Below, piece by piece: positions 1 to 64,000 of a DNA stretch of 64,000 nt. The stretch is taken from the NCBI GenBank assembly GCA_017461505.1, contig JAFTXV010000007.1:1-64000 (forward strand). The letters run 5' to 3'. The notes under the pieces are model-generated. The model made no database searches. It had not been told where the DNA came from and worked only from the letters and a program-made list of their open reading frames with translations. The stretch comes from Paludibacteraceae bacterium. Lineage in GTDB: Bacteria; Bacteroidota; Bacteroidia; Bacteroidales; Paludibacteraceae. A program made the translations under genes and the position numbers. How positions within the stretch are numbered: position 1 is the first letter of the stretch; each line of letters begins with the position of its first letter.

Positions 1-774
1 GGTCATCTCTTGATGTTTCCACTCATTCATCTCACCTGCGATATAGCATGCCTTGGTACCTGCAGGAACGGTTACATTGTAGGTAACACCTGTCTCTGGA
101 TCTACTACTGGATCATCACCTGGCTCCTCACCTGGATTCTCTTCACAATCCACTTTGGTATAAGTTGCTTTACCTGTACCCGCAGTTATTTCAACACAAG
201 TACTTTCACTAATCGTGATATCTACAGTTTGATTTATATCACCGTTCCAGCCAGTACCATTCTTAAAAATGATATTGAGCTCAGAGCATTTTTCGGTATA
301 AACATACCATTCGCCTTCTTTAGCTGGAGTCACCTCCTTACCCGCGCCACCAGTAGGCCATACCCATGCTGTGATAGTATTTGTCCATGTTGCAGGAACT
401 TTAGCCTTAATAGTGATGTCCTTAGCCTCACCTGGAGTAGGCGCGTTACTTGGATCATATACAGAAGCCCATTTAGCTACCACGTCCTCAGCTGAGTAAG
501 CGCGGTCTCCTATCTCATTGCCAGAAGCATCTTTTTCAACATAAGCCCAACCTGGACCTGAGCAGTATTTGTAACCCATAGCAGTTGTTGCCTCTGCAAT
601 TGTAATGGTATAATGAGTCTCATCTACCTTGGTCATCTCTTGATGTTTCCACTCATTCATCTCACCTGCGATATAGCAAGCCTTAGTGCCTGCTGGTACA
701 GTAACATTGTAAGTTACTGCGCTCATTGACAACACCATTGTCAATGCTGCAAATAATGTAAAGATTTTTTTCAT
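1..774 (-). CDS. Secreted carbohydrate-binding protein, 3' end outside window
   Basis: Reading leftwards from the ATG at 774, 258 codons stay open to the window edge, so the C-terminus is missing. A signal peptide (MKKIFTLFAALTMVLSMSA, residues 1-19) is followed by a beta-rich module from about residue 20, in the style of starch-binding modules (VPAGTKACYIAGEMNEWKH). A CBM26-like module follows at about 115-205 (KVPATWTNTITAWVWP, then IIFKNGTGWNGD). After an acidic proline-rich linker, a second copy of the first module begins at residue 230. It is the last visible gene of the starch cluster, 49 bp after the amylase stop, so probably cotranscribed. Seen: repeats and signal peptide. Inferred: starch or glucan binding at the cell surface. 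No catalytic domain is visible in this part. Confidence 0.75.
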   Translation of the reverse strand, partial: MKKIFTLFAALTMVLSMSAVTYNVTVPAGTKACYIAGEMNEWKHQEMTKVDETHYTITIAEATTAMGYKYCSGPGWAYVEKDASGNEIGDRAYSAEDVVAKWASVYDPSNAPTPGEAKDITIKAKVPATWTNTITAWVWPTGGAGKEVTPAKEGEWYVYTEKCSELNIIFKNGTGWNGDINQTVDITISESTCVEITAGTGKATYTKVDCEENPGEEPGDDPVVDPETGVTYNVTVPAGTKACYIAGEMNEWKHQEMT

Positions 775-823
775 AATAATAATAATGATTTAAAAAGTTA
801 ATTATTAAAAAGTTCAGTATTAA

Positions 824-3148
824 TTATTTAAGATACTTATGTCCATTTTGAATCACAATACCGCGATATTCGGCACCTACTTGTTGTCCCAACATATTGT
901 ACATTGGTTGGGTCAAATCCAATTTAACCGACACCTCTGTATGCTCTATATCGGTAGTCACTTCGCCACAATCAATGAGTTTCTCCGCACCATTCTCCCA
1001 GCCATAGCATACATCCTCATCCGTCCACAAGTCTGCGGTTTGCTTTGTTCCATTGTTAAAGATGAAGTTCACCTCTCTAACCGCAGCATCAAATGTGTAG
1101 TAGTACATACCATTCGCATTTTGCTCTGTCAACTCAGTACCAGGCCATTCCCCTGTATAAACTGTAGCTCCTGCATCATTCCAACTATACAGATTCACTT
1201 TAGCCCAATCATCTGGTTTAGCAAAAGCCACAGTGATAGCAGTGGTTTGTGGGGCTTTATAGGTATAAGTCATGGTAGCCACTTCCGAATCCTTACCATC
1301 AGCCGTTGCGTATGCTTTCACCACCGTGGTACCTATGATGCTGAAAGGCGCTGTATATTGTACGCGAGTAGCAGAACTCTTAGGATTCGTCTCGTCCAAA
1401 GTATAATAGATGGCAGGAGTGCCGGTACCACCTATCGCACTCATCTCAATAGTCAACGACTCAGTCTTAAATGTGGTAGAAGATGGAGATACGATCAGTT
1501 GAGGAGCGACAGAAGAAGTCACTTGCGTCCAAATAGCATAGCCAGTACCACTAGCTGCCTTGGTATAACCCGCCTTCGAACTCGAAACTTTATTTCCCAA
1601 CTCTAGTACCAACATACCATTCTTTCCCTTCACTGTAGCACGGTAACCACTAGCATCACCCTCATCTTGTACAGCACTTTCTGAATGGACACCTACTGCC
1701 TTACGAGCCAATATCATCGCATTGATAGCCGCCTTATTTTGTTTCCAGTGAGGATAGAACACACATGGAACACCTGGCATGGAGAGCAAATAAGCATTGG
1801 CATGCAAGATATTACCTTTATATTCATTGCCATCTCCACGCTGATAAGTATCATGGTTGTCAATAAAAGTAACTGCATATTTGCCCTTACCCATACCGAG
1901 CAAACCTGCACCCTTACAACCGCTATAACTACCCTTTGCCATATTATTATTAAATACAGTGTATTTAGTAGCAAAGTCAAAGGTCATCGTGTTTTGATTA
2001 GCATCTTTAATACGACTCCACAACGTATTAGCATTGCCATCCCAATATTCCATCACTGCCAAATATGCCTCGCCTGCACGGTTATAGTCATCGACATGCG
2101 AATTGTGGAAGCCCTTGCAGTAATCATAACGGAAACCATCATACTTCATCACATTCGTCATCCATTTCGCATAAGCGCGGAACATCTTACGAACTTCCTC
2201 GTTAGTATGATCCCAATCGCGCGCGGCACCGTAGTTAGCTTCACTACCATAACCATCATCATTAGCACCAGTAGCTTTCCCCTTGCAACTACCCGATGAA
2301 GCGGTATTCACCTCATCAGTTTTGCATATCCAACTTGCATCTGGAGAGAACACACCATACTCTCCAAAATCTTGCACATAGTAGTCGCACCAACTAGACT
2401 GGTTGCTCGCATGGTTCACCACCATATCGGCTATCACCTTTGTGCCACCAGCATGTAGCGCAGCTATCAGTTTTTCCAACTCAGCACGAGAACCCCATGC
2501 GGAACTTTGATTGCTGTATTGAGCAGGCAAGTATCCTACTCCACCCGATGATTTTGCTGATGGAGGAAGCCATACAAGGTCAAAGTACGCGGTTATCTCC
2601 GCAGTCATCGCATACAACGTATTCCAACGGGTATTGCCATATGCTTTATCTTGATTCGAATCCCAATAAAAACCTTGCAACATCACATCTGTACACGCTG
2701 AAGGCACAGAAGATGTATAATGTGGGTTTGGAGTATCTGGAGTATCTGGTGTATCCGGAGTGTCTGGTGTAGGTGTTGTACCACCACATTGCCCTGCAGG
2801 ACCAATATAGAGTATATCATCCTGATACTTCATCTTGATATAGAAATCGTACGAACCTGCTACATTACAGATTAAATGATCCGTATTCTTAGTAAACTTT
2901 TGATATTCACCATATGGATCTATCTCACATATCCATGACGCACCATTACCAAGATCATACAATTGCACTTTATCGCCCTGCTTCAAATCCACGCACGACA
3001 CTAAGTACTGATCACGTCCCTGATGATCTTGCTCGTCCAAGGAACTAGCCTCCAATTCAGTAGTACCATTAACAAGCAAGCCATAGGGGGCTGCCTGCAA
3101 CACCAATGTGCACCAGCACATCAATAAGAATAATATATATCTTTTCAT
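824..3148 (-). CDS. Secreted GH13 alpha-amylase with C-terminal starch-binding module
   Basis: 774 aa, hydrolysing alpha-1,4-glucan. A signal peptide (about 1-19) leads into an N-terminal beta domain (20-122) and a (PDT)n linker (126-141). The GH13 barrel (about 150-520) has DMVVNH at 241-246, nucleophile Asp342 in GFRYDY, acid/base Glu367 in VMEYWD and Asp433 in FIDNHDT, so all three catalytic carboxylates are present. A chitobiase-like beta domain (550-632) and a CBM26-like module (637-716) follow. The tail YNMLGQQVGAEYRG resembles a T9SS type A sorting domain. It lies 34 bp after its larger paralogue and was probably transcribed with it. Its last 80 or so residues are almost identical to that paralogue. 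Export through T9SS is inferred from the tail alone. Confidence 0.92.
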   Translation of the reverse strand: MKRYILFLLMCWCTLVLQAAPYGLLVNGTTELEASSLDEQDHQGRDQYLVSCVDLKQGDKVQLYDLGNGASWICEIDPYGEYQKFTKNTDHLICNVAGSYDFYIKMKYQDDILYIGPAGQCGGTTPTPDTPDTPDTPDTPNPHYTSSVPSACTDVMLQGFYWDSNQDKAYGNTRWNTLYAMTAEITAYFDLVWLPPSAKSSGGVGYLPAQYSNQSSAWGSRAELEKLIAALHAGGTKVIADMVVNHASNQSSWCDYYVQDFGEYGVFSPDASWICKTDEVNTASSGSCKGKATGANDDGYGSEANYGAARDWDHTNEEVRKMFRAYAKWMTNVMKYDGFRYDYCKGFHNSHVDDYNRAGEAYLAVMEYWDGNANTLWSRIKDANQNTMTFDFATKYTVFNNNMAKGSYSGCKGAGLLGMGKGKYAVTFIDNHDTYQRGDGNEYKGNILHANAYLLSMPGVPCVFYPHWKQNKAAINAMILARKAVGVHSESAVQDEGDASGYRATVKGKNGMLVLELGNKVSSSKAGYTKAASGTGYAIWTQVTSSVAPQLIVSPSSTTFKTESLTIEMSAIGGTGTPAIYYTLDETNPKSSATRVQYTAPFSIIGTTVVKAYATADGKDSEVATMTYTYKAPQTTAITVAFAKPDDWAKVNLYSWNDAGATVYTGEWPGTELTEQNANGMYYYTFDAAVREVNFIFNNGTKQTADLWTDEDVCYGWENGAEKLIDCGEVTTDIEHTEVSVKLDLTQPMYNMLGQQVGAEYRGIVIQNGHKYLK

Positions 3149-3182
3149 TGTTTTATTTTATTTATAAATTAACCATTGATTA

Positions 3183-6100
3183 TTATCGAATATACTTATG
3201 TCCGTTTTGTATCACAACACCGCGATATTCGGCACCTACTTGTTGTCCCAACATATTGTACATTGGTTGGGTCAAATCCAATTTAACCGACACCTCTGTA
3301 TGCTCTATATCGGTAGTCACTTCGCCACAATCAATGAGTTTCTCCTCACCATTCTCCCAACCATAGCATACATCCTCATCCGTCCACAAGTCTGCAGTTT
3401 GATTTGTACCATCGTTGAAGATAAAGTTTACCTCTTTTATTGTCGCATCAAATTGATGATAATACATACCATTTTCCTTTCTATTTTTCATCACAGTACC
3501 TGGCCATTGGCCTGTTAACGGAGTTGCAGCATCACCTGAACCAAGCCAACTATACAAATATACCGTTTCCCAATCACTTGGCTTGAAGAAACCTACAGTG
3601 ATAGGAGCTGACTGAGGCTCTTCGTATGTATATACATGCGTTTGCACCGCAGTCTCTTGTGTCCCAGCCACTGCATAGGCCTTCAACGTCACAGGATTAC
3701 CCTTCTGAATAGTAATAGGAGAAGTATAGGTTTTCCTTGCAGAACCCTTAGGGTCTTTACCATCTACTGTATAATAAATTGTAGCATCATCTGCTCCTAC
3801 TGCACTCATCGAAACAGTAATACTTTCAGTCTTAAATACTTTACCTTCAGGAGTAACTATCAATTGGAATGGGAGATCCGAACTACACTTGTCACTCAGC
3901 ACTTCAGCACCATCTTTCCACTCGTAGCAAGCATCCTGATCGAGGAGGATATCGCTAGATTGTTCATCCACACCGTTGTTAAAGATAATACTAACCTCGC
4001 GTACATCGCTTGGGAAGACGTGGTATAGCCATCCTTCGCTATCTTTGGTTGTCCACTTCATACCTGGCCATGCACCTACGTTAGCACCACCCCAAGAGTA
4101 CAGATAAACAGTTTCCCATGTAGCAGGAGGCATGAACTTCACTGTGAGCGGTGTTTGTTGAGGCTCTTGGTAGGTATATGTGGCCTCTTGCACAGCTGTT
4201 TTCACGCCATTGAGTTCAGCATAAGCTTTCACGGTCACTGTTCCGTTGATAGTGAACGAAGTAGTATAGGTCTTTTTGGTTGCAGAAGTAGTAGGGTCGG
4301 AACCGTCAAGTGTGTAGTAAATAGTAGGCTTTCCACTCAAAGCCACAGCACTCATTTCCACAGTGTGGCTTTCTGTTTTATAGATGGTAGAAGGAGTGAT
4401 GCTCAACACAGGAACTTCTGATTCGGTTGTCTTATAATACATCGCAAAGTTTCCACCCTTATATGCCAAAGTATATCCCGCTGGAGTAGTGTTGAATCCA
4501 CTATTATGACCAAGCAAGAGACGGATGGAACCATGTTTACCGGTAATGGTTGATTTGTAGAAGCCATTACCAGCTTCATCGCTCACTTGCGACTCGGAGT
4601 GTACACCAGCTGCCTTACGTGCCAACACCATCTTGCCAATAGCATCTTTGTATTTTACCCAATGAGGGTAGAATACGCATGGTACACCAGGCATGGATAA
4701 GATAAAGGCGTTGGCGCCTAGAACGCGGTCCTTGTTGTAATCTTCCATAGATTTGCCACAACCAGCGATCTCATCATTGTTATCACGACCGCCTTTACAG
4801 CCAAAATAGGTGTCGTGACTATCCACGAATGTGACTGCATACTTGCTCAAGCCTGCGCCTAGAAGTCCCGAACCTTTACACTTGGTGTAGTCGCCATCTG
4901 CAATACCTTGGATAGCAGAATACTTGGTACTGAAGTCAAATGCCAATGTATTCCAATTAACATCGTTCAAGTAACTCTTGATGTTGTTCATATCGCCGTT
5001 CCAAAACTCTACAACTGAGAAGTAGTTGGCTGCGGCACTATTGTACATGTCAATATATTTACCTTTGAAACCTTGTGCATAGTCATAGCGCCATCCATCA
5101 AAACCTATCACATCTTTCATCCACTTGAGATAAGCTTTCATCATCTCTTGTACGCGTGGGTCGGCATGTGCCCAGTCGCGTGCAGATGCGTAGTTGTCTT
5201 GCATATTGTAGCCACCGTCATCTGTTCCTGTAGCTTTGCCCTTCCATTCGCCAGCTTCAGGGTTGAAGTTAACTTCATCGGTCTTGCAGATCCAAGATGC
5301 ATCTGGTTGGAAAGTACCGTACTCGCCAAAGTTTTGTGGGTAGAAATCGCACCATGAAGACTTGCAACCTGCGTGGTTGATTACGATATCTGCTACCACT
5401 TTGGTGTTTGCAGCATGCATGCGGTTGATAAATTCAAGCAATTCCTTTTGTTTGCCCCAATCGGAGTTTTGATTGCTGTATTGTGTCTGGTGATAACCTG
5501 TACCGCCCTCTGATTTGCCTGATGGTGGCAACCATACGAGGTCAAAGTATGAACCGATCTCACCGGATTGATTCAATAGAGTAGACCATTTGGTGTTGCC
5601 AAGGGTAGTGGTGCCGCTCAATACAACATCGCCAGGAGCGCCATCTCTGTATGAGTCATAATAGAAGGCTTGCAGCATCACATCCTCGCACTCAGAAGGA
5701 ACGGAGCTGCCATGAGTAGGCTTGATAGGCTCATCCTCTGTGAAGTTACCCTGCATAGTGATACTTGCACCATTGAAGTTGACCACTACATTGCCTTTGG
5801 CTTTCAACTCAAATACCACATTACCATCTGTATCTCCCACTACACCCTTAGGTGCATTTTGAACCGCACTATAGCCCCAATTTTGTTCCCAAGTACCATT
5901 AGTAATCTTCATGCGATATATTACACCCTCCGCCAATTCGCTAAAAGTATGCGTAAAGGTATTGTCGGCATTCTTGGTCATGGAGATAGCAGTCTCGCTC
6001 CAGGCTTTGTCTGCACCTACAAGTTCGGCAGAACCAGTCACATAGTATGTGGCGTTAGGGTCTGGAGTAGGAGGGATAACATTGCCACAATTCTGTCCTG

Positions 6101-6452
6101 GACCGATATACAACATGTCATCGTTGAATTTCAACTTGATATAAAAATCGTACGAGCCAGCTGCGTTACAAATCAAGTGGTCGGTATTTTTCGTGAATTT
6201 TTGATATTCACCATATGGATCAATAGCACACATCCATGATGCACCACTCCCAAAATCGTGTAGTTGCACTTTGTCGCCTTGCTTCAGAGCCACACAAGAA
6301 ATCAAAAATTGGTCACGTCCATTGAAATCCTGCTCACCTAAGGCCGATGCTTCTAATTTAGTAGTTCCATTAATCAGCAAACCATACGGAGCTGCCATTA
6401 AAACGATGTTACAGCAGAATACTGCCCACAAAATAAAGTAGATTTTTTTCAT
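3183..6452 (-). CDS. Large secreted GH13 alpha-amylase with tandem binding modules
   Basis: 1089 aa from the ATG at 6452. The open frame extends further upstream, but the promoter at 6493-6523 lies inside that extension, and a signal peptide (MKKIYFILWAVFCC) begins at 6452. Order: N-terminal beta domain like that of the neighbour (21-122), a pullulanase X25-like or starch-binding module (about 135-237), GH13 catalytic domain (about 250-660) and two rounds of chitobiase-like domain plus CBM26-like module. A short T9SS-type tail ends it. Catalytic residues are Asp457 (GWRYDY), Glu482 (VVEFW) and Asp547 in VDSHDT, where most relatives have NHDT. First gene of the leftward starch cluster. The repeated C-terminal module pair suggests internal duplication. 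Confidence 0.92.
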   Translation of the reverse strand: MKKIYFILWAVFCCNIVLMAAPYGLLINGTTKLEASALGEQDFNGRDQFLISCVALKQGDKVQLHDFGSGASWMCAIDPYGEYQKFTKNTDHLICNAAGSYDFYIKLKFNDDMLYIGPGQNCGNVIPPTPDPNATYYVTGSAELVGADKAWSETAISMTKNADNTFTHTFSELAEGVIYRMKITNGTWEQNWGYSAVQNAPKGVVGDTDGNVVFELKAKGNVVVNFNGASITMQGNFTEDEPIKPTHGSSVPSECEDVMLQAFYYDSYRDGAPGDVVLSGTTTLGNTKWSTLLNQSGEIGSYFDLVWLPPSGKSEGGTGYHQTQYSNQNSDWGKQKELLEFINRMHAANTKVVADIVINHAGCKSSWCDFYPQNFGEYGTFQPDASWICKTDEVNFNPEAGEWKGKATGTDDGGYNMQDNYASARDWAHADPRVQEMMKAYLKWMKDVIGFDGWRYDYAQGFKGKYIDMYNSAAANYFSVVEFWNGDMNNIKSYLNDVNWNTLAFDFSTKYSAIQGIADGDYTKCKGSGLLGAGLSKYAVTFVDSHDTYFGCKGGRDNNDEIAGCGKSMEDYNKDRVLGANAFILSMPGVPCVFYPHWVKYKDAIGKMVLARKAAGVHSESQVSDEAGNGFYKSTITGKHGSIRLLLGHNSGFNTTPAGYTLAYKGGNFAMYYKTTESEVPVLSITPSTIYKTESHTVEMSAVALSGKPTIYYTLDGSDPTTSATKKTYTTSFTINGTVTVKAYAELNGVKTAVQEATYTYQEPQQTPLTVKFMPPATWETVYLYSWGGANVGAWPGMKWTTKDSEGWLYHVFPSDVREVSIIFNNGVDEQSSDILLDQDACYEWKDGAEVLSDKCSSDLPFQLIVTPEGKVFKTESITVSMSAVGADDATIYYTVDGKDPKGSARKTYTSPITIQKGNPVTLKAYAVAGTQETAVQTHVYTYEEPQSAPITVGFFKPSDWETVYLYSWLGSGDAATPLTGQWPGTVMKNRKENGMYYHQFDATIKEVNFIFNDGTNQTADLWTDEDVCYGWENGEEKLIDCGEVTTDIEHTEVSVKLDLTQPMYNMLGQQVGAEYRGVVIQNGHKYIR

Positions 6453-6492
6453 CGTATCAAATTTATCGATTGGTATATTCAATTTCGAATTG

Positions 6493-6523
6493 CAAAGGTA
6501 CTGCTTTATTTTTACATATGCAA
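6493..6523 (-). promoter_or_regulatory. Bacteroidetes-type promoter of the starch cluster
   Basis: On the minus strand TACCTTTG (6500-6493) is preceded by TTG (6523-6521) with a 20-bp spacer, matching the Bacteroidetes -33/-7 promoter. It gives a leader of about 35 nt before the ATG at 6452 and decides that start over the longer open frame. Confidence 0.8.
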
Positions 6524-6539
6524 GTCTTATCAGCAACAC

Positions 6540-7262
6540 TCACCATTTTAACGTTACATTTTTTATGCAAACGGTTGCACTATCCACAGTAAAGTCCACT
6601 GCCCAACCTGCATAATCCAGATGATATACCCGTTTTGAATCATCCTGATAAGCAGGTCTAGGATCTTGACTAAGTATCTCTTTAATGGCATTCCATGGGC
6701 ACCCCTTGCGTGAGATGTCGTGCAATAATTCCTCTGCTATCTTCACCTCCAAATGATAATCCTTAGTCACTTCTGCAAACCCATTATTCGCATCAGGATG
6801 GCTATCCGAAAACGTCAAATAGGGTTTGATATCATATATCGGCGTTCCATCTAGCAAGTCTGCTCCAGACACCACCAATACTAGCCCATTGTCATTACTC
6901 TCTTCCACGCGCAATAATCTCACACTCGTCAACCCAATCGGGTTTGGTCGAAAAGGCGAACGTGTTGCAAATACCCCCATGCGCTTATTTCCACCCAATC
7001 GTGGTGGACGAACAGTAGGACTCCAATCCACCTTTCCATTTTCACCTTTCAGTTTTCCCTTTTCACCTTCCACCTCATGAAATTCCCACAACAACCACAA
7101 GTGAGAATAACCCTCAATCCCACGCAATGCCTCGCGCACGCGATACGCGGGCGTAAATATAATATGTGTCTCTATACACGAATCTTCTCTGCTTTGACGT
7201 GGGATACCAAACTTCTGAGAGAAGCCATTACGAGCATGGGCAATAACTTTCAATTCCATCAT
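6540..7262 (-). CDS. trmO: tRNA m6t6A37 methyltransferase (TrmO/TsaA family)
   Basis: 240 aa; the family N6-methylates the t6A37 of tRNA-Thr. The family core WSPTVRPPRLGGNKRMGVFA followed by TRSPFRPNPIG is intact, and the N-terminus (KVIAHARNGFSQKFGIPRQ) matches family members. The C-terminus (KGCPWNAIKEILSQDPRPAY) is also typical. Between the HLWLLWEF strand and WSPTVRPP there is an extra Lys/Glu/Gly-rich stretch of about 13 residues (EVEGEKGKLKGENGKVD). It is encoded by a purine-rich DNA repeat at 7021-7075 and looks like an in-frame insertion. The gene ends next to the amylase promoter and has its own weak promoter near 7289. Confidence 0.9.
   Translation of the reverse strand: MMELKVIAHARNGFSQKFGIPRQSREDSCIETHIIFTPAYRVREALRGIEGYSHLWLLWEFHEVEGEKGKLKGENGKVDWSPTVRPPRLGGNKRMGVFATRSPFRPNPIGLTSVRLLRVEESNDNGLVLVVSGADLLDGTPIYDIKPYLTFSDSHPDANNGFAEVTKDYHLEVKIAEELLHDISRKGCPWNAIKEILSQDPRPAYQDDSKRVYHLDYAGWAVDFTVDSATVCIKNVTLKW
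7021..7075. repeat. In-frame purine-rich word repeat inside trmO
   Basis: The plus strand repeats variants of TTTTCACCTT-CCA (minus strand: GGTGAAAA, GGAAAA, GGTGGAAGGTG). It encodes the non-family insert of TrmO and keeps the reading frame. Its word resembles the GGTTAAAGG tracts elsewhere in the window. Confidence 0.6.
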
Positions 7263-7288
7263 TTACTATTTCAAGATACATTCGGCTA

Positions 7289-7296
7289 CAAAATTA
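7289..7296 (-). promoter_or_regulatory. Probable -7 element for trmO
   Basis: Minus strand TAATTTTG, preceded by AAGCAG, lies 27 bp upstream of the trmO ATG. The expected TTG at -33 reads GTG, so the promoter is weaker than its neighbours. Confidence 0.5.
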
Positions 7297-7368
7297 CTGC
7301 TTTTTTCTGACATTTTCACACTTTTTATACAATAATTGTGTATTTTTGTAAAAAAAATGTCGAAATAT

Positions 7369-7399
7369 TTGGTCAGTTCAAAAAAAAGCAGTACCTTTG
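7369..7399 (+). promoter_or_regulatory. Promoter of tRNA-Phe
   Basis: TTG at 7369-7371, 20 bp, then TACCTTTG at 7392-7399. The tRNA begins 24 bp after the -7 element. The bases before the element (AAGCAG) are shared with the amylase, trmO and response-regulator promoters. Confidence 0.8.
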
Positions 7400-7423
7400 C
7401 ACCCGCTTTTGCAATGAAAGAGG

Positions 7424-7496
7424 GGTGCCATAGCTCAGTTGGTAGAGCAAAGGACTGAAAATCCTTGTGTCCCCGGTTCGATTCCTGGTGGCACCA
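7424..7496 (+). tRNA. tRNA-Phe (GAA anticodon)
   Basis: A 73-nt cloverleaf. Acceptor arms GGTGCCA (7424-7430) and TGGCACC (7489-7495) pair fully. The anticodon stem AAGGA/TCCTT closes loop CTGAAAA with anticodon GAA at 7457-7459, and a GGTTCGATTCC T-loop is present. The discriminator base is A (7496); a full CCA tail is not encoded. It stands alone with its own promoter and terminator. Confidence 0.97.
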
Positions 7497-7500
7497 CAAA

Positions 7501-7532
7501 AAAAAGACTTCGGTTTTCCGAAGTCTTTTTTG
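7501..7532. terminator. Bidirectional terminator between tRNA-Phe and trxB
   Basis: A perfect hairpin: stem AAAAAAGACTTCGG, loop TTTT, stem CCGAAGTCTTTTTT. A/T runs on both sides let it end the tRNA on plus and trxB (stop at 7556) on minus. Confidence 0.9.
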
Positions 7533-7555
7533 TTTATTACATTTTTCCTCTTGTC

Positions 7556-8482
7556 TTACGCGAATGAAGCCAAGTATTTCTCTGCCTCCATAGCCGCTTT
7601 GCAACCACTAGCCGCAGCTACAATCGCTTGGCGATAATATGGATCTGCACAGTCGCCTGCCGCAAACACACCCGCTACATTGGTGCAGGGACTATGACCC
7701 TCTACCTTGATATATCCTTCTGCATCGCGCTCGAGATACTCAGCAAAAAGATCTGTATTTGGCTTGTGACCTATCGCAAGGAAGAATCCATCAATGGCAA
7801 TATGACGAATCTCTTCCTCTGGTGTACCTTTCTTATACACAAGATCAGCACCATCTACCTTAGTCTCACCAGTAAGATTCAATGTATTATGCTCAAAAAG
7901 AATCTCAATCTTTGGATTATTTTTCACGCGTTGTTGCATTATCTCCGATGCACGCAGATAAGGCTTACGAACAATCATATATACCTTCTCACAAAGACCA
8001 GCCAAGTAGTTAGCCTCCTCGCAAGCAGTGTCACCACCACCTACCACTGCCACCGTCTTCTTGCGATAGAAGAAACCATCACAAGTCGCACAGGCGCTCA
8101 CACCTCTACCCTTGTAATCTTCTTCGGATTGGATACCAAGGAACTTGGCACTAGCACCAGTAGCAATAATCACAGTATCTGCTTCATAAAGTTGTTCATC
8201 TTCTACCCATACTTTTTTAGGCGAGCAAGAGAAGTCTACTTTCGTAACCATACCTGATACGAACTCTGTGCCGAAGCGCTCGGCTTGACGACGCATATCA
8301 TCCATCATTTGATAAGGTTCTACACCGTCTGGATAACCAGGGAAGTTCTCCACCTCAGTGGTAATCATCAATTGTCCACCCACCTGCATACCCTCAATCA
8401 GCACAGGATTTAAATTCGCACGTGAAGCATAAATAGCAGCGGTGTAGCCCGCAGGGCCAGAGCCGATAATAAGACATTTCAT
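7556..8482 (-). CDS. trxB: Thioredoxin-disulfide reductase
   Basis: 308 aa, the usual length; reduces thioredoxin with NADPH through FAD in the cytoplasm. The FAD-binding GSGPAGYTAAIYASRA is at residues 7-22, the redox-active CATC at 131-134, and an NADPH-binding GGGDTACEEA follows. The C-terminal GVFAAGDCAD FAD motif is intact. It is third in the ftsK, LolA-like, trxB run and 34 bp after the LolA-like gene, so it is probably transcribed with it. A short AT-rich word repeat fills the spacer at 8485-8512. Confidence 0.96.
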   Translation of the reverse strand: MKCLIIGSGPAGYTAAIYASRANLNPVLIEGMQVGGQLMITTEVENFPGYPDGVEPYQMMDDMRRQAERFGTEFVSGMVTKVDFSCSPKKVWVEDEQLYEADTVIIATGASAKFLGIQSEEDYKGRGVSACATCDGFFYRKKTVAVVGGGDTACEEANYLAGLCEKVYMIVRKPYLRASEIMQQRVKNNPKIEILFEHNTLNLTGETKVDGADLVYKKGTPEEEIRHIAIDGFFLAIGHKPNTDLFAEYLERDAEGYIKVEGHSPCTNVAGVFAAGDCADPYYRQAIVAAASGCKAAMEAEKYLASFA

Positions 8483-8484
8483 GT

Positions 8485-8512
8485 TATAGTTAATAATTAA
8501 TAGTTAACAATA
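8485..8512. repeat. AT-rich TTAATAATTAATAGTTAAC word tract
   Basis: The spacer between trxB and the LolA-like gene consists of overlapping AGTTAATAA-type words. It resembles the AT-rich tracts at 9080-9107 and 38795-38830. Confidence 0.5.
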
Positions 8513-8516
8513 TATT

Positions 8517-9071
8517 TCACCTCAAATCATTGATAAAGGCGCCTTCCTTTTCGATAGTAAATGCTGGCGTTTCTTCCGTATAACGAGCATTAGATAGGCG
8601 AAGAGTAGTCATCTTACCACCATCTTCGTGTATCTCAACCGTAGTTGGCAGCAAAGAAGCAGTAACCACACGCAACACAAATTTCACAATCCCTGCTGAT
8701 GGATTATTCGGAGTGAGCGTTATTTGTGTCTTGTCACCAACAGTTTTCTCGGATTGTTCACATACGGGTAAGAGAGCTTGCGCGTAGAGAAAAGGATTGG
8801 TTTGTGTCAGTTCTTCTTCCGTTGGAGTAGAAAGAGTCAACTCCTCTGTATCTTCACTATACATATACAAGGTACTACCATCGTATGCAGCATCCATCGA
8901 AAACATACTCAGCCTAAATTGCTTGCCATGCATAGCTAAATCTCCCGTATAAGTCATTGGCTGCGATTGTTGCTCAGCAATACTAATAGAAAAATCCGAC
9001 ACCAATGTCTTCTGCTCCAATGTCGCGAGCAACGATTGCAAAACAGTCAATATGATTAGCATAAACTTCAT
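8517..9071 (-). CDS. LolA-like outer-membrane lipoprotein carrier
   Basis: 184 aa from the ATG at 9071. A start four codons earlier is possible but would put MIFA in front of the signal sequence MKFMLIILTVLQSLLATLEQ. The rest is beta-rich with LolA-family features (MTYTGDLAMHGKQFRLSM, then DGSTLYMYSEDTEELTL). The family carries lipoproteins across the periplasm. Its place between ftsK and trxB is the standard Bacteroidales arrangement and supports the call more than sequence identity does. Confidence 0.75.
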   Translation of the reverse strand: MKFMLIILTVLQSLLATLEQKTLVSDFSISIAEQQSQPMTYTGDLAMHGKQFRLSMFSMDAAYDGSTLYMYSEDTEELTLSTPTEEELTQTNPFLYAQALLPVCEQSEKTVGDKTQITLTPNNPSAGIVKFVLRVVTASLLPTTVEIHEDGGKMTTLRLSNARYTEETPAFTIEKEGAFINDLR

Positions 9072-9110
9072 CGCAAATATCAATTCTCAATTCAAAATTC
9101 TTAATTCCTA

Positions 9111-11639
9111 TCAGCAACCTAATTCCTCTAATTTCTTATCCAATTCATCGAGACTTTGTATCAAGACATCTCTACCCTTAGGACCTTTGTTTGGTCCAAC
9201 AATACCTGCTGCTTCCAACTGATCAGACAATTTGCCAGCACGGTTATAACCAATCTCGAATGCACGTTGCAAACGCGAAGTAGAACCCTCTTGTTTAGTC
9301 ACCACATAACGTGCCACATCCGCAAACATCGGATCAAGACGTTTTAGATCTACTGCACCAGGAGCCAATGCTTCACCTTCGCCACCCTCTGGTACATACT
9401 CTGGCAGTTGATATGGCTCAAAGTAGTGCTGTTGCTTCTCAATATGCTCCACGATAGCATCTACTTCTGGAGTATCCACAAACGCGCATTGCAGACGAGT
9501 AATATTGCCATTGCCCGAATAGAGCATATCTCCACGACCAATGAGTTGGTCTGCCCCCTTGGTATCAAGCACAGTGCGAGAGTCTACCACCGATTGTGTA
9601 CGCAATGCTATACGCGTTGGGATATTCGCTTTAATCACACCTGTGACGATATTTACCGAAGGTCGCTGTGTAGCCAAAATCATGTGCATACCCACGGCAC
9701 GCGCTTTCTGTGTAATACGCGCGATAGGTGTCTCTACTTGCTTGCCCGCTTGCATAATAAAGTCACCATACTCATCAATGATGATTACGATATAAGGCAA
9801 GAACTGATGGTGCAAACTATCTGCTACCAATTTCTCAGGATTAAGGCGACGGGAAACAAACTTCTCATTATAGTCCTCAAGGTTACGCACACCCGCATCC
9901 ATCAGCAGTTTATAGCGGTTCTCCATCTCAATCACAAGCGAGTTGAGGGTATTTACCACCTTGTCGCAATCCACAATCACGATATTCTCATCCTCTGTAT
10001 CAGGAGTGGCAGCTAAATAGTGACGGAGCAGCGGCTTATATGGCGCAAACTCCACCATCTTAGGATCCACCATCACAAACTTCAATTCGGCGGGATGTTT
10101 CTTATAAAGCAGAGAAGTGATAATAGCATTAATAGCCACTGACTTACCTTGTCCCGTTGCACCTGCCACCAGCAAGTGTGGGGTCTTCGCCAAGTCAAAC
10201 ATAAATACCTCGTTAGTGATGGTGCGTCCGATAGAGATGGGCAACTTCATCTTTTGCTCCTCTTGGAAGCGTTTGCTAGCAATTACCGAGTGCATTGACA
10301 CCACTTGTGGTTTCTCGTTTGGCACCTCAATACCAATAGTACCTTTACCTGGTATAGGAGCGATAATACGGATTCCCATTGCAGAGAGCGAGAGCATAAT
10401 GTCGCTTTCCAAGTTTTGAATCTTCGAAATACGCACACCCGCTTGAGGCACAATCTCATAGAGCGTCACAGTAGGACCTACAGTCGCTTTAATCGACTCA
10501 ATCTCAATACCATAGTTGCGCAAAGTAGTCACAATGCGGTTGGCATTAGCTTGTTGCTCTTCTTGATTAATCACAGGAGCTGTCTCGTTATCATATACCT
10601 TGAGAAGATTGAGCGAAGGAAACTTATAGAATTCCAAATCTTTACGCGGGTCATACGGGCCTAGTTTCTTCAGTAAGTATTCCGGATCTTTCTCTGACAA
10701 CTCCACCTCTTTCACATCTTCCACCGAGATCTCCACTCCTTCATCCTCCGTCAGTTCTGCAACCTCCTCTAAAACTTCCTCCGAAGCCGTTTCTTCAATC
10801 TCAATCGGTGTAATATCGAGTGAAGGAATATCATCATACACATCTTCCAACTCTTCCGCCGATTGCGGTTCTATAACAATATCAATCACATTGTCAGTAG
10901 TTTCATCTTCTTCAAGCATGTCGGACGAATCTGACGATTCGGAAGATTCAGTTTTCTTTTTAAACAGCCCAACTACCCATTGTCCAAACTGCTGGCAATG
11001 CTCTACAAAGTGTTTATCTACCACTATCAAGAAGATCACCAATACTGCAATCAATATCAGCAATAAGCCTATCCATTGTACATAGGATGTTGCCCATGCT
11101 GCCACCATCTGACCGAATGCACCGCCCCAGCGGAAGAAGGTACCTACGCCTATTATTTGCTGGGCAAAGCCTAATGTCACCGACCCCCATACCAAAACGA
11201 AAAGGGTAATAAACAGCACACGCAAGCGCTTCAATGGATATTCCACCATCATGCGCACTGCGTACAATGCCAGCGCCACTAATGCTGCAAGTGAAACAAC
11301 ACCAAACGCTCCATCTATCAACCAACGAGATACAACAGCACCAGGTAATCCCAAAGCATTTTGTACCTCTAGTCGCATACCGCGACGTATATCGACTTGC
11401 TCTATAATCGAAAAATCATTCGCACCTGTGAAGAAAAAACTAACATACGCTATGACCAGCATCAAAGTGATACTAATCAACGCTATTCCCATCGCCAAAC
11501 GAAAACGGGAACTCATCATTATGTCACGAACAGAGAGAATAAATTCTTTGAATCCTGACTTCTCTTCCGTAATTGGTTCTTGTTCCGCACCTGATGTAGT
11601 AGGCGCAACTGCTGTTGGTCTTGTTACTCTTCTTGCCAT
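9111..11639 (-). CDS. ftsK: DNA translocase FtsK/SpoIIIE
   Basis: 842 aa from MARRVTRP at 11639. Four N-terminal membrane segments (about 45-215) are followed by a long acidic linker (about 228-320), an alpha/beta translocase motor and a C-terminal gamma winged helix (VVTKQEGSTSRLQRAFEIG). Walker A GATGQGKS is at about 493-500 and Walker B IVIIIDEYGDF at about 617-627. The protein pumps chromosome termini through the division septum. The linker begins with a Ser-Asp run (TESSESSDSSDM) encoded by a TCCGAC/TCTGAC-type DNA word repeat also seen at 19311-19346. Its promoter overlaps the end of the upstream glycerate kinase. Confidence 0.96.
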   Translation of the reverse strand: MARRVTRPTAVAPTTSGAEQEPITEEKSGFKEFILSVRDIMMSSRFRLAMGIALISITLMLVIAYVSFFFTGANDFSIIEQVDIRRGMRLEVQNALGLPGAVVSRWLIDGAFGVVSLAALVALALYAVRMMVEYPLKRLRVLFITLFVLVWGSVTLGFAQQIIGVGTFFRWGGAFGQMVAAWATSYVQWIGLLLILIAVLVIFLIVVDKHFVEHCQQFGQWVVGLFKKKTESSESSDSSDMLEEDETTDNVIDIVIEPQSAEELEDVYDDIPSLDITPIEIEETASEEVLEEVAELTEDEGVEISVEDVKEVELSEKDPEYLLKKLGPYDPRKDLEFYKFPSLNLLKVYDNETAPVINQEEQQANANRIVTTLRNYGIEIESIKATVGPTVTLYEIVPQAGVRISKIQNLESDIMLSLSAMGIRIIAPIPGKGTIGIEVPNEKPQVVSMHSVIASKRFQEEQKMKLPISIGRTITNEVFMFDLAKTPHLLVAGATGQGKSVAINAIITSLLYKKHPAELKFVMVDPKMVEFAPYKPLLRHYLAATPDTEDENIVIVDCDKVVNTLNSLVIEMENRYKLLMDAGVRNLEDYNEKFVSRRLNPEKLVADSLHHQFLPYIVIIIDEYGDFIMQAGKQVETPIARITQKARAVGMHMILATQRPSVNIVTGVIKANIPTRIALRTQSVVDSRTVLDTKGADQLIGRGDMLYSGNGNITRLQCAFVDTPEVDAIVEHIEKQQHYFEPYQLPEYVPEGGEGEALAPGAVDLKRLDPMFADVARYVVTKQEGSTSRLQRAFEIGYNRAGKLSDQLEAAGIVGPNKGPKGRDVLIQSLDELDKKLEELGC

Positions 11640-11698
11640 AATCAATTGAATCTCATAGTTATTTTAGGGAAATTTATCTCTTTTCACATTTGAACCTG

Positions 11699-11729
11699 CA
11701 AAGGTACGTAAAATTTACGACATATGCAA
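11699..11729 (-). promoter_or_regulatory. Promoter of ftsK-lolA-trxB
   Basis: Minus strand TACCTTTG (11706-11699) with TTG at 11729-11727 and a 20-bp spacer. The -33 part lies inside the last codons of the glycerate kinase gene. The leader to the ftsK ATG is about 55 nt. Confidence 0.8.
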
Positions 11730-12845
11730 ATTTGTAACAATTTTCTTCACAGTCTTTTCCACATTCGCTGCTGCAGTATTAGACTGCATAGCTACTTCTA
11801 AAGGCATTTCCTCTTCCCAAATAGCATAAACACCAGCAAAGCCCATTTGTTCAACACTCTCACACTTCTCCACACGTCCAACTATCGCCACTACAGGTAT
11901 ATCTTGTGCTTTGGCACGAGCCAATACACCCGCAGCCGTCTTTCCTTTAACAGTTTGATAGTCAATCTTTCCTTCGCCCGTAATCACCAAGTCTGCACCG
12001 CGAATAATACTATCAAAATCTATTGCATCCAACACCATATCCACCCCACGTTTGAGCGTAGCATTCATAAAAACATAAAACCCGCCACCCATACCGCCAG
12101 CCGCTCCTGCACCCGCCATAGAAGTCACGTCTATACCATACGTTTTTTCTATCACCTTAGCAAACGACACCATACCCGAATCCAATCTCGCAACCATCTC
12201 CATATCTGCACCCTTTTGAGGAGCAAACACATACGCAGCACCTTCCGAGCCACAAAATGGCGTATCTACATCGCAAGCAACAGTAAAACGACATTGGCGA
12301 ACAGCATCCATCACCCCAGTATCATCTATTCGTGCTACATCTTGCAACCTACCCCCACAGCCATCTATAATCTCCTGATCATCAATATCGTAGAATCGAA
12401 AACCTAATGCTTGTAACATACCCATGCCTGCATCATTCGTAGCACTGCCACCTAGCCCCACCAGGAAGTCACGACAACCACGCTTTACGGCATCCATAAT
12501 TATTTCACCCGTGCCGTAAGTAGAGGTTAGCCATGGATTACGTTCTTCATCCGTTAATAGTGTCAATCCACTGGCAGCTGCCATTTCTATAACTGCCATT
12601 TTTCCAACCACGCCATAGCGCGCCAAGATAGGACGTCCTAACGGATCATTCACAGTTGCCGTCACTATCTTCCCACCCAACGCCTCCACCACAGCATCCA
12701 CAGTACCCTCACCGCCATCTGCCACATTCACCCCCACCACTTCACACACAGGCATCATCTGCCTGATGCCACGCACAGTAGCCTCCGCCACTTCACGAGA
12801 ACTCAGCGATCCCTTAAAAGAATCCGAAGCTACAACTATCTTCAT
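11715..12845 (-). CDS. Glycerate kinase, type 1 (GarK/GlxK family)
   Basis: 376 aa, family length. It phosphorylates glycerate, feeding lower glycolysis. Family signatures are MKIVVASDSFKGSLSSREVA at the start, NVADGGEGTVDAVVEALGG, FLVGLGGSATNDAGMGMLQA and a C-terminal TGEGKIDYQTVKGKTAAGV. The start is unambiguous (ATG 12845). It follows the PIG-L gene by 25 bp, a spacer made of CCTCTAACCTTTAACC repeats. No pathway partner is adjacent, so its glycerate source is unknown. Confidence 0.93.
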   Translation of the reverse strand: MKIVVASDSFKGSLSSREVAEATVRGIRQMMPVCEVVGVNVADGGEGTVDAVVEALGGKIVTATVNDPLGRPILARYGVVGKMAVIEMAAASGLTLLTDEERNPWLTSTYGTGEIIMDAVKRGCRDFLVGLGGSATNDAGMGMLQALGFRFYDIDDQEIIDGCGGRLQDVARIDDTGVMDAVRQCRFTVACDVDTPFCGSEGAAYVFAPQKGADMEMVARLDSGMVSFAKVIEKTYGIDVTSMAGAGAAGGMGGGFYVFMNATLKRGVDMVLDAIDFDSIIRGADLVITGEGKIDYQTVKGKTAAGVLARAKAQDIPVVAIVGRVEKCESVEQMGFAGVYAIWEEEMPLEVAMQSNTAAANVEKTVKKIVTNLHMS

Positions 12846-12870
12846 AATCCCAGCCTCTAACCTTTAACCT

Positions 12871-13590
12871 CTACTCCGTCCACACTTGCTTGGTGAATGC
12901 TTCAGCATATTTGGTATGACATTCCATACCTCGGAGGATTTCCATCGCATCGTGCCATTCTTGTACCAAAGGCATGTCTTGGCTCTCGTGGCAATAGTAT
13001 GCTTTCACTTTTTGGTCGTGTTGCTTTGTGATATTCACCCAATGATTGGGGGCAAATGTTTGCGTTTGCATACCGGTCATCACTTCGCCATAGTAGAGGT
13101 CAAAAGTATGTCCCGTTTGTCGCCATGCATCATACACGAGCATCGAGCATACACGGTGGTCGCGGTGCGAATCAATAGGCCAGTGAGTTATCACCATATC
13201 TGGTTTCTCTGCCTCTATGAGGGCTTTCATTTCAGCATAGCGAGCTTTATTTACTTCTGTATTGCCGTCGATTTGGGTCATAAATACGGCGCGCACACCC
13301 ATCACTTCGCATGCCTTCTTAGCCTCTGCTGTGCGGATAGCGCGTGACACTTCGTAACTCTTACCAGGTATACCTGCTTCACCACCAGTGAAATATACCG
13401 ACACCACCTCTACGCCCATCTCGCGTAATTTGATCATCGTACCGCCACACATAGTTTCTGGATCATCAGGGTGAGCACCAATCACCAACACTTTTTCATA
13501 ACCTTCCAGCCAGCGCTCTAGAGCCAACACTGGAGTAGAGCTTAAAAGGAACACCAAAAGCGTAAAAATAGTAACTTGAATTGTTTTCAT
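12871..13590 (-). CDS. Secreted PIG-L family N-acetyl-sugar deacetylase
   Basis: 239 aa from MKTIQVTIFTLLVFLL at 13590, giving a clean signal peptide ending near VLALERW. The longer frame starts inside the promoter and is rejected. The zinc-binding AHPDDPETMCGG and the downstream DSHRDHRVCS (second metal ligand region) mark the PIG-L/LmbE fold, which removes acetyl groups from N-acetylglucosamine-type substrates. A signal peptide means it acts in the periplasm or outside. The substrate cannot be told from sequence. It is followed closely by glycerate kinase. Confidence 0.88.
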   Translation of the reverse strand: MKTIQVTIFTLLVFLLSSTPVLALERWLEGYEKVLVIGAHPDDPETMCGGTMIKLREMGVEVVSVYFTGGEAGIPGKSYEVSRAIRTAEAKKACEVMGVRAVFMTQIDGNTEVNKARYAEMKALIEAEKPDMVITHWPIDSHRDHRVCSMLVYDAWRQTGHTFDLYYGEVMTGMQTQTFAPNHWVNITKQHDQKVKAYYCHESQDMPLVQEWHDAMEILRGMECHTKYAEAFTKQVWTE

Positions 13591-13611
13591 GATAAAAATT
13601 ATTTTGTGTGG

Positions 13612-13619
13612 CAAAGGTA
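13612..13619 (-). promoter_or_regulatory. -7 element of the PIG-L gene
   Basis: Minus strand TACCTTTG 22 bp upstream of the ATG at 13590. The matching -33 position is A/T only, so the -33 half is weak. It decides the start, since the longer frame would begin within this element. Confidence 0.65.
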
Positions 13620-13669
13620 CGCATTTTTTTGGATATAAAAAAATTTTTCTCTAAAAAAATGTCTATCAC

Positions 13670-13700
13670 TTGCACAGTTGTATTTTTTTTTGTACTTTTG
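13670..13700 (+). promoter_or_regulatory. Promoter of dapB
   Basis: TTG at 13670-13672, 20 bp, TACTTTTG at 13693-13700, preceded by a T-run. The leader is about 30 nt. Confidence 0.8.
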
Positions 13701-13737
13701 CAAAATAATTACTACTACTAATAATAATTAGACAACA

Positions 13738-14406
13738 ATGAAAATAGCATTAATCGGATATGGGAAAATGGGGCATATCATTGAATCAATGGCCCTTCAA
13801 CGTGGACACAACATCGTATGTATTATCGACAAGGACAATACCGACGACTTCGCTTCCGAAGCATTTGCTTCAGCTGATGTTGCAATCGAATTTACCACCC
13901 CACAAACAGCAGCAGCAAACATTTTGCGCGCATGGAAGGCTGGCGTTCCTGTGGTATGCGGCACAACAGGCTGGGATGTTAATGCAATAAAACAAATAAC
14001 AACAGAAGATAAGGGCTTAATGTGGTCATCCAACTACAGCATTGGCGTAAATATTCTGTTTGCACTCAATAAGCAATTAGCAAAATTTATGGAGGCATAT
14101 CCTACCTACACACCTCATATAACAGAGGTGCACCACATCCACAAACTTGATGCCCCAAGTGGCACTGCCAAAACCCTGCAAGAAGCGATTGGCGAAGAAC
14201 GATTACCACTCCACGCCATAGAATCCATCCGAGAAGGAGAAGTTCCTGGTATTCACACTGTTACATGGGATAGCGAAGTGGACACTATCACCATCAGCCA
14301 CTCTGCCAAATCGCGACAAGGCTTCGCACTTGGTGCGGTAATCGCTGCCGAGTGGATGAAGGGCAAAACGGGCTATCACACATTTGAAGAGGTGATATTA
14401 GGATAA
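13738..14406 (+). CDS. dapB: 4-hydroxy-tetrahydrodipicolinate reductase
   Basis: 222 aa, on the short side for DapB. It makes tetrahydrodipicolinate in the lysine and meso-diaminopimelate pathway, hence peptidoglycan precursors. The N-terminal GYGKMGHII nucleotide-binding loop, VVCGTTGWD, and the substrate-binding EVHHIHKLDAPSGTA are all present, and the C-terminus returns to the Rossmann half (SRQGFALGAVIAAEWM). It has its own promoter and terminator. The following lepB has its own promoter, so the two need not be cotranscribed despite the conserved order. Confidence 0.95.
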   Translation: MKIALIGYGKMGHIIESMALQRGHNIVCIIDKDNTDDFASEAFASADVAIEFTTPQTAAANILRAWKAGVPVVCGTTGWDVNAIKQITTEDKGLMWSSNYSIGVNILFALNKQLAKFMEAYPTYTPHITEVHHIHKLDAPSGTAKTLQEAIGEERLPLHAIESIREGEVPGIHTVTWDSEVDTITISHSAKSRQGFALGAVIAAEWMKGKTGYHTFEEVILG

Positions 14407-14431
14407 GTCGTTGCAACAACAATATTTATAG

Positions 14432-14469
14432 AAAAATGCACGCGCGCTTGCGTATGTGCATTTTTTTTT
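14432..14469 (+). terminator. Terminator of dapB
   Basis: AAAAATGCAC pairs with GTGCATTTTT around an inner ACGC/GCGT stem, followed by nine T. The lepB promoter begins inside this hairpin. Confidence 0.85.
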
Positions 14470-14478
14470 GTACCTTTG
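14448..14478 (+). promoter_or_regulatory. Promoter of lepB overlapping the dapB terminator
   Basis: TTG (14448-14450) lies in the loop side of the terminator hairpin. After 20 bp, including the terminator T-run, comes TACCTTTG (14471-14478). Confidence 0.8.
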
Positions 14479-14506
14479 CGCGATTTTTGTGTACAAAAGA
14501 TAACAT

Positions 14507-15880
14507 ATGAAAAGTTTTAACGATAGAATTAAAGAAGTTACCACCAAAGGATGGATTTCCTGTGGCGTATGGTGTGCCATCTACATCGCATTTGTCGTTT
14601 GGGTAGCATGGGGCGATTGGGCAAGTCTCGGTTGGCTCGTACTTTTGCCTATTATTGCAGACATGTTCACTACCAAGTATATTCCTTGGGACTGGTGGAA
14701 AAAGTACAAACCCCTCACCAAAGAGGAAGAGGCTGCTGGCAAGAAGAATCCAGACACCAATAGTACGCTATACACCATCTGCTCGTGGATTGATGCAATA
14801 TTATTCGCTTTAATAGCGGTGTATTTCATCAATGTATATATCTTCCAAAACTATCAAATTCCCACTTCGTCATTGGAGAAGACATTGCGTGTGGGCGACT
14901 TCTTGTGCGTAAACAAGATGGCATATGGCGCACGCGTGCCTAACACACCACTCTCCATGCCACTCGTACAACACACCTTCCCATGGGGCGGCAAGAGTTA
15001 TATAGAGCACCCACAATGGGAATACAAGCGACTGCGCGGTTGGGACAAAGTAGAGAAAGGCGATATCGTAGTATTCAACTTCCCAACGGGTGACACCGTT
15101 TGTACAAAGATGCAAAACCCTGATTACTACACCCTCTGCCACTACTACGGCAAACGCACCGTAGAGAACCGAAAGGATGTCTTTGGCGAGATAGTTGTGC
15201 GCCCTGTGGACAGACGCGAGAACTACGTGAAGCGTTGCGTGGGCACCCCAGGCGACACGTTGCAAATCATTGACAATGTGATTTACATTGATGGAGTAAA
15301 AGAGCCCGTACACCCATATTTGCAATACAATTATATCGTCCAAACCGATGGACATGTATTGGGCAATAGTTATCTGAGCAAACTCGGCATATCCAAAGAA
15401 GACCGCGAGAGCAATGGCAACGGACTCTATCGCTTACCTTTGACCGCAACTATGAAAACAGAACTAGAGAAGAACCCTCATGTGCTAAGCATCACAGTCG
15501 AGCCAGAAGACCAAGGTGGCGAGGTGTATCCATTGGGACACAACTCGTGGACACGCGATAACTACGGACCCATCTATATCCCTGCCAAAGGCGATACGCT
15601 TATGATTACCGAGGAGAACTTCCACCTCTACAAACGTATTGCCGATGCCTACGAGTTCAAGCCTATGAAGATTGGTGAGCCTTATGTATTCGAGATGGAT
15701 TACTATTGGATGATGGGCGACAATCGACACAAGTCTGCCGATAGCCGCTATTGGGGATTTGTGCCAGAAGATCATATCGTAGGCCGACCCATGTTCGTTT
15801 GGCTCAGTATTGAGAAAGACAATCCTTGGGGCAAAGGACATATCCGTTGGAAACGAATTGGATTGAGCAATTTCGACTAA
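14507..15880 (+). CDS. lepB: Signal peptidase I
   Basis: 457 aa; cleaves signal peptides at the outer face of the inner membrane. Two or three N-terminal hydrophobic segments (about 17-55 and 90-113) precede the catalytic serine (Ser122 in QIPTSSLEKTL) and the catalytic lysine (Lys242 in YVKRCVGTPGD). The C-terminal box YWMMGDNRHKSADSRYWGFV is intact. It is longer than the E. coli enzyme because of inserts typical of Bacteroidetes LepB. It overlaps the next start codon by one base. Confidence 0.95.
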   Translation: MKSFNDRIKEVTTKGWISCGVWCAIYIAFVVWVAWGDWASLGWLVLLPIIADMFTTKYIPWDWWKKYKPLTKEEEAAGKKNPDTNSTLYTICSWIDAILFALIAVYFINVYIFQNYQIPTSSLEKTLRVGDFLCVNKMAYGARVPNTPLSMPLVQHTFPWGGKSYIEHPQWEYKRLRGWDKVEKGDIVVFNFPTGDTVCTKMQNPDYYTLCHYYGKRTVENRKDVFGEIVVRPVDRRENYVKRCVGTPGDTLQIIDNVIYIDGVKEPVHPYLQYNYIVQTDGHVLGNSYLSKLGISKEDRESNGNGLYRLPLTATMKTELEKNPHVLSITVEPEDQGGEVYPLGHNSWTRDNYGPIYIPAKGDTLMITEENFHLYKRIADAYEFKPMKIGEPYVFEMDYYWMMGDNRHKSADSRYWGFVPEDHIVGRPMFVWLSIEKDNPWGKGHIRWKRIGLSNFD

Positions 15881-16413
15881 TGATATTGCCAACGACATAT
15901 ATGGGTAGTGCGGAATGGTATCGCCAGTTTTTGGCGAATCCATCGGCAGTGCAGATTGAGGTGATGGAGAGTTTTCCAAAACAAACCTACCGAAATCGCT
16001 GCACCATCACGACACCCGATGGGGCACTGACTTTGAGCGTACCTGTGAAGCGTGCCGATAGCAAGCAACTGACCCGAGATGTGGAGATCAGCTATCAGCA
16101 ACGTTGGCAGCACCAACATTGGATTGCCCTCGTGAGTGCCTACAAACGCACACCATACTTCGACTACTACGCGGATTTCTTTCGTCCGTTCTATGAGAAA
16201 GAAACAAAGTTTTTGGTGGATTTGAACGAGGGTTTGCACGAGGTGATAATTCACCTGCTGGCGAATAAGGCGATGGGCAATAGGCAATGGGCTATTGGCG
16301 AGAACAGGACAACTGATTGGCAAGGATTGGATTTAGAACCATGCTTCGGCAATGGGCAAAGTATATTAGACATGCTTTTTGAATACGGTCCCGAGACTGT
16401 GATTAAGATATGA
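15880..16413 (+). CDS. WbqC family protein
   Basis: 177 aa from the ATG at 15880, which overlaps the lepB stop as TAATG. The frame is open further upstream inside lepB, but the family begins at MILPTTYMGSAEWYRQFL. WbqC-like proteins are often found with O-antigen genes; biochemistry is unsettled. Family landmarks are the NRCTITTPDGALTLSVPV strand and the TPYFDYYADFFRPFYE segment. Near the C-terminus an extra ANKAMGNRQWAIGENRTT is encoded by a GGCAATAGGCAATGGG-type DNA repeat (16265-16302), which looks like an in-frame insert. It overlaps ilvE by four bases (ATGA). Confidence 0.85.
   Translation: MILPTTYMGSAEWYRQFLANPSAVQIEVMESFPKQTYRNRCTITTPDGALTLSVPVKRADSKQLTRDVEISYQQRWQHQHWIALVSAYKRTPYFDYYADFFRPFYEKETKFLVDLNEGLHEVIIHLLANKAMGNRQWAIGENRTTDWQGLDLEPCFGNGQSILDMLFEYGPETVIKI
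16265..16302. repeat. In-frame CAATAGGC/GGGCTATTGG word repeat in the WbqC gene
   Basis: The words GGCAATAGGC, AATGGGC and TATTGGCG form a partly self-complementary tract. Related CCAATAGCC words occur in spacers at 19805-19858, 46935-46945 and 60885-60905. Confidence 0.6.
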
Positions 16414-17459
16414 TTGATTGGAGTAAACTGACATTTCACTATACCGAAACGGAGTATATTGTTCGTGCGGCATGCAGAAATGGCGTATGGGAGAAACCCT
16501 ATGCCACACGCGACAAGATGATTCCTATCCATGCCGCAGCCACAGGTCTGCACTATGGACAAGAGTGTTTCGAAGGACTCAAAGCCTTTCGCGGTGTGGA
16601 CGGCAAGGTGCGTATCTTCCGCATGGAAGAGAATGCCAAACGTATGTACCATTCTGCCGAAGGACTACTGATGACACCTGTACCCGTAGAACTATTCTGT
16701 GAAGCGGTATTGCTAGCATTGGAGATGAATATTGATTTCCTTCCTCCATACGAGACAGGCGCCACCCTCTATTTCCGCCCATTATTGGTAGCTACCACGC
16801 CCGATATTAGTGTAGGGCCTGGCAAAGATTGCGAGTTTGTGGTCATACCTACGCCTATTGGTCCGTATTTTCCAAACGGCTTCAAGGGCATGCCCGCTAT
16901 AGTGAATCGTACTGTGGATCGCGCTGCGCCACAAGGCACTGGTTGTTGGAAAGTTGGAGGCAATTATGCGGCATCCTTCCGCGCTAGCGAAGCTGCTCAC
17001 GCCATAGGATATGAGTGTATGTTCACCGATGCCAAAACGCATAAGTATATCGATGAATGCACTGCATCCAATTTCATTGGCATAAAAGAGGTTAAAGGCG
17101 AAAGGTTAAAGGCGAAAGGTTGGGAGTATATTACGCCACGATCAAGCGCCATCTTGCCAAGTATTACCAACGACTCGCTAATGACATTGGCAAAAGAGAT
17201 GGGTATGAAGGTGACGCGCCGCAAGATTCGTGTCGAGGAACTGGCAGATATGCAGGAGGCAGCAGCATGCGGTACAGCGTGCGTAATTTCACCTTTGACT
17301 AAAGTCGTTGATCCTGATAATAATGTCACCTATTCATTCGGAGACAAACCAGGTCCTGTATTGACGAAACTGTACCACGCGCTGCAAGACATCCAATATG
17401 GGCGTGTGAAAGATACACACGGTTGGTGTACAGAAGTTACAATAGAACATAACAAATAA
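16410..17459 (+). CDS. ilvE: Branched-chain amino acid aminotransferase
   Basis: 349 aa; PLP-dependent transaminase for leucine, isoleucine and valine. The Schiff-base lysine is Lys181 in GCWKVGGNYAAS. Further landmarks are GQECFEGLKAFRG at about 50-62, YIDECTASNFIGIK and the late CGTACVISPL. Relatives pass directly from the IKD/IKE turn to YITPRS. Here about 12 residues (EVKGERLKAKGW, about 227-238) intervene, encoded by a GGTTAAAGGCGAAA repeat at 17088-17122. The active site is untouched, so the enzyme should work. Confidence 0.95.
   Translation: MIDWSKLTFHYTETEYIVRAACRNGVWEKPYATRDKMIPIHAAATGLHYGQECFEGLKAFRGVDGKVRIFRMEENAKRMYHSAEGLLMTPVPVELFCEAVLLALEMNIDFLPPYETGATLYFRPLLVATTPDISVGPGKDCEFVVIPTPIGPYFPNGFKGMPAIVNRTVDRAAPQGTGCWKVGGNYAASFRASEAAHAIGYECMFTDAKTHKYIDECTASNFIGIKEVKGERLKAKGWEYITPRSSAILPSITNDSLMTLAKEMGMKVTRRKIRVEELADMQEAAACGTACVISPLTKVVDPDNNVTYSFGDKPGPVLTKLYHALQDIQYGRVKDTHGWCTEVTIEHNK
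17088..17122. repeat. In-frame GGTTAAAGGCGAAA repeat in ilvE
   Basis: Two and a half copies of the 14-bp unit GGTTAAAGGCGAAA. Near-identical words lie outside genes at 12855-12876 (reverse), 26092-26108, 41570-41580 and 60833-60860. Confidence 0.75.
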
Positions 17460-17485
17460 TATTAACTATAAAAACTTACTTATTT

Positions 17486-19057
17486 ATGTTTAAAAATCAC
17501 CCTAAAGGTTTAATACCTGCCGCGCTTGCGAATATGGGCGAGCGTTTCGGTTATTACATTATGAACGCTGTATTGGCACTGTTCTTAGTATCTAAATTTG
17601 GATTGTCAGATTCTACTGCGGGCATTATTTATTCTGTTTTCTATTGCGGTATTTATGTGTTAAGTTTGGTAGGTGGTCTGATTGCAGATCGTACACAAAA
17701 TTATAATCGCACTATTCAATGGGGATTGATTATTATGGCGTTGGGTTATATAGCTCTGTCTATACCTGTCTTTAGCCAAACAAGTGGTGATGGTGAGTGG
17801 TGGGGTATTTTGGTTTTCACATGCTTTGCCCTGTTGATGATAGCCTTTGGTAATGGTTTGTTCAAAGGTAATCTGCAAGCTATCGTAGGTAAGATGTACG
17901 ATGAATTTGAAGCTGAAGCGGCTAAAAAAGGACCAGAAGCATTGGCACAAGCCAAGGAGAAACGTGATTCCGGTTTCCAGATCTTCTACGTGTTTATCAA
18001 TATAGGTGGTTTAATTGCTCCTTTTGTAGCTCCGCTGATTCGTCAATGGTGGTTGAGGGCTCATGATTTCATCTACAATGCTGATATGCCTGCACTTTGC
18101 CACCAATACTTGGCAGATGGTATGGCTAGTACAAAGTTTCTAGAGACTATGGAAGCAGCTAAACTAGGTACATATCAATTGATAGACAAGGCTACTTTCT
18201 GTCAAGAATATATTGAGGTATTTAACCAAGGTATTCACTTCTCATTCATTGCATCTGTTGTAGCAATGTTAATCTCTTTAACCATATTCTTGGCGACTAA
18301 GAAGATTTTTCCACAACCTGCAAAAAAAGAGAAAACAGCTGTAGTAGAATATACTGCAGCCGAGAGAGCAACTATGGCCAACGAAATAAAACAACGTTTG
18401 TATGCATTGTTTGCTGTTTTGGGCGTTGTGATTTTCTTCTGGTTTAGTTTTCATCAAAATGGGCAATCATTGTCTTATTTTGCACGTGATTTTGTGAATA
18501 CGGATTCTATTGCTCCTGAGATTTGGCAAGCCCTCAATCCTTTCTTTGTGATCGCCTTAACCCCAGTTGTTATGTGGATTTTCGGTGCGTTAGCGCGTAA
18601 GGGAAAGGAGATATCTACTCCACGCAAAATTGGTATAGGTATGGCAATTGCTGGTGCTGCATTTTTGTTCTTAACTATTTATTCCTATATTTACAATTAT
18701 CCATCAGCTGAGACCTTCCGTGATATGGATGCAGCAAAGATGGCAGCTGAAGGTTTGTCAAAATCTGGACCTATGGTGTTGATTGTTACTTATTTCCTTT
18801 TAACTGTTGCAGAATTGTTTATATCTCCACTCGGCTTGAGTTTTGTGAGTAAAGTAGCACCACGTCACATGGTAGGTCTGTGCCAAGGTTTGTGGTTGGG
18901 TGCAACAGCATTGGGTAATATTATGTTGTGGGTTGGTCCTGTAATGTATAACGCATGGCCAATTCAATATTGCTGGGCTGTATTTGCAGGCGTTTGTATT
19001 ATCTCAATGGGTGTAATGTTTGGCATGGTGAAGTGGTTAGAGCGCGTTGCTTGTTAA
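17486..19057 (+). CDS. Proton-dependent oligopeptide transporter (POT/PTR2 family)
   Basis: 523 aa inner-membrane carrier with about 14 hydrophobic segments; the family imports di- and tripeptides with protons. MGERFGYYIMNAVLALFL near residues 17-34 contains the POT ExxER-like signature region. GGLIADR follows, and the C-terminal half has FISPLGLSFVSKVAPRHMVG, a PTR2 hallmark. A soluble linker with KKIFPQPAKKEK splits the two halves. It starts 26 bp after ilvE. Its codon use looks more T-rich than its neighbours. Confidence 0.9.
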   Translation: MFKNHPKGLIPAALANMGERFGYYIMNAVLALFLVSKFGLSDSTAGIIYSVFYCGIYVLSLVGGLIADRTQNYNRTIQWGLIIMALGYIALSIPVFSQTSGDGEWWGILVFTCFALLMIAFGNGLFKGNLQAIVGKMYDEFEAEAAKKGPEALAQAKEKRDSGFQIFYVFINIGGLIAPFVAPLIRQWWLRAHDFIYNADMPALCHQYLADGMASTKFLETMEAAKLGTYQLIDKATFCQEYIEVFNQGIHFSFIASVVAMLISLTIFLATKKIFPQPAKKEKTAVVEYTAAERATMANEIKQRLYALFAVLGVVIFFWFSFHQNGQSLSYFARDFVNTDSIAPEIWQALNPFFVIALTPVVMWIFGALARKGKEISTPRKIGIGMAIAGAAFLFLTIYSYIYNYPSAETFRDMDAAKMAAEGLSKSGPMVLIVTYFLLTVAELFISPLGLSFVSKVAPRHMVGLCQGLWLGATALGNIMLWVGPVMYNAWPIQYCWAVFAGVCIISMGVMFGMVKWLERVAC

Positions 19058-19069
19058 TGACATTTGCAT

Positions 19070-19789
19070 ATGAAGAATTTAATTCAAACAATAACCGACT
19101 ACACGACCGCTCTGGAGCAGAAACTCTCTGCTCTGGAGGCGCGTGTAGCGCAACTCGAAGAAGCCAACGAGGCGATGAGGCGAGAAGGCGATGAGGCGAA
19201 AGCCTTGATTGCCACGCTGCAAGCGGAAGTGGCAGCATTGGCGGCGACTGGCGTAACAATTCCAACTACTGACCCTGAAGTGGAGATTGAGCTGATTGTC
19301 GAGGAATCAGACCAGTCCGACTCGTCTGACCTGTCTGACCAATCTGCAGAAACCCCACAAGAGGAAGTGCAGGAGGATATTCTAGAGCCACTAGATATTC
19401 TAGAGGAACCAGAGGCGGAGGAAGCAGAGGTAGAGCCTACTATTGAGCCAAAGCCAGTGGTTGAACCCGCACCTGCGCCACAACCAGAAGTAAAGGCAGA
19501 GCCAGCACCTGCTCCACAACCTGCGGCACGCCCAATGCCACAACAAACATCTTTGTTTGGTACCGCCGTGGAGGATATCCGTCAAGCGATCTCTCTAGGT
19601 GACCGATTCCTCTTCCAACGCGAACTCTTTGCAGGCAATGGCGAATTGATGCAAAAGACATTAGATGAGATTAATAGTCTCGGTTCGCTCAGCGAAGCAA
19701 TGGACTATGTAGCAGACAACTTCGAATGGGACAAAGAATCTACTGCAGTACAACTCTTTGAGAACGTACTCAAACGCCGTTTTAGTTAA
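19070..19789 (+). CDS. Conserved Bacteroidales protein: coiled coil, acidic linker, C-terminal helical domain
   Basis: 239 aa from the ATG at 19070, 12 bp after the transporter stop. No function is recognised. Residues 1-65 are a predicted coiled coil (LEQKLSALEARVAQLEEANE). About 75-160 are acidic and proline-rich (many Glu, Asp, Pro, Ala). The last 75 residues form a helical domain (DIRQAISLGDRFLFQRELFA, then EAMDYVADNFEWDKES) that I have the impression is conserved across Bacteroidales. The linker carries DQSDSSDLSDQS, encoded by a short DNA repeat at 19311-19346. A cytoplasmic adaptor role is only a guess. Confidence 0.8.
   Translation: MKNLIQTITDYTTALEQKLSALEARVAQLEEANEAMRREGDEAKALIATLQAEVAALAATGVTIPTTDPEVEIELIVEESDQSDSSDLSDQSAETPQEEVQEDILEPLDILEEPEAEEAEVEPTIEPKPVVEPAPAPQPEVKAEPAPAPQPAARPMPQQTSLFGTAVEDIRQAISLGDRFLFQRELFAGNGELMQKTLDEINSLGSLSEAMDYVADNFEWDKESTAVQLFENVLKRRFS
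19311..19346. repeat. In-frame TCTGACC/TCCGACTCG word repeat
   Basis: Four variants of the 9-bp word TC(C/T)GAC(T/C)(C/T)G. The same words on the other strand encode the Ser-Asp run in the ftsK linker near 10918-10945. Confidence 0.6.
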
Positions 19790-19802
19790 GAATTAGACGA
19801 AC

Positions 19803-19858
19803 CGTTATCCTATAGCCCAAAGGGCGTCCAATAGCGAAGCGTCCAATAACCGATAAAT
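19803..19858. repeat. Hairpin mini-repeat spacer before rsmI
   Basis: Two small hairpins separated by the word GTCCAATA: GCCC-AAA-GGGC (19815-19825) and GC-GAA-GC (19834-19840). The flanks are CCTATA and CCAATAACC. Same architecture as the array at 44776-45130. Confidence 0.75.
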
Positions 19859-20530
19859 ATGCTTTACATCGTACCTACACCCGTTGGTAATCTGGAAGAC
19901 ATCACTTTTCGCGCACTCCGCGTGTTAAAAGAAGTGGACTTGATTCTAGCAGAAGATACCCGCACTTCATCCGTACTGCTCAAGCATTACGATATCCATA
20001 CGCCGCTCAAGAGCCATCATAAGTTCAACGAACATGAGACCAGTGACGATATGGCTACCCATATTGCCGCAGGCATGACCGTGGCACTCATCTCCGATGC
20101 GGGCACTCCCTGTATCTCCGACCCGGGATTTATGTTGGTGCGGGCTTGCGTAGAAAAAGGTGTAGAAGTGCAATGTCTGCCCGGCGCGACGGCTTTTGTG
20201 CCTGCGCTAGTAAATTCAGGTTTGCCCAACGACCGATTTTATTTCGAGGGTTTCCTCCCTCAGAAGAAAGGTCGTCAGACACGCCTCAAAATCCTTGCTG
20301 AACAGACGCACACGATGATTATCTACGAGTCGCCCTTCCGACTAGTGAAGACCTTAGAACAACTGGCAGAGGTGATGAGCGGTGAGCGCAGAGCAAGCGT
20401 TAGCCGCGAGATAAGCAAACTACATGAAGATACCCAACGAGGTACACTACTCGAATTAGCAGCACACTACAAACAAACACCGCCCAAAGGCGAGATCGTA
20501 TTGATTGTGGAAGGCAAAAACGAAAAGTAA
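19859..20530 (+). CDS. rsmI: 16S rRNA (cytidine1402-2'-O)-methyltransferase
   Basis: 223 aa, family length. It methylates the ribose of C1402 in the ribosomal decoding centre using S-adenosylmethionine. MLYIVPTPVGNLEDITFRAL, then AEDTRTSSVLLKHYDI, LISDAGTPCISDPG and CLPGATAFVPALVNSG are the successive family motifs. The late IYESPFRLVKTL and GERRASVSREISKLHED are also canonical. The start sits directly after the hairpin spacer. Confidence 0.95.
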   Translation: MLYIVPTPVGNLEDITFRALRVLKEVDLILAEDTRTSSVLLKHYDIHTPLKSHHKFNEHETSDDMATHIAAGMTVALISDAGTPCISDPGFMLVRACVEKGVEVQCLPGATAFVPALVNSGLPNDRFYFEGFLPQKKGRQTRLKILAEQTHTMIIYESPFRLVKTLEQLAEVMSGERRASVSREISKLHEDTQRGTLLELAAHYKQTPPKGEIVLIVEGKNEK

Positions 20531-20532
20531 TT

Positions 20533-20568
20533 TATCCTGAAGATATCCCGAAGATACCCCAAAGATAG
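20533..20568. repeat. CCCGAAGATA word repeat
   Basis: Three units of a 10-11 bp word (CTGAAGATAT, CCCGAAGATA, CCCCAAAGATA) between rsmI and the flippase. The same words recur at 61636-61690, over 40 kb away. Confidence 0.7.
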
Positions 20569-20575
20569 AAAGAAC

Positions 20576-22090
20576 ATGAGCAGCAATCTGCAAATGAAAA
20601 TATTGGCAAAGGAGACCGCCATTTATGGCGTATCATCCATTGTGGGCAAGTTCCTCAACTGGATGCTGGTGCCGCTATATACCTATGTGCTACAGCAGCA
20701 ATCGGATTATGGTATCGTCACCAATCTCTACGCATGGACTGCCCTACTCTTAGTGATACTCACCTATGGTATGGAGACGGGCTTCTTCCGCTTTGCCAAC
20801 AAAACCGAAGAAAATCCTAAGACGGTTTATAGCACTTCGCTCATCACGCTGTTTACCACTTCGCTGCTCTTCGCTGTAGCATGCACCATTTGGCGAACGC
20901 CAATAGCCAACGCATTGGGATACCCTACGCACAACGAGTTTATTGCATTATTAGGCATCGTAGTAGCAATGGATGCCTTCGCTAGTATTCCATTTGCATA
21001 CTTGCGTTATAAGAAACGCCCTTTGCAATTCGCTGCACTCAAACTCCTATTCGTATTCCTCAACATCGCCCTCAATCTATTCTTTCTCGTGCTATGTCCG
21101 AAGATACAAGATTGGGGATTCATCTCCTCTTGGTACAACCCAGACTACGGTGTAGGATATGTATTTGTAGCGAATATCTTGGCAACGGGCATACAAACAC
21201 TATGTTTGTTACCAGCGATAGTTGAGGGCTTTAAAAATGAGCACGGACTCCCGACTTCCGACTCCCGACGACTCTTCTCAGGTGACCTTCTCAAGCGAAT
21301 GCTTCGCTACTCGTTGCCCCTCTTAGTCTTGGGTGTGTGCGGTATCATGAACCAAACACTCGATCGTATCCTCTTCCCCTTCTTCTATGACGGAGCCGAT
21401 GCGCAAGCGCAATTAGGTATCTACGGTGCCTGCTTCAAGGTGGCGATGGTGATGATGATGTTCACGCAGGCGTTCCGTTATGCATATGAGCCATTTGTTT
21501 TTGCCAAACACAAAGACAGAGAGTCTGTAGCCGCTTACGCCGATGCAATGAAATACTATATCATCTTCTCGTATATGATACTATTGGGGATGATTTTCTA
21601 CCTTGACTTGCTGAAATTTATTATTGCTCCTTCCTATTGGGAAGGACTAAAAGTAGTACCTGTCGTGCTCTGGACATATATCTTCCAAGGCGTGTATTTC
21701 AACCTCAGTTTCTGGTACAAACTCACCGACAAGACACAATGGGGAGCCTATTTCTCAATCATCGGCGTGGTGATTACCTTCGCATTGCAAGCTATCTTCG
21801 TGCCACGAATTGGATATATGGCTTCCGCAGCCAGCAGTACTGTATGCTATTTCGTGATTATGCTGCTGTCCTATTTCGTGGGACGCAAACACCTCGAGAT
21901 ACCATACGATTTGCGCCGAATTGGCATATACACCCTACTCGTAGTGGCACTTTTGGCAGGATACTACGCTTTGGCACACTTCTTGTCAATCAATGAATGG
22001 ATAAAAATGGGTATAGGCACTATACTCCTTATTATATATTGTGTCATCTTCTATCGTTTGGATGGAAAGACGCTCATTAAGAAGAAATAA
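20576..22090 (+). CDS. Polysaccharide flippase-like membrane protein (MATE/Wzx superfamily)
   Basis: 504 aa with 12-14 hydrophobic segments. It begins with the amphipathic lead MKILAKETAIYGVSSIVGKF typical of MurJ/Wzx-like exporters, suggesting flipping of a lipid-linked sugar across the inner membrane. No glycosyltransferases are nearby, so the cargo is unknown. It resembles the second flippase at 24592 in length and layout but the sequences differ. A loop at about residues 222-233 (HGLPTSDSRRL) is encoded by an ACTCCCGACTTCCGACTCCC word repeat (21243-21272), probably an in-frame insertion. ribE follows after 2 bp. Confidence 0.85.
   Translation: MSSNLQMKILAKETAIYGVSSIVGKFLNWMLVPLYTYVLQQQSDYGIVTNLYAWTALLLVILTYGMETGFFRFANKTEENPKTVYSTSLITLFTTSLLFAVACTIWRTPIANALGYPTHNEFIALLGIVVAMDAFASIPFAYLRYKKRPLQFAALKLLFVFLNIALNLFFLVLCPKIQDWGFISSWYNPDYGVGYVFVANILATGIQTLCLLPAIVEGFKNEHGLPTSDSRRLFSGDLLKRMLRYSLPLLVLGVCGIMNQTLDRILFPFFYDGADAQAQLGIYGACFKVAMVMMMFTQAFRYAYEPFVFAKHKDRESVAAYADAMKYYIIFSYMILLGMIFYLDLLKFIIAPSYWEGLKVVPVVLWTYIFQGVYFNLSFWYKLTDKTQWGAYFSIIGVVITFALQAIFVPRIGYMASAASSTVCYFVIMLLSYFVGRKHLEIPYDLRRIGIYTLLVVALLAGYYALAHFLSINEWIKMGIGTILLIIYCVIFYRLDGKTLIKKK
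21243..21272. repeat. In-frame GACTCCCGACTTCC word repeat in the flippase gene
   Basis: Three GACTCCCGAC-like words in tandem encode a hydrophilic loop between membrane segments. Confidence 0.55.
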
Positions 22091-22092
22091 CT

Positions 22093-22710
22093 ATGTTTTC
22101 AGGAATAGTAGAAACAATGGCTCAAATCGTGAAGATTGAGCAAGAACAAACCAATAAACACTTCACGCTGCGCAACCCATATGGTGATCCGCTCAAGATT
22201 GACCAGTCTATCGCGCACAACGGCGTATGCTTGACTGTAGTAAAGATGGAGAGCGACCTCTATACTGTCACGGCGATGCAAGAGACACTCAACCGCACCA
22301 ACCTCGGTGAAGCAAAAGAGGGCGATTGGGTGAACCTCGAGCGCAGTATGCTACTCGGCGAACGTTTGGACGGACATATCGTGCAAGGACATGTGGATCA
22401 GACCGCTCGTTGCATAGAAGTGCGCGAGACAGAGGGCAGCTGGTACTACCGCTTTGAGTATGAGAGCACCAAGGAGATGGCTATGCGGGGCTATTTCTGC
22501 GTGGACAAAGGGTCGGTCAGTATCAATGGTGTAAGCCTAACCGTATGCGAACCTGATGTAGTGGATGGCAAAGGGTATGTTAGCGTATGCATCATCCCTT
22601 ACACCCACGACAATACTAATTTCAAATATATCGAAGTAGGCACGCAAGTGAACTTAGAGTTCGATATTATCGGGAAATATATCACAAGAATGAATCAATT
22701 AATACAATAA
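22093..22710 (+). CDS. ribE: Riboflavin synthase, alpha chain
   Basis: 205 aa with two lumazine-binding halves. It dismutates two 6,7-dimethyl-8-ribityllumazine molecules to riboflavin. MFSGIVE at the start, the first half with HNGVCLTVVK and NLERSMLLGERLDGHIVQGH, and the second half with GSVSINGVSLTVCE and VNLEFDIIGKYI are all intact. It sits in a housekeeping run with no other riboflavin gene and no FMN riboswitch visible upstream. Confidence 0.95.
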   Translation: MFSGIVETMAQIVKIEQEQTNKHFTLRNPYGDPLKIDQSIAHNGVCLTVVKMESDLYTVTAMQETLNRTNLGEAKEGDWVNLERSMLLGERLDGHIVQGHVDQTARCIEVRETEGSWYYRFEYESTKEMAMRGYFCVDKGSVSINGVSLTVCEPDVVDGKGYVSVCIIPYTHDNTNFKYIEVGTQVNLEFDIIGKYITRMNQLIQ

Positions 22711-22716
22711 CAAGAA

Positions 22717-23301
22717 ATGGACAAAATTAGTTATGCAATTGGCCTTAGCATGGGTCAAAACTTGATGGGAAGTGGTGTTACTTCCCTCGAATATGCTGAT
22801 TTGGCAGCAGGTATCAAAGATGTATTGGAGAAAAACCAACCACAAATCTCTTACCAAGAGGCACAACAAGTGTTGGGTAAGTTCTTCAGCGAGTTGGAAG
22901 AGAAGATCGCAGGCGAAGCAAAAGCAGCAGGCGAGGCATTCTTGGCAGAGAACGCTAAGCGCGAAGGCGTGAAAGTAACTGAGAGTGGTTTGCAATACGA
23001 AGTATTGGAGGCAACTATCGGTCAAAAGCCAAAAGCGACCGACAAAGTGCGCGTACACTATGAAGGAACATTGATTGATGGCACTGTATTTGACAGCAGC
23101 TATAAGCGTGGCGAGAGCATCACTTTTGGTTTAAATCAAGTGATTAAAGGTTGGACAGAGGGTCTTCAACTCATGTCTATCGGTAGTAAATACAAACTCT
23201 ACTTGCCATATCAATTGGCTTATGGTGAGCGTGGCGCAGGTGCAAACATTCCTCCTTACGCTGCATTGATTTTCACCGTAGAACTACTCGGAATTGAATA
23301 A
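22717..23301 (+). CDS. FKBP-type peptidyl-prolyl cis-trans isomerase (FkpA/Mip type)
   Basis: 194 aa. The N-terminal half (about 1-85) is the helical dimerisation domain of Mip/FkpA proteins (DKISYAIGLSMGQNLMGSG). The C-terminal half is one FKBP fold (VRVHYEGTLIDGTVFDSSYK, then IKGWTEGLQLMSIGSKYKLY and IPPYAALIFTVELLGIE). No signal peptide is visible, so it is probably cytoplasmic, unlike the lipoprotein paralogue that follows 30 bp later. Confidence 0.93.
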   Translation: MDKISYAIGLSMGQNLMGSGVTSLEYADLAAGIKDVLEKNQPQISYQEAQQVLGKFFSELEEKIAGEAKAAGEAFLAENAKREGVKVTESGLQYEVLEATIGQKPKATDKVRVHYEGTLIDGTVFDSSYKRGESITFGLNQVIKGWTEGLQLMSIGSKYKLYLPYQLAYGERGAGANIPPYAALIFTVELLGIE

Positions 23302-23331
23302 AAAACAATGTAATAACAAAGATTAACAACA

Positions 23332-24588
23332 ATGAAAAAATTAGCTATTATCATCATTGCTTCAATGGCAATGATCTCATGTGGAAACACCTATACTGGT
23401 AAGACAGTAGAACTCACAAACCAAAATGATAGTATGAACTATGCATTAGGGTTGGTGAATGGTGCACAAATGAAGATGTATCAACTCCGCAATGATTCTT
23501 CTATGGAGACTATTACCGAGTTCATTGACGCGCTCCAACGTGGTTATGACGGTAAGATAGAAGAGTTGAGCGAAGCTGGTAGTATCGGTCGTAATATCGG
23601 TCAAGCTATTAAAAATGCTGAAAAAACAGGTTTGGCTGACAACCCTGCATGGGCGATCAACCAAAAGATTTTCTTCCAAGGCTTAGTAAATGGTTTACGC
23701 CATGATACTACTGTGATGAAAGCAGAAGATGCGCGCAATTATTTCCAAGCTCAATATCAAGCATCTTCTACCCTCAACGATAGCGTTGAACCTGGCAAAG
23801 TAGTAAAAGGTAAGTGCATTTACAAAGTACAAACCATCGCATTAAAGAACCAAAATGATAGTATTAACTACGCGTTTGGCTATTTGAATGGTGATGAGGT
23901 TGCTCGCTACGTATTGCTTTTGGATACTACTGGTCAAAAAACGAAAGACTTCATCACTAATATCAATAAAGGCTTGAAGAGCCGTTTGAAGAACCCACAA
24001 ATCGTCAATATGGGTGAGCAAATCGGTAAGAACATCAAATCACAAGAGGCACAAGGCCTGATTGGTGAGCCTAGTTTGGCTACCGACTTCGTCCTTATCA
24101 AACAAGGCTTTATCAATGGTTTGCTCGGTTTCGTTGAGCAAATGGATGGTACACAAGCTGGCGAGTATATCCAAAAAACAATGGATAATATCAAATACGG
24201 AACTGTAAAAGAGGAAGGAGAGAAGTTCTTGGCAGAAAACGCCCTCAAAGAAGGTATTCAGGTGACAGAGAGCGGTCTCCAATACGAAGTATTGAAGATG
24301 GGTCGTGGTAAGAAACCTGCAGCTACTGACCGCGTGAAGGTACACTATCATGGTACACTTATCGATGGTACTGTATTCGATAGTAGCGTAGAGCGTGGCG
24401 AACCTACTTCATTTGGTTTAAACCAAGTGATTGCTGGTTGGACAGAGGGATTACAACTTATGCCTGTTGGTAGTAAATTCCGCTTCTATATCCCACAAGA
24501 GTTGGGTTATGGCTCACGCAATGCTGGCTCTATTCCTCCTTATTCTACATTAATCTTCGAGGTAGAGTTGCTCGGTATCGAGAAATAA
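23332..24588 (+). CDS. FKBP-type isomerase lipoprotein with duplicated N-terminal domain
   Basis: 418 aa. A lipobox (MAMISC, Cys17) predicts lipidation and export. Two copies of the FkpA-like helical domain follow (about 25-145 and 163-290), recognisable from the paired NQNDSMNYALG / NQNDSINYAFG openings. A single FKBP domain fills the C-terminus (about 305-418) and is close to that of the preceding gene (EGIQVTESGLQYEVLKMG). It looks like tandem gene duplication followed by internal duplication. Role: folding of envelope proteins, inferred from family. Confidence 0.92.
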   Translation: MKKLAIIIIASMAMISCGNTYTGKTVELTNQNDSMNYALGLVNGAQMKMYQLRNDSSMETITEFIDALQRGYDGKIEELSEAGSIGRNIGQAIKNAEKTGLADNPAWAINQKIFFQGLVNGLRHDTTVMKAEDARNYFQAQYQASSTLNDSVEPGKVVKGKCIYKVQTIALKNQNDSINYAFGYLNGDEVARYVLLLDTTGQKTKDFITNINKGLKSRLKNPQIVNMGEQIGKNIKSQEAQGLIGEPSLATDFVLIKQGFINGLLGFVEQMDGTQAGEYIQKTMDNIKYGTVKEEGEKFLAENALKEGIQVTESGLQYEVLKMGRGKKPAATDRVKVHYHGTLIDGTVFDSSVERGEPTSFGLNQVIAGWTEGLQLMPVGSKFRFYIPQELGYGSRNAGSIPPYSTLIFEVELLGIEK

Positions 24589-24591
24589 AGT

Positions 24592-26106
24592 ATGGGCATC
24601 ATCGCCAAACAAAGTATTCAAGGCACCATCGTCACCTATCTTGGGGTGGCGGTGGGCTTTGTTACTACTTTCTTCGTACTAACCCGTTTTCTCTCGGCGG
24701 AGGAGATTGGGTTGTCACGCGTATTGATTGATGCCGCAACACTTTTTATTGGACTAGCCCAATTGGGTACTTCGTCCTCCATTATTCGCTTTTATCCGCA
24801 CTTCAGGAACAAAGAGCAAGGAACCAAGAGTCAAGATGACCATGGTTTCTTTTTCTGGACGCTGATTGTTCCACTCGTAGGTTTTGCCCTATTCACCGCT
24901 ATCTATTGCGCATGCTACGAGCCACTCAGCCGTTGGTTTGGCGAAAAATCGCCACTATTTGTCGAATACTACTATATGGTGCTGCCCATGGCGTTTTTTA
25001 TGCTTTACCAAACTATCTTTGAGACCAACGCCAATGTGCGCATGCATATCGTAGTACCTCGGGCAGTACGCGAACTTATCACTCGGATTGGACTCTTAGT
25101 TGTGTATCTGTTGTATGCCTTTGAATGGGTGAATATCAATGGCTTTGTGATTGCGCTTTGCGGAGTATATGCCGTAGCTATGCTCTGCAACATGGGCTAT
25201 CTCTTCTCGTTGGGCAAGATTTCTTTGCGCCCCGATTGGGAGTTTCTGCGCAATAACCGTTCGCTAGTAAGACAATATATGCTCTACACGGGTTTCCTCC
25301 TAGTATCAGCAGTAGCTTCCGTGTTAGCCCCTACCCTCTCTTCGTTCTTCATCACTGCTGAGATGGGACTCAGTTATACGGGCATCTTCGCCATTGCCAC
25401 CTATATCGCCGTGATGGTTAGTATTCCGTATCGTTCAATGACAGCCATTGCCTCACCTCAGTTGGCTACAGCCATCAAGGAAAACAACCAGCGCGAGACA
25501 GCCCATCTCATGCAGCAAGTTAGCCGCAGTATCTTGCTGATTGGCTGCACTATACTCTGCATAATTTGGTTGAATATTGACCTTATATTTCATATCTTAC
25601 CCAATGGCGAGGTATATGCTTCCGCTCGCAATGTAGTACTACTGTTGGGAGTAAGCCAATTGTTTATCGCCACTTGTTCGATTACTTCATCCGCCCTTAA
25701 CTATTCACGCTATTACGCCTTCTCATTGATATTCTCGATACTATTAACAGTATCGTCTATCATATTGAACAACAACCTAATACCCTCCCATGGCATGAAT
25801 GGTGCTGCAATGAGTAACCTCATCTCATATGCAGTGTATTTCATTCTTATTGTAATCACAGTGCGTTTGACTTTGCGCACATCCACCTTCACGCGCAAAC
25901 ATATATATATAGTATTATTGTTTGCAGCGATTATTACATTGAATTATCTTTGGCAACAGTATTTGCCAATACAAAATATATGGTTGAGCAGTATTGTTCG
26001 TTCGATTATACTGCTAGGTGTAGCGGGCTTGGTGGCCTGGTTTGCCAATCTCTCCCCTGAAATCAACCAACAAGTTCGAAATCTTAGATTAAAGGTTAGA
26101 GGTTAA
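24592..26106 (+). CDS. Second polysaccharide flippase-like membrane protein
   Basis: 504 aa with about 12-14 membrane segments and the opening MGIIAKQSIQGTIVTYLGVA typical of O-antigen/teichoic-acid flippases. The same gene run holds another flippase of identical length, but with little visible identity. An extramembrane loop near residues 74-84 (RNKEQGTKSQDD) is encoded by GAACAAAGAGCAAGGAACC-type repeats (24805-24838), another candidate in-frame insert. truA follows after a short GGTTAGAGGTTAAAGG repeat. Confidence 0.85.
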   Translation: MGIIAKQSIQGTIVTYLGVAVGFVTTFFVLTRFLSAEEIGLSRVLIDAATLFIGLAQLGTSSSIIRFYPHFRNKEQGTKSQDDHGFFFWTLIVPLVGFALFTAIYCACYEPLSRWFGEKSPLFVEYYYMVLPMAFFMLYQTIFETNANVRMHIVVPRAVRELITRIGLLVVYLLYAFEWVNINGFVIALCGVYAVAMLCNMGYLFSLGKISLRPDWEFLRNNRSLVRQYMLYTGFLLVSAVASVLAPTLSSFFITAEMGLSYTGIFAIATYIAVMVSIPYRSMTAIASPQLATAIKENNQRETAHLMQQVSRSILLIGCTILCIIWLNIDLIFHILPNGEVYASARNVVLLLGVSQLFIATCSITSSALNYSRYYAFSLIFSILLTVSSIILNNNLIPSHGMNGAAMSNLISYAVYFILIVITVRLTLRTSTFTRKHIYIVLLFAAIITLNYLWQQYLPIQNIWLSSIVRSIILLGVAGLVAWFANLSPEINQQVRNLRLKVRG

Positions 26107-26116
26107 AGGCTGGCTT

Positions 26117-26872
26117 ATGAGATTCTTTATTCGATTTGCATATGATGGTACTGCGTTCCACGGATCGCAACGACAACCTAATGGGGTGACGGTGCAAGAG
26201 ACCATGGAACAGGCATTGGCGATGATCTTCCGCGAGGAGGTACCATTGACTTTTGCTGGACGTACCGATGCTGGTGTACATGCTCGCGAGATGTATGCAC
26301 ATATGGAAATATGCGATGAGATGATGAGGCGAGAAGGTGAAAGACTGATTTTTCGTCTCAATGGCATTTTACCCGATTCCATCGCTATTTTTAACATCTA
26401 TCCAGTGACGGATGATGCACATGCTCGTTTCACTGCAAAACGTCGCACCTACGAATATCATGTAATTGACCATAAAGATCCTTTCCTATTGCCATATGCC
26501 ACTCGTTTACGCACGCCGTTAGACTATGCCGCCATGAACGAGGCTGCACAATATCTCATTGGTCGTCAAGACTTTGCTTCGTTCTGCCGCACACATACCG
26601 ATGTCAAGACAACCATTTGCGATTTGACACAAGCCGAGTGGAAAGAATTGGGTAACGGACACGCTGTCTTCACCATCAGCGCAGACCGTTTCTTGCGCAA
26701 TATGGTGCGGGCTGTCGTGGGAACACTCTTCCTTGTAGGACAAGGAAAGATGACCAAAGAGCAGTTTGCCGAGGTCATTACAAAGCAGAATCGCTGTTCA
26801 GCAGGCGATTCCGCCCCTGCGCAAGGGCTCTACCTTACGCATATCGAATATCCAGAGGAGATATTTGTTTAG
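26117..26872 (+). CDS. truA: tRNA pseudouridine(38-40) synthase
   Basis: 251 aa, family length. It isomerises uridines 38-40 in the tRNA anticodon arm. The catalytic aspartate is Asp51 in AGRTDAGVHA. Other family blocks are RFAYDGTAFHGSQRQPNG at the start, ARRTYEYHV-like AKRRTYEYHVID, and FLRNMVRAVVGTLFLVGQGK near the end. It converges on the HAD gene with only 9 bp between stops and no visible terminator. Confidence 0.96.
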   Translation: MRFFIRFAYDGTAFHGSQRQPNGVTVQETMEQALAMIFREEVPLTFAGRTDAGVHAREMYAHMEICDEMMRREGERLIFRLNGILPDSIAIFNIYPVTDDAHARFTAKRRTYEYHVIDHKDPFLLPYATRLRTPLDYAAMNEAAQYLIGRQDFASFCRTHTDVKTTICDLTQAEWKELGNGHAVFTISADRFLRNMVRAVVGTLFLVGQGKMTKEQFAEVITKQNRCSAGDSAPAQGLYLTHIEYPEEIFV

Positions 26873-26881
26873 TATTTAGAA

Positions 26882-27556
26882 TTATTGCTTAGAGGATGCT
26901 TGCAAATAAGCAAGCAATTCTGCCATATTATCAAAGACTTTATCTGCTTGAGAAAGATCTTCTTTTGTTAATATGCCCGTATTCACCGCATAAACTGTCA
27001 ATCCAGCAGCCTTGCCAGATTGAATACCTAGCGGAGCATTCTCAATAACCACACATTGTTCTTTCGCTAATCCAGAACGTCCCCATGCTTTGAGATAAGG
27101 TTCGGGATCTGGTTTGCCATGCATCACATCAAATGCTGTGATCATCTTATCTTGCTGAAAGATACTGGGAAAAACCTCGTTTAAACTATCCAACAAAGTA
27201 CGCATCCCAGAGCCTGTTACTACCCATATTTGGTGCCCTTGCTGTTTTACAAACTGTAATACATCAACTATACCTGGGATAGTGGGGGTAGTGGTTTGTA
27301 GCAATTGATGATAATAGGCCGACTTCTCTGCATAAATGGTTTTGACTTCTTCTGGTGTAGCATCCCTACCTAATACTTTTTGAAATGCTTCACGGATAAC
27401 CGATTCACCAGTCCTTCCTTCGTTTACATAACAATCATATGCCGTAAACGGCAAGCCATGTTGCCTCATGACTTCCTCCCAAGCAATGGCATGGCGGGGC
27501 ATTGAATCAAACAACACCCCATCCATGTCAAAAAAGTATGCTTTTTCTTGTATCAT
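26882..27556 (-). CDS. HAD family sugar-phosphatase/phosphoglucomutase-like hydrolase
   Basis: 224 aa. Motif I FDMDGVLFDS (nucleophile Asp10, Asp12), motif II VVTGSGM, a lysine in MHGKPDPEPYLKA and motif IV VVIENAPLGIQSGKAAGL place it in the beta-phosphoglucomutase/phosphatase group with an alpha-helical cap. The substrate cannot be told. The start overlaps the stop of the upstream DUF4301 gene by one base, so the two are translationally linked. Confidence 0.9.
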   Translation of the reverse strand: MIQEKAYFFDMDGVLFDSMPRHAIAWEEVMRQHGLPFTAYDCYVNEGRTGESVIREAFQKVLGRDATPEEVKTIYAEKSAYYHQLLQTTTPTIPGIVDVLQFVKQQGHQIWVVTGSGMRTLLDSLNEVFPSIFQQDKMITAFDVMHGKPDPEPYLKAWGRSGLAKEQCVVIENAPLGIQSGKAAGLTVYAVNTGILTKEDLSQADKVFDNMAELLAYLQASSKQ

Positions 27557-28893
27557 TATTGGTGCTCTGGACGAAGCAGGTCGTTAACTGTTTTCACTGG
27601 GTTAAACGTAGAAATTGGTACCTCTACAAAAATAGTATTCCAGCGACTCATTGCGCCATTCCACAAGCCTGGCAACTCTAGTGCCAATAGCTCTTTACCG
27701 TCTTTCGACTTATGTGAAATAAATCCTGTCTTCTCATCCACAAAATCAGGCAAGTGGTATGGTTTGCCTTCTGCATCTCGGGTAGCACATACCAAGTCCA
27801 CTGGATTAAAGTGAGTGGCCTGTTGCATAAGTGCAGGATCGGATATTTGGCTTGATTCCAAAATTTGGCAAGAGATACTGCCATCTGCTTCGCGCACGAG
27901 GAAAGGACCACCACCAGGTTCACCTGTATTCTTTACCACGCCACACACGCGCAGTGGACGCGCAAGGCGTATGCGCTCCTCATATGGAAGATATGGATTT
28001 TGGAGTGCTGCAAAAATACGTTTTTGCTCCGTAACTAGCACACCAGCAAGTAGTTGTTTGTAGCGAACGGTATCGCCCTTAAGGCGGTCTGGCACCACGT
28101 TATCAATATTCTTGATGAAGATCACGTCGGCGTTTTGTTCATTGAGGTTCTCTATAAGTGCACCATGTCCACCAGGACGGAAGAGCAGTTTGCCATCCTC
28201 AGTACGGAACGGTGTACCATCAGGGTTGGCGGCAAGAGTATCAGTCGAAGGCTTTTGTTCGGAATAAGAAATATGGAATTTCACACCAAGTTTCGCCTCA
28301 TAGGCTGCTTGATATTCTGCGATATGTGACTGAAAAAGAGGAAGATGCTCATGGCTTACAGTAAAGTGAATATTCACCTCGCCTTTGGATGACGCGTACA
28401 TAGCTCCCTCCACCAAGTGCTCAAGAGCAGGAGTACGTGGTCCATCCTCATAAGAATGGAAGAGAAGCAAACCTTTAGGCAAGTTGCCATAGTTCATTTC
28501 CTTCAAAAGGTGACTAACAGCAGCTTGTTCGTCAAGGTTTGCAAGTTGTGGACCGAAAGCAAAATGATCTTTCTTAGAGAGGAATTTTTCGATAAAATCA
28601 GTCTTTTTACCATCTTCAAGGTACTCAAAGAGATTTTTGAACATACGGCTTGCCGCACCACTGGCAGGTACGAATTTCAGCACAGTATGTCCCTCGTTCA
28701 GGTAGTCTTGCCATGCCTTAACATAAGCATCAATTTCCTCTTCTGAAGGGTTAAGCACTCCGTTTCCAACAGATGCAGCAGAAACAATATCTAATTCAGG
28801 AAAACCAGTAGCAAATGACTGAAGTTGTTTTTCAGCTTTCTCTACAGAAATGCCACGTGCCTCTAATTGGGCGAAATCAGATTGTGTAAACAT
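27556..28893 (-). CDS. DUF4301 family protein
   Basis: 445 aa from MFTQSDFAQLEARGISVEKA at 28893. A GTG nine codons upstream coincides with the promoter -7 element and is rejected. The family is typical of Bacteroidales and has no established activity. LFRPGGHGALIENLNEQNAD and VIFIKNIDNVVPDRL resemble sugar-nucleotidyltransferase substrate loops, so a nucleotidyl-transfer or sugar-phosphate role is possible but unproven. It is followed by a HAD phosphatase with a one-base overlap, which may mean a shared sugar-phosphate pathway. Confidence 0.85.
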   Translation of the reverse strand: MFTQSDFAQLEARGISVEKAEKQLQSFATGFPELDIVSAASVGNGVLNPSEEEIDAYVKAWQDYLNEGHTVLKFVPASGAASRMFKNLFEYLEDGKKTDFIEKFLSKKDHFAFGPQLANLDEQAAVSHLLKEMNYGNLPKGLLLFHSYEDGPRTPALEHLVEGAMYASSKGEVNIHFTVSHEHLPLFQSHIAEYQAAYEAKLGVKFHISYSEQKPSTDTLAANPDGTPFRTEDGKLLFRPGGHGALIENLNEQNADVIFIKNIDNVVPDRLKGDTVRYKQLLAGVLVTEQKRIFAALQNPYLPYEERIRLARPLRVCGVVKNTGEPGGGPFLVREADGSISCQILESSQISDPALMQQATHFNPVDLVCATRDAEGKPYHLPDFVDEKTGFISHKSKDGKELLALELPGLWNGAMSRWNTIFVEVPISTFNPVKTVNDLLRPEHQ

Positions 28894-28919
28894 AGTATAG
28901 TGGGTATTGAATTGTGCCA

Positions 28920-28950
28920 CAAAGGTATAAAAAATATCTTACATTAGCAA
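28920..28950 (-). promoter_or_regulatory. Promoter of DUF4301-HAD
   Basis: Minus strand TACCTTTG (28927-28920), 20-bp spacer, TTG (28950-28948). It sets the start at 28893. Confidence 0.8.
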
Positions 28951-29009
28951 TAGAACATAAGCATTTCACGCAGATTATACTATATTTTGACTAATTAGTC
29001 AAAGATATT

Positions 29010-29039
29010 TTGTAATATCAGTTTTTTTTTGTACCTTTG
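29010..29039 (+). promoter_or_regulatory. Promoter of the lipid kinase gene cluster
   Basis: TTG (29010-29012), 19 bp including a T-run, TACCTTTG (29032-29039). It starts the long rightward run of genes. Confidence 0.75.
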
Positions 29040-29079
29040 CACGTTACTTTGGCATAAAACGTCCATACTAATATAAAAG

Positions 29080-29958
29080 ATGAAGAATATAGCATTTATA
29101 GTAAACCCCATTTCGGGTACGAAAGCAAAGAATAGAGTGGCAAAGTTGATTCGTGAGTTACTAGACTTGCAGCAGTTTGCTCCAACAGTAGTTGTCACAG
29201 AGTATGCTGGTCATGCTACACAATTGGCTCAACAGTTTGCGATGGAAGACTATTATGCCGTGGTGGCAGTAGGTGGTGACGGCACTATCAATGAGGTAGC
29301 AAGTGGGCTTATTGGCACGGCTACCGCCTTAGGTATTGTGCCTAATGGTAGTGGTAATGGTTTTGCCCGTCATTTGGATATATCTACCCGTATGAACCGC
29401 GCGATTGAGATGCTAAACAACAGTGAGGTGATTAATGTGGACTATGGTTTGGTGAATGATCAGCCCTTCTTTTCGACTTGCGGTGTAGGTTTTGATGCTG
29501 TGGTAGCACAAGATTTTTCGGACAGTACTCGTGGATTCAAGGGATATTTACAGAGTATTTTCAAGGATTTCTTCCAATACAAGGCAGATACTTATCAGTT
29601 GAAGGGAGAGGGTATTGACATAACTACAACCGCGTTCTTGGTGAATTTCGCTAATGCGGGACAGTGGGGATATGATGCATATATCGCACCAAAGGCGAGC
29701 GTACAAGATGGATGGTTAGATGTAGCCATTATAAGCGAGTTTCCGATGACCGCCGCAGCAGGTTTGGCTTTGAGTTTATTCACAAAGAACATCGATGAGA
29801 AGTTGCACATGAATACCATCCGCGCGAAAGAGTTAACTTTGACACGTACGAGTGAAGGTCCGATGCATATAGATGGTACACCTGTTATGATGCCTGCAGA
29901 GCTACACGTAAAAATTGTGGAAGAGGGACTGAAAGTTTTGGTAAAGAAGAGGTTTTAG
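29080..29958 (+). CDS. Diacylglycerol/lipid kinase (DagK/YegS family)
   Basis: 292 aa. [11 protein letters not shown] near the start and the nucleotide-binding [13 protein letters not shown] at about 67-79, then [12 protein letters not shown], are hallmarks of the DAGK catalytic domain. The C-terminal half ends in an HIDGTPV strand, as in YegS-type kinases. It probably phosphorylates a membrane lipid for phospholipid recycling; the exact lipid is open. The next gene starts 3 bp downstream. Confidence 0.92.
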
Positions 29959-29960
29959 GT

Positions 29961-31004
29961 ATGCTAAAAAATGTAATATTTGATTTTGGGTGCGTATTAC
30001 TAAATTGGGATCAACATAACTTGTATGACCCATATTTTGGCAGTAGAGAGAAGACCGATTGGTTTATCAATAACGTGTGTACTTGGGAGTGGAATAACCA
30101 AACCGATATCGGAAAGACATTCGCGGAATCGGTGGCTGAGAAAGTGGCAGAGTTTCCAGAATGGGAGAAGGAGATTCGCATGTATTGGGAAAGATGGGAG
30201 GATATGATTGGCGGCGAAGTGGCAGGAATGAAGGAATGGATTAGCGAGTTGAAAGCCGCAGGATATAAACTATATGGTTTAAGCAACTGGTCAGCAGAGA
30301 CATTCCCATTAGTAAAAGACAAGTTTGAAGTGTTCGAGATGTTGGATGGGATCGTGATGTCAGGTGAAGAGTTAATTGGGAAACCCGACTTGCGCATCTA
30401 TCAAATATTGCTTGATCGTTATGGGCTAAAAGCGGAAGAATGCGTATTTATTGACGACCGACTGAGTAATATCAAAGCTGGAGAGGAAGTGGGTATTCAA
30501 GGCATTATTTTTGAGAATTGCCAACAAGCCAAGAAAGAGTTTGAGACATTAACAATTAAATATGAGAGTATGACAATCAAGATTATTAATAAGAGCAATA
30601 ATCCGTTGCCAAAGTACGAAAGTACACAGGCCGCTGGAATGGACATTCGCTGCCATTTGGCAGAATCAGTAACCTTACAACCTTTGGAGCGTAAATTACT
30701 GCCAACGGGTTTATATATCGAATTGCCTGTAGGCTATGAGGCGCAAATTCGTCCTCGTAGCGGTTTAGCATTAAAGCGCGGACTGACAGTGCTGAACACC
30801 CCTGGTACAATTGATGCCGACTACCGCGGTGAGATTGGTGTGATACTCATCAACTTGAGCAACGAGCCACAAGTGATTGAGCCAAGCGAGCGTATCTGCC
30901 AAATGGTGATTGCTAAACACGAACAACCAGAATTGCTAGAAGTAGAAGTACTGGGTGAAACAGAGCGCGGTGCAGGTGGATTTGGGCATAGTGGAGTAAA
31001 ATGA
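29961..31004 (+). CDS. Fused HAD hydrolase and dUTPase
   Basis: 347 aa read through without a stop. Residues 1-195 are a HAD phosphatase: motif [12 protein letters not shown], motif II LSNWS, Lys in GKPDLRIYQ and motif IV FIDDR. Residues 204-347 are a complete dUTPase (dUTP to dUMP): [35 protein letters not shown] and [10 protein letters not shown]. The two are normally separate proteins. An internal ATG at 30570 would make a stand-alone 144-aa dUTPase of standard length, so separate translation is possible. The joint (ETLTIKYES) is encoded by an AT-rich TTAACAATTAA stretch that looks like spacer words. Confidence 0.9.
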
Positions 31005-31016
31005 TTTGAGTACTTA

Positions 31017-32006
31017 GTGTTTAAAGAGATTCGAATATTGTTAGTAGTGTGGGCATTGCTTTGGGGAGCGATGTTAGGTTTGCCTATGAATGCTGCAAAC
31101 ACTCTCAGTGTGGAAGAGGAGCAACAATTTCGCTACTATTTCTACGAGGCACAACGCCTTATTCAAAAGCAAGAGATTGCCCCCGCATGGGAGTTAGTGC
31201 AGTTTTGCTATACATTGAATCCCAATAATGCAACTGTAAACAACTATATGGGTATGTTTCTCGAAGCCTTTGACAAGAAGTATGAAGCTAGTACCTATTT
31301 TCGACGCGCATTTGAGTTAGATCCCAGCACCTACTGGTATCAACATGCGTTATATCTGCTACAAAGCAAAGATAAGAAGCAAGAGAAGATAGCTATCCGC
31401 AATCTAGAGAAAGTAGCAAAATCCAACCCAAAGGACGAGGACCTACATACAATGCTGCAACAAGCGTATATCCACGTGAAGGACTACAAGCGCGCACTTG
31501 CCGTACAAGATAGATTGGACTCAATTGTGGGCTATACGGGTATGAGTGCTATGCAGCGTTATCGCCTCAATGCGATGATGAAGAATAACAAACAGGCCAT
31601 CTACGAAGTGGAGCGATTCCTAGAAGAAGAGCCTGACAATATGCAGTTTCAGATGTTTCGTGCGCAATTGTACGAAGAAACGCATCAACCCTCAGAGAAG
31701 ATGATTGTTGCATACACCGCGTTGCTACGTTTCGAGCCACGCAACCTGATGTTGATGAACAATCTGGCATGGCACTTGTGCATATCTTGCCACGACTTGC
31801 AGCGCGCAGAACAATTATCACGCACCACGATTATGGCCGAGCCTAGTAACCCTATTTATTTGGACACTTATGCGTGGATTATGTACATGATGGGTGACTA
31901 CGACACTGCATATTTCTATATCCAACGCGCAATGGAGTATGCCAACGAGAAGACCATTAAAGAGGTCATCGAACACCGCAAAGCGATATTAAAAAAACTG
32001 AAATGA
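31017..32006 (+). CDS. Secreted or membrane-attached TPR protein
   Basis: 329 aa from a GTG at 31017, just after an in-frame stop. A hydrophobic N-terminus (LLVVWALLWGAMLGLPMNA) acts as a signal peptide. The rest consists of tetratricopeptide-like helix pairs (NYMGMFLEAFDKKYEASTYF is the clearest). It probably serves as a periplasmic scaffold. It overlaps the DUF4292 lipoprotein by four bases, and the order TPR, DUF4292, EnvC-like is common in Bacteroidales, suggesting joint work on the cell envelope. Confidence 0.85.
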   Translation: MFKEIRILLVVWALLWGAMLGLPMNAANTLSVEEEQQFRYYFYEAQRLIQKQEIAPAWELVQFCYTLNPNNATVNNYMGMFLEAFDKKYEASTYFRRAFELDPSTYWYQHALYLLQSKDKKQEKIAIRNLEKVAKSNPKDEDLHTMLQQAYIHVKDYKRALAVQDRLDSIVGYTGMSAMQRYRLNAMMKNNKQAIYEVERFLEEEPDNMQFQMFRAQLYEETHQPSEKMIVAYTALLRFEPRNLMLMNNLAWHLCISCHDLQRAEQLSRTTIMAEPSNPIYLDTYAWIMYMMGDYDTAYFYIQRAMEYANEKTIKEVIEHRKAILKKLK

Positions 32007-32542
32007 CAAAACGATTATTGCCTATATTACTACTGTTGGGTGTATTCTTCTCTTCGTGTAGCACCTCACGATCGGTAGCGCCTCGCCGCTATCAGACTTT
32101 GCATCAGAAAGCCAATGCCACGGTGCAGTTGGATCAACATCAGTATTCGATGGGATGTACAGTACAATTGTGGCGCAATGAGTTGATTATCTTATCGGTG
32201 CAACCGATGTTAGGCATTGAGATGCTACGTGTGGAAGCCACTCCTGATAGCGTGGTCATCTTTGACAAGATGAATCGTCGCTACACTTCCATCGCGTTTG
32301 GCGATATGGCAGATGCAGCGATACAGCCACAACCATCATATAAGTGGCTGCAAGATTTTGTAACCGCTCCTGCTAGTCCCCAAATTAAAGCTAAAAACGA
32401 GAAGAGTTTTCAATTCGAGGGGCATCAGATATCCATCAGTTTTACGTTCAGCCAACGCGAATACAACACGCTGAAAGCGCCCAAACGACTAGATACACGT
32501 AAATACAAACGCATATCGTTGCGAGATATACTTCCCTTATGA
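32003..32542 (+). CDS. DUF4292-type lipoprotein
   Basis: 179 aa. Signal peptide with lipobox VFFSSC (Cys19). The rest is beta-rich (NATVQLDQHQYSMGCTVQLW, then GIEMLRVEATPDSVVIFDKM), matching the DUF4292 family, which resembles the LolA/LolB fold. A role in lipoprotein handling is inferred from the fold. It overlaps both neighbours by four bases. Confidence 0.8.
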   Translation: MTKRLLPILLLLGVFFSSCSTSRSVAPRRYQTLHQKANATVQLDQHQYSMGCTVQLWRNELIILSVQPMLGIEMLRVEATPDSVVIFDKMNRRYTSIAFGDMADAAIQPQPSYKWLQDFVTAPASPQIKAKNEKSFQFEGHQISISFTFSQREYNTLKAPKRLDTRKYKRISLRDILPL

Positions 32543-33705
32543 AACGAGTGATTATCCTATACCTATCGTTGCTGCTAACCATGCTAGTACCTGCACAAAG
32601 TGTAAAGGAGTTACAGAAGCAACAACGCGAACTGCAACAGCAGTTAGAACAGACACAAAAGATGCTCAAGCAGACCAAGCAGAATGAGACCGCTACTGTT
32701 AACAAACTCAATCTGCTCAACAATGATATCAAGACGCGGAAGAAACTTATCCGTAATATCCAATCTGAGATTAACGGATTGAATGGAGAGATGGGTTCCT
32801 TGCGTAAGAAGCGTTCGGCATTGCAACAAGAGTTGGAAGCATGTAAAGAAGATTATGCACGCCTGATACGCGAGACGCATTATGCCGACATGCAGCAGTC
32901 GCCGCTACTGTTTATCCTATCGGCAGACAATTTCCAACAGCTCACTCGTCGTATCCGCTACATGCAAGAGTTTGCTGCCTACCGCAAAGAACAAGTACGT
33001 AAGATCGAGAGCTTGCAGACGGAGATTGACATACAAAACAATCTGCTCGAGCAACGTCGCAACGACCGCTCGGTTGCGTTGAAGAATCAGAAGCGCGAAC
33101 AAGATAAGTTGGCCAGTGACGAACGCAAACAGAAAAATATGCTGCAATCGCTGAAGAAACAAGAAAAAGATTTGCTCGCTAAGCAAAAAAAGCAGCAACA
33201 GCAAGCCGATGCACTCAACAAGAAAATAGAAGAATTGATTGCTAAGCAGGTGCGTACAACCACCACGCTTACCAAAGAGCAACAGCTCATTGCAGGAGGG
33301 TTCGAAGCCAACCAAGGGCGTATGCCTTGGCCTGTGGAGAAGGGCTATATCAGTGGGTACTTTGGCAAGCATAAGCATCCTGTGCATGAGCACGTAACAA
33401 TAGACAACAAGGGCATCTATTTGCAGACCGTCAGCGGTGCAAACGCACGTGCCGTATATGAGGGCGAAGTGACATGGTGTGCGCAGATGAACGGTAACTA
33501 CGCCGTGATTATCCAACATGGTAACTACCGCAGTGTGTATTCACCACTCAAATCTATCAACGTGAAACAAGGCGACAAGGTGAAAGCCAAACAAGCCATC
33601 GGCACAATATACACCGATGCAAGTCAAGACAACAAAACCGAATTATATTTCCAAATATACAAAGATCGCTCCATCCTCAATCCTAGTTTGTGGTTGGCGC
33701 AGTAA
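32539..33705 (+). CDS. EnvC-like murein hydrolase activator with degenerate M23 domain
   Basis: 388 aa. Signal peptide (about 1-18), long coiled coil (about 20-235, KELQKQQRELQQQLEQTQ) and C-terminal LytM/M23 domain (about 265-388). In active M23 peptidases the zinc ligands are HxxxD and HxH. Here the corresponding segments read EHVTIDNKG and HGNYRSVYSPL, so the last histidine and the aspartate are missing. It should therefore activate an amidase rather than cleave peptidoglycan, as for E. coli EnvC. Confidence 0.88.
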   Translation: MKRVIILYLSLLLTMLVPAQSVKELQKQQRELQQQLEQTQKMLKQTKQNETATVNKLNLLNNDIKTRKKLIRNIQSEINGLNGEMGSLRKKRSALQQELEACKEDYARLIRETHYADMQQSPLLFILSADNFQQLTRRIRYMQEFAAYRKEQVRKIESLQTEIDIQNNLLEQRRNDRSVALKNQKREQDKLASDERKQKNMLQSLKKQEKDLLAKQKKQQQQADALNKKIEELIAKQVRTTTTLTKEQQLIAGGFEANQGRMPWPVEKGYISGYFGKHKHPVHEHVTIDNKGIYLQTVSGANARAVYEGEVTWCAQMNGNYAVIIQHGNYRSVYSPLKSINVKQGDKVKAKQAIGTIYTDASQDNKTELYFQIYKDRSILNPSLWLAQ

Positions 33706-33724
33706 GTTTAAAGTTTAAGAGAAT

Positions 33725-34195
33725 ATGAAAACAATTAAAATACTTAGTTTGTTGTTTGTAGTGCTTTTGGTCAGCAGCTGCAAACAAAATGATTGGTTAG
33801 ATTGGAAAGCGCAAAACGAATTATGGTTGGTGCAGAATGCGCAACGTGACAGTATTCAAACCTCTCCTACAGGGCTGCAATACAAGTGTATCTATGCTGG
33901 CTATGACAAGTCGGCTCGTCCAGATGACACAAAAGTTGTGACTATCAAGTATAGTGGCAAACTCATTAATGGCTATCAATTTGATGCGGCTGATTCCTAT
34001 ATGGGCTACGTCAGTGATTTCGTACCTGGTTTCCGCGAAGGACTGAAGAAGATGCGTGAGTTTGGTATCTATGAGTTTTATATCCCATACAACTTGGGAT
34101 ACGGCATCAATGGTAGTGGTACAGAAGGTACCTCTAGCCATATTCCACCCTACTCCACGCTTATTTTCCGAGTTGAGTTGCAAGGGGTAAATTAA
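33725..34195 (+). CDS. FKBP-type isomerase lipoprotein
   Basis: 156 aa. Lipobox VSSC (Cys19) followed by one FKBP domain (YSGKLINGYQFDAADSYMG, then VPGFREGLKKMREFGIYEFY and IPPYSTLIFRVELQGV). The usual FDSS loop is changed to FDAADSYM and some aromatic pocket residues differ, so activity may be weak. Similar small FKBP lipoproteins in Bacteroidetes belong to the GldI group. The next gene overlaps its stop by one base. A GTTTAAAGTTTAA word repeat fills the spacer before it. Confidence 0.88.
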   Translation: MKTIKILSLLFVVLLVSSCKQNDWLDWKAQNELWLVQNAQRDSIQTSPTGLQYKCIYAGYDKSARPDDTKVVTIKYSGKLINGYQFDAADSYMGYVSDFVPGFREGLKKMREFGIYEFYIPYNLGYGINGSGTEGTSSHIPPYSTLIFRVELQGVN

Positions 34196-34650
34196 TGAAA
34201 CGCTGGGGCATACTCATATTACTTGGTATGGTGTTGTCGGCATGCGACAACACCTACTACCGTAGTTCCATCCCTTCCGTACCCGTTAATTTTACACTCA
34301 ATATCACTAGCGAATATCCTCATTTCATTGTGGATAATGGTTTTCAAACCCTCACAATTACTCAGTCAAAATTTGAGCGCGAGTACGTGGGCTATGCAGG
34401 TCTTCTGATTTGGGTGGCAATGGATGGAAACTACCATGCAGCCGACCTCTGCTGCCCACACTGCCTCAAGCCAAGCAAGCCCATCGAAGTGGACGGATTC
34501 TATGCTGTGTGCCCAATTTGTGACGAACACTATGACTTGAGTTATGGTTTTGCTTTTCCTAGCAAGGGAACGAGCAAAGAACCACTGCGCAAATATCGTA
34601 CAACTCTCAGTGCAACGATCACAGGGCAAACGCTTCGTATCATCAACTAA
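34195..34650 (+). CDS. Lipoprotein with Rieske-like Cys/His cluster
   Basis: 151 aa. Lipobox VLSAC (Cys17). The C-terminal half has CCPHC, then 16 residues on CPICDEHYDLSYG, followed by a PLRKYRTTLS strand, the layout of a Rieske domain. In classical Rieske proteins the second pair is CxxH; here it is CxxC. A [2Fe-2S] cluster with three Cys and one His is possible, but a zinc site cannot be excluded. It is probably anchored at the membrane facing the periplasm. It overlaps the FKBP lipoprotein start-to-stop. Confidence 0.75.
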   Translation: MKRWGILILLGMVLSACDNTYYRSSIPSVPVNFTLNITSEYPHFIVDNGFQTLTITQSKFEREYVGYAGLLIWVAMDGNYHAADLCCPHCLKPSKPIEVDGFYAVCPICDEHYDLSYGFAFPSKGTSKEPLRKYRTTLSATITGQTLRIIN

Positions 34651-34662
34651 ACTCCTACGGCT

Positions 34663-37600
34663 ATGCTTCATATCTACAATGCCTCTGCAGGAAGTGGAAA
34701 GACCTTCACCCTTGCGCGAGAATACCTGCGTATGCTGCTCCGCGATACGCAACATGACGACGACAAGCGTCTGCCACATAGCCGTATCTTAGCTGTCACT
34801 TTCACCAAGAAAGCTACAGCTGAAATGAAGGAGCGAATACTCTACGAATTATTCGTTCTATCTACTACTCCAACACAATCTGACCATTGGGAGGCATTGC
34901 ACGAAGACCTAAAGCTCAATCCCTTACAAATGCAACAGCGCGCTAGGCTACTGCTCGTTGGTATTCTACAAGACTATACACGCTTTTCTGTATCGACCAT
35001 TGACGGATTCTTTCAGCAGATGATTCGTACCTTCGCCAAGGAATTAGGTCTATCAGCTACCTACGACCTCTCGATGGATGGCGAAGAGATCGTACAAGAG
35101 GCTGTAGATGAAATTTTCAAGCGGCTTAGACAAGATGATAGTGCTGATAAGGAACTTCTAGATTGGATGACGGAGTTCATTCAAAAGAATATTGATGATG
35201 ACCACCTATGGAATCCTAGCCAGAGCATCAAGCAATTTTCCAAAGAACTACTGAAAGAGCAACTCATTGTGCGAATGCCTAAGTTGCAACAAGTATTCTC
35301 CGACAAGGACTTCATGCGCCACTATCGCACTCAACTTCTACAAATCTGTCAAGAGAAGGAGCAACAGGTGGCTACGCTATTGCAGCAAGCTATCCGCATC
35401 TTCCAAACACAGGAGACTGAAAAGTGGAATCGCCATATCCTAACTGCCTTCAACAAAACACATATAGAGTGGTTGAGGAACAATATCGGAACTACTTTCT
35501 TTAGCGTGCTTGCAGACCCTAGCAAGATTATTACCAAATCCAAAACAACCAAAGCAGAGCAGCAATTCCTGCTCAATATCTATGAACAGCAACTCGCGCC
35601 CATCTTCCAGTCGCTAAATGACATCTGCACTGGGACTCCAGCGACGGACTATATCACGGCTAAAGAAGTTCTGACTAATCTATATACTCTGGGCATACTA
35701 CAAGATGTAGCGAAACAAATCGAAACAACCAATCGCACTATTGGTCGCCTACCTATATCTGAAACCAACTTGTTGGTCAACCAAATTATTGACGAGCAAG
35801 AATCACCGCTCATCTACGAACGTTATGGACAATATTTCCGTCACTACATGATAGATGAATTTCAAGATACTAGTGCACTACAATGGCAGAATTTCGCACC
35901 ACTGATTCAGGAGAGTGAGAGTTATCAAGCTGATAATCTAATTGTTGGAGACGTCAAGCAGAGTATTTATCGGTTCCGCAACTCCGATTGGAGCCTGCTC
36001 AAGAATATCCCTAATGAGTTTCCACACCATCGCGATTATCCCATGCCTTACAATTGGCGCACGGCACCTGTCATCATTGAGGAAAATGAGAAACTCATGC
36101 AGCAACTCAGCAGCCATATTGCTGGAAACATATGTGAGAAATACAATCAAGACGACCTTGACACGGACATCTACTATATATTTGATCCGAAATATATGCA
36201 CCAAAAACCTGCCAAGAAAACTTCAGGCTACTTTCATATGCAGTTTTTTGAGGGTAAGGATGCTGAAGAGCAAACCCTCAACACCCTACACCAGCAGTTG
36301 CAAGACCTGCAACAAGAAGGCATTGACCTCAAGCGAGTGACATTACTGGTGCGCTATTCCAACCAAGCAGCCCTCTTGGCACGATTCCTTATCAGCCAAG
36401 GATACAATGTACAATCATCCGAAGGCCTGCAAATTGGCTCACATCCTACCATACAACTGCTGATCAATTTGCTCAAGCAAGATGGAGAAGCCATTGACCC
36501 TATATCAGAAAAGTATATTCAGCAAAACTTTGGAACTTTCACCGAGCAGCAGTACTCAGCCATTCGACTGGCACAACAAATGCCCCTCTACGAACAAGTA
36601 CAACACCTTATCTATACATTGCAACTTGCTCAACAAGAAGGGGTGGCACCCTATCTAACTGCATTTTTGGATACTATCTACCAGTTCACCAAGAGCCGCG
36701 TAGCAGATCGCAAAGCATTCTTGGAATATTGGGAAAGAAAAGGAAGAAGCAAAACCATTGCAGCTCCTCAGACGGCCAACGCCATACGCATCATGACCAT
36801 TCATAGCAGCAAAGGTTTGGAATTCGATATTGTCTTTATTCCATTCTTCACGTGGGAGGTCACTAAGACACGCGCTACAGACATCATCTGGTGCGAGCCG
36901 AAGACTGCACCATTCAACCAATTGCCTCTTGTTGCCGTACATCCATCCAAGAGTCTGCTGCAATCGCATTTCCGCCAAGAATACATCCAAGAACAGATTG
37001 CGCAAGCTATTGATAATCTCAACCTCACATACGTAGCTATCACACGTCCACGTTATCGACTATATATATATAGTCAGCTCAATCGCAGTACGACGGGTAG
37101 TATTGCTACTGAGGTATATGCGCTCTATAAGCATCTTCTGAACGATCAACTCACCTACCGCATACCCGCTGATGGAAAGCCGGCACCACTGCCACCGCTC
37201 AACGAAGAGTCCACCGACTCCCTGCCTGCTGCGTACACATATGAGCCTGTCAACAACCGCCTTACTCTCCGCAGCCGAGCAGAGGACGATTTTGCAGAGC
37301 AAACACCTCTTGCTACGGTTGATTTGGGCATACTGATGCACCTTTGGCTATCCCATATCCGCACATGGGATGATGCAGAGCCCGCAATCAACCGCCTTAT
37401 CCGCAATGGGCAAGTCACTGAACAACAAGCTATCGAATTGCGTCAACAACTCAATCAGTTGCAAGCACTTATCAATCGTGAGCATCATAGTGATTGGTTC
37501 GCGGGACAATATACCATCCTCGCCGAACAAGATATCCTAACACCTTCGGGCAATATGCATCGCCCCGACCGCGTGATGATCAACGGCAATCACGCCATCA

Positions 37601-37746
37601 TCATCGACTATAAATTTGGTCATGAGCAACCTGCATCCCATCTAGAGCAGGTGCGCGATTATATGGCATTGCTCCAACAAATGGGCTACACCACTGAAGG
37701 ACATATTATCTATAACGCACTACAAACTATTCATACCATACAATGA
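34663..37746 (+). CDS. UvrD/AddA-like helicase-nuclease
   Basis: 1027 aa. Walker A NASAGSGKTFT is at residues 6-16, motif Ia VTFTKKATAEMKERIL follows, and Walker B MIDEFQDTSALQWQ lies near 395. Motifs IV-VI include MTIHSSKGLEFDIVF and TYVAITRPRYRLYIY. The C-terminus RPDRVMINGNHAIIIDYKFG is a RecB/AddA PD-(D/E)xK nuclease site. It likely resects double-strand breaks for RecA. In related genomes an AddB-like nuclease is adjacent; none is visible here. rimM overlaps its stop by four bases. Confidence 0.93.
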   Translation: MLHIYNASAGSGKTFTLAREYLRMLLRDTQHDDDKRLPHSRILAVTFTKKATAEMKERILYELFVLSTTPTQSDHWEALHEDLKLNPLQMQQRARLLLVGILQDYTRFSVSTIDGFFQQMIRTFAKELGLSATYDLSMDGEEIVQEAVDEIFKRLRQDDSADKELLDWMTEFIQKNIDDDHLWNPSQSIKQFSKELLKEQLIVRMPKLQQVFSDKDFMRHYRTQLLQICQEKEQQVATLLQQAIRIFQTQETEKWNRHILTAFNKTHIEWLRNNIGTTFFSVLADPSKIITKSKTTKAEQQFLLNIYEQQLAPIFQSLNDICTGTPATDYITAKEVLTNLYTLGILQDVAKQIETTNRTIGRLPISETNLLVNQIIDEQESPLIYERYGQYFRHYMIDEFQDTSALQWQNFAPLIQESESYQADNLIVGDVKQSIYRFRNSDWSLLKNIPNEFPHHRDYPMPYNWRTAPVIIEENEKLMQQLSSHIAGNICEKYNQDDLDTDIYYIFDPKYMHQKPAKKTSGYFHMQFFEGKDAEEQTLNTLHQQLQDLQQEGIDLKRVTLLVRYSNQAALLARFLISQGYNVQSSEGLQIGSHPTIQLLINLLKQDGEAIDPISEKYIQQNFGTFTEQQYSAIRLAQQMPLYEQVQHLIYTLQLAQQEGVAPYLTAFLDTIYQFTKSRVADRKAFLEYWERKGRSKTIAAPQTANAIRIMTIHSSKGLEFDIVFIPFFTWEVTKTRATDIIWCEPKTAPFNQLPLVAVHPSKSLLQSHFRQEYIQEQIAQAIDNLNLTYVAITRPRYRLYIYSQLNRSTTGSIATEVYALYKHLLNDQLTYRIPADGKPAPLPPLNEESTDSLPAAYTYEPVNNRLTLRSRAEDDFAEQTPLATVDLGILMHLWLSHIRTWDDAEPAINRLIRNGQVTEQQAIELRQQLNQLQALINREHHSDWFAGQYTILAEQDILTPSGNMHRPDRVMINGNHAIIIDYKFGHEQPASHLEQVRDYMALLQQMGYTTEGHIIYNALQTIHTIQ

Positions 37747-38252
37747 TTACCAACGAGCAAGTCATTTCCATAGGGCGCATCACCCGCACACATGGCAAAC
37801 GAGGAGAGATTCAATGCCTTACCAGCAATGAGTATTGGGACAATGCCAATGCTACATTTCTAATCCTTTGTATTGATAATATATTGGTACCTTTCCGTGT
37901 ACTAGATTGGCGTGGTAAAGGTAGCGACTCCCTTATCTTCCAACTCGATCGTATCACCGACGAACAATCCGCACAACCGCTCATTGGTTGTCAGGCATAT
38001 ATGCTCACCAGCGACCTCAGCGAGGAGGACGAAGTACTTCCTACTTGGCAAAGCCTCATGGGTTATCGTGTATTAGATACCGACCAAGGAGAACTCGGAA
38101 CCATCATCCATGTGGATGAGTCCACCATCAACACGCTCATTACCCTTGACAACGAGCAACTCATCCCTCTGCACGAAGATTTCATCCTCAATATTGAACC
38201 CGACAAACAACTACTAACCATTTGCCTGCCATTTTTGTTTACAAAAGAATAG
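37743..38252 (+). CDS. rimM: Ribosome maturation factor RimM
   Basis: 169 aa. It assists assembly of the 30S head. GRITRTHGKRGEIQCLT at the start is the N-terminal RimM barrel and LMGYRVLDTDQGELGTI, then PLHEDFILNIEPDKQLL, the PRC barrel. Family length. It overlaps the helicase gene by four bases and precedes the SpoU methyltransferase by 3 bp. Confidence 0.93.
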   Translation: MITNEQVISIGRITRTHGKRGEIQCLTSNEYWDNANATFLILCIDNILVPFRVLDWRGKGSDSLIFQLDRITDEQSAQPLIGCQAYMLTSDLSEEDEVLPTWQSLMGYRVLDTDQGELGTIIHVDESTINTLITLDNEQLIPLHEDFILNIEPDKQLLTICLPFLFTKE

Positions 38253-38255
38253 ACT

Positions 38256-38783
38256 ATGTTAAAGACTACTATACAAGAGATGAACCGCCTCACTCCAGAG
38301 GCATTCCACGAGGCACAGAAAGTCCCCCTGATTGTGGTACTTGATAATGTCCGTAGCCAACACAATATCGGTGCTGTCTTTCGCACTGCCGATGCATTTT
38401 GTCTGCAAGGCGTATGGCTATGCGGCATCTGCTGTTGCCCACCCAACAACGAGATTCACAAGACAGCTCTTGGAGCGGAACTTACCGTGGACTGGCGCTA
38501 TTTTGAACAAACCATAGATGCCGTTCGTGCCTTGCAAGCTGATGGCTACACCGTCTATGCCATAGAGCAAGCACATGGTGCTACCATGCTCCATGACCTG
38601 CAACTGCCCAAAGAACAAAAGACAGCTATCATCATGGGGCATGAGGTATTTGGCGTGCAACAAGAGGTGGTCGATGCTGCTGATGGTTGCATTGAGATAC
38701 CACAATATGGTACCAAGCACTCGCTCAATGTCAGCGTCACTGCTGGTATTGTGATGTACCAACTCAGCAACATGCTTCGCTAA
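38256..38783 (+). CDS. SpoU/TrmH family RNA 2'-O-methyltransferase
   Basis: 175 aa, SPOUT knot fold. Motif 1 VLDNVRSQHNIGAVFRTADA, motif 2 IIMGHEVFGVQQEVVDAADG and motif 3 IPQYGTKHSLNVSVTAGI are complete. It probably methylates a ribose in tRNA or rRNA; which site cannot be told. No extra RNA-binding domain is present. Confidence 0.92.
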   Translation: MLKTTIQEMNRLTPEAFHEAQKVPLIVVLDNVRSQHNIGAVFRTADAFCLQGVWLCGICCCPPNNEIHKTALGAELTVDWRYFEQTIDAVRALQADGYTVYAIEQAHGATMLHDLQLPKEQKTAIIMGHEVFGVQQEVVDAADGCIEIPQYGTKHSLNVSVTAGIVMYQLSNMLR

Positions 38784-38794
38784 ATAATAACTTA

Positions 38795-38831
38795 TAATTC
38801 GTAATTCATCATTAAAAATTCAAAATTAATA
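38795..38831. repeat. AT-rich AATTCATAATTC word tract at the U32 start
   Basis: Words ATAATTCGTAATTC, ATCATTAAAAATTC, AAAATTAATATC. It resembles the tract at 9080-9107 and appears to have replaced the normal start region of the next gene. Confidence 0.55.
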
Positions 38832-38837
38832 TCATTA

Positions 38838-40583
38838 TTGGCTCCAGCACGTGATTTGGAGGTAGGAATAGCTGCCATTCAAGCGGGTGCGGATGCTGTA
38901 TATATAGGTGCGCCTGAGTTCGGCGCACGCCAAGCAGCAGGCAACTCGCTCAATGATATTGCTGAGTTGGTAAAATATGCTCATCGCTTTGGGGTACAGG
39001 TACTGGTAACACTCAACACGCTGCTCCACGACGACGAATACCCTCGTGCGTGCGCGCTCGCGCACGAATTATATAAGGTAGGGGTAGATGCGCTGATTAT
39101 CCAAGACCTCAATTTGCTCCAGTACGACCTCCCGCCTATTCGCCTTCATGCTTCTACGCAGTGCGACAATCGCACGGCAGAACAAGTGCTTCACTTGCAG
39201 CAGATGGGTTTCCGTCGTGTGGTTCTTGCCCGTGAATTATCCCTCAAGGAAATAAAAGACATCAGTAACGCGCTTTTCATTCAGAATTCAAATTTCAATA
39301 TTGAATTAGAAGCTTTCGTTCACGGTGCCTTGTGCGTGAGCTATAGTGGACGCTGCTATCTCTCGGAAGTACTGATGGATCGTAGTGCCAACCGTGGTTG
39401 CTGTGCACAACTCTGCCGCCAGCGTTATGACCTGCTAGACAAGGATGGCAAAGAGATGGTGGACATGTATGGTGAACCTATCCACCAACGTTATTTGCTC
39501 TCGCTCCAAGATATGGATCGTAGTCAGTACCTTGCCGAACTTATCGAAGCAGGAGTAACCACCTTCAAGATTGAAGGACGACTAAAGGACCGCGACTACG
39601 TCACCAATATCGTGGCATACTACCGCCAACTGCTAGACCAACTGATTGCAAGCAATCCCACATTGCAGCAAGCATCTACTCCGTCTGTCTATCAATATGA
39701 CTTTACCCCTAATCCTGCTAAGACTTTCCATCGCGGACAAACCGACTACTTCTTGCACGGTCGCACACCTAATATGGCAAACTGGCAAACACCCAAATCC
39801 ACGGGTGAGAAGATTGGTAAGGTCATTGCCACCAGACACAATGCCATCTGCGTGGAGCTCGCTCATGGTATCACGCTTCACAACGGTGACGGCATCTGCT
39901 ATGGAGATAAGGGCTTTGCTATCAACCGCATTGAAGGCGACTGGATTTATCCAAATAACCAATATCCAACACCAAATAGCCCACAGAGCATCCAATATCC
40001 TAAAGTTGGTACAACGCTATATAGAAATCTTGACAACGAGTTTCTACGTTCGCTCAAGGCGGAGCGCCGTATGCCTGTGGATATCCGTTTCGAGGCAGTA
40101 GAAGAGGGCTATCGTCTAACGATTGGCAAGCAGACTGCCACTTTTGAGGCAGAGCACCAACTGGCTAACAATCCAGAGCGTGCGTTGCAAACCATCATTC
40201 AGCAACTCAGCAAATTAGGAGATACGGATTTTATTGCCAAGGATATCCAAGTCTTTGACGGCGAAGAAGCATGCTCCGATGCCTTCCCATATTTCATCCC
40301 TACTAGCCTACTCAACCAATGGCGCAGAGAGGTATCCAATAGCGAAAGTGCTCTACAGCGAAATGATCTACAGCGAAGCGATCTACAGGCGAAGCCAATC
40401 TACAGCGAAGCGTCCCATCATCCCCTTATGACGTGTAAGTATTGCATACTATATGAGTTAGGTCATTGTCGTAAGATTAATCCAATGACTAATGAACCTC
40501 GCTATCTTCGTTTGCAGAATGGCACGATGCTCTCTTTGGAGTTCGACTGCAAACACTGCGAAATGCGAATCACTAAGCACTAA
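38838..40583 (+). CDS. U32 family peptidase / prephenate-dependent tRNA hydroxylation-like protein
   Basis: 581 aa from a TTG. APARDLEVGIAAIQAGADAV with YIGAPEFGARQAAG opens the U32 barrel; CYLSEVLMDRSANRGCCAQL and C-terminal CKYCILYELGHC, CKHC suggest a metal or Fe-S site. The family includes TrhP and RlhA, which act on RNA. The family normally starts with a strand like IELLAPA. Upstream codons here (ISLLAPA) fit, so translation may begin at ATT 38811 or ATA 38829. Three low-complexity inserts are encoded by DNA word repeats: near residues 148-155, 371-390 and 498-527, the last by the hairpin repeat family. Confidence 0.85.
   Translation: MAPARDLEVGIAAIQAGADAVYIGAPEFGARQAAGNSLNDIAELVKYAHRFGVQVLVTLNTLLHDDEYPRACALAHELYKVGVDALIIQDLNLLQYDLPPIRLHASTQCDNRTAEQVLHLQQMGFRRVVLARELSLKEIKDISNALFIQNSNFNIELEAFVHGALCVSYSGRCYLSEVLMDRSANRGCCAQLCRQRYDLLDKDGKEMVDMYGEPIHQRYLLSLQDMDRSQYLAELIEAGVTTFKIEGRLKDRDYVTNIVAYYRQLLDQLIASNPTLQQASTPSVYQYDFTPNPAKTFHRGQTDYFLHGRTPNMANWQTPKSTGEKIGKVIATRHNAICVELAHGITLHNGDGICYGDKGFAINRIEGDWIYPNNQYPTPNSPQSIQYPKVGTTLYRNLDNEFLRSLKAERRMPVDIRFEAVEEGYRLTIGKQTATFEAEHQLANNPERALQTIIQQLSKLGDTDFIAKDIQVFDGEEACSDAFPYFIPTSLLNQWRREVSNSESALQRNDLQRSDLQAKPIYSEASHHPLMTCKYCILYELGHCRKINPMTNEPRYLRLQNGTMLSLEFDCKHCEMRITKH
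39945..40002. repeat. In-frame CCAATATCC word repeat in the U32 gene
   Basis: The words CCAAATAACC, CCAATATCC, CCAAATAGCCC and CCAATATCC encode NNQYPTPNSPQSIQYP. CCAATA words also flank the hairpin repeats at 19803-19858 and 40334. Confidence 0.6.
40334..40412. repeat. Hairpin mini-repeats in frame in the U32 gene
   Basis: CCAATAGCG, then four CTACAG units around GC-GAA-(A)TG, GC-GAA-GC, GGC-GAA-GCC and GC-GAA-GC. It is the same family as the array at 44776-45045, on the opposite strand. It encodes LQRNDLQRSDLQAKPIYSEA and keeps the frame. Confidence 0.8.
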
Positions 40584-40606
40584 ATTCTAAACACTCAACA
40601 CAAGAT

Positions 40607-41509
40607 ATGGCAGCACACCAAGTTAACGTTTATTTCTGGTTGATCGACACTATTGCTTCGGGCAATCTCACCCGCGAGGATATCAACCGCCGCTGGATGC
40701 ATTGTCGCTACAACGACAATCACGAAGACGAATTCCCAGAACGTAAGTTCCACCGTTACAAGGAGGAAATTCAAGAAATCTTCGATGTGGACATACGTTG
40801 CAGCAAGTCGCGCGGCAACGTCTATTACATCCAGAATAAGGACGACATCTCTGGCGGCACGCGCCAGTGGTTGCTCAATGCTATGGCTGTCCACTCCATG
40901 CTGGATCAAGCCAAGGATATCACCAACTGTGTGCTGTACGAAGATATCCCCGAAGGCACGCAGTACCTCAGTTTGATTGTGGATGCCATTCGCCACCGCA
41001 CGCAGTTGCAACTCACCTACCATAGTTTCAACCGCCAAGAGCAGTACGAGTTGATGCTCTCGCCCTACTGCCTCAAGGTCTTCAAACAACGATGGTATGT
41101 AGCAGGGTGTCCATCTACTCATCCCAACGAGACGCGTATCTATGCGCTAGATCGTGTACAGATGATGCGTCCTACTGAGCACACTTTCATTTATCCCAAG
41201 AAGTTTGATGCCAAAACCTTCTTCGCCCCATACTATGGTGTATTCCGCAATGCTACCCCTACCAAGGTGATTATAGAGGCCAATCCACAATCCACACAAT
41301 TTCTTCGCCTCTTGCCTTTGCACGAGTCACAAAAGGAGTTGCGCCAATTCCACGGGAATACTTTCTTCGAATATTATATTGCTCCCACACTTGACTTCAT
41401 CCAAGAGCTCCGTACCCACGGTACAGATATCCGTGTACGTGAACCTGAAGAACTGGTTAAGGTCTTCCGCGACGAAGCCCAAAAGGCATACGAGATGTAT
41501 TGTCAATAG
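40607..41509 (+). CDS. WYL-domain transcriptional regulator
   Basis: 300 aa. A winged-helix N-terminus (about 1-75), a WYL domain (about 120-215, ending YVAGCPSTHPNETRIYALDR) and a WCX C-terminal extension. WYL domains sense nucleic-acid ligands and often control DNA-damage or defence genes. The stop codon TAG is part of the first unit of a hairpin repeat string. The targets are unknown; the ArdC-like unit downstream has its own promoter. Confidence 0.88.
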   Translation: MAAHQVNVYFWLIDTIASGNLTREDINRRWMHCRYNDNHEDEFPERKFHRYKEEIQEIFDVDIRCSKSRGNVYYIQNKDDISGGTRQWLLNAMAVHSMLDQAKDITNCVLYEDIPEGTQYLSLIVDAIRHRTQLQLTYHSFNRQEQYELMLSPYCLKVFKQRWYVAGCPSTHPNETRIYALDRVQMMRPTEHTFIYPKKFDAKTFFAPYYGVFRNATPTKVIIEANPQSTQFLRLLPLHESQKELRQFHGNTFFEYYIAPTLDFIQELRTHGTDIRVREPEELVKVFRDEAQKAYEMYCQ

Positions 41510-41571
41510 GACGCCACTAAGTGGCTATAGGACGGTGCAAGCACCTATAGGACGCCCTGAAGGGCTATAGG
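41505..41571. repeat. Three hairpin mini-repeats at the end of the WYL gene
   Basis: ATAGGAC units alternate with GCCAC-TAA-GTGGC, GGTGC-AA-GCACC and GCCCT-GA-AGGGC. Every stem differs in sequence yet pairs perfectly. The spacer CTATAGGAC is constant. The tract then runs into GGTTAAAGG. Confidence 0.85.
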
Positions 41572-41580
41572 TTAAAGGCA

Positions 41581-41620
41581 AAAAAACAAAAAAGTGCAAA
41601 AAAATGCACTTTTTTTGTTT
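41581..41620. terminator. Terminator after the WYL gene
   Basis: AAAAAACAAAAAAGTGCA pairs with TGCACTTTTTTTGTTTTTT across a 6-nt A loop. It is strong in both directions. Confidence 0.9.
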
Positions 41621-41660
41621 TTTTCTCGAGATACTGACAAGTTTTAGCAGTCTGCTATAG

Positions 41661-41668
41661 TACCTTTG
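41661..41668 (+). promoter_or_regulatory. -7 element for the small-ORF/ArdC-like unit
   Basis: TACCTTTG followed by C. No TTG at the expected -33 position, so an activator may be needed. The leader to the ATG at 41717 is about 45 nt. Confidence 0.65.
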
Positions 41669-41716
41669 CACCGTCAAACGATAAAAATAGTATTAACTTG
41701 TTAAAAACTTACGACT

Positions 41717-41830
41717 ATGCAACTAGAATTGAACTTCAACCAACCCACGCTTCAAGACACTGCAAAGGACTTCTTCAACAACATGTACAGTCTCCTCATT
41801 TGTATGCAAATTATAGCAAACCCAATATAA
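41717..41830 (+). CDS. Small ORF of 37 codons
   Basis: The ATG at 41717 opens MQLELNFNQPTLQDTAKDFF and ends at TAA 41828-41830. It is the first ATG after a good -7 element and lies 24 bp before the ArdC-like gene. The first half is polar, the second hydrophobic (LLICMQIIANPI). I do not recognise it. It could be a leader peptide or a partner of the ArdC-like protein. Confidence 0.5.
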   Translation: MQLELNFNQPTLQDTAKDFFNNMYSLLICMQIIANPI

Positions 41831-41854
41831 TATTCACTTTTATTTTTTTACATT

Positions 41855-42211
41855 ATGACAACACGTATCAACGAGGTGAATACACTCACCCAAGCATCCA
41901 ATCCATCAAAAATGCACGACTATCGTATGCATCTCCGTGCGATCACCGACGGACTAGTAGAAATGGCTAAAGCTGCAGGTCGCAGCAAATACACTTGTAA
42001 TCAATTGCTGCGCGAGTGTTATAATCTGATAGATGCCGAATTAAAGACGTATGAGCAATGGAAAGAGGAAGGCGCTTATGTACGTCGTGGTGAGCATGCG
42101 TATCTCTTTTGGGGCAAACCCGTTCGCAATGATCACGGTATAAGATATTGCCCTGTGGAATTCCGCTTCTGCCGTGAGCAAGTACGTTTCCGAGAAGTTA
42201 ACGCGCTCTAA
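41855..42211 (+). CDS. ArdC N-terminal-like single-strand DNA-binding protein
   Basis: 118 aa. The centre, YEQWKEEGAYVRRGEHAYLF followed by WGKPV, matches the N-terminal domain of ArdC antirestriction proteins (WKQWKELGRQVKKGEK-type). The C-terminal metallopeptidase of ArdC is absent. Such short proteins are common on Bacteroidales mobile elements, but no other mobile gene is adjacent. It sits between two strong terminators as an isolated unit. Anti-restriction or DNA protection is inference only. Confidence 0.65.
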   Translation: MTTRINEVNTLTQASNPSKMHDYRMHLRAITDGLVEMAKAAGRSKYTCNQLLRECYNLIDAELKTYEQWKEEGAYVRRGEHAYLFWGKPVRNDHGIRYCPVEFRFCREQVRFREVNAL

Positions 42212-42251
42212 ACACTAAACAGTAGTTCGCTTTGCGAGCGTTCTCTAAACA

Positions 42252-42287
42252 AAAAAATAGGCTACCTACAGTAGGTAGCCTATTTTT
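42252..42287. terminator. Bidirectional terminator
   Basis: AAAAAATAGGCTACCTAC and its complement on both sides of one A, with T-runs each way. It ends the ArdC-like unit on plus and the secreted OB-fold gene on minus. Confidence 0.9.
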
Positions 42288-42304
42288 GTAATATGAAATA
42301 GTGA

Positions 42305-43624
42305 TTACTTCACTTGTGCACCAAGTACATTGTAAACGTTCTCGCCACGGATAATCAATACTTGACCATTATTGATAACCTTAATAGGATTCTCGCTTAC
42401 GAACACCTCCTCTATTGAAGTAGTGGACAACAATGTTGCCTCACCATCAGCAATCTCAATAGTACCTTTGTAGTTTTGCAAGATACCTGTTACAGCCACT
42501 TTGTCACCTACTTTAAAGTAGTCAGGTACAAATGCCCAGAAAGCCATAAATTGCTTTTCTCCACCTTCGGTATCTGACATATAGAAGCATTGTTTGTTGC
42601 GACCAGTCTTATCATCAACTTTTTGGTTGCCCAATTCTACAACATAACCATATACGGTTACGTTCTCAGTGCCTTTATAGCCCTCGGTTACAGCAATACT
42701 TGCTGCTTCAGTACAAGTAATCATTCCTTCAGGTGTATCTGGAGTACTACCATTCTCAGAGAGAGTAAGATCCTCATAAATATCATATCCATCTTCATCT
42801 TGACCCAAATATTCATAAGCAGTCACAGGCACTACTTGGTTGAGTGTGTATGTTTTGCCATCCAATCCTACGAATGATCCAACGAAAGAATAGTTGCCAT
42901 TGTTATCTTTATTTTTAATAGTCAATGTTCCTACAGGCTCTTCTGCCACTTCATCCGTATTAACGACATCTTCTTCGTTTTCATTTTTCCAATACTCTGC
43001 ATAATAGATGTTATATGTTCCATTGAGGGTTGTCTTACCATATGCCTCATATGTTTCTACATATAGATATGGAGACATATACATTCCTTCCGCTTCGTCA
43101 ATACTAGCATATAGATCAAATATCCAATAATCTCCAAACTCTTCATCTGCTACATACGTGGCATCAGCGCCTTGAACACCTGTAATCTCAGTGCCCGTTA
43201 CTGGCGTGTCTGGAGTATCAGGAGTATCTGGGGTTTCACCACCTTCGCCTAAAGTAACAACAATACTTGTAAAACGAGCTTGCGAAGCAAGAGTGGTTGA
43301 CCATGATGTTTCACCTACAGTGTAGGATTCTTCCAAATTGCCATTATAATAACGATCATCGTAGGTGTCAAATGCAAATTCCAAAGAAGCAATGTTTTCT
43401 GTAGCTGAAATAGTTACAACACCATCTTTGTAGCAACGAAGAGCATATTTATTACCATAACCTTTATCACAAGAAACGGTAACACCATCTTTCGTTACTG
43501 TCACAGGAGAACCTGAACCACTTGTGCCTTGACCCTCAAAATCTGCTGGGGTGAAAGTCACAACACCTGCAAAGCTCATTACAGAGAAGAGCATTGCGCT
43601 TAAGAACAAAGTAAATTTTTTCAT
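42305..43624 (-). CDS. Secreted OB-fold protein with T9SS-type tail
   Basis: 439 aa from MKKFTLFLSAMLFSVMSFAG. After the signal peptide comes a beta domain (about 20-125), a PDTPDTPDTP linker, a second domain (about 145-290) and an OB-fold domain (about 305-405, VTVYGYVVELGNQKVDDKTG, then VGDKVAVTGILQNYKGTIEI). The last residues NVYNVLGAQVK are a short type-A-like sorting tail. The PDT linker matches that of the amylase at 824. Function unknown; an extracellular ligand-binding role is inferred. It follows recF by 37 bp. Confidence 0.8.
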   Translation of the reverse strand: MKKFTLFLSAMLFSVMSFAGVVTFTPADFEGQGTSGSGSPVTVTKDGVTVSCDKGYGNKYALRCYKDGVVTISATENIASLEFAFDTYDDRYYNGNLEESYTVGETSWSTTLASQARFTSIVVTLGEGGETPDTPDTPDTPVTGTEITGVQGADATYVADEEFGDYWIFDLYASIDEAEGMYMSPYLYVETYEAYGKTTLNGTYNIYYAEYWKNENEEDVVNTDEVAEEPVGTLTIKNKDNNGNYSFVGSFVGLDGKTYTLNQVVPVTAYEYLGQDEDGYDIYEDLTLSENGSTPDTPEGMITCTEAASIAVTEGYKGTENVTVYGYVVELGNQKVDDKTGRNKQCFYMSDTEGGEKQFMAFWAFVPDYFKVGDKVAVTGILQNYKGTIEIADGEATLLSTTSIEEVFVSENPIKVINNGQVLIIRGENVYNVLGAQVK

Positions 43625-43661
43625 ACTCATTTAAATTTAATTGGTTAATAAATATGCTTGG

Positions 43662-44768
43662 CTATACTATTTGTATCTCTCCGTTGATTACTTCCCACAC
43701 CTTGGCTTTGTCGCCGTGTGCTGCGAGCAGTGCGGTCAGGTGTTGGCGGTCGGTGTCGGTGATGAATATCTGTCCGAACTCTTGTCCCACCACTAATTGT
43801 ATTATTCGCTCCACTCGTTCGCTATCCAGTTTGTCGAATATGTCGTCGAGTAGAAGGATGGGCTGTTGGTTGAGCACTTGTTGGTCGCTGAGGTATAGCG
43901 CTTGCCCCAGTTTCATGGCTAGTAGGAAAGTCTTTTGTTGTCCTTGGCTACCTACACGTTTGAGGGGATATTCACCTAGCCTCATCTCTAGTTCGTCCTT
44001 GTGTATGCCCTGCGATGTCCAACCTAGTATAAGGTCACGTGTGCGTGTACGCGTCAGTGCTTGCTCCAAGTCACGCTCATGCAACTGCGACACATACTCC
44101 AACGCTACTTGCTCTTTGTCCCCTGAGATAGCACTATACACCTGTTGGAAGTATGGCACAAACTGCTCTATAAACTGCACTCGCTCTTGGTATATCGGCA
44201 TTGCATGCATCACCAGCTGCTGCTCTAGTACCTCAAACAGAGTGGTTGGCAATGCCTCCACAGGGGTATCTGCATATTGTTTGAGTAGCGCATTGCGTTG
44301 CTTGAGCAGTACGTTGTATTGGGTTAGGTGTTCTAGATACGCTTTGCTGTATTGTGAGATGACGCCATCCATAAACTTGCGTCGCTCATCGCTACCGTCC
44401 ACTACTAGTTCGCTATCTTGTGGCGATACCATCACCAGAGGTATCAAGCCGATATGGTCTAGTAGTCGTTTATAATCTTTCTTGCCTCGGCGGAACTGCT
44501 TTTTGACGCCTCGTTTGATGCCGCAGCTGATCACTTCCTCTCCCTCGTACTTACCTTGTATCATAGCCATATCCTCATCGTGGTGGATATTCTGGCTATC
44601 AATAGCGTTGTAGGCAGACTTGGTGAAACTGAGGTAGTATATGGCGTCCAAGATATTCGTTTTGCCTTGCCCGTTTAGCCCGACGAAGCAGTTGAGCTTA
44701 TCCGAGAAGTTCAAGCCTGCCTCACGAATATTCTTGTAGTTTAATATGTGTAGTTCCTGTAGTATCAT
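43662..44768 (-). CDS. recF: DNA replication and repair protein RecF
   Basis: 368 aa. ABC-type ATPase that loads RecA at gaps. Walker A GLNGQGKTN lies near residue 30, the signature VGSQGQQKTFLLAMKLGQ near 275 and Walker B PILLLDDIFDKLD near 305. The N-terminal LHILNYKNIREAGLNF is typical. The hairpin array begins 8 bp upstream of its ATG, so it must lie in the leader or promoter. The usual DUF721 partner is not seen. Confidence 0.95.
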   Translation of the reverse strand: MILQELHILNYKNIREAGLNFSDKLNCFVGLNGQGKTNILDAIYYLSFTKSAYNAIDSQNIHHDEDMAMIQGKYEGEEVISCGIKRGVKKQFRRGKKDYKRLLDHIGLIPLVMVSPQDSELVVDGSDERRKFMDGVISQYSKAYLEHLTQYNVLLKQRNALLKQYADTPVEALPTTLFEVLEQQLVMHAMPIYQERVQFIEQFVPYFQQVYSAISGDKEQVALEYVSQLHERDLEQALTRTRTRDLILGWTSQGIHKDELEMRLGEYPLKRVGSQGQQKTFLLAMKLGQALYLSDQQVLNQQPILLLDDIFDKLDSERVERIIQLVVGQEFGQIFITDTDRQHLTALLAAHGDKAKVWEVINGEIQIV

Positions 44769-44775
44769 CTATTTA

Positions 44776-45045
44776 GATCGCTTCGCTGTAGATCACTTTG
44801 CTGTAGATCGCTTCGCTGTAGATCGCTTCGCTGTAGATCGCTTTGCTGTAGATCACTTTGCTGTAGATCGCTTCGCTGTAGATCGCTTTGCTGTAGATCG
44901 CTTTGCTGTAGATCACTTTGCTGTAGATCACTTCGTTGTAGATCGCTTCGCTGTAGATCGCTTCGCTGTAGATCACTTTGCTGTAGATCGCTTCGCTGTA
45001 GATCACTTTGCTGTAGATCGCTTCGCTGTAGATCGCTTTGCTGTA
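44776..45045. repeat. 18-unit array of a 15-bp hairpin repeat
   Basis: Eighteen head-to-tail copies of GATC(G/A)CTT(C/T)G(C/T)TGTA, exactly 15 bp each. On the minus strand a unit reads TACAGCGAAGCGATC with the mini-hairpin GC-GAA-GC. Variants GC-AAA-GC, GC-AAA-GT and AC-GAA-GT all keep pairing (one by G-T). The array lies between recF and the response regulator and is stop-free in two frames, giving false ORFs. Confidence 0.92.
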
Positions 45046-45130
45046 GACTACAGGGCGTAAGCCCGTCCTACAGGCACGAAGTGCCGACCTACAGGCGCTA
45101 GCGCCGATCTACAGCCCGCAGGGCGATCTA
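45046..45130. repeat. Four larger hairpin units at the end of the array
   Basis: CTACAG words alternate with GGGC-GTAA-GCCC (45053-45064), GGCAC-GAA-GTGCC (45073-45085), GGCGC-TA-GCGCC (45094-45105) and GCCC-GCA-GGGC (45114-45124). The tract touches the stop codon of the response regulator. Confidence 0.9.
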
Positions 45131-46297
45131 TTAAGCGAAGAGGTTCACATCGCTAGCGGTGATAGTGTCGCCGCCAAGGATGATGAGTCGCTCTATCACG
45201 TTACGCAGTTCGCGGATATTACCTGGCCAAGTTTTCTCTTGCAATGCGGTCACTGCAGCATGGTCAAAGGTCTTCACTTTCCATCCCTGCTCGTTGCATA
45301 TGAGTTCGGCAAAATGGTTCACCAGCAACGGTATATCCTCTTTGCGCTCATCTAGCGATGGCACATGAATAGGTATCACGTTCAGGCGGTGGAAGAGGTC
45401 CTCGCGGAAGCGTCCTTCGGCGATCTCCTTCTTGAGGTCCTTGTTGGTGGCAGCGAGTACGCGCACATTCACTTTGATGGGTTTGTCGCTACCCACGCGT
45501 GTGATCTCGTTCTCTTGCAATGCACGCAGCACTTTCGCTTGTGCAGAGAGACTCATGTCGCCTATCTCATCGAGGAAGAGTGTACCGCCATCGGCTTGCT
45601 CAAACTTACCTGCACGGTCTTTGATAGCACTCGTGAAACTACCCTTGGTGTGTCCAAAGAGTTCGCTCTCAATGAGTTCGCTAGGTATAGCTGCGCAGTT
45701 GACCTCTACCATAGGTTTCTTGGCGCGTGCACTGTTCTCGTGGATGAGGTGAGCGACGACCTCTTTACCTGTACCGTTGCTACCAGTGATCATCACTCGC
45801 GCTTCGGTAGGTGCTACCTTTTCTATTATCTCGCGCACGCGCTCGATGGCAGCACTCTCGCCCACCATCTTATTGCGGGCACCTATCTTCTTGCGCAGCA
45901 CCTTAGTCTCTTGTACAAGTGACTTATGCTCGAGTGCGCGTTGGGTGGTTACTAGCAGACGGTTGAGGTCAAGGGGCTTCACAATAAAGTCGTATGCACC
46001 ATTCTTAAGTGCCTCTACCGCAGTTTCTACGGTGCCGTGCCCAGATATCATCACCACAGGTACATCTTCTGCACCTTGTTCTTGGGTGGTCTTGCGGTAG
46101 GCCTGTAGCACCTCCATGCCGTCCATCTCTGGCATCTTGATATCGGTGTATATCAGGTCATACTTAGCAGAGAGTGCCATATCAAGACCTACACGTCCGT
46201 TCTCGGCTACCTCTACGGTATAGCCTTCAAACTCGAGTATCTCTTTGAGCGTATTGCGTATTGCGCGCTCATCATCTATTACCAATATTCTTGCCAT
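45131..46297 (-). CDS. NtrC-type sigma-54 response regulator lacking the HTH domain
   Basis: 388 aa from MARILVIDDERAIRNTLKE at 46297; the promoter lies just upstream, excluding the longer frame. Receiver domain 1-120 with phospho-acceptor Asp52 (YTDIKMPEMDG). AAA+ domain about 145-380 with Walker A GSNGTGKE and Walker B GGTLFLDEIGDM. The sigma-54 contact loop reads GSFTSA where the canonical form is GAFTGA. The protein stops right after the AAA+ lid (TASDVNLFA), with no Fis-type helix-turn-helix. The stop abuts the hairpin repeats. It may act from solution or through another protein. No sensor kinase is adjacent. Confidence 0.9.
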   Translation of the reverse strand: MARILVIDDERAIRNTLKEILEFEGYTVEVAENGRVGLDMALSAKYDLIYTDIKMPEMDGMEVLQAYRKTTQEQGAEDVPVVMISGHGTVETAVEALKNGAYDFIVKPLDLNRLLVTTQRALEHKSLVQETKVLRKKIGARNKMVGESAAIERVREIIEKVAPTEARVMITGSNGTGKEVVAHLIHENSARAKKPMVEVNCAAIPSELIESELFGHTKGSFTSAIKDRAGKFEQADGGTLFLDEIGDMSLSAQAKVLRALQENEITRVGSDKPIKVNVRVLAATNKDLKKEIAEGRFREDLFHRLNVIPIHVPSLDERKEDIPLLVNHFAELICNEQGWKVKTFDHAAVTALQEKTWPGNIRELRNVIERLIILGGDTITASDVNLFA

Positions 46298-46326
46298 GAT
46301 AGTTGGGGTATGTATAATATTCCGCG

Positions 46327-46357
46327 CAAAGTTACTGCTTTTTTCTGATATCTCCAA
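46327..46357 (-). promoter_or_regulatory. Promoter of the response regulator
   Basis: Minus strand TAACTTTG (46334-46327), 20 bp, TTG (46357-46355). AAGCAG precedes the -7 element, as in the trmO, tRNA-Phe and amylase promoters. Confidence 0.75.
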
Positions 46358-46393
46358 ATTTTTGATGAAATATACCATTTTTTGAAGTATGTC

Positions 46394-46502
46394 GGTTAAT
46401 GGCGGTGAAGATCGGTTAATGACGGTTAATGACGGTTAATGGCGGTGAAGATCGGTTAATGACGGTTAATGGCGGTGAAGATCGGTTAATGAGGGTGAAT
46501 GG
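46394..46502. repeat. 10-bp tandem repeat
   Basis: About eleven 10-bp units drawn from three words: GGTTAATGGC, GGTTAATGAC and GGTGAAGATC. The units stay strictly in 10-bp register, close to one DNA helical turn. They lie 35 bp upstream of the response-regulator -33 box. Confidence 0.85.
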
Positions 46503-46513
46503 ACGGAGATATA

Positions 46514-46545
46514 AAAAGAGCCGAGAAATTCTCGACTCTTTTGTT
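46514..46545 (+). terminator. Terminator-like hairpin
   Basis: AAGAG-C-CGAGA pairs with TCTCG-A-CTCTT, one mismatch, followed by TTGTTT. No gene on plus precedes it. Confidence 0.55.
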
Positions 46546-46547
46546 TA

Positions 46548-46602
46548 TCTACAGCCACTTTGTGGCGATCTACCATTTAGCCCAATCTACAGCGCAGCGA
46601 TC
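46548..46602. repeat. Hairpin mini-repeats
   Basis: ATCTACAG units around GCCAC-TTT-GTGGC (46554-46566) and GC-GCA-GC, with GATCTAC between. Same family as the 44776 array. Confidence 0.75.
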
Positions 46603-46714
46603 TACTCAGAATTGCTCAAAAGATACTTTTATCGTTAATTTCAGCATTTTTTACACCTTAAATTTGCTCAAACCAACTAAATTAGCTGCATTTCAGCAAT
46701 TTTTATGTTTAAAA

Positions 46715-46746
46715 TTTGCTCATATCAAAAAAAAACACTACTTTTG
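46715..46746 (+). promoter_or_regulatory. Strong promoter of a short non-coding unit
   Basis: TTTG (46715-46718), 20 bp, TACTTTTG (46739-46746). No annotated gene follows on plus. Confidence 0.75.
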
Positions 46747-46751
46747 CGGTC

Positions 46752-46922
46752 ATTAGACCGTTTGTTTTTTTCTCCTATGGAGTCTTACAAAATCAACATA
46801 GTCACATACTGCAAAATGAGATAACCATGGAGCAACTTTTTGGATGATAGTGTAGAGTGTAAGGTGTAAAGTGTAAAGGCTAGAATGTAAAAAATGAGTT
46901 GGATGGTGTCCAACTCATTTTT
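46752..46922 (+). ncRNA. Candidate small RNA or leader-peptide transcript, about 170 nt
   Basis: It is bounded by the promoter above and the perfect terminator at 46890-46922. An early hairpin CGGTC-ATTA-GACCG followed by a T-run (46748-46770) could attenuate it. It contains a 15-codon ORF (46777-46824, MESYKINIVTYCKMR) and a 6-codon ORF. A GTGTAAAGTGTAAAGG word repeat precedes the terminator. No RNA family is recognised. Confidence 0.5.
46890..46922. terminator. Strong bidirectional terminator
   Basis: AAAAATGAGTTGGA, loop TGGTG, TCCAACTCATTTTT, a perfect 14-bp stem. It also ends the giant gene on minus (stop at 46972). Confidence 0.92.
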
Positions 46923-46971
46923 CTTATCTTCGCCAATAGCCTATAACCTATAGCGAGGTTCTTGGGGCGGC

Positions 46972-49900
46972 TTACAACCTCTTTCCTTGTGCATCGAAGA
47001 CGCCCTCGGCGGTGCGGATGATGAGCTGGCCATCAATGAGGTACTTATTAACCGCTTCACCGTTATTCACCCCTTCACCGATATTCTCGAGTGATGTCAC
47101 TACATCCTTTTGTGGTTGGATATGGAGCGCAAAGCGATTTTCGGATGTGCCCTTTGGCAGGGTGACGATATAATCGCTCAATAGCAAGTTGGTACGAGTA
47201 TTGGTCTCGTAGTCAACGAGTTCTACCACCATGCCCTCTGTGCCGTCAGGCATACGGAAAGTATATTCTCCCTCGGCTGCAATCTGTACACCCACTGGCA
47301 CAAGTGCTTCTTCCATAGGCAGTGCGTTACCTGCCGCTTGGATACGATCGTTGGTGAGGGTGTAGATATTCGCACCGCTATTGATGATCTTCGTAAGGTC
47401 GAGGTTCATATCAAAGTCAGTGGTTGCACCTTCTTGCTGCAGTTGTACGAATGTCTGGTCAGCTTTCTCCTCGCCTTGAACCAATTCTAATCCAAGCACC
47501 ACCTTCTCTGGCAACTCACTCTCGCTATTGCGACGGGCTGCAAGTTGCTCAGGGATGCTAGAGTGCGCACTCCAACTGATAGTGCCCGCATATTGTACCA
47601 TATAACCATACATCGACTTGAAATCAGTAGGAGCAGCAGCACTCTTCACTTCATAACCAGCGTTGCTGAATAGAAACTCATAGTAGAAGTTCGCCTCAAC
47701 TTGATTAAATGTTGTGTTTACATCCGTCACTGTAATATCCTTAAAAGCAGGCACACCTATTAGGTTCCAGTTAGAGTCTGTTATCTTATGATTAATTGTA
47801 CCATAAGGTATATTGCACTGGTGCGCTGGCACCAACACATCTACCGATAAATTTTGTGAGATTGTGTTAACTGATTGACCAGATGGGAAATACAAACTTA
47901 CACTACTTACACCGTGGTTAAAAGTCACCTTATTCAGGTCTAGTACAAGTACGTAACCTACGCCAGCTTTTAGTGTTGTATTGACATCCGTAATATACTT
48001 CCAATAAGTGCCTGAATCTATAAATAATCCTTTTTCAGCGCGCTCTGCTCCATCGTAGTATTGCAAGATCCATGCATCTGCATACTCACCAAAACCAAAT
48101 ATATCGCTCACTTTCACATCAAATGGGAAGGATACCCAATAAATGCTCTGATCACGAGTTCGAGGCGTTTTCTCTATCCACTCTTTATCAAATGTCATTA
48201 CAGCATACACGGTATCTACCTTTGTCAAATTGCTCGTTAAATTCAATTGCGTTACAGCAACCGTTCCTTTACCATTCTCATAACCATGCTCACGAATCAC
48301 CATCATATTCGCGCCTAAGGCTCCTTCTGCTTGGGTATTTCCTGGCAACCATGCTACGATAAGGTGGTTGGTCTTGAAATCATAAGTAAGGCGGATATCA
48401 AACTCCATGTCTGCTGCATCACTTGCCAGCAAATTAATTTTGTCGTTGTCATCTACTCCTCCCTTGAAATATTGCAGATTGTCAGCGTACAATGCTGTCA
48501 AATTCACTTTGGTACTCTTAGTGGCGATTACATCTACTTGATAAATCCAGTTTTGTAAATCTTCAAATTTGATTCCAGTTACTACATTCTTACTAGAATT
48601 TTTTAATTCCTCAGCATCAGCCAATCGTAAGAATGTTTCCGCAGTTGCGTTAGTAGATCCCGCAATATATGCACGACGTATCTCATTGGTCTCCCAATCC
48701 CAACCAAAGCGCACGTTTGCACCATCCGTAGGTAAGTCACCGTCTGCATCTATCACAATTCGAGGATTGGCATCTTCGGGGTCGGCAGCCAAGGTATCGG
48801 AAATACAATCACCATAGTCATTGGCAATGGTATATCTCACATTCTTCGTTTTATTTGCAGCTTCTGCATCTGTTGCTACCCACTTACAGAAGTAGTGGCT
48901 AAATGGCTCATTATTATCTGCATAACTGCTATAGGTCATTTTATGACTATCACTGCGGAAATATGTCCAACCGTCCTTTGCCGATTTGGTACGGATATAG
49001 TAGTCTCCCTCATATGGTTTTATATCATCTGTGAGCACCTGAACACTATGTGTTGGATTATTGGTCTGTTGCAGTACAAAATTCCATACGCCAGTCTTTC
49101 CCACTGTAAATGCAATATCATCCGTTATCGTCTGCCACGTGCCCACGCCATCTACAAGTGTAGCACATCGTTGCAAAACTAGTCTTGGGGACTTGTCGCG
49201 ATGCACAAAGAAACTTACGGTATCTAATCTATCGCCTATTATGCACTTTTTAATCACGCGCTCGGGGTGGAAAGAACCGTCTTCCGAGTCTTGATATGCT
49301 AAACGATAATCGCCCACACTGAGAGGATAGGTGATTGTCAACTTCTGTAGCCCCGCGTCCCACGCGAATATATATTTTCCGTAATATGTAGTAGCAATAT
49401 TACAATGGTCACCACTACCGTTTGCAGAGGTCAGAGTCTGATCTCTTTCTGTAATGCTAAACGATTTGTTTCCATAGCGGGTAAGGATACTTGTACCCTG
49501 CATATGCGCTATTTTGAAATTCGCAGTTACATTGGAGTCTAATTCTACTTCTAATTGACCATCTACAAATCTGAATCGTTCTTGTGGTGTCTCCCAATCA
49601 CCATCTACACCGATAACATACCACTCTTCCTTTATAGCAAACGTTACGTTGATAGTTGTATTGTTACAAATGGTATTTTGTGTACCTACGCTTAAAGATG
49701 CTCCGTTGATTGTAGCCGTCTGAAGTTTGTATCCATTCTTTGGCGTAACTGTCACAATGACTTTTGTATCAAATGGAACTTTCTCACCATTAGTAATGAT
49801 TCTTCCAGTTGTAGTCTTTACAACCACGTCACCAAAATCAGGAGTAGTGTTTGTGATGATGATTGTAGGCAATTCTAACTTCGTCCACTTGCCAGAATAG

Positions 49901-52900
49901 TAGATATCCATTCCGTCATCATTCCCACCTGTCTCATTTTTACCCCATCTTTCTTCTTCAAGAGTGTAATAATTAGACCCATTATATAAATCTATCGTTT
50001 TCGATTCATTTAAATTGATATCCCAGTTATTATCGGAATTATCCTTTGGCATTCTAACAAAATTCACCTTATTATATAAATGAGCTGTTGGTACATCGCA
50101 GTAATATACTCCGTCTTCATCTGTGTTTAACATACTCATCCACTCATTATTGCTATCATTGAAGAAATATGCTGCAAAACGTGCCTCACGAAGCTTCCAG
50201 TTGGCATTTGGCTTGAGATAAATCTTCGTCAAATCATACAAGTTATTTCCATTAGTTGGCAACGTAAGGTCAGTTGTTCGATTCCACACATTATTTTGTG
50301 TATTTGTACTATTTGGTTTCATTCGCACAAACTGAAGTTGGCTATATCCTACAGGAACATCTGCTGTATAGTATTCATCATCGCAGGTTAGTTGTTCCAA
50401 ATCCACCCACCCATTATCTTGCTCACTTTTCCAATAGTATATCGCGAAACGTGCCTCAGCACTCTTCCATTGGGCATTTGGCTTGAGGAATACAGTCGTT
50501 GGTTTGAGGAATACTGCTTCAATCGTTGCATCGGCATCAATAGTACAAGTGTAGGTTAGGTCAGTAGAAACAACCACACCATTCTTCTTCCATTGTGAGA
50601 ATGCATTATTCGCGTCTGGAGTTGCAGTAAATGTCACGCTCGTTCCTGGCTTCACTTTTGCTGGAGAGGTCAGCACTCTGTCATCCGCAACAGCCCCTAC
50701 TGTACCACCATCACCAAAGAAAGTTAATGAAACCTTGTCTGAAGGATATTCAACGGATAAGGTATTCGTTTCAGAATTCCACGTAAATATATACTCACCA
50801 GCTTCTGTGGTGGTTATTTTACATTCTGCATTGTTCGCGCCATCTTTGTGTAAAGTTACAGAAGTTTTAGTCTCTGTTAGGAATTCACTCTCAAGACTAT
50901 TTCCTCTCCAGTCACCATTGTCTATGACTTTAAATTTATACTCCTTTTCTCCTGCCAAAGTAACAACTAGAGAATATGTCGTACTGCTTTCTGTCGCTTT
51001 CTTAAATTCTTGGTTCTCGTTCGCACTCCAATTATTAAACACTTCACCTACCAAATACACATCTGTAGGAAGTCCTTCGGTTGCGGTACCATTACTTATC
51101 CATTTTGCATAGAGAGTAGTAACGCTGCTATTTTTAATCCAATTTCCACTAGCATCGGTATAACCCGTTACACTCTTTAACCATTCTCCTGCTGCAGATA
51201 CCACTTGTACGCCTGCGCCCTCCTCTTGGGTGTAATAACCGCCAAAGGTGTAATCGGTGCGAGTAGGAGCGACGACTGGATTGACAGAGTAATTATTGTT
51301 TTGGTATTGTACCGTTGCACTGCTTGTTCCATTCGTACCATTTTGTTTTTCAAAATTGATGGTATATGTTGGGGTTTGACTTTGCCATTTTGCATAGAGG
51401 TTCACCGTTGCATTATTTGTAGTAGTGAGATTAGTAACCTCCGCTTCATCTCCATATTCCACCTCACCATCTGACGTAGTTGACCATCCTAAGAAAGCAT
51501 GTCCTTCGCGCGTGAAATTGTTGGTACTCAATGCTTTTTTCTCGTTATAATTAAATGGCTGATCATCCATTGTACCTGCTGTACCACCATTGGCATTGAA
51601 TTTTACGGAATAGGTATTGAGTGCAAAGTTAGCTTGTACAGTGGAAACTGCTGTTGGCTTAAATCTGGTAGAAGCAGCATTTGCATTTGTAAACGAACCG
51701 CTACCAGATTGGATTGTCCAGTTTGTAAAGTGGTAGCCCGTTTTGGGTGTTGCAGTAATAGCGCCACCAGTTACTTCGCTCATTTCGGTTTCTGTTGTAG
51801 GAGTAACTGTACCTTTGTTTATATCACTGGACGTGACAGTAACGATATAAGTTTTTTCTGTAAACTCTGCTTTCACAGTTACATCCTCATTCACAATGCA
51901 GGTGTAAGATGGATCAGTCGATAATGTGGTACTACTACCATTAGTCCACTTAGAGAAAGTGTAACCAGTATTTGCTTCTTGAGTAAATACAACACTTTTT
52001 CCTTTTAATACATAGTCGCCAGAAGTAATTGCAACTCCATCCACTTTGGCTGTAACAGTCTTACCACCCGTCCCCTTACTAAAGGTTACTTTACATAACT
52101 CTGTTGCAGTGTACCAGAGTTTATTCGTCGAAGGTTCCCACCAAATAACCACATCGGAGGATTTGTCAGAGGTATCTGTAAATTTTATTAAGCGATTCTC
52201 TACTATTTGGTCCCAATTACTTTTTTGGCATCCTAGTTCAATCGCGTTACTTTCTCCTATATGTGCTTCAAAGTTATGACCTGAACCATCTTCGTTTTTT
52301 GTAGTCCAGAACGGATATGTGCTAGTACCTGCTTTACCTTTACCCGTGTGGATAAAAAAGAATTGGTCTCTACCTCCATAAGACTCAGTTATCTGTGCAG
52401 ACAATTCCGCTACAGTCTTGCCTGTCTCAAGCTTATATCGCCCGTTACCCGCATAGGTGAAAGGATTGGTTGTAGACGCTCCATCGTTCCATTTTTGTTG
52501 GAATCGTCCGCCGATGTAATAAGGTTTAGCAGTAACAGTAACGGTACAAGTGGCGGTTTTATCAGCCTCGCAAGCATTAGAAACTGTGTAAGTGATAGTC
52601 GCCGTACCTGGACCTTTAGGTGTTACTGTTCCATTGTCAACAGTAGCCACATTTAGGTCGGAGGATGTCCATCTACCACCTGTAGTACCACTGGTTATAG
52701 TAATAGATCCATTTGAGCCACCTTCTTCTAAAGTGAGGGTAGATTTAGAAAGTACAGGTTGTACCAATGCGGGTGTAATGGTTATCTGCAATGTCTTTGC
52801 GCTGGAGGTAGCACCATAACAAACGCCTGCTTCTGTGATGATAGAGCGCACCCAATATGTAGTTGTGGCAATTGGGGAAACAGTGATTGAGGAATGACCA

Positions 52901-54249
52901 TTTTCTGCAGTAATGATGTTTTCCCCTACAGTACCTGTACCCCATTGTAGCGAACCAACTGAGATAGAGCCTCCTGCCGTCAGCGTCACATTCGTTCCGC
53001 TACATACGTCACCAGCTAATGCATTATCTCCAACTTTCGCTGTCAGTGACGTTGGTGTGGTAGGAGTTTGGGTACAGCCCGCCACCTTAAATGAAGCCGT
53101 TGCATTTGCATTATTGGCTGAAGGTGTAAATGTAGTGGTGGCATTACTTGCATTAGCCAAAGTACCGTTAGTTGCAGTCCATTTATCGAATTCATATCCG
53201 TCATTAGGTGTCGCCGTAATTGTCACTCCGCTACCTTGCGCTACCGTACCCGATGCTGGACTAACTGTACCACCTTCACCTGCCGTCGTAACTGTGTAGG
53301 AGTAGGTTTTAGGATTTATAGTCAGTGTTGCTGTATTACTACTTTTTACGCAGATAAATCCGTCACAGGAAATTGCAGCTATCTGATATTCACCTTCCGT
53401 TAACTCATCAACATCGTTCACATCAAAACCAATCCAACTATTTCCTCCATCAGTTGAGTAATAGTAATATAATGTATTTGCCCTTCCTGCGGATGATGTG
53501 TTGTTTACCGTTGCACTTATGCCAGAAGTTGCAGTTCCGACAGTAATAGCATATGCTGTTGTGCTAAACTCAGGAATCTTGCCACTAGTGACATTTATCT
53601 TATTACCATTGTTATTTGTTAAAGAGTATAGTGCTCCAGCTGCTGCATTGTTAGACATTTGTACGCCTTGCCATGTGCTGTTGTCTGAAATCCAATATTT
53701 TTGTCCGGCAGCCGCCCTAACAACGGTGCAATATGTAGAACTCAACTTCCAGCCAGCGTTGCCGTTTTTATAATCATTGGTATTAGTTTTGTTTAGATAT
53801 TTTGTTCCCCAGCCCCAAGTGTCGCCATAGTAGAACATAATATCATTGCCTGTTAGAATAGAACCCATTTCCTCTACCCAGATTGACGGATACCATTCAT
53901 TACTAGCCTGGTCAACACATATTCGTACTAATCCTGTTGCTCCAGTATATTTCCATTTATTATTATTGTAACCACCAGAAGCACCTTCTGTGTTTGCATT
54001 AATCACAGTATTGTTGTTATTTGGACCATAGTTATTACTTCCATTGTTGAGATAAAAAGTGGAATTAGTCGTCATCCATACATAGATACTATACTTACTA
54101 TCTTGTCCATAGTAGTTTTCTATCTTTGTTGTCTTACCATTGAGATAAAAGTGTGAATCTGATCCCCACGCACTGACGCTTGTAGCGAGTAGGATTAGAA
54201 TTAGGGTTAATGTTTTGAAAAAAGAAGAAAAAGTTTTCATTGTTTTCAT
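46972..54249 (-). CDS. Giant secreted multi-repeat protein with T9SS-type tail
   Basis: 2425 aa. A signal peptide follows (FFKTLTLILILLATSVSAWG). The ATG at 54249 is preferred because the duplicated leader ends there; an ATG nine bases on is possible. Modules: InlB-like divergent repeats (YTVTTAGEGGTVSPASGTVA, ATPNDGYEFDKW), a Big_2-like Ig domain, Listeria-Bacteroides repeats (VKFNANGGTAGTM, AFLGWSTTSDGE) and, near residues 1245-1400, two tandem beta modules (FLKPNAQWKSAEARFAIYYW). The C-terminus VFDAQGKRL resembles a sorting tail. It shares the tandem modules with the gene at 62100. Probably a surface adhesin or binding protein; no enzyme domain is visible. Confidence 0.9.
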   Translation of the reverse strand: MKTMKTFSSFFKTLTLILILLATSVSAWGSDSHFYLNGKTTKIENYYGQDSKYSIYVWMTTNSTFYLNNGSNNYGPNNNNTVINANTEGASGGYNNNKWKYTGATGLVRICVDQASNEWYPSIWVEEMGSILTGNDIMFYYGDTWGWGTKYLNKTNTNDYKNGNAGWKLSSTYCTVVRAAAGQKYWISDNSTWQGVQMSNNAAAGALYSLTNNNGNKINVTSGKIPEFSTTAYAITVGTATSGISATVNNTSSAGRANTLYYYYSTDGGNSWIGFDVNDVDELTEGEYQIAAISCDGFICVKSSNTATLTINPKTYSYTVTTAGEGGTVSPASGTVAQGSGVTITATPNDGYEFDKWTATNGTLANASNATTTFTPSANNANATASFKVAGCTQTPTTPTSLTAKVGDNALAGDVCSGTNVTLTAGGSISVGSLQWGTGTVGENIITAENGHSSITVSPIATTTYWVRSIITEAGVCYGATSSAKTLQITITPALVQPVLSKSTLTLEEGGSNGSITITSGTTGGRWTSSDLNVATVDNGTVTPKGPGTATITYTVSNACEADKTATCTVTVTAKPYYIGGRFQQKWNDGASTTNPFTYAGNGRYKLETGKTVAELSAQITESYGGRDQFFFIHTGKGKAGTSTYPFWTTKNEDGSGHNFEAHIGESNAIELGCQKSNWDQIVENRLIKFTDTSDKSSDVVIWWEPSTNKLWYTATELCKVTFSKGTGGKTVTAKVDGVAITSGDYVLKGKSVVFTQEANTGYTFSKWTNGSSTTLSTDPSYTCIVNEDVTVKAEFTEKTYIVTVTSSDINKGTVTPTTETEMSEVTGGAITATPKTGYHFTNWTIQSGSGSFTNANAASTRFKPTAVSTVQANFALNTYSVKFNANGGTAGTMDDQPFNYNEKKALSTNNFTREGHAFLGWSTTSDGEVEYGDEAEVTNLTTTNNATVNLYAKWQSQTPTYTINFEKQNGTNGTSSATVQYQNNNYSVNPVVAPTRTDYTFGGYYTQEEGAGVQVVSAAGEWLKSVTGYTDASGNWIKNSSVTTLYAKWISNGTATEGLPTDVYLVGEVFNNWSANENQEFKKATESSTTYSLVVTLAGEKEYKFKVIDNGDWRGNSLESEFLTETKTSVTLHKDGANNAECKITTTEAGEYIFTWNSETNTLSVEYPSDKVSLTFFGDGGTVGAVADDRVLTSPAKVKPGTSVTFTATPDANNAFSQWKKNGVVVSTDLTYTCTIDADATIEAVFLKPTTVFLKPNAQWKSAEARFAIYYWKSEQDNGWVDLEQLTCDDEYYTADVPVGYSQLQFVRMKPNSTNTQNNVWNRTTDLTLPTNGNNLYDLTKIYLKPNANWKLREARFAAYFFNDSNNEWMSMLNTDEDGVYYCDVPTAHLYNKVNFVRMPKDNSDNNWDINLNESKTIDLYNGSNYYTLEEERWGKNETGGNDDGMDIYYSGKWTKLELPTIIITNTTPDFGDVVVKTTTGRIITNGEKVPFDTKVIVTVTPKNGYKLQTATINGASLSVGTQNTICNNTTINVTFAIKEEWYVIGVDGDWETPQERFRFVDGQLEVELDSNVTANFKIAHMQGTSILTRYGNKSFSITERDQTLTSANGSGDHCNIATTYYGKYIFAWDAGLQKLTITYPLSVGDYRLAYQDSEDGSFHPERVIKKCIIGDRLDTVSFFVHRDKSPRLVLQRCATLVDGVGTWQTITDDIAFTVGKTGVWNFVLQQTNNPTHSVQVLTDDIKPYEGDYYIRTKSAKDGWTYFRSDSHKMTYSSYADNNEPFSHYFCKWVATDAEAANKTKNVRYTIANDYGDCISDTLAADPEDANPRIVIDADGDLPTDGANVRFGWDWETNEIRRAYIAGSTNATAETFLRLADAEELKNSSKNVVTGIKFEDLQNWIYQVDVIATKSTKVNLTALYADNLQYFKGGVDDNDKINLLASDAADMEFDIRLTYDFKTNHLIVAWLPGNTQAEGALGANMMVIREHGYENGKGTVAVTQLNLTSNLTKVDTVYAVMTFDKEWIEKTPRTRDQSIYWVSFPFDVKVSDIFGFGEYADAWILQYYDGAERAEKGLFIDSGTYWKYITDVNTTLKAGVGYVLVLDLNKVTFNHGVSSVSLYFPSGQSVNTISQNLSVDVLVPAHQCNIPYGTINHKITDSNWNLIGVPAFKDITVTDVNTTFNQVEANFYYEFLFSNAGYEVKSAAAPTDFKSMYGYMVQYAGTISWSAHSSIPEQLAARRNSESELPEKVVLGLELVQGEEKADQTFVQLQQEGATTDFDMNLDLTKIINSGANIYTLTNDRIQAAGNALPMEEALVPVGVQIAAEGEYTFRMPDGTEGMVVELVDYETNTRTNLLLSDYIVTLPKGTSENRFALHIQPQKDVVTSLENIGEGVNNGEAVNKYLIDGQLIIRTAEGVFDAQGKRL

Positions 54250-54307
54250 ATTGATTTTATTGTTTTATTCGTTTTTATTTTGTGAGCAGAGGTCAACCCA
54301 ATGACCT
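54250..54307 (-). promoter_or_regulatory. Conserved 5' leader of the giant gene
   Basis: On minus: hairpin AGGTCA-TTGGGT-TGACCT, then CTGCTCACAAAATAAAAACG, AATAAAACAATAAAATCAAT and the ATG. It matches the leader at 62037-62099 almost base for base. No promoter is visible directly upstream, so the unit may continue from the NTPase gene. Confidence 0.8.
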
Positions 54308-54320
54308 ATGCCCGAGGGGG

Positions 54321-54797
54321 TTATATAAATGATGAGATTGGTTGGTGAGCCAAAGCACTTTTTTCAATTATATCAGCTATATATATTCCATATTTATCCT
54401 CTAATTTCTTCCAACATGCTAAATCAGTGCATTTGCCATTTTGTAGCCAATATATGGTATATCCTTGGTTTTTCTCCAAATTTTCAACTGTATTGAACGT
54501 ATCTCCTTGGTTTCGGCATGCTATTAAAATAATCTCACAACCTAGACTAATAAATTCCTTCACTGATTGCTGCATTCGACTACTAGGATCGCCTTGACTC
54601 TCAATACCAACAAGCGTATTTCCAATATTGATTGTTGCTTTCACATCTCCCTTCAACACAGGAAATGTAGTATTTCCAACAGGTTCATATACTTTCGTTG
54701 TAGTTGGATATTTAGCGTGCAGTATATTGAAAACATTCCTAATACTTGTCGTTTTTCCAATATCATGTGCTCCTCTATTTGCAATTATTTCTCTCAT
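54321..54797 (-). CDS. Small P-loop NTPase
   Basis: 158 aa. Walker A GAHDIGKTTS lies at residues 9-18. A later hydrophobic strand CEIILIACRNQGD could supply a Walker B-like or base-recognition function. GIESQGDPSSRMQQSVKEFI contains conserved-looking polar residues between. It resembles nucleoside-kinase or zeta-toxin-like folds only in outline. No family assignment is safe. It follows the DUF6530 gene by 30 bp on the same strand, so the two probably form an operon. Confidence 0.7.
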   Translation of the reverse strand: MREIIANRGAHDIGKTTSIRNVFNILHAKYPTTTKVYEPVGNTTFPVLKGDVKATINIGNTLVGIESQGDPSSRMQQSVKEFISLGCEIILIACRNQGDTFNTVENLEKNQGYTIYWLQNGKCTDLACWKKLEDKYGIYIADIIEKSALAHQPISSFI

Positions 54798-54827
54798 AAT
54801 GCTTGATTTTTTTATGTTAATTTTCGA

Positions 54828-55238
54828 TTATTTCATTTTGTTGAGGAGTTCGCGTAGTTCCTTTAAACGTGGTTCTAAAAAACTACTATTCTTTTGATAG
54901 TACTTTTTGATTGCCTCAATTCCATCTATTTGGTCTTCAGAAAATTGAGTCTTAGCTTTTACTAAAAAACTATCAGGATTAGGAGCTTCATCAAACAATA
55001 CATGTAGCAATAATATTGTCAAATCCAAATTACGATGTAGAGGTAGTTCCTCCGATTGACGACTCCAACGATTTCCTGTATGACGCCATACTTTCATGGC
55101 AATTTCATCCTTGTCATATTGTGCATGACCGATACTCAATGCCTTCGCATCTGTATTCTTGCGGTATTGTCCATCTATCTGATCATAATCATTAACCGAT
55201 ACCAATGGTTTATGTCCTAAATATTTTGGTGATTTCAT
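54828..55238 (-). CDS. DUF6530-like protein
   Basis: 136 aa. SPKYLGHKPLVSVNDYDQID, NTDAKALSIGHAQYDKDEIA and MKVWRHTGNRWSRQSEELPL, with LHRNLDLTILLLH, match my recollection of the DUF6530 family. Function is unknown. The C-terminus is a predicted amphipathic helix (KELRELLNKMK). It is paired with the P-loop NTPase on an island with other accessory genes. No clear promoter is seen upstream. Confidence 0.65.
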   Translation of the reverse strand: MKSPKYLGHKPLVSVNDYDQIDGQYRKNTDAKALSIGHAQYDKDEIAMKVWRHTGNRWSRQSEELPLHRNLDLTILLLHVLFDEAPNPDSFLVKAKTQFSEDQIDGIEAIKKYYQKNSSFLEPRLKELRELLNKMK

Positions 55239-55618
55239 TATCTTTTTGTCTTTTCTGTGGGTAACTGTGTTATTTTTATGATTTATATTGTTTTTATTTT
55301 GGGCTGTTTCACGCGCTGTGCGCTTGTTTCAATGTTTCAAAGTTTCAATGTTTCAGGCGGCAGAGCCGCGGGGTTAATCTAGTTATTATCTTTTTGCTCA
55401 CAGATGTCCTATAGATGTCCCACAGATGTCCTATTGTGGTCGCCTAACTAGCGGTACGCCTTTGCTTGTGAGCAGGGGGCAATTCAATGACCGAGCCCTC
55501 GTCGGAGTGTGCTCGCGAGAAGAAACTCATTTGCATGAGTTTGGCTCGCCGCCACTCCTCCTCTTAAATCGAACTTCGCGAGTTCGATTTAGGTTATTGT
55601 GAATATTGAAAAGACTAA
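55239..55618. repeat. Hairpin- and word-rich spacer, no gene
   Basis: No credible ORF. It holds GTTTCAATGTTTCAAAG words (55327-55353), CGGC-AGA-GCCG (about 55357-55367), three AGATGTCC words (55402-55431), a degenerate copy of the 54250-54307 leader (55462-55500, minus: GGTCATTGAATTG, CTGCTCACAA), AAACTCAT-TTGC-ATGAGTTT (55523-55542) and AAATCGAACT-TCGCG-AGTTCGATTT (55566-55590). Confidence 0.75.
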
Positions 55619-55649
55619 TAACAAAATCAGACACAGTTTCCTGCGTCTG
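55619..55649 (-). terminator. Terminator of the ATPase gene
   Basis: CAGACACAG-TTTC-CTGCGTCTG (one G-T pair) with an A-run on the plus strand, i.e. T-run on minus. Confidence 0.65.
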
Positions 55650-55682
55650 ACTATTACTTACATTTTATTTCGATTGGCTTAC

Positions 55683-56963
55683 TTATCGCAGTAGCCAATC
55701 AGTAGCTAACACACAATGAATCGTTTTACCACCTTCTACAATGTCGCGTGGTTCTCCATACATCATTACCAAAGTAAGATTGTCGCAATGCAAAACATTA
55801 CTTGCCTTAACAAGATTGCCGACTTCGCGATTATATAACTTGGTTCGTGGCTGTGTGAAGTCATATGTTACTTGAATCATTTCTTGCACCTGCGTGCCTT
55901 TCACTCGCACAAAATCCACTTCATACTCGCGCACCTTGCGGAAATAGTAAATCTGCTCATCAATAGCAGCACGGCGTTTTAATTCAACGGCTACCATATT
56001 CTCCAAACGCAAGCCAAGACTTTCCGTCATTAACGCATCATCACGCTTTGCAATCATAGCAGGGTCAATGGCATAATACTTATGCACACTCCTGCGCTCA
56101 GAACTCTTGAGAGAGAAACGAGGCAACGCCAACACCAGATAGGCATTTTGCAAATATTGCAAATACTTCTTGGCTGTATTGGGCGACTTGAGGTTGTGCT
56201 TCTTTTGTACTGTGGCAAAGGAATGTTCCTGAGAAAACTCATCTAACACCTGATTAGCAACATCCATCAAGGTCTGCGCATAACGGAGCTTATAGCGTTT
56301 TGCGATATCCTTTTCCACAATAGTCCGTACCAATGAGCGTACATAATCACCTTGTTCCGCTTCGCTGAGCAATAACAACTCAGGGAATCCTCCTGCAAAG
56401 AGATAATCATTTAATGCTTTATCTCGCAGTGCTATTGCTTTGGTGGTATAGGACGATGTGTTCACATCCTTACACGAACAATACTCTTGAAAAGAGAATG
56501 GCATCAATTCTATCTGGTGATAGCGCCCCGTCAAATGGGTGGCTAATTCGCCACTCAACAGGTTGGCGTTGCTACCAGTTATGAGCATGTGCATACCTTG
56601 TCGTAACATGCGATTGACGAATAACTCCCAGCCTTCTATGTTTTGCACCTCATCTAAGAATAGATGGTTGAAATCGCCATTTAATTGGTAAAGGGCTCGA
56701 AGCAATGTATCAAAAGCATCTACCGTCAGTTTGCCTAAACGGTCATCATCGAAGTTGATATATCCAAATGGTAGTCCGCTTTCCAGCATAACTTTGCTGC
56801 AAAGAGTAGATTTACCACTACGGCGAACACCTATCACCACTTGTGCGAGAGGACTATTGAGATTAATCTCTTTTTCCTCCTCGCGTGTGACAATGTTTTT
56901 CCAATGTCTGTTCGTTAATTCTTCGCGTTGGTCACTAAGAATATTTACATAACGTTGTAACAT
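55683..56963 (-). CDS. AAA ATPase with DUF4143 domain
   Basis: 426 aa. Walker A GVRRSGKSTLC near residue 46 and Walker B HLFLDEVQNIEGWE near 103. Sensor motif LITGSNANLLSGELATHLTG. The C-terminal half (about 200-410) is DUF4143, a winged-helix plus restriction-endonuclease-like fold (EVDFVRVKGTQVQEMIQV). Such single genes are numerous in Bacteroidales genomes and often look mobile. Function unknown. It has its own promoter and terminator. Confidence 0.93.
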   Translation of the reverse strand: MLQRYVNILSDQREELTNRHWKNIVTREEEKEINLNSPLAQVVIGVRRSGKSTLCSKVMLESGLPFGYINFDDDRLGKLTVDAFDTLLRALYQLNGDFNHLFLDEVQNIEGWELFVNRMLRQGMHMLITGSNANLLSGELATHLTGRYHQIELMPFSFQEYCSCKDVNTSSYTTKAIALRDKALNDYLFAGGFPELLLLSEAEQGDYVRSLVRTIVEKDIAKRYKLRYAQTLMDVANQVLDEFSQEHSFATVQKKHNLKSPNTAKKYLQYLQNAYLVLALPRFSLKSSERRSVHKYYAIDPAMIAKRDDALMTESLGLRLENMVAVELKRRAAIDEQIYYFRKVREYEVDFVRVKGTQVQEMIQVTYDFTQPRTKLYNREVGNLVKASNVLHCDNLTLVMMYGEPRDIVEGGKTIHCVLATDWLLR

Positions 56964-57011
56964 AAGTCAAAAATATGCAAAAAACACATCAATACGTTTC
57001 AAATTCGGGTG

Positions 57012-57042
57012 CAAAGATACAACAAAAATGTTGTTATTGCAA
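57012..57042 (-). promoter_or_regulatory. Promoter of the ATPase gene
   Basis: Minus strand TATCTTTG (57019-57012), 20 bp, TTG (57042-57040). Confidence 0.8.
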
Positions 57043-57136
57043 GAAAATGTGTATTTTTCTTACCGAAAAGTGAATAAAAATGCATATTTTACATTATTTG
57101 AAGTGAACAAAAATGTAAATTTAGTCATTTTCAATA

Positions 57137-57371
57137 TGTCAAAGATCGCCTTTTGTCGCTTTGCGACGTTGGTGGTTCAGCTGGATATTCCAGAGGAACC
57201 AGAGTGCCCGGAGTCCGAAGGACGGAGGGCGAAGGATCACTTTTGTCGCGGAGCGACGGGGTGTTGGTTAGCCTAGCATCCAAAGCCCGAGTCGGGAGAC
57301 CGGAGTCCGAAGGACGGAGGGTGGTTTTTATATCGGGCTCGGCGGGGTAGCGCCGAGAGCTGAACCGATAG
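57137..57371. repeat. Modular hairpin repeat, copy group A
   Basis: One partial and one full module. The full module (57241-57321) has three hairpins in order: GTCGC-GGA-GCGAC, CCCGA-G-TCGGG and GTCC-GAA-GGAC, joined by GGGGTGTTGGTTAGCCTAG and AGACCGGA words. The partial copy starts with GTCGC-TTT-GCGAC. A nested hairpin TATCGG...CTCGGCG...CGCCGAG...CCGATA (57333-57371) ends the group. 57372-57520 holds GTCAATTTA/GTCAATTATC words and no gene. Confidence 0.85.
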
Positions 57372-57550
57372 GGTTGTTGTTTTAAGACAATTTACGTCAA
57401 TTTATATCGTCAATTATCGTCAATTCGTTGGGTGCGTTGTTTATCTGTTGGAAGATTGTGGTGTACCACAATAGCAACTGATAAACAATCATTATGTTTG
57501 CTGCTCTATCCCTTATGCATCCCTTGGTCAAAGCCCCTTGATCCTTCGGT

Positions 57551-57594
57551 GAGGTTCCGATGAGATTCCGATGAGGTTCCGATGAGGTTCCAAT
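57551..57594. repeat. 11-bp tandem repeat
   Basis: Four units of GA(G/A)GTTCC(G/A)AT or GAGATTCCGAT in exact register, in a spacer without genes. Confidence 0.8.
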
Positions 57595-57654
57595 GGAAGT
57601 AAGGGGCAGGTAAGGGGCTGCGCCGTTGTTATATTGTATTTTGTTTGCTCATAG

Positions 57655-57697
57655 TTATAAAACAAACAAGTTCCTAATCTGTAAAGACTAAGAACTT
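57655..57697 (-). terminator. Terminator of the BRO/DinD-like gene
   Basis: On minus: AAGTTC-TTAGTCT pairs with AGATTAG-GAACTT around TTAC, followed by GTTTGTTTTA. Confidence 0.75.
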
Positions 57698-57722
57698 GTA
57701 GAGTATCATCATTGATCAACCG

Positions 57723-58574
57723 CTATGCTTCCTCTGCAGTCGTCAATGGCAATTCATCGGGCGGAGTCGTGAAATGCAAGGCACGTTTGTCGGAAATCAC
57801 CGTAGTTCCCAACTCATGCTCCAGTTGCTCACGAGCTACATGCGCCACATTGCCGCCACGCTGCGCAATCTGCGCGTTTTCGCTAAAACCTTGCGGGTTC
57901 TCTCGCTGACTCAGCTCCGTAGCAGCCGCCTCCGCAAGACCATTGAGCATCAGTTCAACATTGGTCATGTTATCGCGCAAACTCTCCTTGCGCAGTCCCT
58001 TGTGCTGCTTATACTCGCGGGTGGTCATGCCACTCCATGCTTTGGAGATGATGTCTGTCAATATCGCATAATCGCGCTCCTCTTGCATACCGCCACGCTT
58101 CCACTCATCGGTCAAGCCCTTGCGTACCTCAATGGTCTTGATACGCTGGTTGATCCATGCCTCCGAGTAGCCCAAGCGACGATAATCACGGATAGCCTGC
58201 TCAATGCTCAGCTCAGGGTCTTGCAACTGCTCCAATCGCTGACGTCCTACCTCAGCCAGCCACAACTTGAATGGCTCTGCCTTCTTGCTTGGCACCGACT
58301 GAATGAGGCGCAACAACTGCTCCGTTGTAGCTACGTCGGTAAGACGCATCTTGCCATCGGGGGAGGGTAATTTCAACTGTACGATTTTTTCGTACACTTC
58401 ACTTCCCTCTGCTGCTAACTTGCGTTTAAGGTCACTCCAATAACGCCTTGGGATATTACTATCTGTCAACACTTGGATGACATCTACTACGGAGAAGAAG
58501 TATTGCTCCTTCTGCTCGTCCCACACATAGCGGATGTTTTGTCCTTCGAATAATTTGATTTCACTTTGCTCCAT
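57723..58574 (-). CDS. BRO-N/DinD-like DNA-damage-inducible protein
   Basis: 283 aa. An N-terminal BRO domain (about 5-115, IRYVWDEQKEQYFFSVVDVI) is followed by the DinD-type C-terminal region: YAILTDIISKAWSGMTTREY, KQHKGLRKESLRDNMTN and GGNVAHVAREQLE. E. coli DinD inhibits RecA late in SOS; phage BRO proteins are antirepressor-like. Either role could apply. It has its own promoter and terminator and is bracketed by hairpin repeats. Confidence 0.88.
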   Translation of the reverse strand: MEQSEIKLFEGQNIRYVWDEQKEQYFFSVVDVIQVLTDSNIPRRYWSDLKRKLAAEGSEVYEKIVQLKLPSPDGKMRLTDVATTEQLLRLIQSVPSKKAEPFKLWLAEVGRQRLEQLQDPELSIEQAIRDYRRLGYSEAWINQRIKTIEVRKGLTDEWKRGGMQEERDYAILTDIISKAWSGMTTREYKQHKGLRKESLRDNMTNVELMLNGLAEAAATELSQRENPQGFSENAQIAQRGGNVAHVAREQLEHELGTTVISDKRALHFTTPPDELPLTTAEEA

Positions 58575-58595
58575 AGCTATCTTCTATTTATGGTG

Positions 58596-58626
58596 CAAAG
58601 GTACAAAAAAAATTGCATATACGCAA
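58596..58626 (-). promoter_or_regulatory. Promoter of the BRO/DinD-like gene
   Basis: Minus strand TACCTTTG (58603-58596), 20 bp, TTG (58626-58624). Confidence 0.8.
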
Positions 58627-58694
58627 GGATTTATGCAAAATATTTTCGAGAAAATAAACTTGCAAAGTGCGTTGCTATACTCTACAAAATACAG

Positions 58695-58925
58695 TGTTTC
58701 AAAGATCGCTTGTTGTCGCGGAGCGACGAGGTGTTGGTTAGCCTAGTGTCCAAGACCCGAGTCGGGAGACCGGAGTCCGAAGGACGGAGGGCGAAGGATC
58801 ACTTTTGTCGCAGAGCGACGGGGTGTTGGGTTAGCCGAGTAACCAAAGCCCGAGTCGGGAGACCGGAGTCCGAAGGACGGAGGGCGGATGTCGTACGCAG
58901 AGCGAACGTTCGAGGCTTTGCCGAG
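58695..58925. repeat. Modular hairpin repeat, copy group B
   Basis: Two full modules in tandem (about 58711-58800 and 58801-58884), about 85-90 bp each and nearly identical to 57241-57321. First hairpins are GTCGC-GGA-GCGAC and GTCGC-AGA-GCGAC. An extra CTCGGC-AAA-GCCTCG-type hairpin (minus) follows at about 58909-58925. Confidence 0.85.
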
Positions 58926-58959
58926 ATATGAATGATCGTCAATTCGTTTTCAGCTAGGG

Positions 58960-59523
58960 TTATGCTGTTTGGCGTTGGCGACGAGCTACGAAGATCGCTG
59001 CTACTGCTGCAAAGAACAAGAGCACGAGAGGTTCGCCGACAGGGCTTGATGGATCTCTTGGACCTGGATCATCCTCTTTATAATCACCCATACCTCCGCC
59101 GCTCCAGTTCCAGCTATTCTTTCTACCACTTATACCACGTGGAGCATTGCCTCCCTCGCTAGGTGGCGTGTCATCAAACGGCTCATATACAGCACCTTGG
59201 TAAGCCTTGTAGGTTACATTGGAGACCTGGTATCCGCCATCAAAGGCGCGAGAGGCTTGGTTAGGCACACGATAGGTATTATCCGACACGCGATAACCGC
59301 TCTCCGACACACGACTCCCGACACCATTGTACACACCACCATTCCACTGCTCTGGAGAAGCGGTCGATTGTGTGGTACCGCTGATGCGGTAGGAGATGGG
59401 TGCATTGTAAGATTGGGCGTGGGTAGTAACGCCAAAAACAAAGAAAATTAGTAAAATTGCGCCTTTCAATACGGCGCCCAAAGAATGTGGTTGTTCAACT
59501 AACATGTTTGGTTCTTTTATCAT
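58960..59523 (-). CDS. Secreted protein with PVGEP-TM-basic C-terminal tail
   Basis: 187 aa, or 181 from the second ATG at 59505. Signal peptide (VLKGAILLIFFVFGVTTHAQ). A middle region rich in Ser, Tyr, Gly with short repeats (SRVSESGYRVSDNTYRVP). Then KAYQGAVYEPFDDTPPSEGG and NAPRGISGRKN. The end, SPVGEPLVLLFFAAVAAIFV plus ARRQRQ, is a short motif, a membrane helix and a basic cluster, as in PEP-CTERM-like sorting tails. A paralogue lies at 60348. Function unknown. Confidence 0.7.
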   Translation of the reverse strand: MIKEPNMLVEQPHSLGAVLKGAILLIFFVFGVTTHAQSYNAPISYRISGTTQSTASPEQWNGGVYNGVGSRVSESGYRVSDNTYRVPNQASRAFDGGYQVSNVTYKAYQGAVYEPFDDTPPSEGGNAPRGISGRKNSWNWSGGGMGDYKEDDPGPRDPSSPVGEPLVLLFFAAVAAIFVARRQRQTA

Positions 59524-59588
59524 GGTATTTTTATCTATTTTTCAAAGTATTTTTCTCTAAGTGTTTATGTGTTTACATAATTCGGCGA

Positions 59589-59619
59589 CAAAGGTACATT
59601 TTTTTTTTGAATCACACAA
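59589..59619 (-). promoter_or_regulatory. Promoter of the PVGEP protein gene
   Basis: Minus strand TACCTTTG (59596-59589), 20 bp, TTG (59619-59617). Confidence 0.8.
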
Positions 59620-59646
59620 GAAATAGAATGAAATTTATTTCATTAT

Positions 59647-59668
59647 TGCTTGCAAACGTTTGCAAGCA
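59647..59668. promoter_or_regulatory. Perfect 22-bp palindrome, LacI-family-like operator
   Basis: Two halves TGCTTGCAAAC / GTTTGCAAGCA with a central CG. The core TGCAAACGTTTGCA-like form (here TTGCAAACGTTTGCAA) is the classic LacI/CcpA half-site arrangement. It lies 28 bp upstream of the promoter of the PVGEP gene. Confidence 0.65.
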
Positions 59669-59681
59669 GAGTACTTGTCAC

Positions 59682-59716
59682 AAAAAAAGTAGTGCCGGGC
59701 AGACCCGCACTACTTT
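59682..59716. terminator. Terminator of the YoeB module
   Basis: AAAGTAGTG with inner CGGG-CAGA-CCCG and CACTACTTT; the plus-strand A-run gives a T-run for minus transcripts. Confidence 0.8.
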
Positions 59717-59740
59717 GATATATTTTATAAAAGGGATAGC

Positions 59741-60010
59741 TTAATTGATATAATGCCCATATGCAGAAACAACCAGCACTAGCACCTCATTGTCATGTAT
59801 TTCGTATACCAAACGATGTTCTTTATTTAGCCTTCTCGACCATGTTTCATTCTCAAAATATTTCAATTGCTCTATTTGTCCAGTTCCTGACCTCGGATGC
59901 TCACGTAATTCATCCAACAATTTTGCAAGTTTTTTGATGAGCTGCGGGCTATGTTTCTGCAACGCAACAACATCTTGCTGCGCTTGTAAAGTAAACTCTA
60001 TCAGATACAT
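59741..60010 (-). CDS. YoeB-like mRNA endonuclease toxin
   Basis: 89 aa. LREHPRSGTGQIEQLKYFEN and WSRRLNKEHRLVYEI match Txe/YoeB toxins, which cleave mRNA on the ribosome. The C-terminal SAYGHY contains the expected His and Tyr. It overlaps the upstream antitoxin by ten bases, the usual arrangement. Confidence 0.9.
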   Translation of the reverse strand: MYLIEFTLQAQQDVVALQKHSPQLIKKLAKLLDELREHPRSGTGQIEQLKYFENETWSRRLNKEHRLVYEIHDNEVLVLVVSAYGHYIN

Positions 60011-60261
60011 AGCATACGATTAATAAACTGTTCACTTGTTTCATGCGCTTGCATAGCGACTGTCTTTCCTTGTGCTTTTTGATGGCTTGACTTGCGAATT
60101 TTAGCACAAAATTCATCCTTAGTCATTTGTATTTTTGCCGCTGATTTTTCATTTGCAGAAGCGCGTTCTAACGACCATCCCATATTACCCGAAAGTCTCT
60201 TTAAAAAGCGCGTGTCGGATGTGGGGAGAGTGATTCGCATGGTTGTCATTGTTGTTTCCAT
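60001..60261 (-). CDS. Antitoxin of the YoeB-like toxin
   Basis: 86 aa from 60261; MRITLPTSDTRFLKRLSGNM at 60240 is an alternative start. The N-terminus looks like a small DNA-binding domain and the Lys/Gln-rich C-terminus is probably the toxin-wrapping part. The assignment rests on position before YoeB and on size. Confidence 0.75.
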   Translation of the reverse strand: METTMTTMRITLPTSDTRFLKRLSGNMGWSLERASANEKSAAKIQMTKDEFCAKIRKSSHQKAQGKTVAMQAHETSEQFINRMLCI

Positions 60262-60287
60262 AGTCAGTCATTTTATTATTTTCGCTG

Positions 60288-60318
60288 CAAAGATACGAAA
60301 AAAAAATGACATGTGCAA
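60288..60318 (-). promoter_or_regulatory. Promoter of the YoeB module
   Basis: Minus strand TATCTTTG (60295-60288), 20 bp, TTG (60318-60316). Confidence 0.8.
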
Positions 60319-60347
60319 ATTTGTTCCGATTTGTTGGTTGATTTTTA

Positions 60348-60830
60348 TTGATTTTTAATCTTTTGGAGGGTGTTTGTCGTTCCTATTATTTTGCTGTTTT
60401 TTGTACCACACAATCGACCGCTTCGGCAGAGCAGTGGAATGGTGGTGTGGGTAATGGTCAGGCAACGAGTGGCGTTTATGGTGCGGCGAATGGCGGATAT
60501 CAACCTGCGGGCAAGGCGGGAGGATACAACGTGAATAACGGTTTCGGATGGACACGTAGCGACTTTCGCTCCGTAGTGGAGACAGACATGCAGCAGAATG
60601 CTTATAAAGCCTACCAAGGTGCTGTATATGAGCCGTTTAATGACACTCCGCCTAGTGAGAGTGGTAATGCGCCACGTGGTATCAGCGGGAGGAAGAATGC
60701 GTTTATCAATCCAAGCGACCCTGGCAATATAGGAGAGGGTTCCCCTGTCGGTGAGCCTCTCGTGCTTCTGCTGTTTGCTGCAGTGGCAGCGGTTTTCGTA
60801 GCAATACGCAAGAAAGGAGAGCCGTGTTGA
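60348..60830 (+). pseudogene. Decayed paralogue of the PVGEP protein
   Basis: An open frame from a TTG, about 160 codons, no ATG and no signal peptide. TTQSTASAEQWNGGV, KAYQGAVYEPFNDTPPSESG and NAPRGISGRKN, and the tail SPVGEPLVLLLFAAVAAVFV repeat the 58960 protein. The N-terminal region just upstream of TTQSTAS reads as a hydrophobic signal-like segment in another frame, suggesting a frameshift or loss of the 5' end. No promoter is visible. It could be a silent cassette. Confidence 0.6.
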
Positions 60831-60832
60831 GA

Positions 60833-60958
60833 GGTTAAAGGTTAGAGGCGAGAGGTTATAGGCAGGAATAGCAGCAGAGCTGCAATCCAATCCAATAGCC
60901 AATTGCCCAAAAACCGCCCACCTACTGGGTGGAGAAATAAAATGTCGCAAAAGCGACA
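60833..60958. repeat. Word and hairpin repeats
   Basis: GAGGTTAAAGGTTAGAGG words (60833-60860), GCAGC-AGA-GCTGC (60871-60883), CCAATCCAATAGCC words, CCCACC-TACT-GGGTGG (60917-60932) and TGTCGC-AAAA-GCGACA (60943-60958). No gene. Confidence 0.8.
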
Positions 60959-61025
60959 GAAGTGATCTTTGAAATAGTGGAATTACTAAAAATGGTTGAG
61001 AAACGCAAGTTTTTTGGCATAATAT

Positions 61026-61056
61026 TTGTGTATATCAAAATAAAATTGTACCTTTG
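61026..61056 (+). promoter_or_regulatory. Promoter of the ParE module
   Basis: TTG (61026-61028), 20 bp, TACCTTTG (61049-61056). It sets the antitoxin start at 61085. Confidence 0.8.
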
Positions 61057-61084
61057 CAGCGCAAAGGTTAAACGACACAAAATT

Positions 61085-61255
61085 ATGCAAACAACACAAA
61101 TGAATTTCGAGGGAGGCGTGCAAGTGCACAACGAACCACTGGTTGCTCCTAATTGGCAGGGAAAAAGATACACCTCGCATGATGAATTCTGGAACGAAGC
61201 GTATGCTGATTTAGGCAAACGCTATGGGTTGAATGATATTAGAGAAGTAGAGTGA
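61085..61255 (+). CDS. Small antitoxin of the ParE-like toxin
   Basis: 56 aa. The ATG at 61085 is the first after the promoter; the longer frame begins before the promoter. MQTTQMNFEGGVQVHNEPLV and SHDEFWNEAYADLGKRYGLN give a short acidic protein of antitoxin size. It overlaps the toxin start as TGATG. Identity is inferred from position. Confidence 0.75.
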   Translation: MQTTQMNFEGGVQVHNEPLVAPNWQGKRYTSHDEFWNEAYADLGKRYGLNDIREVE

Positions 61256-61548
61256 TGCGAGTTATAAAGTATAGCGAAGAGGCACATGATGACATCGTCC
61301 GCCTCAACGAATACATCGCGCAAGTGTGTAAGGCACCTTTAACAGCCAAACGCTATCTCATGGGGCTTGAGCAACGTATATTGTGGTTGCAACAGAATGC
61401 TGACCTATTCCCAGTTGTGCCTGAACTATCTTTTGAATTAGGCTATCCAATCAGGCGCTTGAACTATGAGAAGATGGCGGTGCTTTATTCAATAACAGAT
61501 GACGTTGTATATGTCCATCGCATCATCCCTCAGAGTATGATTTATTAA
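61255..61548 (+). CDS. ParE/RelE-family toxin
   Basis: 97 aa from the ATG at 61255. IKYSEEAHDDIVRLNEYIAQ, GLEQRILWLQQNADLFPVVP and YPIRRLNYEKMAVLYSITDD with VVYVHRIIPQ follow the RelE/ParE fold. ParE proteins usually act on gyrase; RelE on mRNA. The target cannot be decided here. Confidence 0.88.
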   Translation: MRVIKYSEEAHDDIVRLNEYIAQVCKAPLTAKRYLMGLEQRILWLQQNADLFPVVPELSFELGYPIRRLNYEKMAVLYSITDDVVYVHRIIPQSMIY

Positions 61549-61573
61549 CAAGATTTTACATATATTTCTATCT

Positions 61574-61612
61574 AAAACGGTAATTCCACTAATTGACGGA
61601 GTTGCCGTTTTT
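61574..61612 (+). terminator. Terminator of the ParE module
   Basis: AAAACGGTAATTCC pairs with GGAGTTGCCGTTTT (two G-T or mismatch positions), followed by TTGTTT. Confidence 0.75.
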
Positions 61613-61635
61613 GTTTGTAATAACCAGAGCGGCAT

Positions 61636-61690
61636 TTATCCCGAAGATACCCTGAAGATACCCCGAAGATAGCGTAAAGGTAGCGCAAGG
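61636..61690. repeat. CCCGAAGATA word repeat, second site
   Basis: Words TCCCGAAGATA, CCCTGAAGATA, CCCCGAAGATA then GCGTAAAGGTA and GCGCAAGGGTA. It matches 20533-20568. Confidence 0.75.
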
Positions 61691-61770
61691 GTAGCGGAAT
61701 GACATAGTAAAGCAAGAACTTTGCAAAAGTAGAAAAGGATAATTAGGGAAACGGGAATATAGGGAATTTC

Positions 61771-61806
61771 AAAATGCCCAAAATGCCCAAAATGCCCAAA
61801 ATGTCC
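61771..61806. repeat. 9-bp tandem repeat
   Basis: Three exact AAAATGCCC units and one AAAATGTCC. The surrounding 61691-62036 stretch carries ACGACAATT/GTCAATT words (61891-61937) and no credible gene. Confidence 0.85.
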
Positions 61807-62036
61807 TAATATAGTTTTAATGAGATGAGTGTTGATAATGAGGGAGTTATGATTTTAAGAGTGAGTTCTGCGGACATAAATAAGGATGTAAAATCAACGA
61901 CAATTGATGTCAATTATAACGACAATTAAAGTCAATTCGAGGGAGATTTCTTTTAAGGGTTGGAAGAATGCATGCTGCATTGGCAACCCATAAAAAGAAA
62001 AAAGAGTGTAAAATGCAGAGAAAAATATTCGGGTTT

Positions 62037-62099
62037 AGGTCATTGGGTTGACCTATGCTCACAAAACGAAATAAAAACGAATAAAACAATAAAAACAAT
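62037..62099 (+). promoter_or_regulatory. Conserved 5' leader, second copy
   Basis: AGGTCA-TTGGGT-TGACCT hairpin (62037-62054), then ATGCTCACAAAACGAAATAA, AAACGAATAAAACAATAAAA and ACAAT before the ATG. It is the direct counterpart of 54250-54307. Confidence 0.8.
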
Positions 62100-64000
62100 A
62101 TGAAAACATTTACAAATTACGCCGAGAAGAAGGCGAAACAATTTCTTAACCTATTACAAGGATATACCAAAGGTATACGAATAACTGCCATCCTCATTCT
62201 CCTATTAATGGGAGTTAGTAATGCATCCGCAGTAGATCTATATTTGCGTGGAATTCGAGTTTGGGATGCTAAAGACCAAACGAAAATGTCACAAAATGGA
62301 TCTACTTATAGTGTCATTACCTATCTTAGTACCGTGGAGTATAAATTTAAAATTGCAGATTCAGGTTGGAATTATGATAATAACTACGAAGCCAACAATA
62401 CTAGCGCCACAGTCTCACTAAACACTGCATATACAACATGGCATAATAACGGAAAAGGGGATATGAGTTTTACTCCTTCAACTGCTGGATTTTACAAATT
62501 TTCTTTGACTAATGGTGAACTAACTATTACCAAATATGACCCTTCTCCAAATGAAGCTCCAAGCGATGTTGTTAATGGAACAAATGTAATGTTTTACATA
62601 CAAGGATATTCAGATAATGGTTACAATGTATTAAAAGCTAACAACACAAACAATATTAGTTCTAACAGTCATGGTCTATCAAAAATAGACTATAGTATAT
62701 CATATGTAAACACACAGAAAACTAATTTATCAACAAATTATTACATCTCCAATAATCCTAGCCAGTGGAATGGAAAATCTTACACTGATATAAAAAATGC
62801 CCAAGGAGGTGAATTATTTGAAGCACAAGATAATACTAACAAAATCGCCGCAAAGACTGCAACAACCACAACGTCTGTTTCCAACAGCACCTTAAATATT
62901 TCTACAACAACTAATTCTAAAACTGGAGTTTGTAATGGAACATTATACATCCAATATTACATTGACAATACTTTTGTTGGAGTAAAATATGATTCATCTA
63001 CAGCCAGTTATGCTTCGATCCCTGCGGGCGGCAATACAGCGTGTGAATCAACATTTAATGTTTCTGAACTGACTAGTGGTCAACACACACTAAAAACCGT
63101 TTTAACAGATGGTATAATCTATTATGTTGCAGATACAGATGACTTTGAAATAACTAATACCCGCACGATTACCTTTGGTGTGCAAGATGGAGGAGGTAAA
63201 GTGATAGCGACAGTCGATGAAGTGGAAACTACGGCTTCTCCAATATCCGTAGAAGATGGTACACAGATTAAATTCCTTGCAACCGCAGATGCAAATAATG
63301 TATTCTCGAAATGGGTGAATGGAAGTGGTACACAGATCTCCACTCAAAACCCTTATACACACACTGTTAGCAGTGATGCAACGATTAAAGCAGTCTTCCT
63401 CAAGCCGACTACCATCTATCTTAAGCCAAGTGCTAACTGGAAGCAAGCAAATGCGCGATTTGCCATCTATGCTTTTGGAGGTGGTTCAGGAGATAAATGG
63501 GTGGATATGACTCCAGTCGGTTGTAACGATGAGTATTATATGGTAGATGTTCCTGCAGGATATACAGCATTTAATTTTGTCCGCATGAATCCTGCAACGA
63601 CAGAAAATAACTGGAATAATGACTGGAATCAAACTGGAAATCTTAGCATACCTGATGATGGTAAGAATCTGTATGATATGACAAAAATCTATCTGGAACC
63701 TAATGCCAACTGGAAAACTGATGCTGCTCGCTTTGCTGCATACTTCTTCAATAACGATAATAATTACTGGATGAGTATGTCTTCCTCTGATGGGATATAT
63801 AGTTGTGCTTTCCCTCCAACGGATATTGTGTATGATAAGGTATCTTTCGTTAGAATGAAAGGTGATGATGGAGATAACAATTGGGGCAATCGTTTGAACC
63901 AATCGAAAGACATCGATCTGATGTCTGGATATAATCAATTTACACTTGAAGAAGGTAAATGGGGGAAAAACGACAAGGGTGAAAACGATGACAATATGAA
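62100..64000 (+). CDS. Giant secreted multi-repeat protein, 3' end outside window
   Basis: Open from the ATG at 62100 for 633 codons to the window edge. A charged N-terminus and signal peptide (ITAILILLLMGVSNASA) are followed by beta domains (about 45-360), an InlB-like divergent repeat (TFGVQDGGGKVIATVDEVET, FSKWVNGSGTQ) and two tandem modules (YLKPSANWKQANARFAIYAF, YLEPNANWKTDAARFAAYFF). The two modules match those of the gene at 46972-54249. The N-terminal third is not shared. Surface protein by inference. Confidence 0.85.
   Translation, partial: MKTFTNYAEKKAKQFLNLLQGYTKGIRITAILILLLMGVSNASAVDLYLRGIRVWDAKDQTKMSQNGSTYSVITYLSTVEYKFKIADSGWNYDNNYEANNTSATVSLNTAYTTWHNNGKGDMSFTPSTAGFYKFSLTNGELTITKYDPSPNEAPSDVVNGTNVMFYIQGYSDNGYNVLKANNTNNISSNSHGLSKIDYSISYVNTQKTNLSTNYYISNNPSQWNGKSYTDIKNAQGGELFEAQDNTNKIAAKTATTTTSVSNSTLNISTTTNSKTGVCNGTLYIQYYIDNTFVGVKYDSSTASYASIPAGGNTACESTFNVSELTSGQHTLKTVLTDGIIYYVADTDDFEITNTRTITFGVQDGGGKVIATVDEVETTASPISVEDGTQIKFLATADANNVFSKWVNGSGTQISTQNPYTHTVSSDATIKAVFLKPTTIYLKPSANWKQANARFAIYAFGGGSGDKWVDMTPVGCNDEYYMVDVPAGYTAFNFVRMNPATTENNWNNDWNQTGNLSIPDDGKNLYDMTKIYLEPNANWKTDAARFAAYFFNNDNNYWMSMSSSDGIYSCAFPPTDIVYDKVSFVRMKGDDGDNNWGNRLNQSKDIDLMSGYNQFTLEEGKWGKNDKGENDDNM

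Follow-up and report, generated by a model that had tools for sequence, protein, structure and literature searches.

A dispersed family of short hairpin repeats with a fixed spacer and many different stems in a Paludibacteraceae genus

The recF-like gene of this Paludibacteraceae bacterium (43662-44768, minus strand; RecF/RecN/SMC N-terminal domain) and the gene of an NtrC-like response regulator (45131-46378, minus strand; Response_reg and Sigma54_activat domains) were separated by 362 bp of repeats. Positions are those of the window, the 64,000-nucleotide stretch of DNA that was analysed. This recF-ntrC array extended from the stop of the ntrC-like gene, which lay upstream, to the start of the recF-like gene downstream (44769-45130). 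An earlier note on this DNA had described four consecutive perfect hairpins with the unrelated stems GGGC, GGCAC, GGCGC and GCCC, and these were confirmed on the plus strand at 45048-45127. Each unit began with CTACA. Unit 1, as read from the sequence (45048-45067), had the stem GGGC/GCCC, the loop GTAA and the ending GTC. Unit 2 (45068-45088) had GGCAC/GTGCC, GAA and GAC, unit 3 (45089-45108) had GGCGC/GCGCC, TA and GAT, and unit 4 (45109-45127) had GCCC/GGGC, GCA and GAT. The spacer had been given as a constant CTACAG. The linker was indeed fixed; however, the final G of this word opens each stem, and the linker was therefore better given as GAY (GTC once) followed by CTACA. The alternative word CTATAGGAC, which the earlier note had also offered, gave 0 matches in the genome within 0-3 nt of CTACAG.

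Two features went beyond the earlier note. The adjoining 15-nt tandem array (44774-45047, minus strand) was built of the same CTACA unit on the other strand. It held 18.3 copies of a minimal unit, in which CTACA was followed by a GC/GC stem with the loop GAA and by GAT, and some copies carried the loop AAA or a changed arm. In addition, CTACA arrays were found inside genes. A four-unit array lay in frame at 40353-40414 (plus strand), where the ORF encodes a DUF3656 (collagenase) domain. Two more units, both of the form CTACA to GAT, lay at 46549-46601 (plus strand). The first had the stem GCCAC/GTGGC and the loop TTT, the second had the stem GC/GC and the loop GCA, and GATCTACCAT lay between them.

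Other repeats were observed in the window. A 10-nt unit (CGGTTAATGA / CGGTGAAGAT) was repeated about 12 times at 46389-46506, immediately upstream of the ntrC-like start, and a repeat at 47045-47086 had similar words. A 93-nt repeat was present twice at 58704-58886. Many hairpins with different stems (GTCGC/GCGAC, GTCC/GGAC and others) were found in it, and it is perhaps another hairpin-mosaic family. Short tandem repeats of 9-14 nt, with units unlike those of the CTACA family, lay at 17089-17121, 57550-57595, 61640-61671 and 61770-61803. An ORF of 2425 aa (46972-54249) had the C-terminus YLIDGQLIIRTAEGVFDAQGKRL, which by eye we take to be a Bacteroidales secretion-signal tail.

The frequency of the units was compared with that in shuffled sequence. 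The window contained 4 occurrences of CTACA followed by a perfect stem of at least 4 bp, a loop of 2-4 nt and GA, and 60 dinucleotide shuffles gave 0.12 on average (maximum 2). Unit 1 is not among the 4 because it ends in GT, and the unit at 46549 is one of them. When stems of at least 2 bp were counted, 19 were found against 2.08 (maximum 7) in dinucleotide shuffles. The four-hairpin region folded as a single RNA strand modestly better than its shuffles (z -2.38), and the z-score for DNA was -1.16. The minimum-energy folds did not contain four separate hairpins because the units can cross-pair. Rfam models gave no match to window positions 44500-45400 up to E = 1.

The genome of the window (G000) is a draft that is 82% complete. 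GAYCTACAG had 94 matches in it versus 8 for a reversed-pattern control, and the pattern GATCTACAGN{3,16}CGATCTA had 46 versus 0 in the control. The latter pattern was present in 6 of the 61 genomes of the genus, namely G000, G014 (a draft, 98% complete), G070, G055, G041 and G074. When GTDB contigs were scanned for two linked units, 39 stretches were found. Of these, 29 came from records whose titles named Paludibacteraceae (24), Bacteroidaceae (2) or Bacteroidales (3); the 10 matches outside Bacteroidales may be due to chance. Three near-identical multi-unit arrays (L045, L046 and L047) lay in gaps within about 6 kb of each other (G000:C4:538-545 kb), and those of L046 and L047 were also present in G014 and G070.

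Pairing was assessed in units that were defined by the spacer only. With pairing ignored, the window and 90 loci of G000 and its relatives were scanned for CTACA and GAYCT separated by 5-20 nt, and each intervening stretch was taken. Of these 374 units, which are not independent of each other as the 15-nt array and orthologous loci are included, 279 formed complete hairpins (a stem of at least 2 bp up to a loop of 2-6 nt), against about 21 expected after each stretch was shuffled (the sum of per-genome means). The earlier note had held that its idea would fall if matches were no commoner than in a shuffled genome or if stems were mostly unpaired, and the counts of 94 against 8 in the reversed control and of 279 in 374 pointed the other way. 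The stems included GC, GGC, GCCC, GGGC, GGCGC, GCCAC, GGCAC, GTCC, GGAC and others. The stems had been described as freely changing; those of G000 were drawn from a limited set.

Many of the non-hairpin units belonged to a second type, the B units, with the layout GYGA-GY-NNN-RC-GA-RC, in which GA faces GA between the arms. This layout was seen in 47 units, of which 36 had paired outer arms, compared with 23 expected on random re-pairing of arms, and 38 had paired inner arms, compared with 19.4 expected. The perfectly paired units are termed A units. We also considered a rule by which neighbouring stems are never alike within an array, and it was set aside. The effect was weak in G000: all stems differed in 21 of 23 arrays (P 0.0095), or 21 of 22 without L055 (P 0.027), and the other genomes gave no significant result (P about 0.2). 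By adjacent pairs, 10 of 42 were alike with L055 and 2 of 32 without it (3.9 expected, P 0.23).

A sister family with the variant spacer GGTCTAACA (the CTAACA form) was found in 34 of the 61 genus genomes. It was searched for as TCTAACAG occurring twice within 4-20 nt, which gave 4 control matches in all. G024 was the genome richest in this form, with 98 matches. We folded the 113 sister units with a plain second spacer among the approximately 150 listed, from 28 genomes, and 99 of them were complete hairpins, against 7.3 expected and a maximum of 17 in 1000 shuffles. In the 42 units with a stem of at least 3 bp, 17 stem sequences were distinguished. The earlier note had proposed a repeat family in which pairing is shared and stem sequence is not; this was borne out genome-wide and, with the spacer variant, genus-wide. 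The two spacer forms were also found at the same sites. Three genes that carried CTACA units in G000 had CTAACA-like units in their place in relatives: GlgA in G074 and G014, the presumed FtsH gene in G014, and a VapE-like gene in RGIG906. The loops of the sister family, read on the CTAACA strand, were GNA in 51 of 74 three-base loops and GNNA in 18 of 18 four-base loops. This G..A rule was weak for some stems of the CTACA form, holding in 6 of 24 GGGC units and 0 of 18 GGCGC units. According to the available part of PMC6582339, the GAA loop in GCGAAGC gives a DNA mini-hairpin of extraordinary stability, in which G and A form a sheared pair.

The units were mapped against genes, as the earlier note had proposed, and this revealed a fixed polarity between co-directional genes as well as in-frame copies inside enzymes. 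The count used a simple longest-ORF gene call on the window and 41 G000 loci, in which some calls are doubtful; a spurious ORF took in 13 copies of the 15-nt array of the window. Between co-directional genes, A units had TGTAG in sense in 30 of 31 cases, and 25 of these 30 copies were nearer the upstream stop. B units in the same setting had CTACA in sense in 17 of 17 cases, and 16 were nearer the downstream start. The minimal 2-bp units in this setting were less strictly oriented (13 CTACA, 6 TGTAG). Convergent or divergent settings gave 10 TGTAG and 1 CTACA for A units, and 3 CTACA and 2 TGTAG for B units. Inside ORFs, 18 A units were CTACA-sense and 15 were opposite (11 in L055, 3 in L061 and 1 at the gene end in L044). 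The TGTAG orientation brings TAG stops, which may be why in-frame arrays outside L055 and L061 were mostly CTACA-sense.

The polarity relative to transcription and to stop and start codons, together with the covariation in B units, would be expected from control at the level of the transcript. Hairpins of type A that follow a stop would shield the upstream message or trim it, those of type B in leaders would act on the downstream gene, and selection on the RNA would keep the pairing. In addition, the mismatch was an A-C pair, which would read as G-U on the TGTAG strand, in 6 of the 12 one-mismatch stems; this is consistent with the explanation, and the stems are too few to show RNA selection. 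However, units in frame inside enzymes have no obvious role of this kind, the fold z-scores were modest and the presence among relatives was patchy. We consider transcript-level control rather unlikely as the explanation of the family.

The ORFs with in-frame arrays had Pfam matches to radical SAM, EPSP synthase, glycogen synthase, NlpC/P60, RNase H1, glycosyl hydrolase 2, VapE-like and DUF3656 families. PdxA and an ABC ATPase, identified by sequence search against solved structures, also carried them, as did a gene that was recognised by eye and that we take to be FtsH (L037). The encoded peptides resembled DLPSTGAADLQRSDLPST. The insert in PdxA added 39 bp in frame and replaced some flank as well. 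Loci of 29 relatives were fetched, and the insert was absent from all 7 that were aligned, G074 (82.7% nucleotide identity) among them; the two solved PdxA chains shown lacked it as well. The array ends often read AGATCG...CGATCT, which are unit ends, and no target-site duplication was demonstrated among the arrays compared. The variable loop of glycogen synthase held a longer hairpin in G041 (L186) and another short tandem repeat in G051 (L188). Since this loop held differing repeats in G000, G041 and G051, the site seems prone to several repeat kinds.

Orthologous sites were compared between species. The recF-ntrC gap of G014 measured 168 bp and was filled by an array, as in G000. Of 29 loci fetched, 18 relatives were laid out, and the site was array-free in 17 of them, G014 being the one with an array. 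The array-free gaps were -17 to +22 bp in 15 relatives and 63 and 70 bp in two, these sizes being approximate because the ends were derived from BLAST. G070, G055, G041 and G074 had arrays elsewhere and none at this site. The G041 gap of 15 bp, ATATCTACC, is possibly an array remnant. The A halves of G000 and G014 were nearly the same and the B halves differed. Unit 1 was identical in G014 and the stem of unit 3 was retained. Unit 2 had one mismatched pair, and unit 4 had a base inserted beside the loop, which left 3 pairs. The earlier note had stated that a stem changes only when both arms change together. This did not hold in G014, where the stems were mostly the same and the differing ones showed one mismatch and one inserted base. 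At least one clear compensatory change was found among the orthologous arrays aligned, GCCC/GGGC to GTCC/GGAC between L067 and its orthologue in G070, and the unit after it differed on a single arm only.

Arrays were more conserved than their flanks in several pairs, such as L065/L133 (98.6% vs 88-94%) and L138/L112 (100% vs 84-88%). However, this was not seen for L045/L114, L035/L131 and window/L117. Greater conservation of arrays was set aside as proof of selection.

Array length between orthologues varied by whole units. A whole unit was missing from G000 in L046 and from G014 in L047, and L045 had a GGC unit where G014 had a GGGC unit. The 15-nt array of G000 was a plain tandem expansion where G014 had a different B part. 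Such expansion and whole-unit differences are what purely local satellites would produce, which grow from a GATCTACAG seed, wherever one arises, through slippage and template switching and do not move between sites. However, near-identical multi-unit arrays stood at separate sites (L045, L046 and L047), closely similar modules were found in unrelated genes (L031 and L070), and the same spacer occurred at dozens of sites. These observations call for copying between places, and a purely local origin is quite improbable.

Candidate movers were searched for. No Y1_Tnp (PF01797) match over the cut-off was found in the six CTACA carriers, including the 98%-complete G014, and G041 had one match below the cut-off. 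None was found in G024 either. A Y1_Tnp match was present in 11 of the 34 CTAACA carriers versus 11 of the 27 other genomes, and carriage was not associated. RAYT was rejected as the mover, as none was over the cut-off in the CTACA carriers. A viral vehicle was also rejected. The single IMG/VR match, L181, looked by eye like a coding pentapeptide-type repeat rather than a member of the CTACA family.

The units could still be true GTAG-tagged REPs, mobilised by a RAYT (a Y1 HUH transposase) that recognises single-stranded GTAG with a hairpin and that was lost or not assembled. On the TGTAG strand, an unpaired GTAG lies one base from the hairpin and a 3-nt ATC on its other side, resembling the GTAG-1/2 layout in the available text of PMC3733652. 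The tail-to-tail arrangement, the intragenic units and the location after stops also match. However, the sister family reads GTTAG and not GTAG, the stems are of 2-6 bp without a single consensus, and the transposase search in the carriers gave the result above. Membership in the RAYT-mobilised class is unlikely.

We prefer the reading that the units form a family of interspersed palindromic repeats in a Paludibacteraceae genus, acting like REP and Rickettsia palindromic elements (RPEs), with a probability of roughly 0.6. The module would consist of a fixed spacer (GAYCTACA in G000, GGTCTAACA in sister genomes) and a short hairpin with interchangeable arms. Such modules would spread as small non-autonomous elements that are copied whole to new sites, and they would be tolerated where transcripts or proteins permit. 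Tandem runs would then lengthen or shorten by slippage. A mismatched arm might be rewritten from its partner by template switching on a snapped-back strand, with stable GNA loops helping, and/or the arms might stay complementary through loss of unpaired units. The A half of the G014 recF array, nearly the same and with two damaged stems, indicated that re-templating is not universal. One compensatory change and two damaged stems do not discriminate between template switching and loss of unpaired units. More tentatively, the hairpins might template themselves: the GNA or GNNA loop would snap the new strand back and arm would be copied from arm, so that pairing is inherited via replication while the stems drift and the spacer is under concerted change. 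This would explain why CTACA and CTAACA-like units occupied the same GlgA, FtsH and VapE-like sites. With hundreds of units, a fixed spacer, many stems and dozens of related genomes, the family provides a natural replicated test of how pairing is kept without sequence. If template switching rewrites the stems, covariation, the usual sign of functional RNA, would here be a mutational by-product. In addition, conserved enzymes of gut Bacteroidales carry repeat-encoded peptides.

The earlier note had called the family undescribed. Our literature search, whose coverage left out most subscription journals and preprints, found no description of the CTACA/CTAACA family; however, the kind is known from REP elements, which the available text of PMC3733652 describes as short palindromes that are tagged with GTAG, have alternative complementary stems, are also found inside genes and favour stop codons. 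REP-like sequences are reported across bacteria and archaea in the accessible part of PMC12306157. Like the GTAG-tagged REPs and BIMEs in the same portion of PMC3733652 (Di Nocera 2013), the CTACA units have a hairpin with unpaired GTAG on one side and alternative complementary stems, and they occur in clusters, in tail-to-tail pairs, after stop codons and inside genes. The unpaired GTAG at the palindrome end is present in the CTACA form (as TGTAG on the other strand), and the CTAACA form reads GTTAG. REP-like placement, between co-directional or convergent genes and near stops, held for A units, whereas B units were nearer starts and many units were intragenic. GTAG REPs have stems of 5-13 bp in that part of PMC3733652, whereas those of the CTACA/CTAACA units are of 2-6 bp without a single consensus, and the CTACA carriers had no RAYT over the cut-off; for Bacteroidetes, the same text names CGTC and not GTAG repeats. 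RPEs are in-frame palindromes in the available part of PMC10969869. The CTACA arrays resemble them in their in-frame insertion into many unrelated genes (PMC10969869 and PMC3733652, in the parts available). However, RPEs are about 150 bp long there, with RPE-4 and RPE-6 short and CGTC-tagged, and the CTACA arrays are set apart by their unit structure, being runs in which most units measure 15-23 nt, the stems vary and the tag is a different one. The best reading of the CTACA units is a REP/RPE-like palindrome family that is not a GTAG-REP/RAYT member.

Porphyromonas gingivalis, the host of the BrickBuilt MITE, belongs to the same order as the genome of the window. BrickBuilt also forms dispersed arrays of short tandem units; however, in the available text of PMC4596501 it has a fixed 23-nt unit without spacers and a leader and tail with small inverted-repeat ends, and it is always intergenic. 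Template switching has been inferred to create and repair hairpins, very stable loops being thought to help, and the authors consider its role in hairpin maintenance less clear (PMC8794818, available part). The likeness to our family lies in a mutation mechanism that is able to rewrite one arm from the other, whereas in that part of PMC8794818 the mechanism was inferred for RNA genes and not for a dispersed repeat family. The CTACA/CTAACA family is set apart from the described REPs and RPEs by the lack of a RAYT over the cut-off, a sister spacer without GTAG, the length and freedom of its stems, its head-to-tail runs and the polarity of its two unit types.
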